IMG/VR virus record: IMGVR_UViG_3300013102_000021
Location: 1 to 40,134 of that record
DNA from: a virus
Direction: 5' to 3' (one strand)
Length of the DNA: 40,134 bases
Under the pieces are notes generated by a model that searched no databases, was not told the DNA's origin, and was given only the letters and a program-made list of their open reading frames with translations. This document shows, piece after piece, positions 1 to 40,134 of this stretch; position 1 is the stretch's first letter; each line of letters starts with the position of its first letter. The position numbers were made by a program, and so were the translations under genes.

Positions 1-123
1 AGGGCCTACATCGTGGGTAATACCACGAAGGCGCCAACCACTGTACACGCCGAAGGCCGCCCACGTCTCGTCCAGGACAACCTCGACATCGCGGGTCAGC
101 TGATGCCAAGGGCCGTCTTCAGC
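1..123. repeat. Terminal direct repeat, left copy
   Basis: Bases 1-123 are identical to 40012-40134. The repeat lies inside the Panacea antitoxin reading frame, which continues without a break when the ends are joined. It is therefore more likely the overlap of a circular (or circularly permuted) assembly than a physical terminal repeat. The unique circle would be 40,011 bp. Confidence 0.95.
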
Positions 124-378
124 GAGGTCCATATGGATCGGCTCAGATCCGAATTCACTGCACTCGCGGTAGAGCGGGGCGATCACCGGTCCGTGCTTCC
201 AGGCTGAAAACTCTTCCTTGACGAGCGACTTTCCCGAGAAGTGCAGGTAACGACTCTGAGCGAGATAAAGAAGCTTCTGAAGCTTTAGGTTGTCGAGGTC
301 ATGATCCGGCGACTGCTGTGCACGAGCGATAAACCACTTCGCGACTAGCGATGCGGCAAGAGGCGGCGCGTAACTCAC
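1..378 (-). CDS. Panacea (DUF4065/SocA-like) antitoxin, N-terminal part; gene continues at 40011
   Basis: First 126 codons of a 211-aa protein split by the linear cut: the frame runs from 378 down to 1, which equals 40012, and on to 39754. The GTG start at 378 has a strong AGGAGG 4 nt upstream (383-388). The Panacea core is visible: LDNLKLQKLLYLAQ at residues about 28-41, EEFSAWKHGPVIAPLY at 55-70, and SGWRLRGIT at about 113-121. Panacea-domain proteins neutralise many unrelated toxins (RelA/SpoT-type, mRNA interferases, Fic and others) in two-gene operons. The next gene is a PemK/MazF-like protein joined by a 4-bp overlap, so a toxin-antitoxin pair is the natural reading. The family call is strong; the neutralising role is inferred from family and context. 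Confidence 0.85.
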   Translation of the reverse strand, partial: MSYAPPLAASLVAKWFIARAQQSPDHDLDNLKLQKLLYLAQSRYLHFSGKSLVKEEFSAWKHGPVIAPLYRECSEFGSEPIHMDLAEDGPWHQLTRDVEVVLDETWAAFGVYSGWRLRGITHDVGP

Positions 379-391
379 GGCTCCTCCTAGC

Positions 392-422
392 TTCTCCACA
401 GGTTATACACGTGGTTATCCAC
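392..422. promoter_or_regulatory. Three DnaA-box-like repeats upstream of the toxin-antitoxin operon
   Basis: TTCTCCACA (392-400), TTATACACG (403-411) and TTATCCACA (414-422) lie head to tail with 11-bp periodicity. The last is a perfect DnaA box consensus. They occupy the region immediately upstream of the AGGAGG/GTG start at 378 and of the divergent gene at 454-505. They could be DnaA sites or an operator with a similar half-site; an AT-rich stretch (431-446) follows. Confidence 0.5.
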
Positions 423-504
423 AGCGCGGTTTACGTTTAGTATATCCAGTGCGATGGGTCGACCTGTCACTCTACAGCATTTGAAGTGGCGTAAAATTCC
501 GCGC

Positions 505-642
505 ATGGAAGACCCGAACTCCATCGACCCGCCCAACTGCCCGAACTGCCTCCACCAGTGCGAGCCTGCCGGAACGGTCCAGCATCCGTTCTGGTGGTGC
601 CCGTCATGCAGAACAGCGGTGCTCTCAGGCCCGCGTTTCTAA
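505..642 (+). CDS. Small zinc-ribbon protein
   Basis: A 45-residue protein with two CxxC pairs (CPNC near residue 12, CPSC near 32) separated by about 18 residues including HPFWW, the layout of a single zinc ribbon. No function can be assigned. I chose the ATG at 505 because TAAAAT (492-497) ends exactly 7 nt before it, the geometry of a leaderless transcript. The in-frame ATG at 454 is also possible, since TATATC sits 7 nt before that one. No Shine-Dalgarno sequence precedes either. It is divergent from the Panacea antitoxin gene and belongs to the accessory island. Confidence 0.55.
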   Translation: MEDPNSIDPPNCPNCLHQCEPAGTVQHPFWWCPSCRTAVLSGPRF

Positions 643-644
643 AC

Positions 645-930
645 CCTGACGCCTTCCTTTGAGATTCTCTAAACACCCAGTTGGGAACCTCTAAAACTGG
701 GTGCGCAAGGAAGCGAGTAACGTGACTGCGTGAAGCCGGGCCCGAGCGTGCAATCGGCGCGGCGGACGGAAGAGGCGCTCGATCGGCACCAAAGATGAAG
801 AACAACTAGACATGCGGCGTTGAGGACCATTCCGGTCCGATGCCCCCATTGTGATGGACGTCCCCAGTGTCCATCACTAGTCCCACCCCGCTCCGCGGTA
901 TTCGGGTTACCGTGTAGCGGGGTGGGGCGT
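645..930. other. Hairpin-rich noncoding region
   Basis: No convincing gene between 643 and 1084. Four hairpins follow one another: CACCCAGTT/AACTGGGTG (674-682 with 695-703, enclosed by CTTCCTT/AAGGAAG at 653-659 and 707-713), GGACC/GGTCC (824-838), GTGATGGAC/GTCCATCAC (851-859 with 869-877), and CCCACCCCGCT/AGCGGGGTGGG (882-892 with 916-926) with an inner CGGTA/TACCG stem. A CTCTAAA heptamer is directly repeated at 667-673 and 689-695. The last hairpin resembles a terminator without a T tract. The whole could be a structured RNA, a set of terminators or protein-binding dyads. Confidence 0.5.
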
Positions 931-1039
931 TCCAGCTATTTTCGCGCATAGCCAAGGCCACGTACATAGGCACGGCGAAATTTCCTTCCGATGTCGGCGG
1001 CCGCCCCTACTCTCGATCCCATGTCTCAGCACTGGTCCC

Positions 1040-1059
1040 CGCGATCGCAGCTGATCGCG
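1040..1059. promoter_or_regulatory. Inverted repeat upstream of small gene
   Basis: CGCGATC (1040-1046) and GATCGCG (1053-1059) form a 7-bp dyad with a 6-bp spacer, 25 bp upstream of the start at 1085. An operator is possible, but no promoter boxes are clear. Confidence 0.25.
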
Positions 1060-1084
1060 ACGGGCCACGCCAGGCCAGTGGTTC

Positions 1085-1273
1085 ATGGTCGACGACGGTG
1101 TCCGAATCGCGATCGTCCGGCAGCTGCAGATCGGCCCGAACAAGGAAACCATGCACCGGGTCGTGACCTACGCGGAGCGGTCGGAGGACCGAGCGTTGGT
1201 CGGCTACTTCCCGCACCTCCAGATGGCGGTCGAGATCACCTGGCGCGAATACCTGAAGGCGAAGCGGCGCTAG
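1085..1273 (+). CDS. Hypothetical protein, 62 aa
   Basis: A small soluble protein I do not recognise as a named family. It reads as genuine coding sequence: regular amphipathic pattern (VRIAIVRQLQIG, then HRVVTYAERSEDRALVGYFPHLQMAVEITW), high third-position GC and a basic C terminus (KAKRR). The ATG start lacks a visible Shine-Dalgarno sequence. It is convergent with the 85-aa gene of the alarmone synthetase pair, with a bidirectional terminator between them. Confidence 0.55.
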   Translation: MVDDGVRIAIVRQLQIGPNKETMHRVVTYAERSEDRALVGYFPHLQMAVEITWREYLKAKRR

Positions 1274-1301
1274 TCCGTGCTTCTCGGACGAGGAGAGACA
1301 G

Positions 1302-1344
1302 ATGAAAGCCGCCCTCTGCCAGTAACGGCGAGGTCGGCTTTCAT
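1302..1344. terminator. Bidirectional terminator between convergent genes
   Basis: ATGAAAGCCG (1302-1311) pairs perfectly with CGGCTTTCAT (1335-1344), and an inner CCTC/GAGG segment extends the stem. It sits between the stop at 1273 (plus) and the stop at 1358 (minus). Confidence 0.65.
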
Positions 1345-1357
1345 TCAGCTGGATCGA

Positions 1358-1615
1358 TCAGGCGTGACTTAGCATCAGCTCAGCAAACAGCGGGTTGCTC
1401 TCTGAGCGGAAGTAGTGCCCGTGGGTCTTCATGATGGTCTGAATGCTGTCAGATCCAATGAGAACAATCTCATAGTCCTCGCTGGACATATGCGCTCGTT
1501 CGGCCTCGGCGTAGGCGCTCGTAGCTTTCGTTGAGTCTCTAAACTCATCCTGCTGCACGAGTCGCTGGTCTTTGTGGCTGTAAACGAGAAGGAAGTGGAC
1601 CGTTGCGGCTGCCAT
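1358..1615 (-). CDS. 85-aa partner protein of the RelA/SpoT-like synthetase
   Basis: Small protein of mixed hydrophobic and acidic composition: MAAATVHFLLVYSHKDQRLV at the N terminus suggests a beta strand, a central AYAEAERAH helix, then EIVLIGSDSIQTIMKTHGHYF. The name and fold are unknown to me. It starts 2 nt after the stop of the synthetase gene, and its AGGAGGAG ribosome site lies inside the last codons (Arg-Arg-Arg) of that gene, so the two are translationally linked. It could be an antitoxin, an activator that senses infection, or an unrelated passenger. A bidirectional terminator follows it, making this a self-contained two-gene operon. Confidence 0.7.
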   Translation of the reverse strand: MAAATVHFLLVYSHKDQRLVQQDEFRDSTKATSAYAEAERAHMSSEDYEIVLIGSDSIQTIMKTHGHYFRSESNPLFAELMLSHA

Positions 1616-1617
1616 TT

Positions 1618-2355
1618 CTATGCTCTCCTCCTGCTGTAGTAGCCCTCTTTAATTACTCGATCCGTCGCGTCATTGAGACGAGAGCGAAGTGTGTCGGGGA
1701 GGGCGAGTCCGTACTCCTGATGATAGATCACATCGCCAGCAGCATTGAAGTACTCAAGCATACTCTCTGGGCCAATACCATCCTTCAGAGTGAGATTGTG
1801 CGCGGAGTCAGCAGATTCAATCGCGTTTGCCCATGACTGCTGTCCCTGCGTGCGTAGTTGCACCTCAATGCGACGAACCCCTCGCTCGACTGTCAGATGG
1901 AAGGCACGGTACCCCATTCCGTTGGGGTCTGTGACATAGTCCCTCCGTCGCACGATGTTGTTGCCCCACGTTTTCTCAACATGACTACGGACGCGCCCGA
2001 GCGCTTGTGCATCATCGAGGACGGCGCGGCAGCCTCCGATGTCTTCAAGTCTCGCCAAATTCGTCTTCTCCATTCGGGCCAACTTCCGAATGATGCGCGG
2101 AACGCGTTTCAGTCGCTGCGAAACCAGAGGAGCTCCACTCGTTTCACTACTGACGATCTGACGAAGCCCTACTGTGACGCTCCCAAGCGGTCGCTGATGC
2201 GCGGCACGGAATGCACTGATCACCGCATAGGCCTCGGCGAACCTCTCGTCGTCATACCAGTCGACCGGATACTCGCGCCGATGGCCATCAGCCAAGTATT
2301 CACCGCACCTATTGATATGCCCCTTGCTCGGCAGGACGATTGCAGTAGCCGCCAT
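1618..2355 (-). CDS. RelA/SpoT-type small alarmone synthetase
   Basis: A 245-aa protein with one RelA/SpoT synthetase domain, residues about 78-195, and no hydrolase or C-terminal regulatory domains. Landmarks of the family are present: RLK at 81-83 (ATP-binding R and K), LEDIGGCRAV with D105 (metal ligand), NGMGYRAFH with Y149 and H153 (G loop), and IEVQLRTQGQQSWA with E164, Q166 and W175. Catalysis looks intact; the product could be (p)ppGpp, (pp)pApp or pyrophosphorylated tRNA as in toxSAS enzymes. Related prophage-encoded proteins block superinfecting phages (family knowledge). ATG 2355 was chosen because TAAGGT ends exactly 7 nt upstream and a strong terminator lies within any longer frame. 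The gene is visibly more A/T-rich than the structural genes, consistent with recent acquisition. Confidence 0.85.
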   Translation of the reverse strand: MAATAIVLPSKGHINRCGEYLADGHRREYPVDWYDDERFAEAYAVISAFRAAHQRPLGSVTVGLRQIVSSETSGAPLVSQRLKRVPRIIRKLARMEKTNLARLEDIGGCRAVLDDAQALGRVRSHVEKTWGNNIVRRRDYVTDPNGMGYRAFHLTVERGVRRIEVQLRTQGQQSWANAIESADSAHNLTLKDGIGPESMLEYFNAAGDVIYHQEYGLALPDTLRSRLNDATDRVIKEGYYSRRRA

Positions 2356-2362
2356 GGGAGCG

Positions 2363-2397
2363 ACCTTACAGTATGTGCCACGGTGCCTAGCTGGCAC
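2363..2397 (-). promoter_or_regulatory. Leaderless promoter with operator dyad for the alarmone synthetase operon
   Basis: On the minus strand TAAGGT (plus 2363-2368) lies 7 nt before the ATG at 2355. Upstream, GTGCCTAGCTGGCAC (2383-2397) is a perfect 5-5-5 dyad overlapping the expected -35, and a third GTGCC half-site is at 2375-2379. This is a layout for tight repression; the regulator is not identified. Confidence 0.5.
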
Positions 2398-2412
2398 ACT
2401 CGCAAACGACGA

Positions 2413-2450
2413 AACGCCCCCTCTCAACCCGAGGGTCAAGAGGGGGCGTT
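2413..2450. terminator. Strong terminator at the end of the late operon
   Basis: AACGCCCCCTCT (2413-2424) pairs perfectly with AGAGGGGGCGTT (2439-2450), with ACCC/GGGT extending inward. It lies 84 bp beyond the last late gene (2534), between the lysis cassette and the accessory island, and may serve both directions. Confidence 0.8.
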
Positions 2451-2533
2451 CTTTCAGTGCTGGCAGGAATCGCACGAGCCGTTGTGAGCGCAGGTGTCAG
2501 GGCACGGACGGTCCGTGTGCCGGCAGGAGCAGC

Positions 2534-2785
2534 TCACGCGGCGGCGTGCTCACCGTAGACGGGCTTCCGGGCGACGCCCAGCAGCCAGCCGAACCAGGCG
2601 TACTTGCGCTCCAGCCATGCGGCGCCGACGTAGTAGAGGGACGCGGCGAGGGTGCTCACAGATACGATCAGGCCACCCTCGATGTCCGGGGCGACGTGCA
2701 CGTTGATCGCGGCGAGCAGGCCGACGAGCCAGCCGACGATGATCGGGACGAGGGACCGCACGACGGCGATGATGAAGTTGGACAT
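2534..2785 (-). CDS. Holin-like membrane protein
   Basis: An 83-aa protein with two hydrophobic segments: residues about 4-26 (FIIAVVRSLVPIIVGWLVGLLAA) and about 37-56 (IEGGLIVSVSTLAASLYYVG), separated by a short polar loop, with a charged C-terminal tail. Size, topology and position directly after the muramidase and a coiled-coil membrane protein fit a class II-type holin that times lysis. Start ATG 2785, 2 nt after the upstream stop. Last gene of the late operon. No sequence motif defines holins, so the call rests on topology and context. Confidence 0.7.
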   Translation of the reverse strand: MSNFIIAVVRSLVPIIVGWLVGLLAAINVHVAPDIEGGLIVSVSTLAASLYYVGAAWLERKYAWFGWLLGVARKPVYGEHAAA

Positions 2786-2787
2786 GG

Positions 2788-3177
2788 TTACTCCTTGTGT
2801 GGGTGTGGCTGGGTTCGCTCGAGGTCGAGGAGGCGGTCGCGTTGACCGGCGTCGTCCTTGCGGAGGTCGCGCAGCTCGGACCGGATCCCGCCGATGTCGG
2901 CTGCTTGCGCCTTCTGGACTTCCGCTTGCGTCTTCTGAACGTTGAGGACGGTGGTGACGAGGGCGACGAGTTCCCCGTGGCGTTCGTCGCCCTCCTCCCG
3001 CAGGTTGGTGGTGTGAGAGTTCTGCACCTGGTTCAACGTCTGCTTGGTGTCGGACCGGACTTCCTGCGTGGCGGCGCTGAGGTGGTTGATCTTCCGGTTC
3101 AGCCACGCGCCGAGGATCAGCATGACGGCAGGGCCGACCACCGCGGTGACGATGGCGACCCTTACTGCTTCAGACAT
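2788..3177 (-). CDS. Membrane-anchored coiled-coil protein of the lysis cassette (DUF2746-like)
   Basis: A 129-aa protein with one N-terminal transmembrane segment (residues about 6-26, VAIVTAVVGPAVMLILGAWL) followed by a long heptad-like, Q/E/K/R-rich region running to the C terminus. Such proteins accompany endolysin and holin genes in actinobacteriophages and may be a second holin, a pinholin partner or a spanin-like regulator. The start overlaps the endolysin stop in a TGATG arrangement, so it is coupled to the muramidase. Confidence 0.7.
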   Translation of the reverse strand: MSEAVRVAIVTAVVGPAVMLILGAWLNRKINHLSAATQEVRSDTKQTLNQVQNSHTTNLREEGDERHGELVALVTTVLNVQKTQAEVQKAQAADIGGIRSELRDLRKDDAGQRDRLLDLERTQPHPHKE

Positions 3178-4358
3178 CAGGTCAGGCGCAGTTTCTGCCC
3201 GGGCTTGATCAGAGATGCATCACTTCCGATGGTGGCCTTGTTGAGGGCGTAGAGCTTCTGCCACGTCGTCCCGTGCTTCGAGGCGATGCCCGACAGGGTG
3301 TCGCCGGAACGCACCGTGTACGTCTTGACGGCGGCCGCAGGTGCACCGGATAGCTTGAGCTTGTCGCCGGGGTGGATGACGTTCGGGTCCGAGAGGCCGT
3401 TGAGCTTTGCCAGCGCCTGCCAGGTCGTGCCGTGCGCGGCCGCGATGCCCGAGAGCGTGTCACCACTCCGCACGGTGTAGCTCGAGGCGATCGTCGGAGA
3501 CTTCACCGGCGCCTTTCCGGAGATCCTCAGCACCTGCCCCGGCTTGATGAGGGACGGGTCGCCGCCGATTACCGTCCGGTTCAGGGAGTAGAGCTCCTGC
3601 CAGCCCATACCGTAGCGCTCCGCGATGCCGGACAGGGTGTCCCCGGACTTCACGGTGTACCCGGTCCCCGCGGGGTGACCGGTCGATGCGGTCGGCACGC
3701 TCGCCGGGGCGCTCGTCACCGCGCCGCCGAACAGCTCAGCACACGAGATGCGGGAGTAGTTCGCGTCGACAGTCTTGCGGTCGGCGACGGGGACGACGCT
3801 CGAGTACTGGTGGATGTCCCAGCGTGCGATCTTCCCATTCAGCGCAGGCTCGTGGTCCGGGGTGTGACCCGTCGGGAAGTCACCGTAGGCGCTCCACCAG
3901 ATGCGGATGCCCTTGTCGGTGATCTTGCCCCAGGGCCCGTTGTCGCGGGTGAGGTGCGCGGGGCAGTAGAGCCAGAGCCGGCTCCACGGGACGCCGGTGC
4001 GCTCGTGCACGCGGGCGAGGAACTTGAGCGCGTCATCCTGCTTCCAGTACACCCCGTTGTCGTCGAGGGGCTCGTCGTCGAGTGCGAGCACGTCGTGGGC
4101 GGGGTCGAAGTCGTGCAGGTTGTCCGCGAAGAAGTCAGCCTGCGTCACGGGGTCGCCCTTGCCCGGGACGAAGTAATGCCCGATGCAGAGGCCCGCCTTG
4201 CGCGCTGCGTCGACGTGCCCGGGGTAGCCGTCCGCGACGTACAGGGTCCCGGTGTTGAAGCCGGCCGCCTTGACGATGACGAACTCGACACCCTCCTGCC
4301 GTGCGCGGGGGTAGTCCATGCCGGACTGCCACTTGGATACGTCGATACCGAATGTCAT
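3177..4358 (-). CDS. Endolysin: GH25 muramidase with three LysM domains
   Basis: A 393-aa lysin. Residues 1-205 form a glycoside hydrolase family 25 domain: GIDVSKWQ at 4-11 with D6, and the catalytic D-x-E in LALDDEP (D94, E96). A short Ala/Ser/Thr linker (about 212-230) leads to three LysM repeats (about 233-277, 294-335 and 347-393), each with a YTV(K/R)SGDTLSGIA core. It cleaves the MurNAc-GlcNAc bond of host peptidoglycan; LysM anchors it to glycan. No signal peptide is present, so release needs the downstream holins. ATG 4358 is preceded by TAGGAG. A terminator lies just upstream of the gene. Confidence 0.93.
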   Translation of the reverse strand: MTFGIDVSKWQSGMDYPRARQEGVEFVIVKAAGFNTGTLYVADGYPGHVDAARKAGLCIGHYFVPGKGDPVTQADFFADNLHDFDPAHDVLALDDEPLDDNGVYWKQDDALKFLARVHERTGVPWSRLWLYCPAHLTRDNGPWGKITDKGIRIWWSAYGDFPTGHTPDHEPALNGKIARWDIHQYSSVVPVADRKTVDANYSRISCAELFGGAVTSAPASVPTASTGHPAGTGYTVKSGDTLSGIAERYGMGWQELYSLNRTVIGGDPSLIKPGQVLRISGKAPVKSPTIASSYTVRSGDTLSGIAAAHGTTWQALAKLNGLSDPNVIHPGDKLKLSGAPAAAVKTYTVRSGDTLSGIASKHGTTWQKLYALNKATIGSDASLIKPGQKLRLT

Positions 4359-4375
4359 GGGGGTCTCCTAACGAG

Positions 4376-4420
4376 AAAAAGCCCCGCGTGTGCGAGGCGT
4401 GGGGGTGTGCGAAACGGGGC
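4376..4420 (-). terminator. Intrinsic terminator upstream of the endolysin gene
   Basis: On the minus strand GCCCCG (4415-4420) pairs with CGGGGC (4381-4386), followed by TTTTT (4376-4380). It lies between the tail-fibre stop and the endolysin ribosome site, so readthrough past it would set lysin levels. Confidence 0.65.
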
Positions 4421-4472
4421 CAATCCAGGCATAGCCGAGCGCGTGGTGAAGGCGCTCGGCTAGGGCATCGAC

Positions 4473-5879
4473 TTACTGACCTCGGGTGTAGATGCGCCGG
4501 AAGGCGTCTTCGGCGATGGCCTTATGGGCGATGTGCGTGGGGTGCGCGCCGTCGGACTTCAGGTAGAAGTCGTTGTTGCCGTCACCCTTGGGATTGTCGA
4601 CCCTGCCCGTGCCGAACATGTAGCTGGACATGTCGATGAACGGCCGGCCCGCGGTCGCCGCCCCCGCTTTCACCGCTGATACGTTTGCCGTGTACCCGGG
4701 GAGGATCGTGCCGATGACGTACACCTCGGGGACGGCGGATACTGACGCCAAGGCGGACTCGACAGCGGACTGGATGGTCCCTGCCGCGCCGCCATCGTTC
4801 TGTGACCCGTAGAACACGATGACGTTCGGGTTGAACCCGAGCACAGTGGAAATGCGGGTGTAGTAGGCGGAGGCGCTGCCTCCCGCAACCCACCCTGTGC
4901 CGCCGATCCCGGCGAGAACCACATCATCGGCACCCAGCAGGTGCGCGAGACGGGGTGCGAACGTTTCGAGGACGTTCGCACCCCCGTCGCCCGCTGCGGA
5001 GCCTGCGCCATTCACCCACGAGTCACCGATGATCGCGACTCGGCGCTTGATGGTGTTGGTGGGCTTGGTGAGCGTTTGGCCGGTGGGAAGGTTCACCGCC
5101 ATCAGCCCGAGGTTGTCGGTGCCGACGATCTGGATCGTCCGCGATTTCGCCGAGGGGAACGTCAACGTAACCTTGTACCCGTTGGCCGTGAATCCACGTA
5201 AGACGTTCGTTTCCGCCAGCCACTTACCGTTGACGCGGAACATGGGCGTATCCGTCGCCGTGCGGCCGTAGAACAGGATCTCGACAACCGAGCTGGTGGT
5301 CACGAACGACACGAGCAGGGGCCATTTGGCCGATTGCGCGCCACCGCCCGGCTTCACCGCGCCGTAAAGCGCTAGGTCGCCGGATGGGCCGTTCGCCGTG
5401 TGGAAGTCGCCGGGCGCGTACCGGAAGTTGGTATCGCTCGCGCCGTCCCATGAGCTGACGGATGACCCCGTGCCGACGATGGCCGGCTTGAAGATCGCTG
5501 GCGAGGCGAGCCCGCTCACCGTGCCAGTGGCGAAAGCGACCGTGGGCATGTCATCGGCGGGCGGCGGCTGGAAAGCGTTACGGGCGTAGTTCGGCACCCA
5601 GTCAAGGGCGGCGAGCTTCGCAAGAAACACGCTCTTTGTCGCTGATGTTCCAGGCGTGGACAGGTATCCCGCCACGGCGGTGTCGTTGTCCACGGCGTTC
5701 ACGCCCGGGAGGCCTTGGGGACCCACCGGGCCCTGCGGAATGCCGAACTGGATGCTTCTCTTTGCGGGGGTTCCGCCGAGATCGACAGTCGGATACATCC
5801 CCGGTGCAAGGACAATTGCAGAGGCCGAGTCAATCGTTCCGGTCGGGCCTTTCAGATTCGTGCGTGTTACCCAAGCCAT
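4473..5879 (-). CDS. Tail fibre / receptor-binding protein with SGNH hydrolase domain
   Basis: A 468-aa protein. Residues 1-60 carry a tail-attachment segment ending in a short collagen-like stretch (GIPQGPVGPQGLPG at about 46-59). The middle (about 110-270) is beta-rich. The C-terminal 190 residues are an SGNH/GDSL hydrolase: block I IIGDSW with S287, block II GIGGTG (about 324-329), block III GSQND with N361, and block V SDGAHPTH with D443 and H446. Such domains remove acyl groups from surface glycans, so the fibre may bind and trim a host wall polymer. ATG 5879 overlaps the previous stop in TGATG. Last virion gene before lysis. Confidence 0.85.
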   Translation of the reverse strand: MAWVTRTNLKGPTGTIDSASAIVLAPGMYPTVDLGGTPAKRSIQFGIPQGPVGPQGLPGVNAVDNDTAVAGYLSTPGTSATKSVFLAKLAALDWVPNYARNAFQPPPADDMPTVAFATGTVSGLASPAIFKPAIVGTGSSVSSWDGASDTNFRYAPGDFHTANGPSGDLALYGAVKPGGGAQSAKWPLLVSFVTTSSVVEILFYGRTATDTPMFRVNGKWLAETNVLRGFTANGYKVTLTFPSAKSRTIQIVGTDNLGLMAVNLPTGQTLTKPTNTIKRRVAIIGDSWVNGAGSAAGDGGANVLETFAPRLAHLLGADDVVLAGIGGTGWVAGGSASAYYTRISTVLGFNPNVIVFYGSQNDGGAAGTIQSAVESALASVSAVPEVYVIGTILPGYTANVSAVKAGAATAGRPFIDMSSYMFGTGRVDNPKGDGNNDFYLKSDGAHPTHIAHKAIAEDAFRRIYTRGQ

Positions 5880-6298
5880 CAGATCCACTCCTTCAAGTCG
5901 CCGGTGTCGGTGTCGAGCCACCATGTGTTTGCTTCGGGGTTCGGCGGGGGGTCCACGCCGACCCACCACCTGCTGATCGGGATGCTCGAAAGGGTGTCGA
6001 TGTTGCTGCTGCCCGGTGGGACGACGAGCCCCTTGAGGATGTCCAAGCCGATGTAGCCGCCCGCGGAGTCGAGCCATTCGATGCGGAGCGTGTAGGTGAC
6101 TTCGGGGGTGGTGAACGACGACGCCACCAAATCGACGGTGAACGAGCCGTCTGACGCGGGGGTAACCCGTATCGGGCGAGCCGAGAGCACACCGCCTGTC
6201 GTCACTGCTGGGCTGTCGGCGGTGAATATCAGCGTCGGCTGGAAGGCGGTGAGAGCCGCCAGCCCGAAGTCGGTGAGCGTGCCGGTGACGGTTGCCAT
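5879..6298 (-). CDS. Minor tail protein
   Basis: A 139-aa, beta-rich protein: an Ig-like N-terminal part with alternating hydrophobic strands and a C-terminal NPEANTWWLDTDTGDLKEW segment of a type common at the ends of actinophage minor tail proteins just before the fibre gene. Probably part of the baseplate or a fibre connector. ATG 6298 is preceded by AAGGAG and lies directly after an intrinsic terminator. It is coupled to the SGNH fibre gene by a 1-bp overlap. Confidence 0.7.
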   Translation of the reverse strand: MATVTGTLTDFGLAALTAFQPTLIFTADSPAVTTGGVLSARPIRVTPASDGSFTVDLVASSFTTPEVTYTLRIEWLDSAGGYIGLDILKGLVVPPGSSNIDTLSSIPISRWWVGVDPPPNPEANTWWLDTDTGDLKEWI

Positions 6299-6315
6299 GA
6301 GGCTCCTTGAATGAG

Positions 6316-6338
6316 AAAAAGCCCCCACGAATGAGGGC
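6316..6338 (-). terminator. Intrinsic terminator within the tail-tip genes
   Basis: Minus strand: GCCCTC (6333-6338) pairs with GGGGGC (6321-6326, one T-G wobble), followed by TTTTT (6316-6320). The GGGGCTTTTTCTC core matches the terminator before the endolysin. Confidence 0.65.
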
Positions 6339-6367
6339 GAAGTCGAAAGCTGCTGAAGGGCTGCGGG

Positions 6368-7078
6368 TTAAGTAACGCGGAACAGACTCCCGAATGAGTC
6401 AATGTAGACGTTCGGGGCCTGAGTCGTGCTGCTCACCCCGGCGAGTGACACGTTGTCGGCGGATACGGTGCCACCGACGAAGAGCGCCCCGCTCGTCGCC
6501 ACGGTCGGAGCCTGTAGGTAGATCGCTACGGGTGCGCTCAGTCCTCCCACCGCACCGCCGTTCGATAGGGCCGGGTCGAGCACCATGCTCCCGACGGTGA
6601 CCTTGCCGCCGCCCGTTACTGCCATGTCGCCCTCGAGCGTGGATTCGCCCTTGATGCCGAGCGTGCCGGTGATGTCCGTTGCGCCCTTCACGTGAAACGG
6701 GCCAACCACTGTTGCGTCCCCGGTGATGTCGGTCGCGCCCTTCACATGGAAGGGGCCGTTCACGGTCGTGTCACCGTTCAGCGCCGTGTTGCCCGTCACT
6801 GTCAGCGGCCCGGTGATTCCCGTCGCCCCCGAGATCGTCACCGGCCCGGTAAACGTGATCGTCCCGTCAGCGTTCAACGTGCCCGACATTGTGAGCGTCC
6901 CCGACACGGTGAGCGTCCCCGTGACGCTCTCGGAACCCTCAACGATCAGGCCCTCAGCGGACACGATACGTAACGCACCCTCAGACACGGACGTGTAACC
7001 GACAGGCTGCGTCGTCTCGAGAATGTGCAGCCGACGCAGGATGTCTTTGAGCTCGGAGCTATTCAGGTTGTCAACCAA
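6368..7078 (-). CDS. Repeat-containing minor tail / fibre protein
   Basis: A 236-aa protein. An N-terminal helix (about 5-24, LNSSELKDILRRLHILE) probably trimerises. From about residue 50 to 160 there are short Gly/Thr-rich repeats (GTLTVSGTLTMSGTLNADG and similar) typical of beta-solenoid fibre shafts, including two identical GPFHVKGATDITG units at 108-120 and 126-138. The C terminus (LYQAPTVATSG-like to YIDSFGSLFRVT) resembles the tip found on many actinophage fibres. It overlaps the upstream tail gene by 8 bp. Confidence 0.75.
   Translation of the reverse strand: MVDNLNSSELKDILRRLHILETTQPVGYTSVSEGALRIVSAEGLIVEGSESVTGTLTVSGTLTMSGTLNADGTITFTGPVTISGATGITGPLTVTGNTALNGDTTVNGPFHVKGATDITGDATVVGPFHVKGATDITGTLGIKGESTLEGDMAVTGGGKVTVGSMVLDPALSNGGAVGGLSAPVAIYLQAPTVATSGALFVGGTVSADNVSLAGVSSTTQAPNVYIDSFGSLFRVT
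6666..6757. repeat. Tandem DNA repeat in the fibre gene
   Basis: Two near-identical units of about 38 bp (about 6666-6703 and 6720-6757) encode the duplicated GPFHVKGATDITG segment. Differences are mostly synonymous, so this is an older duplication rather than an assembly artefact. Confidence 0.7.
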
Positions 7079-8156
7079 TGGGCTGCACCTCCGGTTCCAC
7101 TGTTCGGCTCATGTCCCCAGAGAGACCGAGCACAAGATGATTAGTTGCACCATCCGCAAGGAACGGGTCGCCGTAGTTCTCCAACCGGATGCGCGCCCCG
7201 GGCTGCAGGGCGGCGATGTCGAGGAGCTCATTGCCCGAGTCGTCCTGAGTGGCGACGAGGGAGAAATCCCACTGCACAATCGGGGACCGGTGCTCCACGA
7301 GGTCCGTCATTGCCATCGAGTTGAGGCGGTCACCATCCGACACGTCTTTCGCTGAACGGGCCGCATCGCGCACGGGAATCGTCGGGCCGCTCACGAACCC
7401 GGCCTCACCGAAACGCATGTCCGCCTCGGTGCCCTTGCCCATGTAGAAGCACCCCGAAAGCTGCTTCGCCCCATCCGTCCGCACAGTGAGGTTGGACACG
7501 ATGGGGTGGTCGACGGTCAGGGGGAACTCGAACTGCGCCCCAGTCAGGGGCGCCCCCACCCGCGTCTGCCAGCGCAACCACCCATTGGCGTCGAGATACG
7601 GTTGCAGGTCAACCTGGTAACCGAGAGCTTCCACCTGCCGAAGCAGATCCTCAATCGTGGACCACTCGTAGTTGTGCCAGGTGAACGAGAGACTGCCGGA
7701 ACTGTCAGCCGGCAGATCAAACGGAAGCCGCCACGTACTGCCCCACGAGTTCACGGCCCGGTCAAGGATCGCCCGAACCGCGCCGGCTGCTGAACGATTG
7801 GACACGGTGAGGTTGCCGCCCCCGTACGTGCTCACCCCGAACGTCAACCGTTGGGAGAACAACGCCCGAATGTCGGTGTGATTCACCGTCAGCGTCCCAG
7901 AGGTTCGGTTATACGCCGAGTCGAGGATCATGCCCGCATACACGACAGCACCGGCCCAGCGGACCGCGAGCGTGCGCGCGTTCGGCTGCATCAAGTCCCG
8001 CCATGTCGACGCGGGGAAACCTCTCCCTGCATCGCCGACGCGGAAGGTGTGAGAGCCGGACCCATCACTGATCGCCCGCCGCCACCTGCCATCTGACGGA
8101 AACACATCCGCGAGGGGCTGGCCGGTGATGGTGTCGTAGATCCCGAAAGACCACAT
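7071..8156 (-). CDS. Tail tip protein (Tal/gp27-like minor tail protein)
   Basis: A 361-aa protein whose N-terminal half follows the pattern of Siphovirus ReqiPepy6 gp37-like/Tal baseplate hub proteins: GIYDTITGQPLADVFPSDGRWRR, then WAGAVVYAGMILD, and a strand-rich region ending with ARIRLENYGDPFLADG. It sits just after the distal tail protein gene, the standard location of the hub. No peptidase motif is apparent, so it is structural rather than a tail lysin. The GC-rich coding pattern matches the rest of the late operon. Confidence 0.75.
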   Translation of the reverse strand: MWSFGIYDTITGQPLADVFPSDGRWRRAISDGSGSHTFRVGDAGRGFPASTWRDLMQPNARTLAVRWAGAVVYAGMILDSAYNRTSGTLTVNHTDIRALFSQRLTFGVSTYGGGNLTVSNRSAAGAVRAILDRAVNSWGSTWRLPFDLPADSSGSLSFTWHNYEWSTIEDLLRQVEALGYQVDLQPYLDANGWLRWQTRVGAPLTGAQFEFPLTVDHPIVSNLTVRTDGAKQLSGCFYMGKGTEADMRFGEAGFVSGPTIPVRDAARSAKDVSDGDRLNSMAMTDLVEHRSPIVQWDFSLVATQDDSGNELLDIAALQPGARIRLENYGDPFLADGATNHLVLGLSGDMSRTVEPEVQPIG

Positions 8157-8164
8157 GCCGCCCC

Positions 8165-8911
8165 CTAAATGTATGTGTCAGTGACGGCGGCAGTGAGAGT
8201 GCCAGCCGTGGATGTCATCGCGACGGTCGCGCCCGGTGGGATCGCCCACGTCTGCGCCCGACCCACAGCACCAATCTGCACGGCCCCGTCCACAGTCAGC
8301 CGCCCCGTAACCATGTCGATGGTGTGCGGGTGACCAGAGACCAGCGCCTTCGTGACCGTGAACGTCTTACCGGACGGGCCGTTGATCGTGTACCCGCCCG
8401 CCGCTGAACCGGTCACTGTCAGCACGGGAGAGGCGGGGAAGTTGCCGTAATGGTAAGCAGCCGCACCGCCGGGGAACGTCCGCACCTCCCCGTACCTCCG
8501 TGGGTCCGGGCACCACAACTGCAGCTGGAAGTCCGCATACGGTTGCCCACCCCACGCCTGCCACTTCGTGCGCGACGCCAACCGGCACTGCGCCCACGTA
8601 GTCAGGCCGAACTCCTCGACGACGATCCGCCCCGAGTCCCCGCGCGTCAACAGCCCCGTGACCTGCGACCGGTACCAGCCCAGCTTCTCCACGGAGGAGG
8701 CCACGCAGCGCCCGGCAATCGTGAGCACCCGAGCCGCCGGCAACCCCGGCAGGTCGAACGAGCCGGGCGCCTGAGGTATCGCGATGTCCTCGCGCCGCAT
8801 GTCGACGGCATCGTTCCAGCCGTCGATCCCATCCGGCCCCAGCTCGAGGCCTTCGGTGACACGGTCGGCGCTGATGGACACTGGCCCGATGCGCACGTTC
8901 GCTCGTGTCAT
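8165..8911 (-). CDS. Distal tail protein (Dit-like)
   Basis: A 248-aa protein immediately following the tape measure, where the distal tail protein is encoded in siphoviruses. The N-terminal half (about 1-120) has the compact beta pattern VRIGPVSISADR through GSFDLPGLPAARVLTIAG; the second half (about 150-248) is a galectin-like beta domain beginning near SPVLTVTGSAAGGYTING. It would form the hexameric ring at the tail tip. ATG 8911 overlaps the tape measure stop in TGATG. Confidence 0.75.
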   Translation of the reverse strand: MTRANVRIGPVSISADRVTEGLELGPDGIDGWNDAVDMRREDIAIPQAPGSFDLPGLPAARVLTIAGRCVASSVEKLGWYRSQVTGLLTRGDSGRIVVEEFGLTTWAQCRLASRTKWQAWGGQPYADFQLQLWCPDPRRYGEVRTFPGGAAAYHYGNFPASPVLTVTGSAAGGYTINGPSGKTFTVTKALVSGHPHTIDMVTGRLTVDGAVQIGAVGRAQTWAIPPGATVAMTSTAGTLTAAVTDTYI

Positions 8912-11799
8912 CAGAGGCTCCTCAGCTGGTAGTTGAGCTCGGCGGCGGCGATGCGTCCGATGGTTTCCTCGGACATGCCGGGCTGCGGGTACACGTTGAC
9001 GGTGGCTCCAGCGCGGGGTGCGACAGGGGCGTGCGTGGACCCGCCCTGCGCGAATCGCTGCACGCCGGCCGGCACCAATTGGTACCCGAACTCGGACGCG
9101 GCAGCAGCGAGCACCTGAGTGGACCGCTGACGCTTCCCCAACGCTGCGGGGATATACCACTCGCCGCCGGTCTCCGGTTCCGCCCACACGCGCATGGTGC
9201 CCGCGCGCGCGAACTGTGCGATGTGGTTCTCACGGCCACCGTTGGCGTAGAAGTTGACCTTCCCACCGTCGGCTTTCGTAATGCCACCGCCGCCGGCCCC
9301 GTTGGAGACGTGCAGCTCGGACGTTGCGCCGATCCCGTTGATGAGGTTCTGCACCCGTTGCAGCGCAGCCTCAGCGGCCGCCGTGTCAGCGATCGCCTTG
9401 AACTCCGCCTCAGACGGGATGTGCAGGATCTTGTCCGCGAGGTCCTGCGCCGCCTGGCCGGTAATGCCGAGATCGTTGATGCGGGTGAGCAGGGAATCGC
9501 GGGACGACTGGAGCGACTGCTCGTAGTCGTCGTAGCTTCCGCCGGCGTCGGCGATTGCTTGGCCGGAGTCGAGCGCTGCTTGTGCGATGTCGTCGAGCGC
9601 GGCCTGCATGGTCGCGCCCTTCTCCGTCGTGATGTCGAGGTCGGTGCCTGCCTTGTTGAGGTGGGCGCCGTTCTCTTCGAGCGCTGCGTCGAAGTCCCGG
9701 TAGGACTGCTCCAGCTTCCGCGCGGCGTCACGGGAGTCGAGACTCTTCCCGTTGAGGTCGTCGAGTTCCTTGGCGAGGTCGGAGACAGACGTGATCACCC
9801 CGTCCACGGCGTCCGTGACGGTGTCGTACGAGGCGGCGACCTTCTTGTTCGAGTCGGTCGTGGTCCCGTCGACGGACGCCTTCTGCTGGGCGACGCGGAT
9901 GGCTTCCTCGATGGAGCCGGACTCGCCCTTGACAGCGTTCTCTACGTCGCGGGCGGCGTCCGCTGCAAGGTCAGATGCGGGGTGAGCTTTCTCGTACGCT
10001 GCTTGCGCGGCGGCGAGTTCAGCCTTCAGCTTCTTCAGCGCATCCACGTTGCCTGTCGCGGCATCCGTGACAAGGTCGAGTCCGATCCCAAGCGACTCGG
10101 CAGCGTCGAAAGCCGACCGGCCTTCGATGCCAAAGAACGAGCCCTTGGCCGCGAGGTTCGCCTTCACCATTTCGCGGGTGCTGGCCGTGATCTTCTTCGT
10201 TGTCGTGTCGAGGGTGTCCCCGTACGCTTCCGTTTTCGCGGCCGCGTCAGCGTTGGCCCCTGCGACGGCGGCGAGCACGGCGATCACTGCGGTGATCGCC
10301 AGTCCGACGCCGCCACCCGCGAGGGCGGTCTTCTTCATGGTCGTGTTCAGGGTCTGTAGTGCCAGCTTGAACTCTGCGATCTTCGGCACGGCGAGAAGCA
10401 TGGTGCCCCCGAGGAGGAGCACAGCGGCGGTCCCCACGCCGAGCACCAGTGCGGTGCCCTGAACGGCAGGGTCCAGCTGCCCGTACCAGTCGATGAGGTG
10501 CGTGAGGATCTGCACCATGTCGCGCAGGGTGTCGTTCGCCGCTGAGCCGGTCTGGATGAGGGCAGTGTCGAGGGAGCCGCCGAGCTTCTCGATGTCGCCC
10601 GCGAGGTTGTCCTGCAGGCGTGCAGCGGTGTCCGCCGCGTAGCCGGAGTCGTCGACAGCCTTCGTCCACTTCTCGACCGCTTCCGCGCCGCCCTGGTAGA
10701 GGATGTTCGCAGCGGTGATCTGCTCGTTGCCGAAGATCCGGCCAAGCGCGGCCGAACGCTCGGCGTCCGTGAGGGTGCCGAACTTGTCCTTCAGCTGCGC
10801 GGCCACACCGGCGAGGCCGATGAACTTCCCCTGCGCGTCGAAGACGTTGACGCCGTACTCCTTCATCGTCGACGAAGCGATCTGCGACGGCGACACGAGG
10901 GACTGGATGACGCCGCGCAAGCCGGTGCCGGCTTTCTGGCCGATCTGCCCCTTCTCAGCGAACAGCGCCAGCGTGCCCACGGTCTCCTCGAGGGAGACGT
11001 TCAGGCCAGCGGCGACCGGACCCACGTATTCGAGGCCACCTGCCAGGTCATCGACGGAACCCTGCGCTTTTCCAGCGCCAGCTGCGAGGAGGTCGGCGAC
11101 GTGCTCGGTTTCTTTGCCGCTCAGGTTGAACTGCTTGAGCGTGGTCGCGGCGATCTCCGCCGACCGTGCAACGCCGAGCTGGCCAGCAGCCGCGAGAGAG
11201 AGTGAACCCTTGAGGCTGCCGGAGAGGATCTCCGACGTCGTGAGGCCAGCCTTCGACAGTTCTGTCTCCGCGTCGGCGGCTTCCGTGGCGGAGTAGGCGG
11301 TGTCAGCGCCAGCCTGGATCGCGGCGTCGCTGAGCTTCTTGATGTCCTCCGCCGGCGCGTGCGTGGCAGCGGAGACACCGGACATGCCCTTGTCGAACTC
11401 GGCGAACTTCGCGACCGTGAGCGCCGCCATGCCGGCCACCGCGGCGCCGATGCCGACAGCAGCGACACCCACAGTGCGGGCGGCGGCGTCGGACTCGCGC
11501 TTGAGCTTCTCGATCTCGGCGGCGGTCTTCTTGACCTTCGGTGCGGCAGTGTCGGACTCGTCGCCGACCTTCTTCGTCGACTTCGCGGTCTCGTCGAGGG
11601 GAGCTTTCGCCCGCTTCGCAGCCTGCCCGGTCTTGTCGACCTGCTCACCGACGGGTGCGACCTTTTTCGCCGCGGTCTCCGACGTGCCACCGAGCTGCTT
11701 GACGGCACGGTCGGCGTCCGTCAGGTCACGCTGGAAGACCTCCGCGCCGACCGTCTGGAGCCGCCAAACGATCGCCCCTGCGTTGAATGTTCCGGACAA
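8911..11799 (-). CDS. Tape measure protein
   Basis: At 962 aa this is the longest protein of the phage. The N terminus contains an A/K-rich coiled-coil region (about 30-105). A TP901/phage_tape_meas core follows (about 130-420: FDKGMSGVSAATHAPAEDIKKLSDAA through GRIFGNEQITAANILYQGG), then hydrophobic segments near 450-530 (VLGVGTAAVLLLGGTMLLAVP and GLAITAVIAVLAAVAGA) and helical stretches to the end. It sets tail length and escorts DNA into the cell. The start is TTG at 11799 with GAGGTG 7 nt upstream, inside the end of the frameshifted chaperone gene (74-bp overlap). Confidence 0.93.
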   Translation of the reverse strand: MSGTFNAGAIVWRLQTVGAEVFQRDLTDADRAVKQLGGTSETAAKKVAPVGEQVDKTGQAAKRAKAPLDETAKSTKKVGDESDTAAPKVKKTAAEIEKLKRESDAAARTVGVAAVGIGAAVAGMAALTVAKFAEFDKGMSGVSAATHAPAEDIKKLSDAAIQAGADTAYSATEAADAETELSKAGLTTSEILSGSLKGSLSLAAAGQLGVARSAEIAATTLKQFNLSGKETEHVADLLAAGAGKAQGSVDDLAGGLEYVGPVAAGLNVSLEETVGTLALFAEKGQIGQKAGTGLRGVIQSLVSPSQIASSTMKEYGVNVFDAQGKFIGLAGVAAQLKDKFGTLTDAERSAALGRIFGNEQITAANILYQGGAEAVEKWTKAVDDSGYAADTAARLQDNLAGDIEKLGGSLDTALIQTGSAANDTLRDMVQILTHLIDWYGQLDPAVQGTALVLGVGTAAVLLLGGTMLLAVPKIAEFKLALQTLNTTMKKTALAGGGVGLAITAVIAVLAAVAGANADAAAKTEAYGDTLDTTTKKITASTREMVKANLAAKGSFFGIEGRSAFDAAESLGIGLDLVTDAATGNVDALKKLKAELAAAQAAYEKAHPASDLAADAARDVENAVKGESGSIEEAIRVAQQKASVDGTTTDSNKKVAASYDTVTDAVDGVITSVSDLAKELDDLNGKSLDSRDAARKLEQSYRDFDAALEENGAHLNKAGTDLDITTEKGATMQAALDDIAQAALDSGQAIADAGGSYDDYEQSLQSSRDSLLTRINDLGITGQAAQDLADKILHIPSEAEFKAIADTAAAEAALQRVQNLINGIGATSELHVSNGAGGGGITKADGGKVNFYANGGRENHIAQFARAGTMRVWAEPETGGEWYIPAALGKRQRSTQVLAAAASEFGYQLVPAGVQRFAQGGSTHAPVAPRAGATVNVYPQPGMSEETIGRIAAAELNYQLRSL

Positions 11800-12510
11800 C
11801 GGCCATCACCTCTTTCTTGGTCCACGAGTCGGTGTCCGAGTCGAGGAGCCGGTAGACGGCCGAGCGGATGTAATGCCAGGTGCGGGTGCGGAGGGCCCGG
11901 TCAAGGTCTGGGATGAGACCGTGTTGGGCGAGGTCGAGCTCCACTTCCCCCTGCAACTGCGGGAGGACGAGGGTCCACAGCTCTACGGCTGTGATGCTCC
12001 GGGCGTCTTCGGGGACTGGTTGCGCGATCGCTTCGCGGCCGGCAGCTTTGCGACGGTCGTAGTACTCACGCCGGTAGGCGGGGTAAGTCCCGGTGATTGG
12101 ATCAGGCTGGCCAATGCCGAACTCGGCGCGGTCGTCGTTGGTGAGATCCCCAAAGTCAGGACCAGGAGCTCCAGCGCTTTTTTTGACCCGGCGAGGCCTT
12201 CACCGCCCGCGATGTACGCGTTGACGCCGTCGATGCCGAGGACCGTCTGCCAGTACAGGGCGGGGATCAGGACGGACTCACCCTCGGAGAGAGACAGTTC
12301 GTTCTGCACCCGCTCGTAGGTGGCTTCTCCGGCCGCTTCCAGCAACAGCGGCTCCATGCCCTCGGGGGAGAGCACGCCCGCGGCGATGTTGATGAACGTG
12401 TTGGTGAGCGCCTGGCCCTTCACGCCGGGGAGCGGAGCGACGACGAACGGTTCGTCGATGCCTCCCACGCGGATGTGGAGGTCGCGGCCTTGGGCTGTTG
12501 CGGTGATCAT
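11726..12510 (-). CDS. Tail assembly chaperone gpGT, made by -1 frameshift
   Basis: Extended product read as 12510-12178, then -1 at the A7 slippery run, then 12178-11726: 261 aa. The downstream frame has no stop between 12178 and 11726 and encodes a conserved-looking segment with PDPITGTYPAYRREYYDRRK and WTLVLPQLQGEVELDLA. As in lambda gpG/gpGT, the two forms chaperone tape measure and tail tube polymerisation. Position between major tail protein and tape measure is diagnostic. The frameshift is inferred from the intact overlapping frame and the heptamer. Confidence 0.85.
11983..12510 (-). CDS. Tail assembly chaperone gpG
   Basis: The unshifted 175-aa product. Residues 1-108 (DLHIRVGGIDEPFVVAPLPG to the KK at the slip site) are common with gpGT. 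Beyond the slip site the zero-frame tail (LELLVLTLGISPTTTAPSS to KTPGASQP) is low-complexity, as expected for the short form. ATG 12510 follows GGGAGAG. A stable hairpin precedes the gene and may lower its expression relative to the tail tube gene. Confidence 0.85.
   Translation of the reverse strand: MITATAQGRDLHIRVGGIDEPFVVAPLPGVKGQALTNTFINIAAGVLSPEGMEPLLLEAAGEATYERVQNELSLSEGESVLIPALYWQTVLGIDGVNAYIAGGEGLAGSKKALELLVLTLGISPTTTAPSSALASLIQSPGLTPPTGVSTTTVAKLPAAKRSRNQSPKTPGASQP
12178..12184 (-). other. Programmed -1 frameshift site A AAA AAA
   Basis: On the minus strand the chaperone frame reads GGG TCA AAA AAA GCG. The last A of TCA plus two AAA codons is a canonical X XXY YYZ heptamer. Slipping back one base opens the 151-codon gpT extension. 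Confidence 0.85.
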
Positions 12511-12547
12511 GATGCTCTCCCTGCAGAGATCGGTGGAACGGTGGGGT

Positions 12548-12577
12548 GGGCCGCGGCAGGTGTTACCGCCGCGGCCC
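12548..12577 (-). terminator. Strong hairpin after the major tail gene
   Basis: GGGCCGCGG (12548-12556) pairs with CCGCGGCCC (12569-12577), with an inner GGT/ACC pair. No T tract follows on the minus strand, so it may stabilise or attenuate mRNA rather than terminate fully. Confidence 0.5.
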
Positions 12578-12586
12578 GGAAGCGGG

Positions 12587-13327
12587 CTACGCCGCCATGT
12601 ACGGCAGCGCCGTGGATGCGCCGGTCGCGTTGGTGACGATGATCGGCGAGGACCCGGTGACGGTCGCCGGGACGACGAGCACGAGGGTGTTGTCGTCCAC
12701 GACGATGAACTCCTCCACCGGCACGGCCATGATCGTGGCGCCGGTGGTGCCGGTCAGGTTGTAGCCCTTCACGACGATCTGGTCGCCCGGGGCCGCGCCG
12801 GCGGGGAGCGCCGACTCGAGGATGGGCTCGCCACCGCCTGCGATCGGGGACACGATGTCATCGACAACACCGTCCGAGGTGAGCGTGAAGTTGTAGATGC
12901 GCTTGTCCGCGAAGCCGGTGTTCCCGAGCACGTAGGCGACCTTGAACGTCCCCTCGAACGCGGGGAGGCTGCCGTCGAGTGCGTCGAACATCTGGAAGTC
13001 CAGCTTGTTGGCGGGGCTCTTGCTGGTCGCGGCGCGGATGAGTTCCACGAGCCAGGGCTGGGCGATGTTGCCGAGGTTGTCGCGGACACCTTCGGCGGTG
13101 AACGTGATCACGTGGTTGTACGCGATGTCGTCGCTGGACTGCTGACCCTTGGTGCCGTACACCTCGCGGGAGACGGTGACACCGGTCGGGGTGTCGAGCA
13201 GGTTGTTGACGTCGCCGGTGATGTTGACGAAGACGCCGCCGATCTTCGCGCGGAGGATCGACTCGTGGGCGAGTGCGACGGCTCCCGCGGTGGGTACCGT
13301 GGTGTCGTAAAGGGTGTGGTCAGACAT
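12587..13327 (-). CDS. Major tail (tube) protein
   Basis: A 246-aa protein. Residues 1-165 form the tail-tube domain (SILRAKIGGVFVNITGDVNNLLDTPTG and related beta strands). Residues about 170-246 look like an added Ig/IPT-TIG-type domain (GDQIVVKGYNLTGTTG to SSPIIVTNATGAS), a common surface decoration of siphovirus tubes. It lies between the tail terminator and the chaperone genes and has hairpins on both sides, as expected of a highly expressed gene. AAGGAG precedes ATG 13327. Confidence 0.88.
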   Translation of the reverse strand: MSDHTLYDTTVPTAGAVALAHESILRAKIGGVFVNITGDVNNLLDTPTGVTVSREVYGTKGQQSSDDIAYNHVITFTAEGVRDNLGNIAQPWLVELIRAATSKSPANKLDFQMFDALDGSLPAFEGTFKVAYVLGNTGFADKRIYNFTLTSDGVVDDIVSPIAGGGEPILESALPAGAAPGDQIVVKGYNLTGTTGATIMAVPVEEFIVVDDNTLVLVVPATVTGSSPIIVTNATGASTALPYMAA

Positions 13328-13365
13328 GGTTTCTCCTTGTTGGGTGGGGATGCCGCAGCGCGGCG

Positions 13366-13385
13366 ACCCCTCACGCTGGAGGGGT
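13366..13385 (-). terminator. Hairpin before the major tail gene
   Basis: ACCCCTC (13366-13372) and GAGGGGT (13379-13385) form a perfect 7-bp stem with a 6-nt loop between the tail terminator stop and the major tail start. There is no T tract; a partial terminator or an RNA processing hairpin. Confidence 0.45.
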
Positions 13386-13396
13386 GGACTGTGGGG

Positions 13397-13831
13397 TTAC
13401 TGGCGGCGGCCGGTGAAGTGGAACGTCTGCGCGACGGCGGTGCGGCCTGAGGAGTCGGCGGTGAAGGTCAGCTGCGAGAACAGCTCGCACCAGGACACGT
13501 CATCGAAGGGCACGCCCTGCTTCTGGTCGAGGGCGCCGCCGACGACGGCGGCGGCGTTCTCCGCGGTGATGACGTTGCCCTTCACGCGGGTGAAGGTCTG
13601 CACCCGGTAGAGCATGTCGCCGCGCCCGTCGGGGATGGGGGACAGCCAGGTGAGGACGATGCAGTTGTCCGTGCCGGCCGCTGTGGGCAGGTCGGGGCCG
13701 TTGGTGTAGATGCCGCGCTCCGTGGACAGGTAGTTGGTGCCGTCCGACCGGTACACGCCGGCGCCCTGATCTTCGAGGTGCTGCGCGAGGGCCCGCTTGA
13801 ACAGCAGGGAGTAGGCGTCGGGATCAGCCAC
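13397..13831 (-). CDS. Tail terminator protein
   Basis: A 144-aa protein starting at GTG 13831 and overlapping the preceding gene by 8 bp. DPDAYSLLFKRALAQHLEDQGAGVYRSDGTNY at the N terminus and the later AENAAAVVGGALDQKQG match the pattern of minor-capsid/tail-terminator proteins encoded just before the major tail protein. It would cap the tail tube at the head-proximal end. Function inferred from gene order and pattern. Confidence 0.7.
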   Translation of the reverse strand: MADPDAYSLLFKRALAQHLEDQGAGVYRSDGTNYLSTERGIYTNGPDLPTAAGTDNCIVLTWLSPIPDGRGDMLYRVQTFTRVKGNVITAENAAAVVGGALDQKQGVPFDDVSWCELFSQLTFTADSSGRTAVAQTFHFTGRRQ

Positions 13832-14216
13832 GGCCAGCCTCCGTTGCGATGATCTGGGACAGCTCGTCCTTGTTCTGCAGGGCCGGGTCTTCGAGGTACT
13901 TCGACTTGCGCCCGTTCTGGAAGTTCGAGTTGCCCGAATAGCGGCGGCCGAGGGAGTCGACGAGCGGCTGGTCTTCGTGCCAGCGGGCGGCGTACGGGGT
14001 GTCGAATGCGACCTCGGCGTCATCGCCAGGGACCTCGGCGGCCACCATCTGCCCGGCGGCGACGAGGGTGCCGTCGTCGTCCATCGGCGCTTCCGCTGAC
14101 GAGAGCGCGAGGAGGCGCTCCCCGGCGAGGTTCTGCCCCTTCACCACCCCGGCGAGGATCCCGTCCGTGATGCGGGGGAAGCTGCTCGACATGCTGACCG
14201 AGATGCGAACGCCCAC
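13824..14216 (-). CDS. Tail completion / HK97 gp10-like neck protein
   Basis: A 130-aa protein with the order typical of gp10-like minor capsid proteins: an N-terminal helix, EAPMDDDGTL, DTPYAARWHEDQPLVD, and a C-terminal DELSQIIATEAGR helix. The start is GTG 14216 with AGGAGG 5 nt upstream. It lies between the head closure and tail terminator genes, so it should join head and tail. Confidence 0.7.
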   Translation of the reverse strand: MGVRISVSMSSSFPRITDGILAGVVKGQNLAGERLLALSSAEAPMDDDGTLVAAGQMVAAEVPGDDAEVAFDTPYAARWHEDQPLVDSLGRRYSGNSNFQNGRKSKYLEDPALQNKDELSQIIATEAGRG

Positions 14217-14225
14217 GGTGACCTC

Positions 14226-14570
14226 CTATGTGGCCCAGACCTCAACGTGGCCGGGCGCTTTCGGGTGTGCGTAGAACGCTGAGTCGATGACTTCCGCCTG
14301 ACGTTCGCGCGAGGAGCCCTTCCAGACGGTGACGAGCGAGCCCGGCTGCACGTCGTCGTCGGCGAGGAGGATGACGAACGTGGACGCGGTGACCTCTTGG
14401 CCGGCCGTCGACGAGGTAGAGCGGCGATCGACGACCAGCCGCGTCTTCTGCTCCACGTACGCGGGCCGGTCAAGTACCGGGTCCGCCCACGACTGGCCCT
14501 CAGCGCCGCCGCCGGTGAGCCGGGTGATGTTGATGCGGTGGGGGAGGTCTCGGGCGCGGAGACGGCGCAT
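14226..14570 (-). CDS. Head closure (stopper) protein
   Basis: A 114-aa beta-barrel-like protein in the SPP1 gp16/head-closure position. Features include RINITRLTGGGAEGQSWADP near the N terminus and DDDVQPGSLVTVWKGSSRERQAEVIDSAFYAHPKAPGHVEVW at the C terminus, a pattern repeatedly seen in head-tail connector Ad2-type proteins. GGGAG precedes ATG 14570. Confidence 0.7.
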   Translation of the reverse strand: MRRLRARDLPHRINITRLTGGGAEGQSWADPVLDRPAYVEQKTRLVVDRRSTSSTAGQEVTASTFVILLADDDVQPGSLVTVWKGSSRERQAEVIDSAFYAHPKAPGHVEVWAT

Positions 14571-14579
14571 GGTGGCTCC

Positions 14580-14984
14580 CTACGTGTGAGAGACGGCGGA
14601 GAGGAGAAGGCCCGCGTTGGCGAGGATCTCGGCAGCCTCCGGTGCGAGCCGGGACGCGGCCGCGCTCTTGGTGTTCGTCGCGCCGCCGGATGCCCCGGAC
14701 CCACCGAACGAGACGGAGCCGATCTTGGTCGGCCCGGCCTGCGACTCGGCGCCGGTTACGTCGTCGGTGTCGGCCCAGTAGGCGACCTGCGCGCACGTCG
14801 CATCCGTGAACGCCTGGTCGATGTCGGGGTCGGTCGGCATGCCGTCGACGTCGACGTCGTACACGGCGAGGCGGGTGAGGCCTTCCACGACGACGGATGC
14901 TCGCCGCAGCAGGGCATCCGTGGTCGTGTCGCCGTCGGTGAACGTGGTGTAGTCGGTGGTGGTTGCGTAGACGCGCTGGGCCAT
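14580..14984 (-). CDS. Head-to-tail adaptor protein
   Basis: A 134-aa protein matching the gp6/gp15-type connector pattern: an early YTTFTDGDTTTDALLRRASVVVEGLTRLAVYDVD helix pair, then DIDQAFTDATCAQVAYWADTDDV, and a Gly/Ser-rich linker before a C-terminal EAAEILANAGLL helix. It attaches below the portal. The next gene is the stopper protein. Confidence 0.75.
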   Translation of the reverse strand: MAQRVYATTTDYTTFTDGDTTTDALLRRASVVVEGLTRLAVYDVDVDGMPTDPDIDQAFTDATCAQVAYWADTDDVTGAESQAGPTKIGSVSFGGSGASGGATNTKSAAASRLAPEAAEILANAGLLLSAVSHT

Positions 14985-14986
14985 GC

Positions 14987-15316
14987 TCAGGCCTCGCTGA
15001 TCTGTTCGCCGAACGGTTCACCGTCGGCGCCGATGGCCGGGGGGACAGGGGATCGGCTGATCACTTCGATCAGTTCCGCCTTCGTCGCCCTCGACGGCAG
15101 GTCGATGCCCTCGATCTCGGCGACGTCGCGCAGCTCCCGGACGGTGAGGGACTCCAGCTGCACCGCTTCGAGCTCGATCTCGAACCCGTGCTGAAGCAGA
15201 GCCTGGGCGAGGATCGGCTTGTCGGTGAGGTCGACGTCGGCGTACCCGTCGATGAACTCGATGCCGAGAGCCTTGGTGCGGCCCGGCTGGAAACGAGGGT
15301 GCTTGATTCTGGCCAT
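14987..15316 (-). CDS. Head-region protein with SAP/Rho-N-like motif (downstream copy)
   Basis: A 109-aa protein of unknown role. N-terminal part: GIEFIDGYADVDLTDKPILAQALLQHGFEI. C-terminal part: LTVRELRDVAEIEGIDLPSRATKAELIEVI, the helix-extended-loop-helix pattern of SAP/Rho N-terminal motifs. The gene upstream (15460-15873) has the same two elements in the same order, suggesting duplication with a tRNA-Ala-like sequence between them. Possibly a capsid-associated or DNA-binding accessory protein. Confidence 0.6.
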   Translation of the reverse strand: MARIKHPRFQPGRTKALGIEFIDGYADVDLTDKPILAQALLQHGFEIELEAVQLESLTVRELRDVAEIEGIDLPSRATKAELIEVISRSPVPPAIGADGEPFGEQISEA

Positions 15317-15342
15317 GACGGCCTCCTTCGCGTGTCGGTAAG

Positions 15343-15410
15343 TGGACGGGGCTGGAATCGAACCAGCGACCAGGGCGCGACCCTGAGCTCTGCCATTGAG
15401 CTACCTGCCC
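15343..15410 (-). tRNA. tRNA-Ala(CGC)-like sequence, compact
   Basis: A 68-nt minus-strand sequence folds as a tRNA: acceptor GGGCAGG/CCCGTCC (one A-C mismatch), D arm GCTC/GAGC, T arm GCTGG-TTCGATT-CCAGC, and unpaired A73. The anticodon arm TCAGG-GTCGCGC-CCTGG reads CGC with U33. The third acceptor pair is G-U, the alanine identity element, matching an Ala anticodon. The base before the anticodon arm and part of the variable loop are missing, and no CCA is encoded. It lies in the 143-bp gap between two related head genes on the same strand, so it would be co-transcribed with late mRNA. It may be functional, degenerate or an RNA processing signal. Confidence 0.6.
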
Positions 15411-15459
15411 GGGTGCTGGCCCGGTGACGGTGGAAGACGCCACCGGACCAGCAGGGGAA

Positions 15460-15873
15460 CTACTTGACGTTCTCGGGCAGGTCAGCCTGCTCGATCACGG
15501 GCGCGTCCTTCACGGTGCTGTCAGACACCAGAGCCACGCCCTCGGGGGTGGTGACGCCCTTGTACGGGGTGCCGCCGGGACGGATCGCGTTCCAGATCTC
15601 GTCCTTGCTCTTCGCGCCGCCGAGGTCCTTGTCGTGGTCCGCGGCGTACGCCTTGAGCTGCGCGATCGTCCACTTGTCGGACGGGTCGCCGAGCGGGTAG
15701 TCCCGCTCGGCATCGTCGTCGACGTGGCCGGACACGGTGTAGCCCTGACGTTCGAAGTACGCGATCGCGCCCTCGTTGTCGGTGCTGCCCTTGCCGTCGG
15801 TGAAGTGGACGCCGGCAACGAGGCCGTTGAAGCCCTTCACGGGCGCTTCGATGGTTCGCTGGGTCATGATCAC
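15460..15873 (-). CDS. Head-region protein with SAP/Rho-N-like motif (upstream copy)
   Basis: A 137-aa protein directly after the major capsid gene. Residues about 14-48 (GFNGLVAGVHFTDGKGSTDNEGAIAYFERQGYTV) match the N-terminal unit of the 109-aa protein downstream. Residues about 68-95 (WTIAQLKAYAADHDKDLGGAKSKDEIWNAI) are a SAP/Rho-N-like motif. The C-terminal tail is flexible. A role as head decoration, capsid accessory or DNA-binding protein is possible; none is shown. Starts with GTG at 15873 in a GTGA overlap with the capsid stop; an in-frame ATG follows two codons later. Confidence 0.6.
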   Translation of the reverse strand: MIMTQRTIEAPVKGFNGLVAGVHFTDGKGSTDNEGAIAYFERQGYTVSGHVDDDAERDYPLGDPSDKWTIAQLKAYAADHDKDLGGAKSKDEIWNAIRPGGTPYKGVTTPEGVALVSDSTVKDAPVIEQADLPENVK

Positions 15874-16874
15874 GCCACCTTCACGTTGCGCAGCACGGCG
15901 GCTGCCTTGGTCTGCTTCAGTGCGACGCCGACGGGGCCCATTTCGACCTCGCCCTTCTTCACGGCGCCGGCCGTGGAGAAGTCCGGGAGCCAGGTCTGAA
16001 CGATCTGGCCGCCGACGGTGGACACGCCGTGGAACCCGTCGAGCCCGACGCGGTACGCGTACAGGTCGGTGAGACCCGTGGTGGACACCGTGGCGACGGT
16101 GCGGGTGACGATCGGGATGATCGGGTCGTTGGTGCCGGGCTTGTTGCCCGGGTCCATGAACACGATGTTCCCGTACGTCTCACGCACGATCGGGCGACCG
16201 TTGGAGTCGAGCAGGTCCTCGATCGGGTTCTTCGTGTACATGCCCGCACGTCGCGCCGCAGCGCGAACCCGGGCGAGCGCGCGAGCGTTGCCGAGGATCA
16301 CGGTCGGTGCGCCGTCCAGGTACGACAGGAAGTCGTCGAGCGCGTCGAGGGCCTTGTGCTCCGCCCGAGGGTTGGTGTCGAAGTCGGTCCAGTCGATGAC
16401 TGCACCGGTCCCGATCTCCGTGGAGGAGCCGACGAGGGCCTTGTCGAGGCCGTCGAAGCCGTTCGCGTCGACGGCGGTGTCACCGTTGATCACGGCATCC
16501 TGGAACTTCGTGACCGTGGACTTCACGGTCTGCTGAAGGTTCAGGGTGACGTTGGACGAGGCCGCGGGGCCGATCTTCGCGAGCACCCTGTCGACCTCGA
16601 ACGAGCCACCGAGCGGGGCCAGCGTGACGCTGACCTTCGTGGTGGTGACCGCTTCCGGCGTGTACTCCGTGTTGTAGGCACGGAACGCAGCCGAACGCTG
16701 CGTGAGCAGCCGGCGGTATCCGTAGTCGAGGGTGGCGCCGCCACCGACGGGGTTGACGGCGTCGTCGAAGATCAGGGTGTCGAGGACAGCCGTCTCTTTC
16801 CGGAACTCGTCGATCACCGCGACATCGAGGTCCTCAGTCGCGTTGGACTTGGACTCTTCAAGGGTTACTGGCAT
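15870..16874 (-). CDS. Major capsid protein (HK97 fold)
   Basis: A 334-aa protein following the scaffold gene. It shows the expected layout: an N-terminal arm (1-30), ETAVLDTLIFDDAVNPVGGGATLDYGYRRL, a spine helix around LNLQQTVKSTVTKFQDAVINGD, and the C-terminal strand-rich region with LTDLYAYRVGLDGFHGV, found in many actinophage capsid proteins. No protease domain or N-terminal prodomain is seen, so maturation cleavage is unlikely. AAGGAG precedes ATG 16874. Confidence 0.88.
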   Translation of the reverse strand: MPVTLEESKSNATEDLDVAVIDEFRKETAVLDTLIFDDAVNPVGGGATLDYGYRRLLTQRSAAFRAYNTEYTPEAVTTTKVSVTLAPLGGSFEVDRVLAKIGPAASSNVTLNLQQTVKSTVTKFQDAVINGDTAVDANGFDGLDKALVGSSTEIGTGAVIDWTDFDTNPRAEHKALDALDDFLSYLDGAPTVILGNARALARVRAAARRAGMYTKNPIEDLLDSNGRPIVRETYGNIVFMDPGNKPGTNDPIIPIVTRTVATVSTTGLTDLYAYRVGLDGFHGVSTVGGQIVQTWLPDFSTAGAVKKGEVEMGPVGVALKQTKAAAVLRNVKVA

Positions 16875-16891
16875 TTCATCTCCTTAGGGAG

Positions 16892-17557
16892 TTAGACCCT
16901 CGGGGTGAGGCGCGCTTTCACGGCGCCGTCGAGGGTGGGTTTGGTGTTGGTGTGGCCGCCCTGGTGCCCGCCGCCGCTTGCGCCGGGTAGAGCAGGTCCT
17001 GCCTTGAACGCCGAGTTCCTCTCGAGCGCGTCTTCGATCGCCTTCTTCACGTCGGCCTCGTTGGAGAGGTCGACGCCGGCGAAGTTCTTCATGAAGCTGC
17101 TGGAGTCGAGCAGCAGCTCCGCGTTGGCGCCGAGCTTCGGCGCGGTGAGGATGAGCTTGTTGGCCCGGGCGAGGTCGTCACGTGCGGCAGCGGCGGCGTC
17201 TCGTTCAGCCTGGGCGGTGGCGAAGTCGGCGGATGCTTTCTCGGCGGCGAGGCGGTGGTTCTTCGCTTCCTCGCGAAGTTCGCGCACGTACTCGTCAGGG
17301 TCGCCCTTGTAGTTCACGGGGGCAGGCGCGGCCGGGGGTGACTCAGGTGCGGCGGGCGGCGCGGGCGGCGCGGGAGGCGCGGTGGGAGCGGCAGGCGGGG
17401 CTGCGGGCGGCGCGGCCGAGGGAGCAGCGGGGACGGGCGGCGTGTTGCCACCTTCGCCCTCGTCGAAGCGGATGCCTCGGAGGTCGTGCATGGTGCGGCC
17501 GATGACGGCGAGACCGTCGCGGTTGCGCAGCGTGGGGATTGGGGAGTGCTTGGACAT
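16892..17557 (-). CDS. Scaffolding protein
   Basis: A 221-aa protein immediately before the capsid gene. Residues about 34-81 are a long Pro/Ala tract. Residues about 88-145 form an Ala/Glu/Arg/Lys-rich coiled coil (YVRELREEAKNHRLAAEKASADFATAQAERDAAAAARDD). The C-terminal part (about 150-221) ends with a basic segment, the usual capsid-binding end. Composition and location fit a scaffold. ATG 17557 was chosen because GGAGG lies 8 nt upstream; longer frames enter a hairpin region. Confidence 0.82.
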   Translation of the reverse strand: MSKHSPIPTLRNRDGLAVIGRTMHDLRGIRFDEGEGGNTPPVPAAPSAAPPAAPPAAPTAPPAPPAPPAAPESPPAAPAPVNYKGDPDEYVRELREEAKNHRLAAEKASADFATAQAERDAAAAARDDLARANKLILTAPKLGANAELLLDSSSFMKNFAGVDLSNEADVKKAIEDALERNSAFKAGPALPGASGGGHQGGHTNTKPTLDGAVKARLTPRV

Positions 17558-17842
17558 TCGGTGAGCCTCCAGCTCGTTGACCGGCCTCTGCCGGGTTCCA
17601 CCCCTGCGGTGGAAGTTGGGGCCACGCCGCGACCGTGCAGGTCCAGTCGCGGCGCGGGGTCGAGGGGCGCGTCGAGGTGGGTGTCGACTGCGCGGAAGTA
17701 GCGGGAATTGCATACTCCGTATTTGATTACTTCTACGGGTTGACACGTGTGCCAGGCGGGTATCGCGTTGTAGGAATACGCAAAGGCGGATTCTGGCAGC
17801 CGCGTGAACGCCTCGATTCGGAGCACCACCTCGATAACGGGC
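17558..17842. other. 285-bp gap upstream of the scaffold with three hairpins
   Basis: No gene is convincing here. Three inverted repeats lie in series: CCGG/CCGG (17581-17594), TTCCACC/GGTGGAA (17596-17602 with 17608-17614) and CGCCGCGAC/GTCGCGGCG (17625-17633 with 17646-17654). A locally A/T-rich stretch around 17700-17750 contains TTGACA at 17740-17745 on the plus strand. A frame on the minus strand crosses the gap but overlaps the scaffold out of frame and has no clear ribosome site. Possible internal promoter or mRNA-processing region ahead of the capsid genes. Confidence 0.4.
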
Positions 17843-19048
17843 TCAGCGCCCGTCTGCGAAGTGCAGTTGCTCGCGTGCGCTGTTGCGCTTCCGGCCGGTC
17901 GCTTCGAGGTGATCCCTGAGCTCCTGCTGCTTGCCCTTCACCCGGTTCAGCTCGCGGCGCCTGGTGACCGGGTCGCCCGCGGTCTCTGCCTTGCGCTTCG
18001 CCGAGCGGATCTGCACCTCGAGGTCGCGTTGACGCTCGCGGGCCTTCTCCGCTTCCTCCGAGTATTCGAAGCCCGCCTGTGGAATCGACAGGCCGGGCAG
18101 GTACGCCGTGGCCTTGTGGGAACAGTTCGGGTGCATGAGGCCGGCGTTACGGGCACCGTCGAGGGTGCCGTAGATGTCGACGGTGATCTCTTCGTCCTTC
18201 GCAGCGTGCGGGAGCGTCACCTGGCCGGTGGTGCCGTCCGTGGAGAGGATCTTGCCCACCCACGGCGCGCACAGCTTGCAAGATGATCCACTGCCCTGCA
18301 CTGTCACGAGGTTGACGCCCGACTGCTGCATCCGCCATATCCCGGCATCATTGAACGCCCGGGCGACGGAGGTGCGGCCGGCCATCTCGGCGTAAGTGCC
18401 GATGCGCCAGCGGCGGTCGGCCTTGTCGACGAACCCTGTGATGCCCTCGGCGAGGAAGTTCTGCACCGTCGAGCGTTGCGCCAGGAGCTTCGCCTGCGCC
18501 CCCAGCATGACGTTCGTCGACGTCAGGGACACGATGCGCTGGTACGCGTCCTGCGGGTACCGGGTGATGCGTTGGTTGAGGACTTCGAGACGCGAATGGA
18601 GCGACAGGGCCACCTGCGCGGTCGCCTGCGTCGACGTTCCGTTCAGAGTGGTCTTGGCCGGGAGCCTGCGCGCCATGGACAGCCGCGCGGCCGCCTCAGC
18701 TTCCCCCTGCTTCGCCGCAACGTCGATGAGGTCCTGCGCGAGGCCCTCATCACGGATGCGGCCCGCGACCTGCAACGCCTTCGCCTGCAGTTCACGGATC
18801 GCCTGGGCGCGCTGCCCGGCGAGCTCGGCCAACTGCCGGTTCCGCCTGAGCGCGTACTGCAACCCGGGCTTCCGGTCCTCCTCGGCTTTGGCGAGCATCT
18901 CCTGCAGGCCAATGTCGCGGTACGCGTGCCGTGCGACCTCGCGGATCAGCTCATCCTCAGCGGAGGCGTAACGCATGGCGAGCACGCGGCCCAGATCGTC
19001 GATCAGGTCAGCGGCGGTGATGTCCTCGGCCGGCACGTAGAGGGCCAT
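17843..19048 (-). CDS. MuF-like minor head protein
   Basis: A 401-aa protein right after the portal. Long N-terminal helices (1-150) precede the SPP1 gp7/MuF-type domain (about 165-320), with CKLCAPWVGKIL (two Cys) and later GLMHPNCSHKATAYLPG, the conserved HxNC segment. The C terminus (about 325-401) is a charged coiled coil. These proteins sit inside the capsid around the portal and assist DNA ejection. No toxin domain is fused, unlike some MuF proteins. Confidence 0.85.
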   Translation of the reverse strand: MALYVPAEDITAADLIDDLGRVLAMRYASAEDELIREVARHAYRDIGLQEMLAKAEEDRKPGLQYALRRNRQLAELAGQRAQAIRELQAKALQVAGRIRDEGLAQDLIDVAAKQGEAEAAARLSMARRLPAKTTLNGTSTQATAQVALSLHSRLEVLNQRITRYPQDAYQRIVSLTSTNVMLGAQAKLLAQRSTVQNFLAEGITGFVDKADRRWRIGTYAEMAGRTSVARAFNDAGIWRMQQSGVNLVTVQGSGSSCKLCAPWVGKILSTDGTTGQVTLPHAAKDEEITVDIYGTLDGARNAGLMHPNCSHKATAYLPGLSIPQAGFEYSEEAEKARERQRDLEVQIRSAKRKAETAGDPVTRRRELNRVKGKQQELRDHLEATGRKRNSAREQLHFADGR

Positions 19049-19063
19049 GAGCTACCCCCTAGG

Positions 19064-20593
19064 TCACTCTCCGGTGAACGTCGTCGGGTCGAGCACGGGC
19101 GTTCCCTGCTCGGCGCGAATATCCGCTACCTCGGTGTCGATCCGCTTGTCGTCCCAGTCGGGCTGGTTCATCGCCACGAGAGTGCGGATGGACGCGGCGC
19201 CAGCGGCAGCGAGCAGCTGAGCGGTGCGGGCCGTCTTCTCCGGGTCCTCCTGCGAAACCTCCGGGAACGTGACGACAGTCGGCTTGTCGAAGCGCCCGCC
19301 GCCCTTCCCGGGGAACAGGATGCCGTCGAGCTCGAGCGCGACTGTGGCCTGCTCGCCGATGGCCTGCTTGTCGAACAGGGCCTTCTTGTCGCGGGTGCGC
19401 TCAGAACCAGCGGAACGGTCGACAACCTCGGTGGCTGTGACTGCGCCGCCTGCACCGTAGTCACCCCACGCGGACGGCGAGTAGCCGGCCTTGCGGAGGA
19501 TCTCGCGGTAGATGGCGTACGCGGTGCGTTCGTGCTCCTCGACACGGATGGCGAACTGCACCTTGTCTATGGTCAGCTTGCCGACCTCACCCGGGACGTT
19601 GAGCGGGAACACCTCCTGGTCGGAGTCGAACGTGCCGCCCGAGCCGCGCGGACCCGTCGTCATGGCCGACTCTGGCACGAGCAGCTTGCCGCCGCCCTGC
19701 TTCAGGTCGCGCATCCATGACGACCACGTCTCATCGAGCGCGTCGAACAGCGGCTGCAGCTGGGCGAAGTCCGACCGGCCAGCGGCGGCGAGTTCGCCCT
19801 TCTTCCGCCACGCCATGGTGGGCATGTTCTTGTTGTACGAGACCGTGAGCTTGTCGATGCCGGTGAGGATGAGTGAGTCGCCGTTGACCAGCGCGGCCAG
19901 GTGCTCCGTCTCAGGCCGATCCTGTAACGGCACGCGGCGCCCGATCTTGGTTTCGGTGCCGAGGTACAGGGCGTGCTCGATGCTGCCCTTCTCGTGACGC
20001 TCCAGGTGCCTGTAGTACTTGTTGCCGTCGACGTACTCGGTCCACATGGTGCAGGCGACGAGGTGCTTCTTCCGGAACTCCGGAATGACAACGTCCACAC
20101 CGTACGAAGCGAGCCACACGTGCTCGGAAACGTCCGTGTCCCACTCGGAAGTGATGACCGTCGCGCCGAGAGCGGCCTTGAGCTCACCCATCTCGTTGTA
20201 CATGGCGTGCGCGCCGTCGCTGTTCGCGATCAGGTCAAGACGTGCCGTGGACTTCTCGTTGAGCCCTTCGATGCCGACCGTGGGCGGCTCCGAGAACATC
20301 AGGTCCGAGGAGAGCGTGGCGAGGTCCGCCGCGGCCGGGATGTGCAGGCGGGTGCGGTTCTGGTTCACAGGCACCGGCCGGCCCCAGAAGAACCGCGACA
20401 TGGTGCCGACGAGGCCACCGGTCATCTCCCGCCCGTTCACACGGTATGAGGGCCGCTGCAGGTCCGTGCGCTGGTACACCTTCGCGAGCTTGTCGGTGTC
20501 GCCGAGGTACCAGGCTTCGTTCTCCTCGTACACGCGGTACGCGGCGGCCCAAGCGGGTGGCGGCCATGCTGTGTTCGGCTCAGGAAGCGCCAT
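19064..20593 (-). CDS. Portal protein (SPP1 gp6-like)
   Basis: A 509-aa protein located after the large terminase. The N terminus NTAWPPPAWAAAYRVYEENEAWYLGD and the following RPSYRVNGREMTGGLVGTMSRFFWGRPVP fit the actinophage portal family. The stem region has DEVWSSW-like packing (DALDETWSSWMRDLKQGGGKLLVP), and the crown ends with AELEKTARTAQLL-like helices near the C terminus. It forms the dodecameric channel for DNA entry and exit. GGGAGG precedes ATG 20593. Confidence 0.88.
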   Translation of the reverse strand: MALPEPNTAWPPPAWAAAYRVYEENEAWYLGDTDKLAKVYQRTDLQRPSYRVNGREMTGGLVGTMSRFFWGRPVPVNQNRTRLHIPAAADLATLSSDLMFSEPPTVGIEGLNEKSTARLDLIANSDGAHAMYNEMGELKAALGATVITSEWDTDVSEHVWLASYGVDVVIPEFRKKHLVACTMWTEYVDGNKYYRHLERHEKGSIEHALYLGTETKIGRRVPLQDRPETEHLAALVNGDSLILTGIDKLTVSYNKNMPTMAWRKKGELAAAGRSDFAQLQPLFDALDETWSSWMRDLKQGGGKLLVPESAMTTGPRGSGGTFDSDQEVFPLNVPGEVGKLTIDKVQFAIRVEEHERTAYAIYREILRKAGYSPSAWGDYGAGGAVTATEVVDRSAGSERTRDKKALFDKQAIGEQATVALELDGILFPGKGGGRFDKPTVVTFPEVSQEDPEKTARTAQLLAAAGAASIRTLVAMNQPDWDDKRIDTEVADIRAEQGTPVLDPTTFTGE

Positions 20594-20602
20594 GGTGCCT
20601 CC

Positions 20603-21895
20603 CTAGGCTGCGGTTTGGTGGACCTGATGTCCCCAGATGTTCTTCGTGGAATGGGTGATGTAGCGGCCGCCGTCGAGGTAGTGGTCGTCTTCCTTGACCA
20701 CTTCGTCTTCGCCCTTGTCCGTGGCCTTTTCGGACCAGCGGTATTCGGTGACTTCCGACTGCCAGCCGGTGCACCGGTCGGTGACGACGAGCTGGTCGTT
20801 GTCGAGGGCGTTGCCGATCGTTGCGATGCCCGCGAGCACCGAGTTATCGGCAGCCCACGGTGCGAGGCCGGATTCGCGGAGGTCGTTGTGCAGCTGCTGC
20901 CGGAACGATGCGGCGGCGGGGTCGAGCATGATGAACCGCGGCTCGAGCATGGTCGGGTACGGGGTGTGCTCCTTCGGGAGCCACTTCCGGAAGCGCTTCG
21001 ACAGTTCCGCGTCGGTGAGGCGAATGCCGGCTTCCTTCGAGTCGTAACCCCACTCGTCCATCAGCACCAGGCGCGGCTTCTGCTCCTCGGTAAGGCCGAG
21101 CATCAACGCCGTCGTCGCGTTCGTGGTGCCGTAGTCCATGCCGATGCCGATGATCTCCTGCATCCGCGGCATCTGGTCGAACGGGATGACGTGCCGCTTC
21201 GGGTCCCACATCGGGTACACGGCGCCGGCAGCGTTCGTCCACTCGCCCTTGATCATCCGGTCGAAGAACACGCCCGAGTAGGACGCGCGCATGTCGCGCT
21301 TGTACTCATCCGACAGTGTCGGGTTGTCCTCCATCGTGAAGTGGAAGCTGACGAGGTTCTTCGCGTCGCCCTGCAGGATCCACTTCTTGCGGATCCAGTG
21401 ATTCATGGAGGCCGGGTTCATCGTGGCCAGCAGCCGTGCGCCTTCAACGCGGAGTCGGGACACGAGCATGTTCCAGAACTCTTCGGGCATCAGCGCCGCC
21501 TCGTCGACGTACGCCAGCGCCACGGTCGCGCCCTGGATGCGGCCCACAGCCTTCGCGTCGGACGCGCCGACGAGCAGCACCTCACGGCCGAGGATCGTCG
21601 CTGACGTCGCCCCCGGCGTGTAGTGGATCTGGCTGCTGATCGTGGAGCCGAAGATCGCCGTGTTCTGGAACAGCACGAACACGTTCTGGTAGATCGTCTG
21701 CAAGCTGCGCCCGACGATCAGGATCAGTCCGTTGCGAGGAGCGATTCGCACGGCGAGCAGGAACGCCCACAAGCTGATGACCGTCTTCCCCGCCGACACC
21801 GACCCGTACCAGAGAGCCAGCTTCTTCGACATGGAATCGACGAGGGAGAGGATCTGCGCCTTTGAAACGAGCTTCTCGATGTCACTGAGGTTCAT
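20603..21895 (-). CDS. Terminase large subunit
   Basis: A 430-aa packaging motor. The ATPase domain has Walker A GSVSAGKT at 31-38 and Walker B VALAYVDEA at 125-133 (D131, E132), with a coupling motif near LLATMNPAS. The nuclease domain starts near IIGIGMDYGTTNATT (first metal-binding Asp) and has a later MLDPAAASF segment (second Asp). The pattern resembles PBSX/Terminase_6-type enzymes. ATG 21895 overlaps the small subunit by 14 bp. It couples ATP hydrolysis to DNA translocation and cuts the concatemer. Confidence 0.92.
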   Translation of the reverse strand: MNLSDIEKLVSKAQILSLVDSMSKKLALWYGSVSAGKTVISLWAFLLAVRIAPRNGLILIVGRSLQTIYQNVFVLFQNTAIFGSTISSQIHYTPGATSATILGREVLLVGASDAKAVGRIQGATVALAYVDEAALMPEEFWNMLVSRLRVEGARLLATMNPASMNHWIRKKWILQGDAKNLVSFHFTMEDNPTLSDEYKRDMRASYSGVFFDRMIKGEWTNAAGAVYPMWDPKRHVIPFDQMPRMQEIIGIGMDYGTTNATTALMLGLTEEQKPRLVLMDEWGYDSKEAGIRLTDAELSKRFRKWLPKEHTPYPTMLEPRFIMLDPAAASFRQQLHNDLRESGLAPWAADNSVLAGIATIGNALDNDQLVVTDRCTGWQSEVTEYRWSEKATDKGEDEVVKEDDHYLDGGRYITHSTKNIWGHQVHQTAA

Positions 21896-22397
21896 CGGGC
21901 GTCTCCGAACGGTACTTCTCCGCTGCGAGCTTGAAGCCGTCCGCGATCTGATCGAGCACACCGACCGCCTGGTCGAGGCCGCCGTTGTCGCGCTCCACGA
22001 TGCGGGTCAGCTTGTCGAAAGTGATGCCGGCGGTCGCGATGACGTTTCGGCGCACCTCCACCGGGGCCGAGTCGAGAGTCGCGGTCTCGTAGGTGTTGTC
22101 CTTGCCGCCGAAGTTGTACACCAGGTACGGCTCGTTGATCTTGTCGAGCATGGACTCCGACGCGGCAAGCATCTTCTCAGCGAGACGGATCCGAGCGGCT
22201 GCCAGATCGACCGAGTGCGCCTTATTCGCCGCATTGACCTGTGCGCGGTCGAAGGTGAGCCCCTCCGCCTTCGCCCACCGACTGATCGTGGCCGCGCTCA
22301 CACCGAGCTTCTTCGCGATGGCGTTGCACGATAGGCCCGCATCGAACAGTGCCCGCGCTTCATGTCCGCGTTTAGCGTGGAATGTTGCAGCGGCCAT
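21882..22397 (-). CDS. Terminase small subunit
   Basis: A 171-aa protein with an N-terminal HTH (about 10-42: HEARALFDAGLSCNAIAKKLGVSAATISRWAKAEG), a central helical oligomerisation region (about 60-105) and a C-terminal part likely to contact TerL. It recognises the packaging site, which in this gene order is usually adjacent, pointing to the noncoding region 22398-23105. First gene of the late operon; GAGGTGATGACGA precedes the ATG. Confidence 0.85.
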   Translation of the reverse strand: MAAATFHAKRGHEARALFDAGLSCNAIAKKLGVSAATISRWAKAEGLTFDRAQVNAANKAHSVDLAAARIRLAEKMLAASESMLDKINEPYLVYNFGGKDNTYETATLDSAPVEVRRNVIATAGITFDKLTRIVERDNGGLDQAVGVLDQIADGFKLAAEKYRSETPDEPQ

Positions 22398-22534
22398 TCG
22401 TCATCACCTCGGTTCGGGCCTCTTGCCCTTACGGATGAGGCGTCAGGCCTCGGGTTGATCGGCGTGTGTCAGTGCGGCTCTGTAGCCTCGGTATGTCCTG
22501 CGCGATGGGTGCAGCTGGAGGAACGGGAGTCAGT

Positions 22535-22666
22535 ATGGAGATCAGACGTGAGTTCGAGGTGACCGTGCCGGAAGGCGCAACCAAGGCGGAGGAGGAAGCC
22601 TTGGTGAAGGCGGCGACTGACCGTGAGGAGGAGAAGCTGCTCGACGATCTTCTCGGCGGCCTCTGA
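22535..22666 (+). CDS. Small acidic protein, 43 aa
   Basis: MEIRREFEVTVPEGATKAEE followed by a Glu/Leu-rich helix ending LLDDLLGGL. Third codon positions are GC-rich, and GGGAG lies 5 nt before the ATG, both supporting real coding. It is the only plausible plus-strand gene between 1.3 and 35.3 kb and runs divergently from terminase. No function is recognised. The opposite strand is open too, so doubt remains. Confidence 0.45.
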   Translation: MEIRREFEVTVPEGATKAEEEALVKAATDREEEKLLDDLLGGL

Positions 22667-22839
22667 AACAGGGGCCGGCAGGGCCACGCAGGTACACCAG
22701 CCCGGAAAGGTGCGGGCCTTGGGGGTCCTTCGCCGCTGAGTCAGACGGCGTTGACGTGGATGCCGGGAGGTGATCCCTCGCTCGCCGTTCAGCCGGGCGG
22801 GGCTGCTGCTACTGCCGGGACGGGGTGAGGGAAGTGTTC

Positions 22840-22870
22840 GCGGCGGCGCACGGTTTCCGTGCGCCGCCGC
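22840..22870. terminator. 14-bp perfect hairpin
   Basis: GCGGCGGCGCACGG (22840-22853) pairs perfectly with CCGTGCGCCGCCGC (22857-22870) around a TTT loop. T tracts are lacking on both sides. It lies 10 bp from the 3' end of the tRNA-like element (minus strand) and downstream of the plus-strand 43-aa gene. Confidence 0.6.
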
Positions 22871-22880
22871 CTTGTGCTCG

Positions 22881-22938
22881 TTCCGGTGGCGGGACTCGAA
22901 CCCGCGCCCTAAAGCTCTACCGACTGAGCTACACCGGA
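22881..22938 (-). ncRNA. tRNA-like element lacking the anticodon arm
   Basis: A 58-nt minus-strand sequence has a perfect 7-bp acceptor stem (TCCGGTG/CACCGGA) plus A73, a perfect D arm (GCTC-AGTCGGTA-GAGC with the GG loop) and a perfect T arm (GCGGG-TTCGAGT-CCCGC). Only 8 nt (TTTAGGGC) replace the roughly 21 nt of anticodon arm and variable loop. All other stems are intact with no mismatch, which argues against random decay. It cannot decode; possible roles are RNA processing by RNase P/Z, an aminoacylation mimic or an insertion relic. Confidence 0.6.
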
Positions 22939-23019
22939 CCTATTCAGTTGTGATGCTCGTTCGGTGCCACCCGGTGAGCTGCCGGTGATGTCGCGGCACC
23001 CGAGCCGCCGGCACATGCG

Positions 23020-23059
23020 AAAGGCATCCGGTCCCGGGGGAGGGAACACGAATGCCTTT
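23020..23059 (-). terminator. Hairpin at the end of the early operon
   Basis: AAAGGCAT (23020-23027) and ATGCCTTT (23052-23059) form a perfect 8-bp stem with an inner CCGG-TC-CCGG fold, 47 bp beyond the last early gene stop at 23106. The T run is weak. Confidence 0.5.
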
Positions 23060-23105
23060 GGCAATAGCCTAGTGGAAAGCACCGACATCGATGCGCGATT
23101 TTCCG

Positions 23106-23327
23106 CTAACCGGTGTCGGCGTGTCGGTTGTTGTTCGGGTTGGCCAGGCTTCGCTTCCTGAGCTGTGCCAGGAGCACGGGGTGGTCGATGACGACCACCC
23201 CGGCTACTGTTCGACACACCATGCCGTCGCGCACCCACCGTTCGATGGTGCGGGTGCTGCGGCCGGCCCTGACCGCTGCGGCCTTGACGGTGTAGTTCGG
23301 CTGGTTCTCAGGCGAGGAGGCGTGCAT
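23106..23327 (-). CDS. Helix-turn-helix DNA-binding protein (MerR/Xis-like)
   Basis: A 73-aa protein: YTVKAAAVRAGRSTRTIERWVRDGMVCRTVAGVVVIDHPVLLAQL is a compact winged HTH of the excisionase/MerR type (HTH about 12-36, wing about 36-48). As the last early gene, next to the late operon, it may control the early-to-late switch. Overlaps the previous gene by 20 bp. Confidence 0.65.
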   Translation of the reverse strand: MHASSPENQPNYTVKAAAVRAGRSTRTIERWVRDGMVCRTVAGVVVIDHPVLLAQLRKRSLANPNNNRHADTG

Positions 23328-24045
23328 ACTTCGCGTACCTTTCCGGTGGGATCACGTGCTCGCACCGTTCGCAGAGGACGGCGATCTCGGGGTCGAACTT
23401 GTCGGGCCACTTCACGAAGATGCCGTGCGCGCCGCACACCGGGCACTCGCGCTTCTCGGCGTACTTCACCGGGCGCGGTTCGACCCCGTACGCGGCGGAG
23501 AGCGAGAACACCCCTCTGGCGTCTTCCCACCCGTAGCAGAGGTCGTCGTGGAAGGCGGCCGCGCTGGGTGAGGCGGCGATGTCTTCGAGTCGGACCTCGA
23601 ACCATGCGGTGAGCTGGGTGGCGAGCTGGTGTGCGGTTTCGACGCTGACGGGCCGGGAGCCTTGCACTTCGCGGAGGTTGATCCACACGGCGACGGACGG
23701 TTGCGGGGTGCGCAGCTCAGCGCCGAAGACCTCCGTCCAGGAGACGAGCTTGGCGAACAGCGAATCGGACGCGTCGAGCGGGCCGACGTTCAGCGGGGCG
23801 GGGGAGCCGTCGCCGCCTCCCGAGACCCGCTCGCTGTACCCCTGCGCGCCACCGCGGGTGATCTGTGCCCGCATGTTGGCCATGAGGTCGGGGATGAGCT
23901 TCAGGGCCCCGGTGAGGCGGTAGAAGCACGAGTTGCAGAGGAGGCCGTGCTTGGCCGGCTTCGGCCGTGGGGTTTCGTTTTCGTCGATGGGGTCCCAGGT
24001 GCAGCCGCGCACGCAGGGGGTCAACTCTTCGGTTGTCTCGGTCAT
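23308..24045 (-). CDS. Double zinc-ribbon protein of unknown function
   Basis: A 245-aa protein with cysteine clusters at both ends: CVRGC then LLCNSCFYR near the N terminus, and CPVCGAHGIF followed by LCERCEHVIPPERY near the C terminus. The middle is a helical segment (LFAKLVSWTEVFGAELRTPQPSVAVWINLREV). It resembles conserved unnamed actinophage early proteins; nucleic-acid binding is plausible. Start at 24045 has GAGAGAGG upstream; an ATG at 24084, overlapping the previous gene, would add 13 residues. Confidence 0.6.
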   Translation of the reverse strand: MTETTEELTPCVRGCTWDPIDENETPRPKPAKHGLLCNSCFYRLTGALKLIPDLMANMRAQITRGGAQGYSERVSGGGDGSPAPLNVGPLDASDSLFAKLVSWTEVFGAELRTPQPSVAVWINLREVQGSRPVSVETAHQLATQLTAWFEVRLEDIAASPSAAAFHDDLCYGWEDARGVFSLSAAYGVEPRPVKYAEKRECPVCGAHGIFVKWPDKFDPEIAVLCERCEHVIPPERYAKYARLLA

Positions 24046-24077
24046 GGGGTTGCCTCTCTCGCGTGTGTCGTCGTTGT

Positions 24078-24263
24078 TCAGCATCCGCACGCCCCGCTCA
24101 CGGACACCTGCATGAAGCACTCGCCGCACGTCGCGGTCTGTGCTGGTTCGGGTTCGCACTCGACGTGCTCGACGTGGTTGCCCTCGAACTGCACCCAGTC
24201 GCCGACCTCGACGTACTCGCTACAGTTCGTGCATTCGCTCCGGTACTTCGCCTCGAATGCCAT
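24078..24263 (-). CDS. Small zinc-ribbon protein
   Basis: A 61-aa protein with CTNC and CGEC pairs (about residues 10-13 and 45-48) around GDWVQFEGNHVEHVECEPE, a zinc ribbon of the kind common in phage early operons. TGATG coupling with the upstream gene. No specific role recognised. Confidence 0.55.
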   Translation of the reverse strand: MAFEAKYRSECTNCSEYVEVGDWVQFEGNHVEHVECEPEPAQTATCGECFMQVSVSGACGC

Positions 24264-24469
24264 CAGTCCTCCTGCTCTTTCCCAGCCTCCACGTAGCTGT
24301 GGGCGCTGCACTTGTCGTAAGGGGCACGATTCGGGAGGACCTCCCGATACGGGTTCACGACGGCCACTAGCTCTACCGGCGATCCGTCCTCGTACCGCAT
24401 CGACGCGACGGCGGCATCCCAGCCGATTGCGGCTATCTGCCGATCCCGGGCGGTGAGTTGGTCAGCCAT
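24263..24469 (-). CDS. Hypothetical early protein, 68 aa
   Basis: Soluble protein beginning MADQLTARDRQIAAIGWDAAVASMRYEDGSPVELVAVVNPYRE; a helix, a beta hairpin and a polar C terminus (HSYVEAGKEQED). I recognise no family. It overlaps both neighbours, typical of genuine genes in this operon. Confidence 0.55.
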   Translation of the reverse strand: MADQLTARDRQIAAIGWDAAVASMRYEDGSPVELVAVVNPYREVLPNRAPYDKCSAHSYVEAGKEQED

Positions 24470-24674
24470 TGCGTGTCTCCTTCGTCTTGTCATTGCGCGT
24501 CCCGTACGAGCCGCAGATGCACATTTGGAGCAGGTTCGCTTGCTTGTGCAGGATGTCGTGCACCCGGTGGTACTCCGCGCGTGCTGCATCACGTAGACCC
24601 GGTGTGGGTTTGAACGTGGCACGCCATGAGCGGTCGATGGGTTGCCCGCTGCTGTGGATGACCTGGTCAGTCAT
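24462..24674 (-). CDS. Hypothetical early protein, 70 aa
   Basis: Protein with a polar N terminus and a helical segment LRDAARAEYHRVHDILHKQANLLQMCICGSYG; a Cys-x-Cys (MCICG) and a charged C terminus. Family unknown. ATGA overlap upstream and 8-bp overlap downstream. Confidence 0.55.
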   Translation of the reverse strand: MTDQVIHSSGQPIDRSWRATFKPTPGLRDAARAEYHRVHDILHKQANLLQMCICGSYGTRNDKTKETRNG

Positions 24675-24817
24675 GCGGCCTCCTTCGTGTGGCAGCACGT
24701 CCCCGCGACTGCACTGTGACCGAACGGGGTTTTACACCTCGCGCAACATGGACCCATGCCACCGCCTCGGGATGAACCAGGGGCAGGCTGGGGGGCGTTG
24801 AAACTTCCCTTGAACAT
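24671..24817 (-). CDS. Small Cys-rich protein
   Basis: A 48-aa protein with CCARC and later GTCCH (about residues 24-28 and 40-44), which could bind one metal ion. It starts in a TGATG overlap with the SSB stop. An internal ATG (MGPCCARC) is an alternative start. Confidence 0.45.
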   Translation of the reverse strand: MFKGSFNAPQPAPGSSRGGGMGPCCARCKTPFGHSAVAGTCCHTKEAA

Positions 24818-25296
24818 CAGAACGGCGTCTCGTCGTTGAAGCTGGGGGTGGCCCACACGTCGCCGCTCGCGGCCGGTTCAGCCGACGGCGCCCACTGCTG
24901 CTCCTGGTGCGCCGGCTGGCCGCCCGTACTCCGCTGCGCCCTCGTCACAGTCGCGGTCGCGTACCGAAGGTCGGGGCCGATCGCGTCGAGCTCCAACTCG
25001 ATCGAGGTCCGCTTCTCGCCCTCCTTCGTCTCGTACGAGCGCTGCTTCAGGCGACCCTGGGCGATGACGCGGGAGCCCTTCACGAGAGACCCGGCGATGT
25101 GCTCCGCGAACTCCCGCCAGGCCGACGCACGGAGGAACAGGGCGTCGCCGTCCTTCCACTCGTTCGATTGCTTGTCGAACACCTTCGGGGTGGATGCGAT
25201 CGTGAAGTTCGCCACCGCCAGACCGCCCTGGGTGTACCGGAGTTCCGGATCCGCGGTGAGGTTGCCCACCACAGTGATAATCGTTTCGCCTGCCAT
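24817..25296 (-). CDS. ssb: Single-stranded DNA-binding protein
   Basis: A 159-aa SSB. OB fold at about 3-110: [89 protein letters not shown] Gly/Gln/Pro linker follows, and the acidic tip ends DETPF, the C-terminal tail that recruits repair and replication proteins. Coupled to the J-domain gene by a 1-bp TGATG overlap. It protects ssDNA during phage replication and RecT-mediated annealing. Confidence 0.93.
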
Positions 25297-25919
25297 CAGA
25301 TGGCTCCGTTCTGTTTGAGGTACTGCTCGGCCAGCGTCACGCGCTGGAAGGTGTCGGCGTCTCCGCCGGTGTCGGGGTGCGTGCGTCGCTTGGCACGGCG
25401 GAGGACTGTGGCGAGCGGCTCGGCTACCTCGAGGCCGATGCCGCCGACGCTGCGGAGGTACTCGATTGCCGCGTCGACGCTGGTGAAACCGGCCGGCATG
25501 GCGGTCGCTTCGATGGCGAGGAACCCGCGGTACTGCTCGCCGCGCTTGGTGACCCCGTACCGGTTGACTTTCCGCAGCGCCTCGAGCGCGAGGGCGATCG
25601 CTCGCAGGTTCGACGGCCAGTCGGTGAACGTGTCGCACGGGTAAGAAAGCGCTCCGTGGTCGCTGTCCATCGTCAGGATGACGCCCGGGTGCTCCTGCTT
25701 CGCCGACGCCCGCGGATACCCGTCGAGCCTGAACTGCGAGGCCGGGATCGCTACCTGCAGGCGGACGTTCTTCGCGCCCAGGTTGTAGAGCTCGCGGCGG
25801 AGGACCTCGAGAGTGGAGCCGAGAGTGGACGCGAAGGGTGACGCGGTGCGCCGCTTCGTCAGCGGTCCCGGCCACTCCCCGATAGGGTCAACGGCCATAC
25901 CGGCCGGCCAGTTGCTCAT
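25296..25919 (-). CDS. J-domain (DnaJ-like) protein
   Basis: A 207-aa protein. The C-terminal 45 residues form a partial J domain with the HPD motif at 181-183 ([26 protein letters not shown]). The N-terminal part is a mixed alpha/beta domain with [45 protein letters not shown], conserved in many actinophage early operons. It may recruit host DnaK to the replication complex. ATGA overlap upstream. Confidence 0.8.
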
Positions 25920-26245
25920 GCTGCTGTGCTCGCTTTCTTCTGGGGCTTGCGCCCGCGTTTGTCGTTCGATGGGAGGCCCATGTCCACCCGGTGGTAGCTG
26001 ACCTGTCCGCGCTTCACGCCGAGGTGCTCGGCAATCTGCCGGTCGTTCCGGCCGGTTGCGAGGAGCCGTCGAATGTCATCTCTGAGGCGCTCGCGAACTG
26101 CGGCGGGCGAGGGTCGGAGGGCGTGCTCGACGAGCTGCTCGATGAGGTGATGGGCTTGCACGTGCCGCTTCTCTGCGATTTTCACGAGGCTCCGGTAGTG
26201 CTCTGGGGTGATGTGGACCTGGATGGGCACCGTCCGGTCGGTCAC
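25916..26245 (-). CDS. DNA-binding protein, RHH-like N terminus plus HTH
   Basis: About 109 aa. VPIQVHITPEHYRSLVKIAEKRHVQAHHLIEQLVEHAL resembles a ribbon-helix-helix segment; DDIRRLLATGRNDRQIAEHLGVKRGQVSYHRVDMGLP is a clear HTH; the tail is basic (KRGRKPQKKAS). GTG 26245, after GGGGGTGATGAA, is my preferred start; GTG 26284, inside the adjacent DnaA box, is an alternative. Its place beside the iterons makes it a candidate origin-binding protein. Confidence 0.6.
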   Translation of the reverse strand: MTDRTVPIQVHITPEHYRSLVKIAEKRHVQAHHLIEQLVEHALRPSPAAVRERLRDDIRRLLATGRNDRQIAEHLGVKRGQVSYHRVDMGLPSNDKRGRKPQKKASTAA

Positions 26246-26276
26246 TTCATCACCCCCATCCGGCGTGAGAATTGAC

Positions 26277-26371
26277 TTATCCACAGCCCTTCTCGCACGT
26301 TCAGGAAGGTGAGATTCCTGTGTGTGTCTTGGCCCCGTTCGTTAGTTGCGTACGTTGCGTACGTTGCGTGG
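26277..26371. other. Candidate replication origin: DnaA box and 9-bp iterons
   Basis: A perfect DnaA box TTATCCACA (26277-26285) and three head-to-tail 9-mers GTTGCGTAC, GTTGCGTAC, GTTGCGTGG (26345-26371) lie in a 134-bp gap (26286-26419) within an operon that otherwise has no gaps. Flanked by an HTH protein gene and a replication-initiation-like gene. Could also be an operator. Confidence 0.5.
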
Positions 26372-26419
26372 ATTGCTCGGAGCATGCCGGGAGCATTGCT
26401 TGGGGCATTTCGTCTAGGA

Positions 26420-26773
26420 CTACACACCGCGTGCTCCCCACCGTGCTTCAGCAGCCTTCCGGGCCTTCTCCGAGCGGGCCTTCGACTCCTCGTCCGAGGG
26501 CTGATAGTCCGTGTAATCGTTGACATCCCAGCCGCCGGGGATCGGAATCCACAGGCCGACGTCGACCAGCTGTTGAGCTGCCCGGGGCGTGCCATGGATG
26601 AGTCCGAGAGCTGCAGTTGGGATGAACCCATCCGTGCCCTGTGACGCGCAGTGTCCGAGGCCGAAAATGTAGGTGTTGAGTGCACGATCGCCTCCTTTCT
26701 GGCCCAAAAGGGCGAGTGTTTTGTGGTTGGACGCGAGCGCGGCGTCCACGCGGACCCATGAGAGAGCCGCCAT
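26420..26773 (-). CDS. DnaT-like replication accessory protein
   Basis: A 117-aa protein: LSWVRVDAALASNHKTLALLG, then YIFGLGHCASQGTDGFIPTAALGLIHGTPRAAQQLVDVGLWIPIPGGWDVNDYTDYQ, ending in a basic helix rich in K/A/E/R. This resembles the N-terminal domain of phage replisome organisers and primosomal proteins, which carry a Trp-rich winged helix. Here the helicase-loader part is missing. ATG 26773 overlaps the previous stop; a GTG one codon upstream is possible. Confidence 0.6.
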   Translation of the reverse strand: MAALSWVRVDAALASNHKTLALLGQKGGDRALNTYIFGLGHCASQGTDGFIPTAALGLIHGTPRAAQQLVDVGLWIPIPGGWDVNDYTDYQPSDEESKARSEKARKAAEARWGARGV

Positions 26774-27186
26774 CACGCGCCTCCCTTCCTGGTGAATGCG
26801 CCGGCCGCTTCGAGCAGCTCAAGCGCGAGTGACTTCGGGATGACACGCATCCCGCCGTCCTCGTCGGGCAGCCACCACTCCTGCGCCCAGCGGACGTAGA
26901 ACGGGATCTGTGAGGCGCGGATGCCGCCACGGTTGCGGCGTATCTTCCAGCCGAGGTGCAGGGCGCGTTCCTGGCCTGCCGCCTCGCACGCCTCGTTGTG
27001 AGGCAGGCAGAGGGTGACACCGTCGGCAGGGGTGAGGGCGGGGGCCTTCTTGCCCCTGCCGCCGTTCCCCGACGACTCCCGGTGCTGCCACGAGATGCCG
27101 ATGCTCGTGCCACAGTCGGCGCAGAAGTACAGGTCCCGCGAGTAGGTGGCCTTGCGGATCTTCTCCGTCAGGCGGAAGTCAGTCAT
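26773..27186 (-). CDS. HNH-type nuclease-like protein
   Basis: A 137-aa protein with FCADCGTSIGISWQHRESSGNGGRGKK and GVTLCLPHNEACEAAGQERALHLGWKI: the Cys pair, the His and the distal HN arrangement match a beta-beta-alpha-metal HNH core. The C-terminal part (FYVRWAQEWWLPDEDGG) may recognise DNA. Could be a homing-type or processing endonuclease, or a degenerate structural relative. ATGA overlap upstream. Confidence 0.6.
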   Translation of the reverse strand: MTDFRLTEKIRKATYSRDLYFCADCGTSIGISWQHRESSGNGGRGKKAPALTPADGVTLCLPHNEACEAAGQERALHLGWKIRRNRGGIRASQIPFYVRWAQEWWLPDEDGGMRVIPKSLALELLEAAGAFTRKGGA

Positions 27187-27416
27187 GATGCACCCCTGCA
27201 TCCCGAGCAGAGGCGGCGCTTTTCCCAGCCCTGCCCGCCCCTCGTGTTGAACTTGATCCCGCACGTGAGGATCAGCAGGTTCAAGTTCGCCCCGGTAGCA
27301 ACCAGCCCGCATCCGTCGCACTGAACCCTCGGCGGCTCGAGCGACACAATGCCGTGCACCTTGCCAGGGAGGTCCGGGAACGGAACCAAGACGCGATCCA
27401 GCGTGATGGCGGTCAT
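27183..27416 (-). CDS. Zinc-binding protein, 77 aa
   Basis: Contains VQCDGCGLVATGANLNLLILTCGIKFNTRGGQGWEKRRLCSGCRG, with CxxC pairs at about residues 33-36 and 70-73 and a central Cys. A single zinc-binding domain of unknown role, coupled by ATGA overlap to the methyltransferase gene upstream. Confidence 0.55.
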   Translation of the reverse strand: MTAITLDRVLVPFPDLPGKVHGIVSLEPPRVQCDGCGLVATGANLNLLILTCGIKFNTRGGQGWEKRRLCSGCRGAS

Positions 27417-29152
27417 GCTGCCACCCGCTCGAGGTCGACGCCATTGAGCGCTTCCGCTACTGCCATGCCGAGGTCGCGAGCGGCCGGCGGGGTGACCGCG
27501 TTCCCAGCTTGCTTGACCTGCTCGCGCTTGGTCCCGCCGAGGTAGTAGTCGCGGGCGAATGCCATGCCGACCTTGATCTCGTCGGGGGTGAGCATCCGGA
27601 ACAGGACGTCGTCGACGTCGAGGCTGATCTCGGACTCCACCAGGCCGTACCTGTCACCAGTCGTTAGCGTGCCGTGCGGCTCGTCCGTGGGCTTCGCCGT
27701 CAGCGATGCCGAGTAGTACGGCACTAGCAGCGACTGGTGGCCGGCCGTGGTGAGCGTGCGCAGCTCCTCGGTGACCGGGGTGCTCATCTCAGCGCCGCCT
27801 TCGTTGTTCCGCATGACGAGGGCGTGATGGTTGCCCTCCGCCGAGACGGTGTCGATCGTCCGGGTGACGGGCTTCGCGACGCCGTGATTCCGGAGCGGGA
27901 TGACGAGCGCCGTCTCGTTGCGCGTCGACTGCGTGCGGAGCGGTCCGGTGACGGATGCCGCGCTCTTGCCCTCGCGACCCTCGACGGGGACGAGCAGCGG
28001 CGCGTAGGCGAGGCCCTTGGTCTGCGCCGTCGTCTGCGTGAGCATCGGATCGTTGGCCGACTGCACCGTGCCGCCGCCGTGGATGCCGTCCGTGATCAGC
28101 GGCGGGACAGCGACGCCGTACTCTGCCGTGCCGTTCTGCGTGCGCAGCGCCTCGTCCGTCGGCCAAGCGCGCAGATACGTGCCGGGCTTGCCCGATGCGG
28201 AGTCGTACGTGTTCCCGGCCGCGGCGACGACGAGAGGCTTCCAGTAGCGCTCGATGCCCTTCTGGATCCGCGCGCGGGTCTTGTCGGCCAGCGGCTTCTT
28301 CTTGTCGCCGATGCGTTCGCCCGGGATGGACCAGTCGATCGCGCTCGACGCCGGGAGCCAGGCGGGCTCGACGATCGCGTTGCGGCACTCCACCCGAGGG
28401 CAGCGGTAGACGTACTGCGCACGGTAGCGGCCCCAGCGTTCGTCCTTCTTGAACGCCTGCACCGCCTGCACGATGCCGTGCATCTCGCAGAACGCCTGCG
28501 GGCGGGTCCACTTCGCCAGGTTCGGCTTCCGCTCACCCTTCCGCCAGAACACCACGTACATGCGGTCGCGGGACTGCGGGGCCGGGAGACCGAACGCCTG
28601 AGCGTGCATGCTGTTCAGCCACACCTGCTCGTGCGCGTAACCGAGGAGCTCCATCGTCATCAGCCACGCCGGGAACGGCACCCACTTCGCAGCGTCGACG
28701 ACGTTCTCGATGATGATTGCCCGATAGCGGTGGTGCTCCGCGAACCGGGGCACATCCCACATCGTGGCGCGGGACCTGTTCGCGGCCTCGTCCGGGAGCG
28801 GCTGGGTGCCGTCGACCTCGAACAGCATCGCGTCTTCCGCGCGCTGCCGCTTCACACCCTTCGCCACCGAATGATTGGTGCACTCCGGCGACGCCCACAG
28901 GATGTCCGTGCGGGGGAAGTAGCCGGGGTTCACCTGCGAGATGTCCGCGTTCGAGTGGTCCGTCTCCGGGTGGTTGATCTGGTGCGACTCGATCGCCTGC
29001 GTCCAATGATTCGCCGCGATGACGATCTTGAACCCTGCGGCCGCGAGGCCCGAGGAGGATCCACCCGCCCCGCAAAACAGGTCCGTGACCGTGAGTCCGT
29101 TCCATGCGATGTCGGCTTGCTGGTAGCCGACGCGCTCCATCACGGCGCTCAT
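27413..29152 (-). CDS. DNA (cytosine-5) methyltransferase
   Basis: A 579-aa enzyme. Motif I DLFCGAGGSSSG (24-35), motif IV ASPECTNHS with the catalytic Cys at 91 (Pro-Glu-Cys instead of the usual Pro-Pro-Cys), motif VI IIIENVV with E149-N150-V151, and the C-terminal motif X QAGNAVTPPAARDL. The long central section has repeated P-x-x-T-L-T/T-x-x-x-x-A-L segments, likely the target-recognition region. No restriction nuclease is adjacent, so it is an orphan methylase that may protect phage DNA from host restriction or modulate expression. Confidence 0.88.
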   Translation of the reverse strand: MSAVMERVGYQQADIAWNGLTVTDLFCGAGGSSSGLAAAGFKIVIAANHWTQAIESHQINHPETDHSNADISQVNPGYFPRTDILWASPECTNHSVAKGVKRQRAEDAMLFEVDGTQPLPDEAANRSRATMWDVPRFAEHHRYRAIIIENVVDAAKWVPFPAWLMTMELLGYAHEQVWLNSMHAQAFGLPAPQSRDRMYVVFWRKGERKPNLAKWTRPQAFCEMHGIVQAVQAFKKDERWGRYRAQYVYRCPRVECRNAIVEPAWLPASSAIDWSIPGERIGDKKKPLADKTRARIQKGIERYWKPLVVAAAGNTYDSASGKPGTYLRAWPTDEALRTQNGTAEYGVAVPPLITDGIHGGGTVQSANDPMLTQTTAQTKGLAYAPLLVPVEGREGKSAASVTGPLRTQSTRNETALVIPLRNHGVAKPVTRTIDTVSAEGNHHALVMRNNEGGAEMSTPVTEELRTLTTAGHQSLLVPYYSASLTAKPTDEPHGTLTTGDRYGLVESEISLDVDDVLFRMLTPDEIKVGMAFARDYYLGGTKREQVKQAGNAVTPPAARDLGMAVAEALNGVDLERVAA

Positions 29153-29598
29153 CGCACGCCCCCCTGCGTGTTGTACGCAGCGACGACGCCCTTGTTGATG
29201 TTGAGCATCGAGTAGATCTTCGTGCGCAGCGCCCTCTCGGTGTCCTCCGCGTAGTGGTACTCCGCCTTGGTGTTGTGCCAGGCTTCGAGCTCCGACTGCG
29301 CGTCGACCTCGGCCATGGCCCGGGCGAACGTGGCCTGCTGGCCCTGCCGCCCGTAGAACGCCATCTGCGTGTTCTTCCGCGCGGAGTACTTCCGCTCGGC
29401 GGCGTACCGTCGGCTGTTGATTTCGAGGAGCACGTCGGGCATGTCCTCGAGGAGGGCGTTGGCCTCGCGGATGAAGAACTCCATCTCGACGGGGTTCGTC
29501 GGGGCGAACGCGCGCAGCTCGTCGGCTTTCCCCGCGAACTCAGACTTCACGACCTCGGCGCCGACTTCGCCGGTGCTCATGTCCACGAATTCAGGCAT
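29149..29598 (-). CDS. Hypothetical protein of the recombination module, 149 aa
   Basis: Helical, charged protein: an early EVVKSEFAGKADELRAF, a central PVEMEFFIREANALLEDMPDVLLEINSRRYAAERKYSARKNTQMAFYG, then EAWHNTKAEYHYAEDTERALRTKIYSMLNINKGV. I recognise it as a frequent neighbour of Bet/RecT in actinophages but know no function. It overlaps both the Bet and methyltransferase genes. Confidence 0.65.
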   Translation of the reverse strand: MPEFVDMSTGEVGAEVVKSEFAGKADELRAFAPTNPVEMEFFIREANALLEDMPDVLLEINSRRYAAERKYSARKNTQMAFYGRQGQQATFARAMAEVDAQSELEAWHNTKAEYHYAEDTERALRTKIYSMLNINKGVVAAYNTQGGVR

Positions 29599-30487
29599 TG
29601 TCGGCCACCGCCTCGGCGTGCTCGGCGGCGCTGGCCGCCTCGTACTCGGCCTCGGTCATCTCGGCGGGTGCGGCCGGGGACTCCTCGGCCGATGCCTCAA
29701 CCTCGACGCGCCCGATCATCCCGTGGCGGGTGAGTGCGACGGTGCGAAGCCTGTCCGACATCTCGCCCGCGTCATCGGCGCTGTCGATGAGATCCTCGAT
29801 CTCCTCGTGCGTGGCGCACGCCTGAATCTCCGCCGCCCAGTCGCGGCGCGGTCGCTCGTTGATTACGACCGGCTCCTCGCGCAGCTCGTCGGCCGTGTAA
29901 AGGCCGGACAGATCCTGTGGGAACGCCTTGCGGATCGCGAGCGCCTCGGCGCATTTGGCCAACTGGCCGGCGCCTTGCTTCTCCCACATCTCGACGAGGG
30001 ACCCGTCGCGCTTCGTCTGTGCGTAGGCGCCCCATTCGGCGACGCCAACCGCGGGCCGGGGCCAGTCGTTTCGGTATACGCGGACCCGGGCGGCCAGGGG
30101 GTGTGCGCCGTGGAGTGAGGGAACGAACGCGTCCACCCATTCGCCGTTCGCTGCCAGCCATTCAGCGCCGTCCTGGCCGTCGTACTTCCCCGAGCGCTCG
30201 GCCACCAGGCGGAACCCGTCGATGCCTGTCTGGATGGCCCACTCGACGTGGCCGCGCGACAGGCGCCCGATGCAGTAGATCTGTCGGGCCAGCGGGTCCA
30301 GCCCGGACCGCCGCGCGAGTGACAGGAACTGTTCGACCACTGGTCTCGGTGCCGGCTCCCTCTGACCCTGGCGGTCCCCGTAGGTGTGGTTGAAGACGAG
30401 GCCCGCGGCCTCGACGATCGCTTTCTCAGCGTCCGACCATGTCGTGACATCGCCGTTGCTCGGGAGCTGCGTGATTTCGCTGCTCAT
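29591..30487 (-). CDS. bet: RecT/Bet-family single-strand annealing protein
   Basis: A 298-aa protein. The Bet core is at about 45-190: FLSLARRSGLDPLARQIYCIGR, AIQTGIDGFRLVAERSGKYDGQDG, then VRVYRNDWPRPAVGVAEWGAYAQT and CAEALAIRKAFPQDLSGLYTADE. The Glu/Ala-rich C-terminal tail (about 255-298) may bind SSB. It anneals complementary ssDNA generated by the exonuclease encoded just upstream (ATGA overlap). The pair forms a lambda Red-like system. Confidence 0.9.
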   Translation of the reverse strand: MSSEITQLPSNGDVTTWSDAEKAIVEAAGLVFNHTYGDRQGQREPAPRPVVEQFLSLARRSGLDPLARQIYCIGRLSRGHVEWAIQTGIDGFRLVAERSGKYDGQDGAEWLAANGEWVDAFVPSLHGAHPLAARVRVYRNDWPRPAVGVAEWGAYAQTKRDGSLVEMWEKQGAGQLAKCAEALAIRKAFPQDLSGLYTADELREEPVVINERPRRDWAAEIQACATHEEIEDLIDSADDAGEMSDRLRTVALTRHGMIGRVEVEASAEESPAAPAEMTEAEYEAASAAEHAEAVADNA

Positions 30488-31077
30488 GCTGTTGCCCTTT
30501 CGTAGGAACGCGCGACTCGGAGCCGCGCGAGGAGGTCTGTTGCGATGGGGGTGATCTGCCGCGTGAGGTCGACGATCTTCGGGTCGGAGCGCTTCACGGT
30601 CAGGTGCTTCGGTTCGCCCTTCAGGTCGCCGCGGATCTCGCCGCCGGCGTCGAGCTCGACCCAGATGAACTCGGTCTCGTCGAACTCGGGCAGGCAGAGG
30701 AACTGCCACGCCAGCTGCCGCCACTCGCCGAGGGACGGGCCGAAGACGACTTTCATGTGCTTCGCCTTGCACTCGGCGAGGGTCCGGCCGATACCGTCAG
30801 GTGTGGCCGCGAAGCCTTTCTCCTCGGGGGAGTGGATGAGCGCCTTGTTGCCGGGGATGCCAGCCCAGGCGAGCATCATCGGCTCCCACCGGTTCCCGGA
30901 TTCCGTGTACGAGTTGCCGGTGAAGCTGCGTGCGGCGAGCTTGTCGGCGAGGTACTTGTCCACGGACGCCGCCTTGGCGAGCTTCGCGGCGTCGGACGCT
31001 CCGACGACGTCGAAGCGGGAGGTCAGCCAGCGGTCGCGGTCGGTGCCGTCGTCGAGGATCCTGTCGAGGTAGCCCAT
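30484..31077 (-). CDS. YqaJ-like exonuclease
   Basis: A 197-aa nuclease of the lambda exonuclease/YqaJ type: SRFDVVGASDAAKLAK near the N terminus, GNSYTESGNRWEPMMLAWAGI with a conserved Glu, and the core GFAATPDGIGRTLAECKAKHMK (D-x-n-E-x-K: D, E and K all present), followed by EWRQLAWQFLCLPEFDETEFIWVEL. It digests one strand of duplex DNA for the Bet annealase. TGATG overlap with the upstream gene. Confidence 0.88.
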   Translation of the reverse strand: MGYLDRILDDGTDRDRWLTSRFDVVGASDAAKLAKAASVDKYLADKLAARSFTGNSYTESGNRWEPMMLAWAGIPGNKALIHSPEEKGFAATPDGIGRTLAECKAKHMKVVFGPSLGEWRQLAWQFLCLPEFDETEFIWVELDAGGEIRGDLKGEPKHLTVKRSDPKIVDLTRQITPIATDLLARLRVARSYERATA

Positions 31078-31205
31078 CAGCAGGTCACCTCGAAGCAGTC
31101 GCCATAGTGGCCACCGATGCCACCGCAGAGGACGCACACGGCGGGCTCCCGGTGCTCGGAGCGCTTCGGGTCGCCCGGCTCGTAGGCTTCGTCCGCGGGC
31201 ATCAT
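31077..31205 (-). CDS. Small zinc-finger protein, 42 aa
   Basis: PAVCVLCGGIGGHYGDCFEVTC: four Cys and one His in 22 residues, a minimal metal-binding module. Too short for a family assignment. It overlaps the RusA stop by 4 bp and the YqaJ start by 1 bp, which supports translation. Confidence 0.6.
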   Translation of the reverse strand: MMPADEAYEPGDPKRSEHREPAVCVLCGGIGGHYGDCFEVTC

Positions 31206-31651
31206 GCGGTCACCGCCACATGCACACCCACAGGGTTGTCGTCGCCGGCGTACTCCTCGACCGCGAGCAGGCGCACCACCCGGGCGTCGTCGGCGAGCAG
31301 GCCGGCATCCGTGAAGCCATCGAGCACAGCGCGCACGAGCTTGTCGATGTCCGGCTTCACAGCGGGGACGTTCCACCTGGGGCGCTGCGGCCGCGGCATC
31401 ACGAACGTCAGCTCCACGCACACGGGGCGGTCGAAGGTGACGCCCCGGTCAGCGTGCGCCGCGACGGTCGCCCGCCACGGCTTCAGCGTGGCCTTGTTCT
31501 GGTCGGTGACCACGGCGCGGGTGCCGACGACGAACGCCGTCTTGCTGCCCTGCTGCACCGGAGTGCCCGGGATGAAGAACTCCACCACCGACTGGTCGAC
31601 GGGCTCCTGGCCAACGGAGGGCAGAGCGATGCCTGCAGTGTCGAGGCTCAT
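31202..31651 (-). CDS. rusA: RusA-like Holliday junction resolvase
   Basis: A 149-aa protein: FFIPGTPVQQGSKTAF, LTFVMPRPQRPRWNVPAVKPDIDKLVRAVLDGFTDAGLLADDARVVRLLAVEEYA. The VKPDIDKLVRAVLD and ADDARVV segments carry the conserved acidic metal ligands and the catalytic Lys of RusA. It resolves recombination intermediates and branched replication products before packaging. ATGA coupling with the neighbour upstream. Confidence 0.9.
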   Translation of the reverse strand: MSLDTAGIALPSVGQEPVDQSVVEFFIPGTPVQQGSKTAFVVGTRAVVTDQNKATLKPWRATVAAHADRGVTFDRPVCVELTFVMPRPQRPRWNVPAVKPDIDKLVRAVLDGFTDAGLLADDARVVRLLAVEEYAGDDNPVGVHVAVTA

Positions 31652-31920
31652 GCGAGGCCCAACCCTTCTTCGACTAGGGCGTCGACCTTCTCCAGCCGCA
31701 AGTACGCCGCCGTCGTGCCCAGCTTCACCAGCCGCTCGCGGACCGTGAGCAGGTTCGCGATGCGCTGCTGCTCCACCAGCGCGAGAGTTGCGTGCGCCTG
31801 AGCCTCAACGGCAACGGTCAGCATGCTCTCGTCGGTCATGCCCTCTTCGGACTGGTAATCGTGCAGCCCGTCGATGTTGCGAATGGCCTCGGCCGTGTGG
31901 TCGATCTTCCGGGCGCTCAT
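31648..31920 (-). CDS. Hypothetical early protein, 90 aa
   Basis: A helical protein (KIDHTAEAIRNIDGLHDY, MLTVAVEAQAHATLALVEQQRIANLLTVRERLVKLG, YLRLEKVDALVEEG). No known domain. It sits between an SMC-like ATPase gene and rusA, overlapping both by 4 bp, so it probably belongs to the recombination module. Confidence 0.6.
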   Translation of the reverse strand: MSARKIDHTAEAIRNIDGLHDYQSEEGMTDESMLTVAVEAQAHATLALVEQQRIANLLTVRERLVKLGTTAAYLRLEKVDALVEEGLGLA

Positions 31921-33182
31921 GCTGCGACCTCGCCGTCGACGATGGTGAAGCCGATCTGCCGGGACTCGTCACGGTCACGCTCGACCAAGGCGATGTACCC
32001 GCGCTCGGACGCGATGCGCTCGATCTCCGCGAGAGTGTCAGCGTCGAGCGAGTCGCCGTCCTTCACCACGATCAGACGCAGGTCAGGCTGGGGGAGCGTC
32101 GCCAGGTCGAACGCGATCGCGGTCTTCTTCGCCGTGTTCACCTGCTTGAACGGCACCCCGTTGAACGTGATCCCCGATTCATCCACGGACAGGCCGTCGA
32201 CGGGGAACTTCGCCGCGGCGAGCCCGTCAGCTTTCGTCTTGTCGATGTCCGCGAGCTTCGCGGTGAGGGCGTCCTGCTCGGCCTTCTTCTCGGCCAGTTC
32301 GGCGGCAACCTTGGCGCGCTGCGCCTGCTGCCGGACCTTCGCGTTCGTTTCCTCGACGGATGCCAGGCGGGCGGTGATCGCGTCCGTGTCTACGCGCTCC
32401 GGCCCTGAACGGAAGGCGGCGTACATCTCTTCGCGCTGCGCCTTTGCGCTCTGGAGGTACGTCTTCGCAACGTCGAGTTCTTCGGTGAGTCGGGCGACCT
32501 TGGCCTCAGCGTTCTCGCACTCGGTGTCGATGCCTGCGAGGGCGTCCATCTGCTTGTCGAGGGCCGCATTGTGCTGCCGCGCCTCCTCATGCTCAGCGAG
32601 GATCGCCGCGGCCGACACCTCCTCGGAGGGTATCGACGGGTCCGCCGGCGGGAACCCGGCCAGCTGTCCCTCGAGGCGTGTTACGTCGCGGCCCACGTCG
32701 GTGCGGGCGTCGAAGAACCCTTTCCGCTTGGCGGTGATTTCGTCGAGGTCGAACGGCAGTTCCACGCGGGCGAGCAGCTGGTCGCGCTGCTTCTTCTCGT
32801 CGAGGTTCACGAACTCCTGCGGGTCGAACAGGGCCCCGCCTGTGGCCTTCAGGATGAAGTCCTTGCCGCTGGGGTACTTGGCGCCGTCGAGGGCGTACGC
32901 GGCGAGGGTGCCGGGGCCGTTGTCCTTCCACTTGCGAACGATGCGCGCCTCCGTAGTGACGACCTCCGCCTCAGCTTCCGTGGCTCGGTCGTTGATCGGA
33001 CGGGACGTGAGTCTCGTACCCTTCGGGTCAAAGATCTCCGCGATCGCGTCGATGAAGCTCGACTTGCCCGCGCCGTTCGCGCCGGCGAGCACGATCAGCG
33101 ACTTGCCCTCCGGGTTCAAGGTGATCTCCCCGGGGATGCCCTTGTAGCCGCGGACGGTGAGAGTAGTGATCTGCTGAGTCAT
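31917..33182 (-). CDS. RecF/SbcC-like AAA ATPase
   Basis: A 421-aa protein. N terminus TTLTVRGYKGIPGEITLNPEGKSLIVLAGANGAGKSSFIDAIAEIFDP with Walker A GANGAGKS at 34-41. A central coiled coil (about 190-300, rich in A/E/K/Q) splits the ATPase. The C-terminal lobe has LATLPQPDLRLIVVKDGDSLDADTLAEIERIA. ABC/SMC-type architecture suggests DNA end or gap binding in recombination with RusA, YqaJ and Bet. ATG 33182 follows AAAGGAA and overlaps the membrane protein stop. Confidence 0.82.
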   Translation of the reverse strand: MTQQITTLTVRGYKGIPGEITLNPEGKSLIVLAGANGAGKSSFIDAIAEIFDPKGTRLTSRPINDRATEAEAEVVTTEARIVRKWKDNGPGTLAAYALDGAKYPSGKDFILKATGGALFDPQEFVNLDEKKQRDQLLARVELPFDLDEITAKRKGFFDARTDVGRDVTRLEGQLAGFPPADPSIPSEEVSAAAILAEHEEARQHNAALDKQMDALAGIDTECENAEAKVARLTEELDVAKTYLQSAKAQREEMYAAFRSGPERVDTDAITARLASVEETNAKVRQQAQRAKVAAELAEKKAEQDALTAKLADIDKTKADGLAAAKFPVDGLSVDESGITFNGVPFKQVNTAKKTAIAFDLATLPQPDLRLIVVKDGDSLDADTLAEIERIASERGYIALVERDRDESRQIGFTIVDGEVAA

Positions 33183-33352
33183 GGGTGATTCCTTTCGAGG
33201 TGCGCCAGAACGGCGACGAGAAGCCACAAAACAGTGGCGATGAGAAGGGCCGGCCACACAAGCGCGAAGGCCGTGGGCAGGAACCCGATGAAGGCCAGCG
33301 CCAGGAGAGCGACGACGACCCAGAACAGGGCCCGCCCGGTGCGCCTCACCAT
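33179..33352 (-). CDS. Small membrane protein, 57 aa
   Basis: Two hydrophobic segments, FWVVVALLALAFIGFLPTAF (10-29) and VWPALLIATVLWLLVAVLA (32-50), with basic MVRRTGR at the start and HLERNHP at the end: a two-pass hairpin topology with both ends likely inside. It overlaps both neighbours (7 and 4 bp), strong support for a real gene. Function unknown; host membrane alteration or exclusion is possible. Confidence 0.7.
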   Translation of the reverse strand: MVRRTGRALFWVVVALLALAFIGFLPTAFALVWPALLIATVLWLLVAVLAHLERNHP

Positions 33353-33696
33353 GAGGTCACCCGCACGTCCTCGATCAGGAACGCGGCGCGCATGAAGTCC
33401 TCAGCGGGGCCGGTGCCGTCGTCGTCAGGGGCTGCGGCGATCCGCACCCATCCGGGACGGGAAGGCAACAACCATCCGTCGAGCGTGCGTTCCTCGTCGC
33501 CGACCCACCACGACACGGTTACCCGCTCGCCTACCTTCGGGGTTGGTCTCGCGTTCGTGCGCCGTTCAGCGATGTTGTCGAGGATCGTTTCGCAACGTTC
33601 GCGGCCCACGCCGTCGAGTACATCCAGCCGGGACAGGTCATTGTGCGGGTCAGGGCCAATCAGCGCCCCGAAAATCTTGCCCATGAGCTTGCCCAT
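33346..33696 (-). CDS. Hypothetical early protein, 116 aa
   Basis: MGKLMGKIFGALIGPDPHNDLSRLDVLDGV at the N terminus, then ERVTVSWWVGDEERTLDGWLLPSRPGWVRIAAAPDD and a C-terminal FLIEDVRVTSW strand: probably a small beta domain with a helical N terminus. No family recognised. TGATG overlap with the preceding membrane protein gene. Confidence 0.6.
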   Translation of the reverse strand: MGKLMGKIFGALIGPDPHNDLSRLDVLDGVGRERCETILDNIAERRTNARPTPKVGERVTVSWWVGDEERTLDGWLLPSRPGWVRIAAAPDDDGTGPAEDFMRAAFLIEDVRVTSW

Positions 33697-33821
33697 CACA
33701 GCACCCGCCCCAGCACGACCACGAGCGCCACCGCAATGACCACCGCGGCGAACACGACCGGCGCTAATAACAGCCACCAGTTCACTGGGAGCGGCTGGAA
33801 CGTCGACCGACGGGCGCTCAC
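33696..33821 (-). CDS. Single-pass membrane peptide, 41 aa
   Basis: Starts at GTG 33821 (GTGA overlap with the antirepressor stop) and encodes VSARRSTFQPLPVNWW followed by a hydrophobic helix LLLAPVVFAAVVIAVALVVVLG. Basic N terminus, one transmembrane segment, short basic end. Overlaps at both ends support it. Unknown function. Confidence 0.6.
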   Translation of the reverse strand: MSARRSTFQPLPVNWWLLLAPVVFAAVVIAVALVVVLGRVL

Positions 33822-34627
33822 GCGGTCACCGCCTTCAACGCGCCCGCGCTCAGACGCTGACGCAACCGGTCAAGCCCTTTGATCGTCACCCGAACCTGCG
33901 GCGGGTCGATGATGCGCTCGCCCGTCTTCGGGTGCTCGTGCGACTGCGGCTTCGACGCCAGGTAACCCATGTCCACAATGGACGCGTAAGGCTCCCAGGT
34001 GCCGTGGCCGCTGCGGAAGATCCAGTGCATGTCCGCCAACTGATCGAACAGGCGCTGCGGGCCCGTCGGGACACCAGCACGGGCGAGCATCTTCGCCGCC
34101 TCGCCCACCGGGTAGTCGCCCTTCGCGCCGGCCAGCTCGTCCCACGCCTCGGCGGACGGTTCAAGCTCGGCGACCTTCGACTCAAGTGCCGCGACGCGCT
34201 GAGTAGTCAGCTGCAAGGCGCGGGCGATGATCTCGTCGTCGCTCAGCGCGACCGCCGAGACTTCCTGCTTGCGGGTCTGCACCGCGAAGTACTGCTGCGC
34301 GGCGGCGATCTCCGGCTTCCGCGCATCCGCGTTCTGGAACAGGATGTAGCAGCCGTAGCGCGTCAGCTCGACATCCTCGATCTGACGCTTGGCGCCGGAG
34401 CCGACCGTGACCAATTTCGCGGTGCCGCGAAAATGGTCTGAGGCGTCGAGGCCGCTTGCGTTGACGGATGCGACCGCGCGGTTGATCGCGTCGTTGAAGC
34501 GCTCCCACCGCTCGTATCCGGCGAGTTCCATCAGGTCGCGTGCGCTCCACACCTCCCCATCGGTGAGGGTCACTACGCGCAGATCATCCAATCTGGCCGC
34601 GTAGCTGGTAATCTCTGTGGTGTTCAA
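33818..34627 (-). CDS. Antirepressor with DinD-like N terminus and KilAC C terminus
   Basis: A 269-aa protein. Residues about 20-135 resemble DinD: EVWSARDLMELAGYERWERFNDAINRAVASVNASG, SDHFRGTAKLVTVGSGAKRQIEDVELTRYGCYILFQNADARKPEIAAAQQYFAVQTRKQE. A helical linker (about 145-172) leads to a KilAC-type DNA-binding domain (about 178-265: YPVGEAAKMLARAGVPTGPQRLFDQLADMHWIFR through RVTIKGLDRLRQRL). Phage antirepressors of this build counter the lysogenic repressor. Its place early in the operon fits a role in induction. Confidence 0.82.
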   Translation of the reverse strand: MNTTEITSYAARLDDLRVVTLTDGEVWSARDLMELAGYERWERFNDAINRAVASVNASGLDASDHFRGTAKLVTVGSGAKRQIEDVELTRYGCYILFQNADARKPEIAAAQQYFAVQTRKQEVSAVALSDDEIIARALQLTTQRVAALESKVAELEPSAEAWDELAGAKGDYPVGEAAKMLARAGVPTGPQRLFDQLADMHWIFRSGHGTWEPYASIVDMGYLASKPQSHEHPKTGERIIDPPQVRVTIKGLDRLRQRLSAGALKAVTA

Positions 34628-34649
34628 GACAGATTCCTTTCTGTTGGTC

Positions 34650-34683
34650 GGTCCATCGGTTGCCCCCGATGGACCTTCTTTTT
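34650..34683 (+). terminator. Plus-strand intrinsic terminator between two minus-strand genes
   Basis: GGTCCATCGG (34650-34659) and CCGATGGACC (34666-34675) form a perfect 10-bp stem with a 6-nt loop, followed by TTCTTTTT (34676-34683). The T tract lies only on the plus side, so it should stop rightward (antisense) transcription; on the minus strand the hairpin precedes the antirepressor ribosome site. Confidence 0.65.
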
Positions 34684-34699
34684 GGGTGAGAGCGGCGTG

Positions 34700-34930
34700 C
34701 TATGACGCCTGGGCGCCGAAGGATCGGCTGTCGATGAACGACTGGAGAACATCGGCTCGGATGCGCTGCTTGGCGCGAGTGGTGCCGAGTTCTACGACGG
34801 GGAGCTGCCCGTCCTTGATGCGCTCGTACACCCACACCTTCGACACCTCGAGGCGCTCGGCCACGGTGGCGACGGAGTAGAGGCGGACAGCCTCGACGGG
34901 TGCAGGCGGCGTCTTGACACAGTCGGTCAT
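34700..34930 (-). CDS. Excisionase-like HTH protein
   Basis: A 76-aa protein: RLYSVATVAERLEVSKVWVYERIKDGQLPVVELGTTRAKQRIRADVLQSFIDS is a winged HTH of the MerR/excisionase class (HTH about 18-40, wing about 44-56). Next to the genetic switch, it is a good candidate for the recombination directionality factor that would bind near attP; it could instead be a transcription regulator. ATGA overlap with the Cro-like gene. Confidence 0.65.
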   Translation of the reverse strand: MTDCVKTPPAPVEAVRLYSVATVAERLEVSKVWVYERIKDGQLPVVELGTTRAKQRIRADVLQSFIDSRSFGAQAS

Positions 34931-35190
34931 GATGCGAGGTCCTCGGCGGGGACGGCTGCGAAGAGCGCGTCGGACGAGACGTGGGGGAACGCCAGCTTCA
35001 TTCGGGCGATGAACCCGCCCGAAACGGGCTTCCCTTCCGAGGCGCGCCAGAGGGTCGCCGGGTTGACCCCGATGACCTTGGCGAGCTGTGCTTCCGTCTC
35101 GATCCCGTTCGCTCTGCGAAGCTCGTCCAGCTTGGCCCGCTTGAGCACCATGACTGGGGCGCATGTTGCGGAAGTGGTTGTTGCTTGCAT
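34927..35190 (-). CDS. Cro-like HTH protein, first gene of the early operon
   Basis: An 87-aa protein with an HTH at about 32-58 (TEAQLAKVIGVNPATLWRASEGKPVSGG). It is divergent from the repressor. The ATG at 35190 was chosen because TACCGT ends exactly 7 nt upstream and a GCAA-N4-TTGC operator abuts that box; no ribosome site is present, so a leaderless mRNA is likely. Alternative starts are 35286 (which would place the operator in the gene) and 35151. Confidence 0.7.
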   Translation of the reverse strand: MQATTTSATCAPVMVLKRAKLDELRRANGIETEAQLAKVIGVNPATLWRASEGKPVSGGFIARMKLAFPHVSSDALFAAVPAEDLAS

Positions 35191-35203
35191 GTCAGCAACG
35201 GTA

Positions 35204-35215
35204 GCAAAGTGTTGC
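35204..35215. promoter_or_regulatory. Operator at the leftward early promoter
   Basis: GCAAAGTGTTGC (GCAA-N4-TTGC). Read on the minus strand it abuts the -10-like TACCGT (plus 35198-35203), which lies 7 nt before the start at 35190. Binding here would block the early promoter. Confidence 0.6.
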
Positions 35216-35298
35216 GGCAATGAACGCCAATTGCGTTCCAGCGCGGCGTGTCGGTCTGCGACTTCCGCGTAATTACGCCGTGCCACCGTGGAAAGTCA

Positions 35299-35335
35299 TT
35301 GCATGCGTGCAAGACTTTGCGATAGTGTCAGCTCT
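35299..35335 (+). promoter_or_regulatory. Repressor promoter with embedded operator
   Basis: TTGCAT (35299-35304), 18-bp spacer, TAGTGT (35323-35328), then 7 nt to the GTG at 35336, predicting a leaderless mRNA. The second operator GCAAGACTTTGC (35309-35320) lies within the spacer and suggests autoregulation. Confidence 0.6.
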
Positions 35336-35848
35336 GTGAATAAGAGACTGAGCTGGGTTGACTACCTACGCATGATCAGCGAAGACGCCAGCGGCGCCGC
35401 GATCGCCCGTCAGACCGGCATCCCGGCGTCCACCATCAGCCGGTGGTTCTCGGGGGAGTTCGACCCGAAGCCGCGCCAGGTGGTCCAAGTCGCTCGTGCC
35501 TACGGCACCAGCCCACTCCAAGCGCTGATTGCCGCGGACTTCCTCAGCCCCGAGGATGTGGACCTGCCCGAGAACACTCCCCGGCAGCTTCAGATACGAG
35601 ACTTCACAGAACTCGAGCTCGCGCGCGAGATCGTGCGCCGTGTAGAAGAAGGCAGCTCGCCCGTGCTCGAAGCGCCCCTCGACGGCGCCCACCCGGCCAT
35701 GAATGTCAGCCCCATGCAGAAGCCTGTGAAGAAGAGATTCCTCGACGCGCCCATGTATCCCACCCCTAACAGGACCGATCCTGAGGCCGCGAAGAAGAAG
35801 GCCGCACTTCGCGACCCCGAGATGAACAACGACGAATCCTTCGAGTAG
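35336..35848 (+). CDS. Lysogeny (immunity) repressor
   Basis: A 170-aa protein with an N-terminal HTH (about 17-42: DASGAAIARQTGIPASTISRWFSG) followed by a Cro/CI-type helix pair (PRQVVQVARAYGTSPLQALIAADFL). The C-terminal half is polar and low-complexity, with no LexA-type protease fold, so induction by self-cleavage is unlikely. An ImmA/IrrE-like metalloprotease encoded 2 bp downstream probably inactivates it instead (family knowledge from ImmR/ImmA systems). GTG 35336 chosen from promoter spacing. Confidence 0.82.
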   Translation: MNKRLSWVDYLRMISEDASGAAIARQTGIPASTISRWFSGEFDPKPRQVVQVARAYGTSPLQALIAADFLSPEDVDLPENTPRQLQIRDFTELELAREIVRRVEEGSSPVLEAPLDGAHPAMNVSPMQKPVKKRFLDAPMYPTPNRTDPEAAKKKAALRDPEMNNDESFE

Positions 35849-35850
35849 AG

Positions 35851-36216
35851 ATGCCCCACAGGTACGACCCATTCGCCCACGCCGACGCGCTCGGCATCAC
35901 CGTCCGTTTCGGCCGGCTTCGTACCGCGAACGGACTCTGGCTGCCTGACCACCGCTCCATCATCATCAAGGAAGGGATGCGCGCCGTGCACACACGTGTT
36001 GCGCTCACGCACGAGATCGGACACGCCGACCTCGGCCACGAGGACGACCGCCCGAAGCACGAGCGGCAAGCTGACCGGTATGCCGCCCGCCGGCTCGTCG
36101 ACCCTGTCCGCTTCCGCGAGCTCGCGACCTGGACGAGCGACTCGTATCGCATCGCGCACGAACTCGGCGTCACTCAGCGCATCCTCGCCGCCTACGTGCA
36201 GGGGTGCCGAGCATGA
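35851..36216 (+). CDS. ImmA/IrrE-like metallo-endopeptidase
   Basis: A 121-aa protein with the zinc motif HEIGH at 54-58 (LTHEIGHADLGH) and the third ligand region KHERQADRYAARRL (E71). Preceding strands (GLWLPDHRSIIIKEGM) match the family. These proteases cleave HTH repressors of mobile elements on damage or quorum signals. Placed between the repressor (2-bp gap) and integrase (ATGA overlap), it forms a lysogeny operon. Confidence 0.88.
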   Translation: MPHRYDPFAHADALGITVRFGRLRTANGLWLPDHRSIIIKEGMRAVHTRVALTHEIGHADLGHEDDRPKHERQADRYAARRLVDPVRFRELATWTSDSYRIAHELGVTQRILAAYVQGCRA

Positions 36217-37400
36217 GGGCCGCGAAGGGCGAAGGTTCCGTCATGAAGACCGCGACCGGCTACCGCGGCTACGTAACCATCGACGGGAAACGCAAGTACA
36301 CGTCCGTCTTCAAGACGAAGGCCCTCGCGTCGCAGGCGAAGCGAGAGCTGCTTGCGCGCAAGGACGACGGCCGCCTGGTCGCCGGCAAGGTGCCGTCCGT
36401 GGAGCAGTGGATGAATCACTGGCTCGACAACGTCGCCAAGCACCGGCCCACGACCTACGCGACCAATAAGTGGGTGGTCGACAAGAAGATCGTCCCCGAG
36501 CTTGGCACGATCAAGCTCCCGTCGGTCACTGCCGAGCGACTCGAGCAGTGGGTGGCTGACCTCGGCGTCGCCCCGTCGAGTCAGCGTCGCTACCTCGCCC
36601 CGCTCCGCGCCGCGCTCAACGTGGCATTCAAGCGTGGCCACATCCCGTTCAACCCTGCGGACCGCGTCGAGCTCGAAGCGAAGGGCAAGCCCAACACGAC
36701 CTCATTCTCCCGGGAGGACCGCGACGCCATCCTTGCTGCCGCCACTGGTTACAACAGCGCGCGCTGGCACCTCGCATTGCGAATCGGGCTCCGGCCCGCC
36801 GAGGCGCTCGGCCTGACCTGGCAGAACTTCAACGCGAAGACCGGCACACTCTCGGTCACACACCAGCTGCTCTATGCCAAAGGCAAGGGTCTGTACCACC
36901 AGCCGGAGCCGAAGACGGAAGCGGGGGAGCGGGTCATCCAGCTACCCAAGTCGCTGGTGCAGCTCCTCGTCGAGCAACGGCGCACGCAGATGCAGATGAT
37001 GGCAGAGCAGGGCGACGAGTGGAAGGGCTGGGAGTACGCGGGCGCCCCAGTCGCGCTGATGTTCACGCAGGACAACGGCCGTCCGATTCAAGCGCGCATG
37101 GACACCGCCCGATGGAAGGCCCTGCTCGAGCGGGCGGGTCTCGCCGCGACCAAGCGCTACCAGTCCAGGCACACTGCGGCATCGCATCTTCTCGTAGAGA
37201 GCGGTGGCGATGTCGCGGTCGTCGCGGACACTCTCGGCCACGCCGACTCAGGCTTCACGTACCGCACCTACGTACACCCGCTGGAGGAGCGAAAGCGGGC
37301 ACTCGCCGAGAAGATGGACGCGCCCTCTGCACCTTATGCTGCACCCTATGATGCTTCCGACGCTGAACGTGGGCGAACAGTCGAGGCCGGAAATCGCTGA
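36213..37400 (+). CDS. int: Tyrosine integrase
   Basis: A 395-aa recombinase. An N-terminal arm-binding domain (about 5-60, GEGSVMKTATGYRGYVTIDGKRK), a core-binding SAM-like domain (about 63-150) and a catalytic domain (about 165-365): R194 in GLRPAEALGL, K234, R319 in YQSRHTAASHLL (the usual HxxR His is Tyr316), H343 in LGHADSG, and the nucleophile Y353 in RTYVHP. The C-terminal tail is encoded by the left arm-site repeat. ATG 36213 overlaps the protease stop; GTG 36204 is possible. It should integrate the phage at a tRNA-Thr gene. Confidence 0.92.
   Translation: MRAAKGEGSVMKTATGYRGYVTIDGKRKYTSVFKTKALASQAKRELLARKDDGRLVAGKVPSVEQWMNHWLDNVAKHRPTTYATNKWVVDKKIVPELGTIKLPSVTAERLEQWVADLGVAPSSQRRYLAPLRAALNVAFKRGHIPFNPADRVELEAKGKPNTTSFSREDRDAILAAATGYNSARWHLALRIGLRPAEALGLTWQNFNAKTGTLSVTHQLLYAKGKGLYHQPEPKTEAGERVIQLPKSLVQLLVEQRRTQMQMMAEQGDEWKGWEYAGAPVALMFTQDNGRPIQARMDTARWKALLERAGLAATKRYQSRHTAASHLLVESGGDVAVVADTLGHADSGFTYRTYVHPLEERKRALAEKMDAPSAPYAAPYDASDAERGRTVEAGNR
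37327..37350. repeat. Left arm-type integrase sites (two 12-mers)
   Basis: CTGCACCTTATG and CTGCACCCTATG in direct tandem, inside the 3' end of int. The same pair occurs at 37547-37570 on the other side of attP, in the same orientation, with one difference overall: the layout of P-arm sites for lambda/L5-type integrases. Confidence 0.7.
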
Positions 37401-37453
37401 TTTCTCGCGAATGCTGGTCGTCGCTGAACATCAGCTAACGGGGTCGCCACTCA

Positions 37454-37498
37454 CTCGTAATGAATAGGTCATCAGTTCGATTCTGATAGGCGGCCCCA
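37454..37498 (+). other. attP: attP core: 3' half of tRNA-Thr(CGU)
   Basis: Correct tRNA geometry from the anticodon loop on: CTCGTAA (anticodon CGT, U33, A37), stem strand TGAAT, variable AGGTC, T arm ATCAG-TTCGATT-CTGAT, acceptor strand AGGCGGC, then CCCA. The 5' half is absent. Integration would rebuild the host tRNA. Start of the common core cannot be fixed without attB. Confidence 0.75.
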
Positions 37499-37508
37499 GT
37501 AAAACAGA

Positions 37509-37541
37509 GGCCACCAGCCCGGATGGGTTGGTGGCCTTTCT
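37509..37541 (+). terminator. Intrinsic terminator after int/attP
   Basis: GGCCACCAGCCC (37509-37520) pairs with GGGTTGGTGGCC (37525-37536, one wobble) around a GGAT loop, followed by TTTCT. It ends the repressor-protease-integrase transcript. Confidence 0.75.
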
Positions 37542-37546
37542 GGCAC

Positions 37547-37570
37547 CTGCACCTTACGCTGCACCCTATG
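37547..37570. repeat. Right arm-type integrase sites (two 12-mers)
   Basis: CTGCACCTTACG and CTGCACCCTATG, 23 of 24 bases identical to the left pair. The right pair overlaps the stop codon of the HTH gene at 37566. Confidence 0.7.
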
Positions 37571-37823
37571 GTTTTCGCGCCTCTTCGACTGCTCGGCGCA
37601 CCACCGCGACAATGTCCAGGCGCAGTGCGGCGCAGAGGCTGTCCAGCTCGTCCAAGAGCATCGCGCGCTCGCCCCGTAGGTACTTCGAGAGTTGGGACTG
37701 CGAGATCCCAGTCAGCTGGCCGAGTTCCTGCTGACTAAGTCCGGCCCGCTGTCTGGCGTCGTCCAAGATCGGCCCCAAGCATTGCGAGAGGCGCCGGCCA
37801 GGCCGGGTGCTGCGGGATGACAT
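37566..37823 (-). CDS. XRE-family HTH regulator
   Basis: An 85-aa protein with a standard Cro/CI HTH (about 20-45: DARQRAGLSQQELGQLTGISQSQLSKYLRGERAM), then DELDSLCAALRLDIVAVVRRAVEEA. Divergent from another HTH gene across a perfect palindrome. TAGCTT ends 6 nt before the ATG, so it may also be leaderless, although GAGG is adjacent to the ATG. It could regulate the accessory island or act as a second immunity repressor. Confidence 0.75.
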   Translation of the reverse strand: MSSRSTRPGRRLSQCLGPILDDARQRAGLSQQELGQLTGISQSQLSKYLRGERAMLLDELDSLCAALRLDIVAVVRRAVEEARKP

Positions 37824-37872
37824 TCCTCGAAGCTATCGCGTGGATAACGACCGACTCGCCATGTCAGGCGGA

Positions 37873-37893
37873 CTAGTTCAAATGAACTAGAAT
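37873..37893 (+). promoter_or_regulatory. Palindromic operator and leaderless promoter between divergent HTH genes
   Basis: CTAGTTCAAATGAACTAG (37873-37890) is a perfect 8-2-8 palindrome. Its right edge overlaps the -10-like TAGAAT (37888-37893), which ends 7 nt before the ATG at 37901. Binding would occlude the plus-strand promoter. Confidence 0.65.
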
Positions 37894-37900
37894 TGGGGGT

Positions 37901-38131
37901 ATGAAGCCGCGGCAACGTCGTCTTCTGGCGGCGTGCGCGGTTTGCGCGGAGCTCGCCCGGCAAGGCGTGTCGCGTGAGCAGCTCGCCAAGTCGTTGCAGG
38001 TCCCGATGTCGGAGCTAGTTCCTAAGCTGACGGGGGAGCTGCCTTTCGACGTCGACGAGCTGGAAGCCGTAGCAGATGCGCTCGGCGTCGCCGTCGCATC
38101 CCTGCTTGGGGAGGCGCATCGGCGAAGTTAG
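37901..38131 (+). CDS. Small HTH regulator
   Basis: A 76-aa protein: LAACAVCAELARQGVSREQLAKSLQVPMSELVPKLTGELPFDVDELEAVADALGVAVASLLG is a minimal XRE-type HTH (about 24-62). The start is fixed by a -10 box 7 nt upstream. Together with the divergent 85-aa HTH protein it forms a small two-regulator switch, probably autoregulated through the palindrome. Confidence 0.7.
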   Translation: MKPRQRRLLAACAVCAELARQGVSREQLAKSLQVPMSELVPKLTGELPFDVDELEAVADALGVAVASLLGEAHRRS

Positions 38132-38154
38132 TTCTATGGGGGTAAAGGGGAAAC

Positions 38155-38403
38155 GTGTCGGGCATCACGCTGAATCATGAGGCGCTCGTCGCCGCGGCAG
38201 TCGAAGCCGGGATCGGGGACAGTGACAGCCTCCGCGCCCACCTCGGTAGGGGTCTACCGGATCAAGCCAGCGCGTACACGCTGGCGTTCGTTGTTGCAAA
38301 GTTGCCGATCACGCTCGCCGAGGTCACTCAGGTCGACCGTCCGACGAACCCCTCGTTCCGATGCTCAACGGCCAATTGCGCTCTGCGTCAGTTTGCTGCC
38401 TAG
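38155..38403 (+). CDS. Hypothetical protein, 82 aa
   Basis: NHEALVAAAVEAGIGDSDSLRAHLGRGLPDQASAYTLAFVVAKLPITLAEV looks like a divergent HTH of the Cro type; the C terminus (DRPTNPSFRCSTANCALRQFAA) has two Cys. Starts at GTG 38155 after AAAGGGGAA. Likely co-transcribed with the upstream HTH gene. No clear family. Confidence 0.5.
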   Translation: MSGITLNHEALVAAAVEAGIGDSDSLRAHLGRGLPDQASAYTLAFVVAKLPITLAEVTQVDRPTNPSFRCSTANCALRQFAA

Positions 38404-38473
38404 CAGGCCCTAACTCCCTGTGGCGCATTCGGGGGAGGGCGACGAGCGGCCGCGGAGCGGTAGTCTCGGGCGA

Positions 38474-38683
38474 GTGCATGTAAGTGGGAGAGCAGTGGCA
38501 GTGGAGTACAAGTACGTGACGTTGCCGACGGGGCCCGTCCCGAAGTCAGTCGGCTTCGATGCTGTAGTAACGATGGAGCTCAATGAATTCGCCGCCCTCG
38601 GGTGGCGGGTTGTCAGCTCCACCCGACTGGGAATCGGCTCGTCACCACTGGCCGTCGTTCTCGAGCGGCCGGCGAATGGCTGA
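38474..38683 (+). CDS. DUF4177-like small protein
   Basis: About 69 aa: VEYKYVTLPTGP, MELNEFAALGWRVVSSTRLGIG and PLAVVLERP follow the DUF4177 strand-helix-strand pattern (Y-K-V, LN-x-L/F-GW-x-V-V, VLER). GTG 38474 has TAGTCT ending 7 nt upstream; GTG 38495 with GGGAG is an alternative that removes 7 residues. Function of the family is unknown. Overlaps the next gene by 8 bp. Confidence 0.6.
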   Translation: MHVSGRAVAVEYKYVTLPTGPVPKSVGFDAVVTMELNEFAALGWRVVSSTRLGIGSSPLAVVLERPANG

Positions 38684-39089
38684 ACCGGTCAAGGGCACCC
38701 CCGAGTGGATCAAAGCCGAGCAGGCCAAGGTCGGGAAGCCATGGGGAGCCGGAAAGAGCTGCCTCGGATGCTTTGGACTTGTCGTAGTGGTTGCGTTGAT
38801 TTTCGGCGGATGCACTGCATTGAGCGGCTCGTCGGGCAGCCACTCATCGTCTGACAACAAGTACGAGTCGATCGCGCAGTGCGAGGCCCGGATCGAGAAG
38901 CTGCTGAAGTCGCCCTCCACCGCGGACTTCGACAGCAACGCGTCTGGCTCTGGCTCCGGGCCATGGAAGGTCACTGGCACAGTGGACGCACAGAACAGCT
39001 TCGGCGCCACAGTCCGGGCGTCCTATGGCTGCACCGTCACCATGACCGAGGATATGGCCACCACAAAGGTGGACTACTTCGAGGAATGA
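38676..39089 (+). CDS. Membrane-anchored extracytoplasmic protein
   Basis: A 137-aa protein: a 29-residue cytoplasmic N terminus, a hydrophobic segment at about 30-47 (LGCFGLVVVVALIFGGCTAL, with a lipobox-like FGGC), a Ser/Gly linker, then a domain with QCEARIEKLLKSPSTADFD and GPWKVTGTVDAQNSFGATVRASYGCTVT. The two external Cys (C69, C119) could form a disulfide. Similar short surface proteins are found in actinobacterial prophages. A superinfection exclusion role is possible but unproven. Confidence 0.65.
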   Translation: MAEPVKGTPEWIKAEQAKVGKPWGAGKSCLGCFGLVVVVALIFGGCTALSGSSGSHSSSDNKYESIAQCEARIEKLLKSPSTADFDSNASGSGSGPWKVTGTVDAQNSFGATVRASYGCTVTMTEDMATTKVDYFEE

Positions 39090-39102
39090 CCGAAGCTCCC
39101 CA

Positions 39103-39297
39103 TCAGTGCCAGCCGCTTCCTTCGACCTTCTCGTAGTCGTCTCGGTCGTTGTGTAGCCACAGCCCAGGGACCACAGACCCGTGCATGTCTCGTGGGTTAA
39201 TCATCACCGCCGGCATTTCACCGTGCCTGTCGGGCGGAAGGATCACCATCGACGGCGGCCTGTTGTGGGGCTTCAGCGTGACAGCGAACATCGGCAT
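39103..39297 (-). CDS. Hypothetical protein, 64 aa
   Basis: MPMFAVTLKPHNRPPSMVILPPDRHGEMPAVMINPRDMHGSVVPGLWLHNDRDDYEKVEGSGWH in overview: a small, His/Pro-rich protein with beta character. The ATG at 39297 has GGAGGAGG 8 nt upstream. It is downstream of, and on the same strand as, the toxin gene and may be the third gene of that operon. No family recognised. Confidence 0.55.
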   Translation of the reverse strand: MPMFAVTLKPHNRPPSMVILPPDRHGEMPAVMINPRDMHGSVVPGLWLHNDRDDYEKVEGSGWH

Positions 39298-39382
39298 TCG
39301 ATGAACCTCCTCCGCCGCCGACGCTACAGAACGTTGGGGCGGCCGGTGCAGCCCCACTTTGGTGGGCGCGGGTAGGGGGCTC

Positions 39383-39757
39383 CTAGACGAGTCCGCAATA
39401 TCGGAGGTGCCCGAGAACGACCTTCTCCATTTCATTTGCTGGCAGCTGGCCGATTCTCTCCAAAATGTGGCGCTTCGCGATGGGCTGTAGGAGCGGGACC
39501 TGGACTGCGCATCGCTTTGGCAGATTCGCCACTCCGGCAGCCAGGAAGACGTCGTACTCCGTCACAACCACGTCCGAGGTTGAGAGCGGGAAGCCCTGAA
39601 CGATGGGCCATGAATCCTCCGCGTTGCGCTCGTCGAGCGACAAGACGAGGAAAGGTCGACGACTGTGCATTTTACGCTTGGCGCGCGTAGTGGGCGGCAG
39701 TTCAACGGCATCATCGTGAATCCAATACACCGCACCGCGTCGGATCGGTACGTTCAT
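39383..39757 (-). CDS. PemK/MazF-like toxin
   Basis: A 124-aa protein with the PemK/MazF pattern: VPIRRGAVYWIHDDAV (first strand and G), SRRPFLVLSLDERN, WPIVQGFPLSTS, then KRCAVQVPLLQPIAKRHILERIGQLPANEMEKVVLGHL. The family cuts mRNA at short sequences or acts on other RNAs. The gene overlaps the Panacea antitoxin stop by 4 bp, so antitoxin is translated first. The middle (DVFLAAGVANLPKR) differs from classical MazF, so an inactive or altered specificity is possible. Confidence 0.8.
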   Translation of the reverse strand: MNVPIRRGAVYWIHDDAVELPPTTRAKRKMHSRRPFLVLSLDERNAEDSWPIVQGFPLSTSDVVVTEYDVFLAAGVANLPKRCAVQVPLLQPIAKRHILERIGQLPANEMEKVVLGHLRYCGLV

Positions 39758-40134
39758 GGAAGCAGCGAATTCGCCTCTTTGCGTAGAGATTCCGTCCTAG
39801 CGAGTTCGTTCTCCAATAGGGAGGGATCGCCCATCCGTGTACCGAGCGGTGTCTCAATTGCCAAGAGACGGAACCTCTCAAGAGCATCTTCAATGACATT
39901 GCGCGCCACTGCGGGCTCAGCCTCAAACTTCGAGAACTCCGACCATGCGTCGCCAATTGCATCGCGAGGAATGACAATGTTCTTCACATGCTCAACGAAC
40001 ACTTCAGACCAAGGGCCTACATCGTGGGTAATACCACGAAGGCGCCAACCACTGTACACGCCGAAGGCCGCCCACGTCTCGTCCAGGACAACCTCGACAT
40101 CGCGGGTCAGCTGATGCCAAGGGCCGTCTTCAGC
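39754..40134 (-). CDS. Panacea antitoxin, C-terminal part; gene begins at 378 across the circular junction
   Basis: In-frame continuation of the gene that starts at 378; 40012-40134 duplicates 1-123. The segment ends the Panacea domain (SGWRLRGIT, then a PW pair) and adds a roughly 80-residue, helix-rich, charged C-terminal tail not needed for the core fold. In this family such extensions can carry toxin-specific contacts (family knowledge; not tested here). The stop at 39754-39756 overlaps the ATG of the toxin gene at 39757 in an ATGA arrangement, implying translational coupling. A linear annotation of this contig would report only a 101-aa fragment here and miss the antitoxin. Confidence 0.85.
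   Translation of the reverse strand, partial: AEDGPWHQLTRDVEVVLDETWAAFGVYSGWRLRGITHDVGPWSEVFVEHVKNIVIPRDAIGDAWSEFSKFEAEPAVARNVIEDALERFRLLAIETPLGTRMGDPSLLENELARTESLRKEANSLLP
40012..40134. repeat. Terminal direct repeat, right copy
   Basis: Exact second copy of bases 1-123, in the same orientation. Together with the intact reading frame across the join it shows that this contig closes on itself. Confidence 0.95.

What the first reader, a model, noticed from the sequence alone, without database searches (positions are those of the whole stretch)
1358..2397. RelA/SpoT-type alarmone synthetase with an undescribed 85-aa partner
A single-domain synthetase with its catalytic residues conserved (R81, K83, D105, Y149, H153, E164, Q166) forms a closed two-gene operon with a small protein whose ribosome site lies inside the synthetase gene. 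The promoter carries a perfect 5-5-5 operator dyad, and a terminator closes the unit. Prophage alarmone synthetases and toxSAS enzymes can abort infections; the partner family here is not one I can name, and could be a new antitoxin or infection sensor.
Basis: partly seen in the sequence, partly recalled or inferred. Interest (0 to 1): 0.75.

Follow-up and report, generated by a model that had tools for sequence, protein, structure and literature searches.

The report
Split CapRel toxin–antitoxin pair in phage
A temperate phage of an actinobacterium carries a two-gene toxin–antitoxin pair in which a growth-stopping enzyme related to stress-signal synthetases is held in check by a small partner; it belongs to a known anti-phage family (CapRel), in the two-gene form already reported for actinobacteria.

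Summary
The operon is real. The partner is not undescribed: it matches the C-terminal antitoxin part of the fused PDC-S33/phrog_4773 models, whose N-terminal part matches the synthetase, and it resembles ATphRel (gp30) of phage Phrann. The synthetase matches CapRel-SJ46 best by sequence and by predicted fold, and groups with CapRel/PhRel toxins away from housekeeping synthetases. The pair co-occurs in 7 of 7 related loci, and in 6 of 6 strong unfused hits among 396 actinobacterial genomes. Published work already states that CapRel is usually unfused in Actinobacteria. Best reading: a moron-like, prophage-borne type II toxin–antitoxin system. Free toxin would pyrophosphorylate tRNA CCA ends; the antitoxin would block the ATP site; superinfection would release it. 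Toxicity, tRNA specificity and trigger are untested. Small novelties: the neutralisation motif YXXY is HXXY in 22 of 23 split systems compared here but in 0 of 8 fused ones, though ancestry is not separated from architecture; and a second toxin–antitoxin pair (PanA–PemK) spans the circular junction 1 kb away.

The parts
1618..2355 (-). 245-aa toxSAS toxin, split (unfused) CapRel: single RelA/SpoT synthetase domain, no hydrolase or regulatory domain
   Evidence: PF04607 E 4e-17; PDC-S33 positions 7-221 E 3e-48; CapRel-SJ46 is the best PDB sequence hit, 115 vs 55 bits for the next synthetase, and the best fold hit, TM 0.8; catalytic residues invariant
1358..1615 (-). 85-aa antitoxin (ATcapRel, stand-alone pseudo-zinc-finger domain) with HGHYF in the place of the YXXY neutralisation motif (H65-Y68)
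   Evidence: PDC-S33 positions 265-330 E 1e-6; phrog_4773 positions 276-337; Phrann gp30 by hhalign E 2e-6; motif lines up with YPNYF of CapRel-SJ46; predicted beta-beta-alpha-beta-alpha fold
1616..1640 (-). Ribosome site AGGAGGAG inside the end of the toxin gene; 2-nt gap from toxin stop to antitoxin start (translational coupling likely)
   Evidence: sequence at the junction
2374..2398 (.). Dyad TGTGCCA-N11-TGGCACA (contains GTGCC-AGCTA-GGCAC), possible operator 19-43 nt upstream of the toxin start
   Evidence: 3.3% of shuffles; not conserved in relatives
2413..2450 (-). 18-bp hairpin, probable terminator of the lysis operon that insulates the toxin-antitoxin unit
1302..1344 (.). 15-bp inverted repeat after the antitoxin gene, possible bidirectional terminator shared with the convergent small gene 1085-1273 (+); no T run

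Best explanation
This is a split (two-gene) CapRel-type toxSAS toxin-antitoxin system on a temperate actinobacteriophage. In the lysogen both genes are made from one transcript and their products bind each other. The small protein docks on the synthetase and puts its HGHYF segment into the ATP (pyrophosphate-donor) site, between R81 and R110, so the enzyme is silent (inferred from CapRel/FaRel2). When another phage infects, a phage product or loss of the unstable antitoxin frees the enzyme (inferred). The enzyme then transfers pyrophosphate from ATP to the 3'-CCA end of tRNAs, translation stops and the infection aborts (inferred from M. tuberculosis AB308 CapRel, Phrann PhRel and CapRel-SJ46). 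Shown here: gene anatomy, family membership by sequence, fold and tree, co-occurrence of the two genes, and conservation of catalytic and interface residues.
For: PDC-S33 and phrog_4773 match synthetase and partner in the order of one fused protein. CapRel-SJ46 is the best PDB hit by sequence (115 vs 55 bits) and by fold (TM 0.8 vs about 0.55 for RelQ/RelP). hhalign vs SJ46 toxin E 2e-24. Partner vs Phrann gp30 E 2e-6. Partner aligned on the SJ46 YPNYF segment with interface V338/L339 = V51/L52. Tree: toxSAS side 96/96 away from SAS and long Rel; CapRel side rather than the PhRel clade, 98/95. Pair adjacency 7/7, 6/6 of strong unfused hits in 396 genomes, and most partner hits in a second sample of 395. 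[quoted passage not shown] split CapRel inhibited at the donor site (PMC11782079); M. tuberculosis AB308 CapRel and Phrann PhRel pyrophosphorylate tRNA (PMC12691689); Phrann gp29/gp30 and CapRel-SJ46 defend against superinfection (PMC11559606).
Against: No toxicity, neutralisation or phage assay. Direct partner-to-SJ46 C-terminus similarity is weak (hhalign E 0.047). Foldseek of the partner model gives no significant hit (ATfaRel2 8pu3_B TM 0.51-0.54, E 2.0; CapRel E about 1), from a pLDDT 77 model. The first Tyr of YXXY is His here; loss of YXXY in AT2faRel CTD goes with loss of neutralisation (PMC11782079), although Phrann gp30 is HSRY and is a described antitoxin. A purely regulatory or plasmid-like addiction role is not excluded.
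Confidence: 0.88

Rival explanations
1. toxSAS toxin-antitoxin pair of the (pp)pApp-making kind (FaRel/Tas1-like): the free enzyme drains ATP rather than modifying tRNA.
For: Same toxSYNTH fold; product not tested here.
Against: Groups with CapRel; antitoxin is a lone pZFD-type domain, which in the literature goes with donor-site, tRNA-modifying toxSAS, whereas (pp)pApp makers are neutralised by Tis1-like domains (PMC11782079).
Confidence: 0.06
2. Housekeeping small alarmone synthetase picked up by the phage, modulating host growth by (p)ppGpp, with the partner as an allosteric regulator.
For: Catalytic residues of a synthetase are intact.
Against: Falls on the toxSAS side with 96/96 support, not with actinobacterial SAS or long Rel; obligate partner homologous to a known antitoxin domain.
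Confidence: 0.03
3. Toxin-antitoxin pair whose main role is stabilising the prophage (addiction) rather than defence.
For: Carried by a temperate phage with an integrase beside a second toxin-antitoxin pair; no phage trigger known here.
Against: The two studied phage-borne relatives, Phrann gp29/gp30 and CapRel-SJ46, exclude superinfecting phages (PMC9712102, PMC11559606). Both roles can hold.
Confidence: 0.2

Closest known systems
Unfused CapRel/ATcapRel of Actinobacteria (M. tuberculosis AB308, M. terramassiliense)
   Same: [quoted passage not shown] PMC9712102 reports this as the usual actinobacterial form.
   Different: Those sequences were not held here, so identity to them is not measured; this copy is on a temperate phage.
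Fused CapRel-SJ46 (Salmonella phage SJ46; PDB 7ztb, 9erv)
   Same: Toxin domain: hhalign E 2e-24, fold TM 0.8; R79, R116 and Y155 correspond to R81, R110 and Y149; antitoxin motif in the same place.
   Different: One polypeptide with anchor helices, 373 aa; YPNYF instead of HGHYF; here two proteins of 245 and 85 aa.
PhRel/ATphRel (gp29/gp30) of Mycobacterium phage Phrann
   Same: Temperate phage, toxin then small antitoxin downstream; antitoxin with HSRYF; beside the lysis genes.
   Different: Toxin falls in a separate supported clade.
FaRel2/ATfaRel2 (PDB 8pu3)
   Same: tRNA-targeting toxSAS neutralised by a small pZFD-like antitoxin; the partner model overlays at TM 0.51-0.54.
   Different: Antitoxin circularly permuted and YXXY; no significant sequence match found.

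Membership tests
Split CapRel/ATcapRel toxSAS toxin-antitoxin | Single RelA/SpoT synthetase domain with intact catalytic residues, no hydrolase or regulatory domains | tested here: met
Split CapRel/ATcapRel toxSAS toxin-antitoxin | Toxin closest to CapRel among synthetases, phylogenetically apart from SAS, long Rel and PhRel | tested here: met
   support for the CapRel-side grouping itself is moderate (89/83)
Split CapRel/ATcapRel toxSAS toxin-antitoxin | Adjacent gene homologous to the CapRel C-terminal antitoxin domain | tested here: met
   direct hit to the SJ46 C-terminus weak
Split CapRel/ATcapRel toxSAS toxin-antitoxin | YXXY neutralisation motif in the antitoxin | tested here: inconclusive
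   motif is HXXY (H65-Y68), as in the other split partners and Phrann gp30 but not in fused CapRels
Split CapRel/ATcapRel toxSAS toxin-antitoxin | pZFD fold of the antitoxin | tested here: inconclusive
   predicted beta-beta-alpha-beta-alpha; ATfaRel2 TM 0.51-0.54 but not significant by Foldseek E-value
Split CapRel/ATcapRel toxSAS toxin-antitoxin | Toxicity, neutralisation in trans, tRNA-CCA pyrophosphorylation | not testable with these tools
   needs expression and biochemistry
Fused CapRel | Toxin and antitoxin in one open reading frame | tested here: not met
   two frames, 2-nt gap
PhRel/ATphRel | Toxin within the PhRel clade | tested here: not met
   window outside the 98/95 clade that holds Phrann gp29
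Housekeeping SAS (RelP/RelQ type) | Groups with actinobacterial SAS | tested here: not met
   96/96 split

The most novel reading that the evidence does not exclude
The split actinobacterial form uses a distinct HXXY lock and lacks the anchor helices by which fused CapRel senses phage, so its antitoxin may act as a dissociable sensor for a different class of phage trigger, possibly working together with the PanA-PemK pair 1 kb away in the same phage.
Probability: 0.15. Interest if true: 0.5.

Novelty: new member of a known kind. Interest (0 to 1): 0.3.

Why it matters
It adds a phage-borne, two-gene CapRel to a family whose studied defence members are mainly fused (SJ46) or PhRel (Phrann), and gives a compact pair for asking how split toxSAS systems are triggered. 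The HXXY versus YXXY contrast makes a concrete, testable prediction about the neutralisation lock. The finding is otherwise expected from published surveys.

Tried and rejected
Search of phage records with the partner alone: no match. Scans of viral contigs with the synthetase found one relative. Partner against PDB sequences: nothing. Foldseek of the partner model: nothing significant. Conserved operator: the dyads upstream of relatives differ, so a shared operator was rejected. HXXY tracking the split form: 22/23 vs 0/8, but architecture changes only twice on the tree, so it is not separable from ancestry. Housekeeping SAS: rejected by the tree. A complex model was not possible, since only single chains can be predicted; an artificial fusion was not made. 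PADLOC's PDC-S33 has no paper in the library.

Full report
Observation. The two genes are on the minus strand: a 245-aa synthetase at 1618-2355 and an 85-aa gene at 1358-1615. The antitoxin gene starts 2 nt after the toxin stop, with AGGAGGAG inside the toxin gene. The dyad is real but weak evidence: the 5-5-5 type is common in shuffles (23%), the 7-11-7 dyad less so (3.3%), and neither is conserved upstream of relatives. The hairpin after the unit lacks a T run. The pair has 56% GC against 66% for the bulk of the phage, essentially the lowest 1-kb stretch in the window, and sits between hairpins at 1302-1344 and 2413-2450: a moron-like insertion.

Context. The record bears an exact 123-base terminal repeat, so it closes to a circle of 40,011 bases. 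It holds endolysin, tape measure, head, portal and terminase genes and an integrase at 36204-37400, plus an ImmA-like protease and an antirepressor: a temperate tailed phage. The pair lies between the lysis genes and, across the circle, the integrase. Relatives lie in viral contigs (L002, beside an integrase and repressor; L011), beside an integrase in Nocardioides (L008), and in Mycobacterium, Actinoplanes and an actinobacterial MAG. An actinobacterial host is inferred from GC and relatives.

What the partner is. PADLOC's PDC-S33 (349 positions) matches the synthetase at 7-221 (E 3e-48) and the 85-aa protein at 265-330 (E 1e-6); phrog_4773 does the same. So the two proteins are the two halves of a fused family. 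Natural fused forms were found in actinobacterial genomes (L016-L019, L056-L058). The partner matches Phrann gp30 by hhalign at E 2e-6. Against the CapRel-SJ46 C-terminus it aligns weakly but in the expected place: YPNYF over HGHYF, with V338/L339 over V51/L52. The partner model is beta-beta-alpha-beta-alpha at pLDDT 77; ATfaRel2 overlays at TM 0.51-0.54, but Foldseek gives no significant E-value.

What the synthetase is. CapRel-SJ46 is the best PDB match by profile (115 bits; the next, RelP/RelQ-type, 55) and by predicted fold (TM 0.8). The tree puts it with CapRel, PhRel and fused forms, 96/96, away from actinobacterial SAS and long Rel. A second tree separates a PhRel clade (98/95) from the CapRel side (89/83), where the window lies within a supported group of split systems (99/97).

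Co-occurrence. All seven first relatives of the partner have the synthetase directly upstream (L002), although in Actinoplanes L004 the toxin frame is broken. Among 396 actinobacterial genomes, all six strong unfused PDC-S33 hits have the partner directly downstream, and the other four strong hits are fused. In a second sample of 395 most partner hits again have a synthetase beside them. A few partners stand alone (L049, L051, L054, L068).

Known or new. [quoted passage not shown] PMC11782079 discusses split CapRel as inhibited at the pyrophosphate-donor site. PMC12691689 lists M. tuberculosis AB308 CapRel and Phrann PhRel as tRNA 3'-end pyrophosphorylating enzymes. PMC11559606 summarises defence by CapRel-SJ46 and Phrann gp29:gp30. 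This finding is therefore a new member of a known kind.

Mechanism (inferred). The antitoxin blocks the ATP site through HGHYF; infection frees the toxin; tRNA CCA ends are pyrophosphorylated and translation stops. The split form appears to lack the anchor that fused CapRel uses in sensing Gp54 (PMC11578894; inferred from protein lengths, 245 + 85 aa against 373), so its trigger may differ. HXXY occurs in 22 of 23 split systems compared and in 0 of 8 fused ones (exception L061, YPHYF), but the tree shows only two changes of architecture, so this may be ancestry.

Noticed in passing
window 39754-40134 joined to 1-399 (minus strand, across the circular junction) and 39383-39757 (-): A second toxin-antitoxin pair: a 218-aa Panacea/SocA-domain antitoxin (PF13274 E 9e-16) overlapping by 4 nt a PemK/MazF-like toxin (PF02452 E 3e-9), about 1 kb from the CapRel pair.
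   Followed up: partly
window 1-123 = 40012-40134: Exact 123-base terminal direct repeat: the record is a complete circular unit of 40,011 bases.
   Followed up: yes
L004 5215-5971: Actinoplanes copy: toxin gene is frame-broken into two reading frames while the antitoxin is intact; a decayed toxin or a sequencing error.
   Followed up: partly
L049 1468-2028, L051 1414-1734, L054 3-479, L068 1498-1740: Partner-like antitoxins with HXXYF but no synthetase detected nearby (L051 lies beside a ParDE-like pair): orphan antitoxins or a partner to another toxin.
   Followed up: partly
L061 1501-2357: The only split pair found whose antitoxin has YPHYF instead of HXXYF.
   Followed up: no
L013 1456-2555: In Escherichia phage vB_EcoM-673R5 the CapRel-like gene is annotated as two frames (185-aa hit plus a second piece), apparently broken.
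   Followed up: no
window 27413-29152 (-): 579-aa DNA methyltransferase, matching cytosine-methyltransferase families.
   Followed up: no
window 15342-15410 (-): ARAGORN calls a tRNA-Ala (cgc) inside the structural gene region; may be spurious.
   Followed up: no
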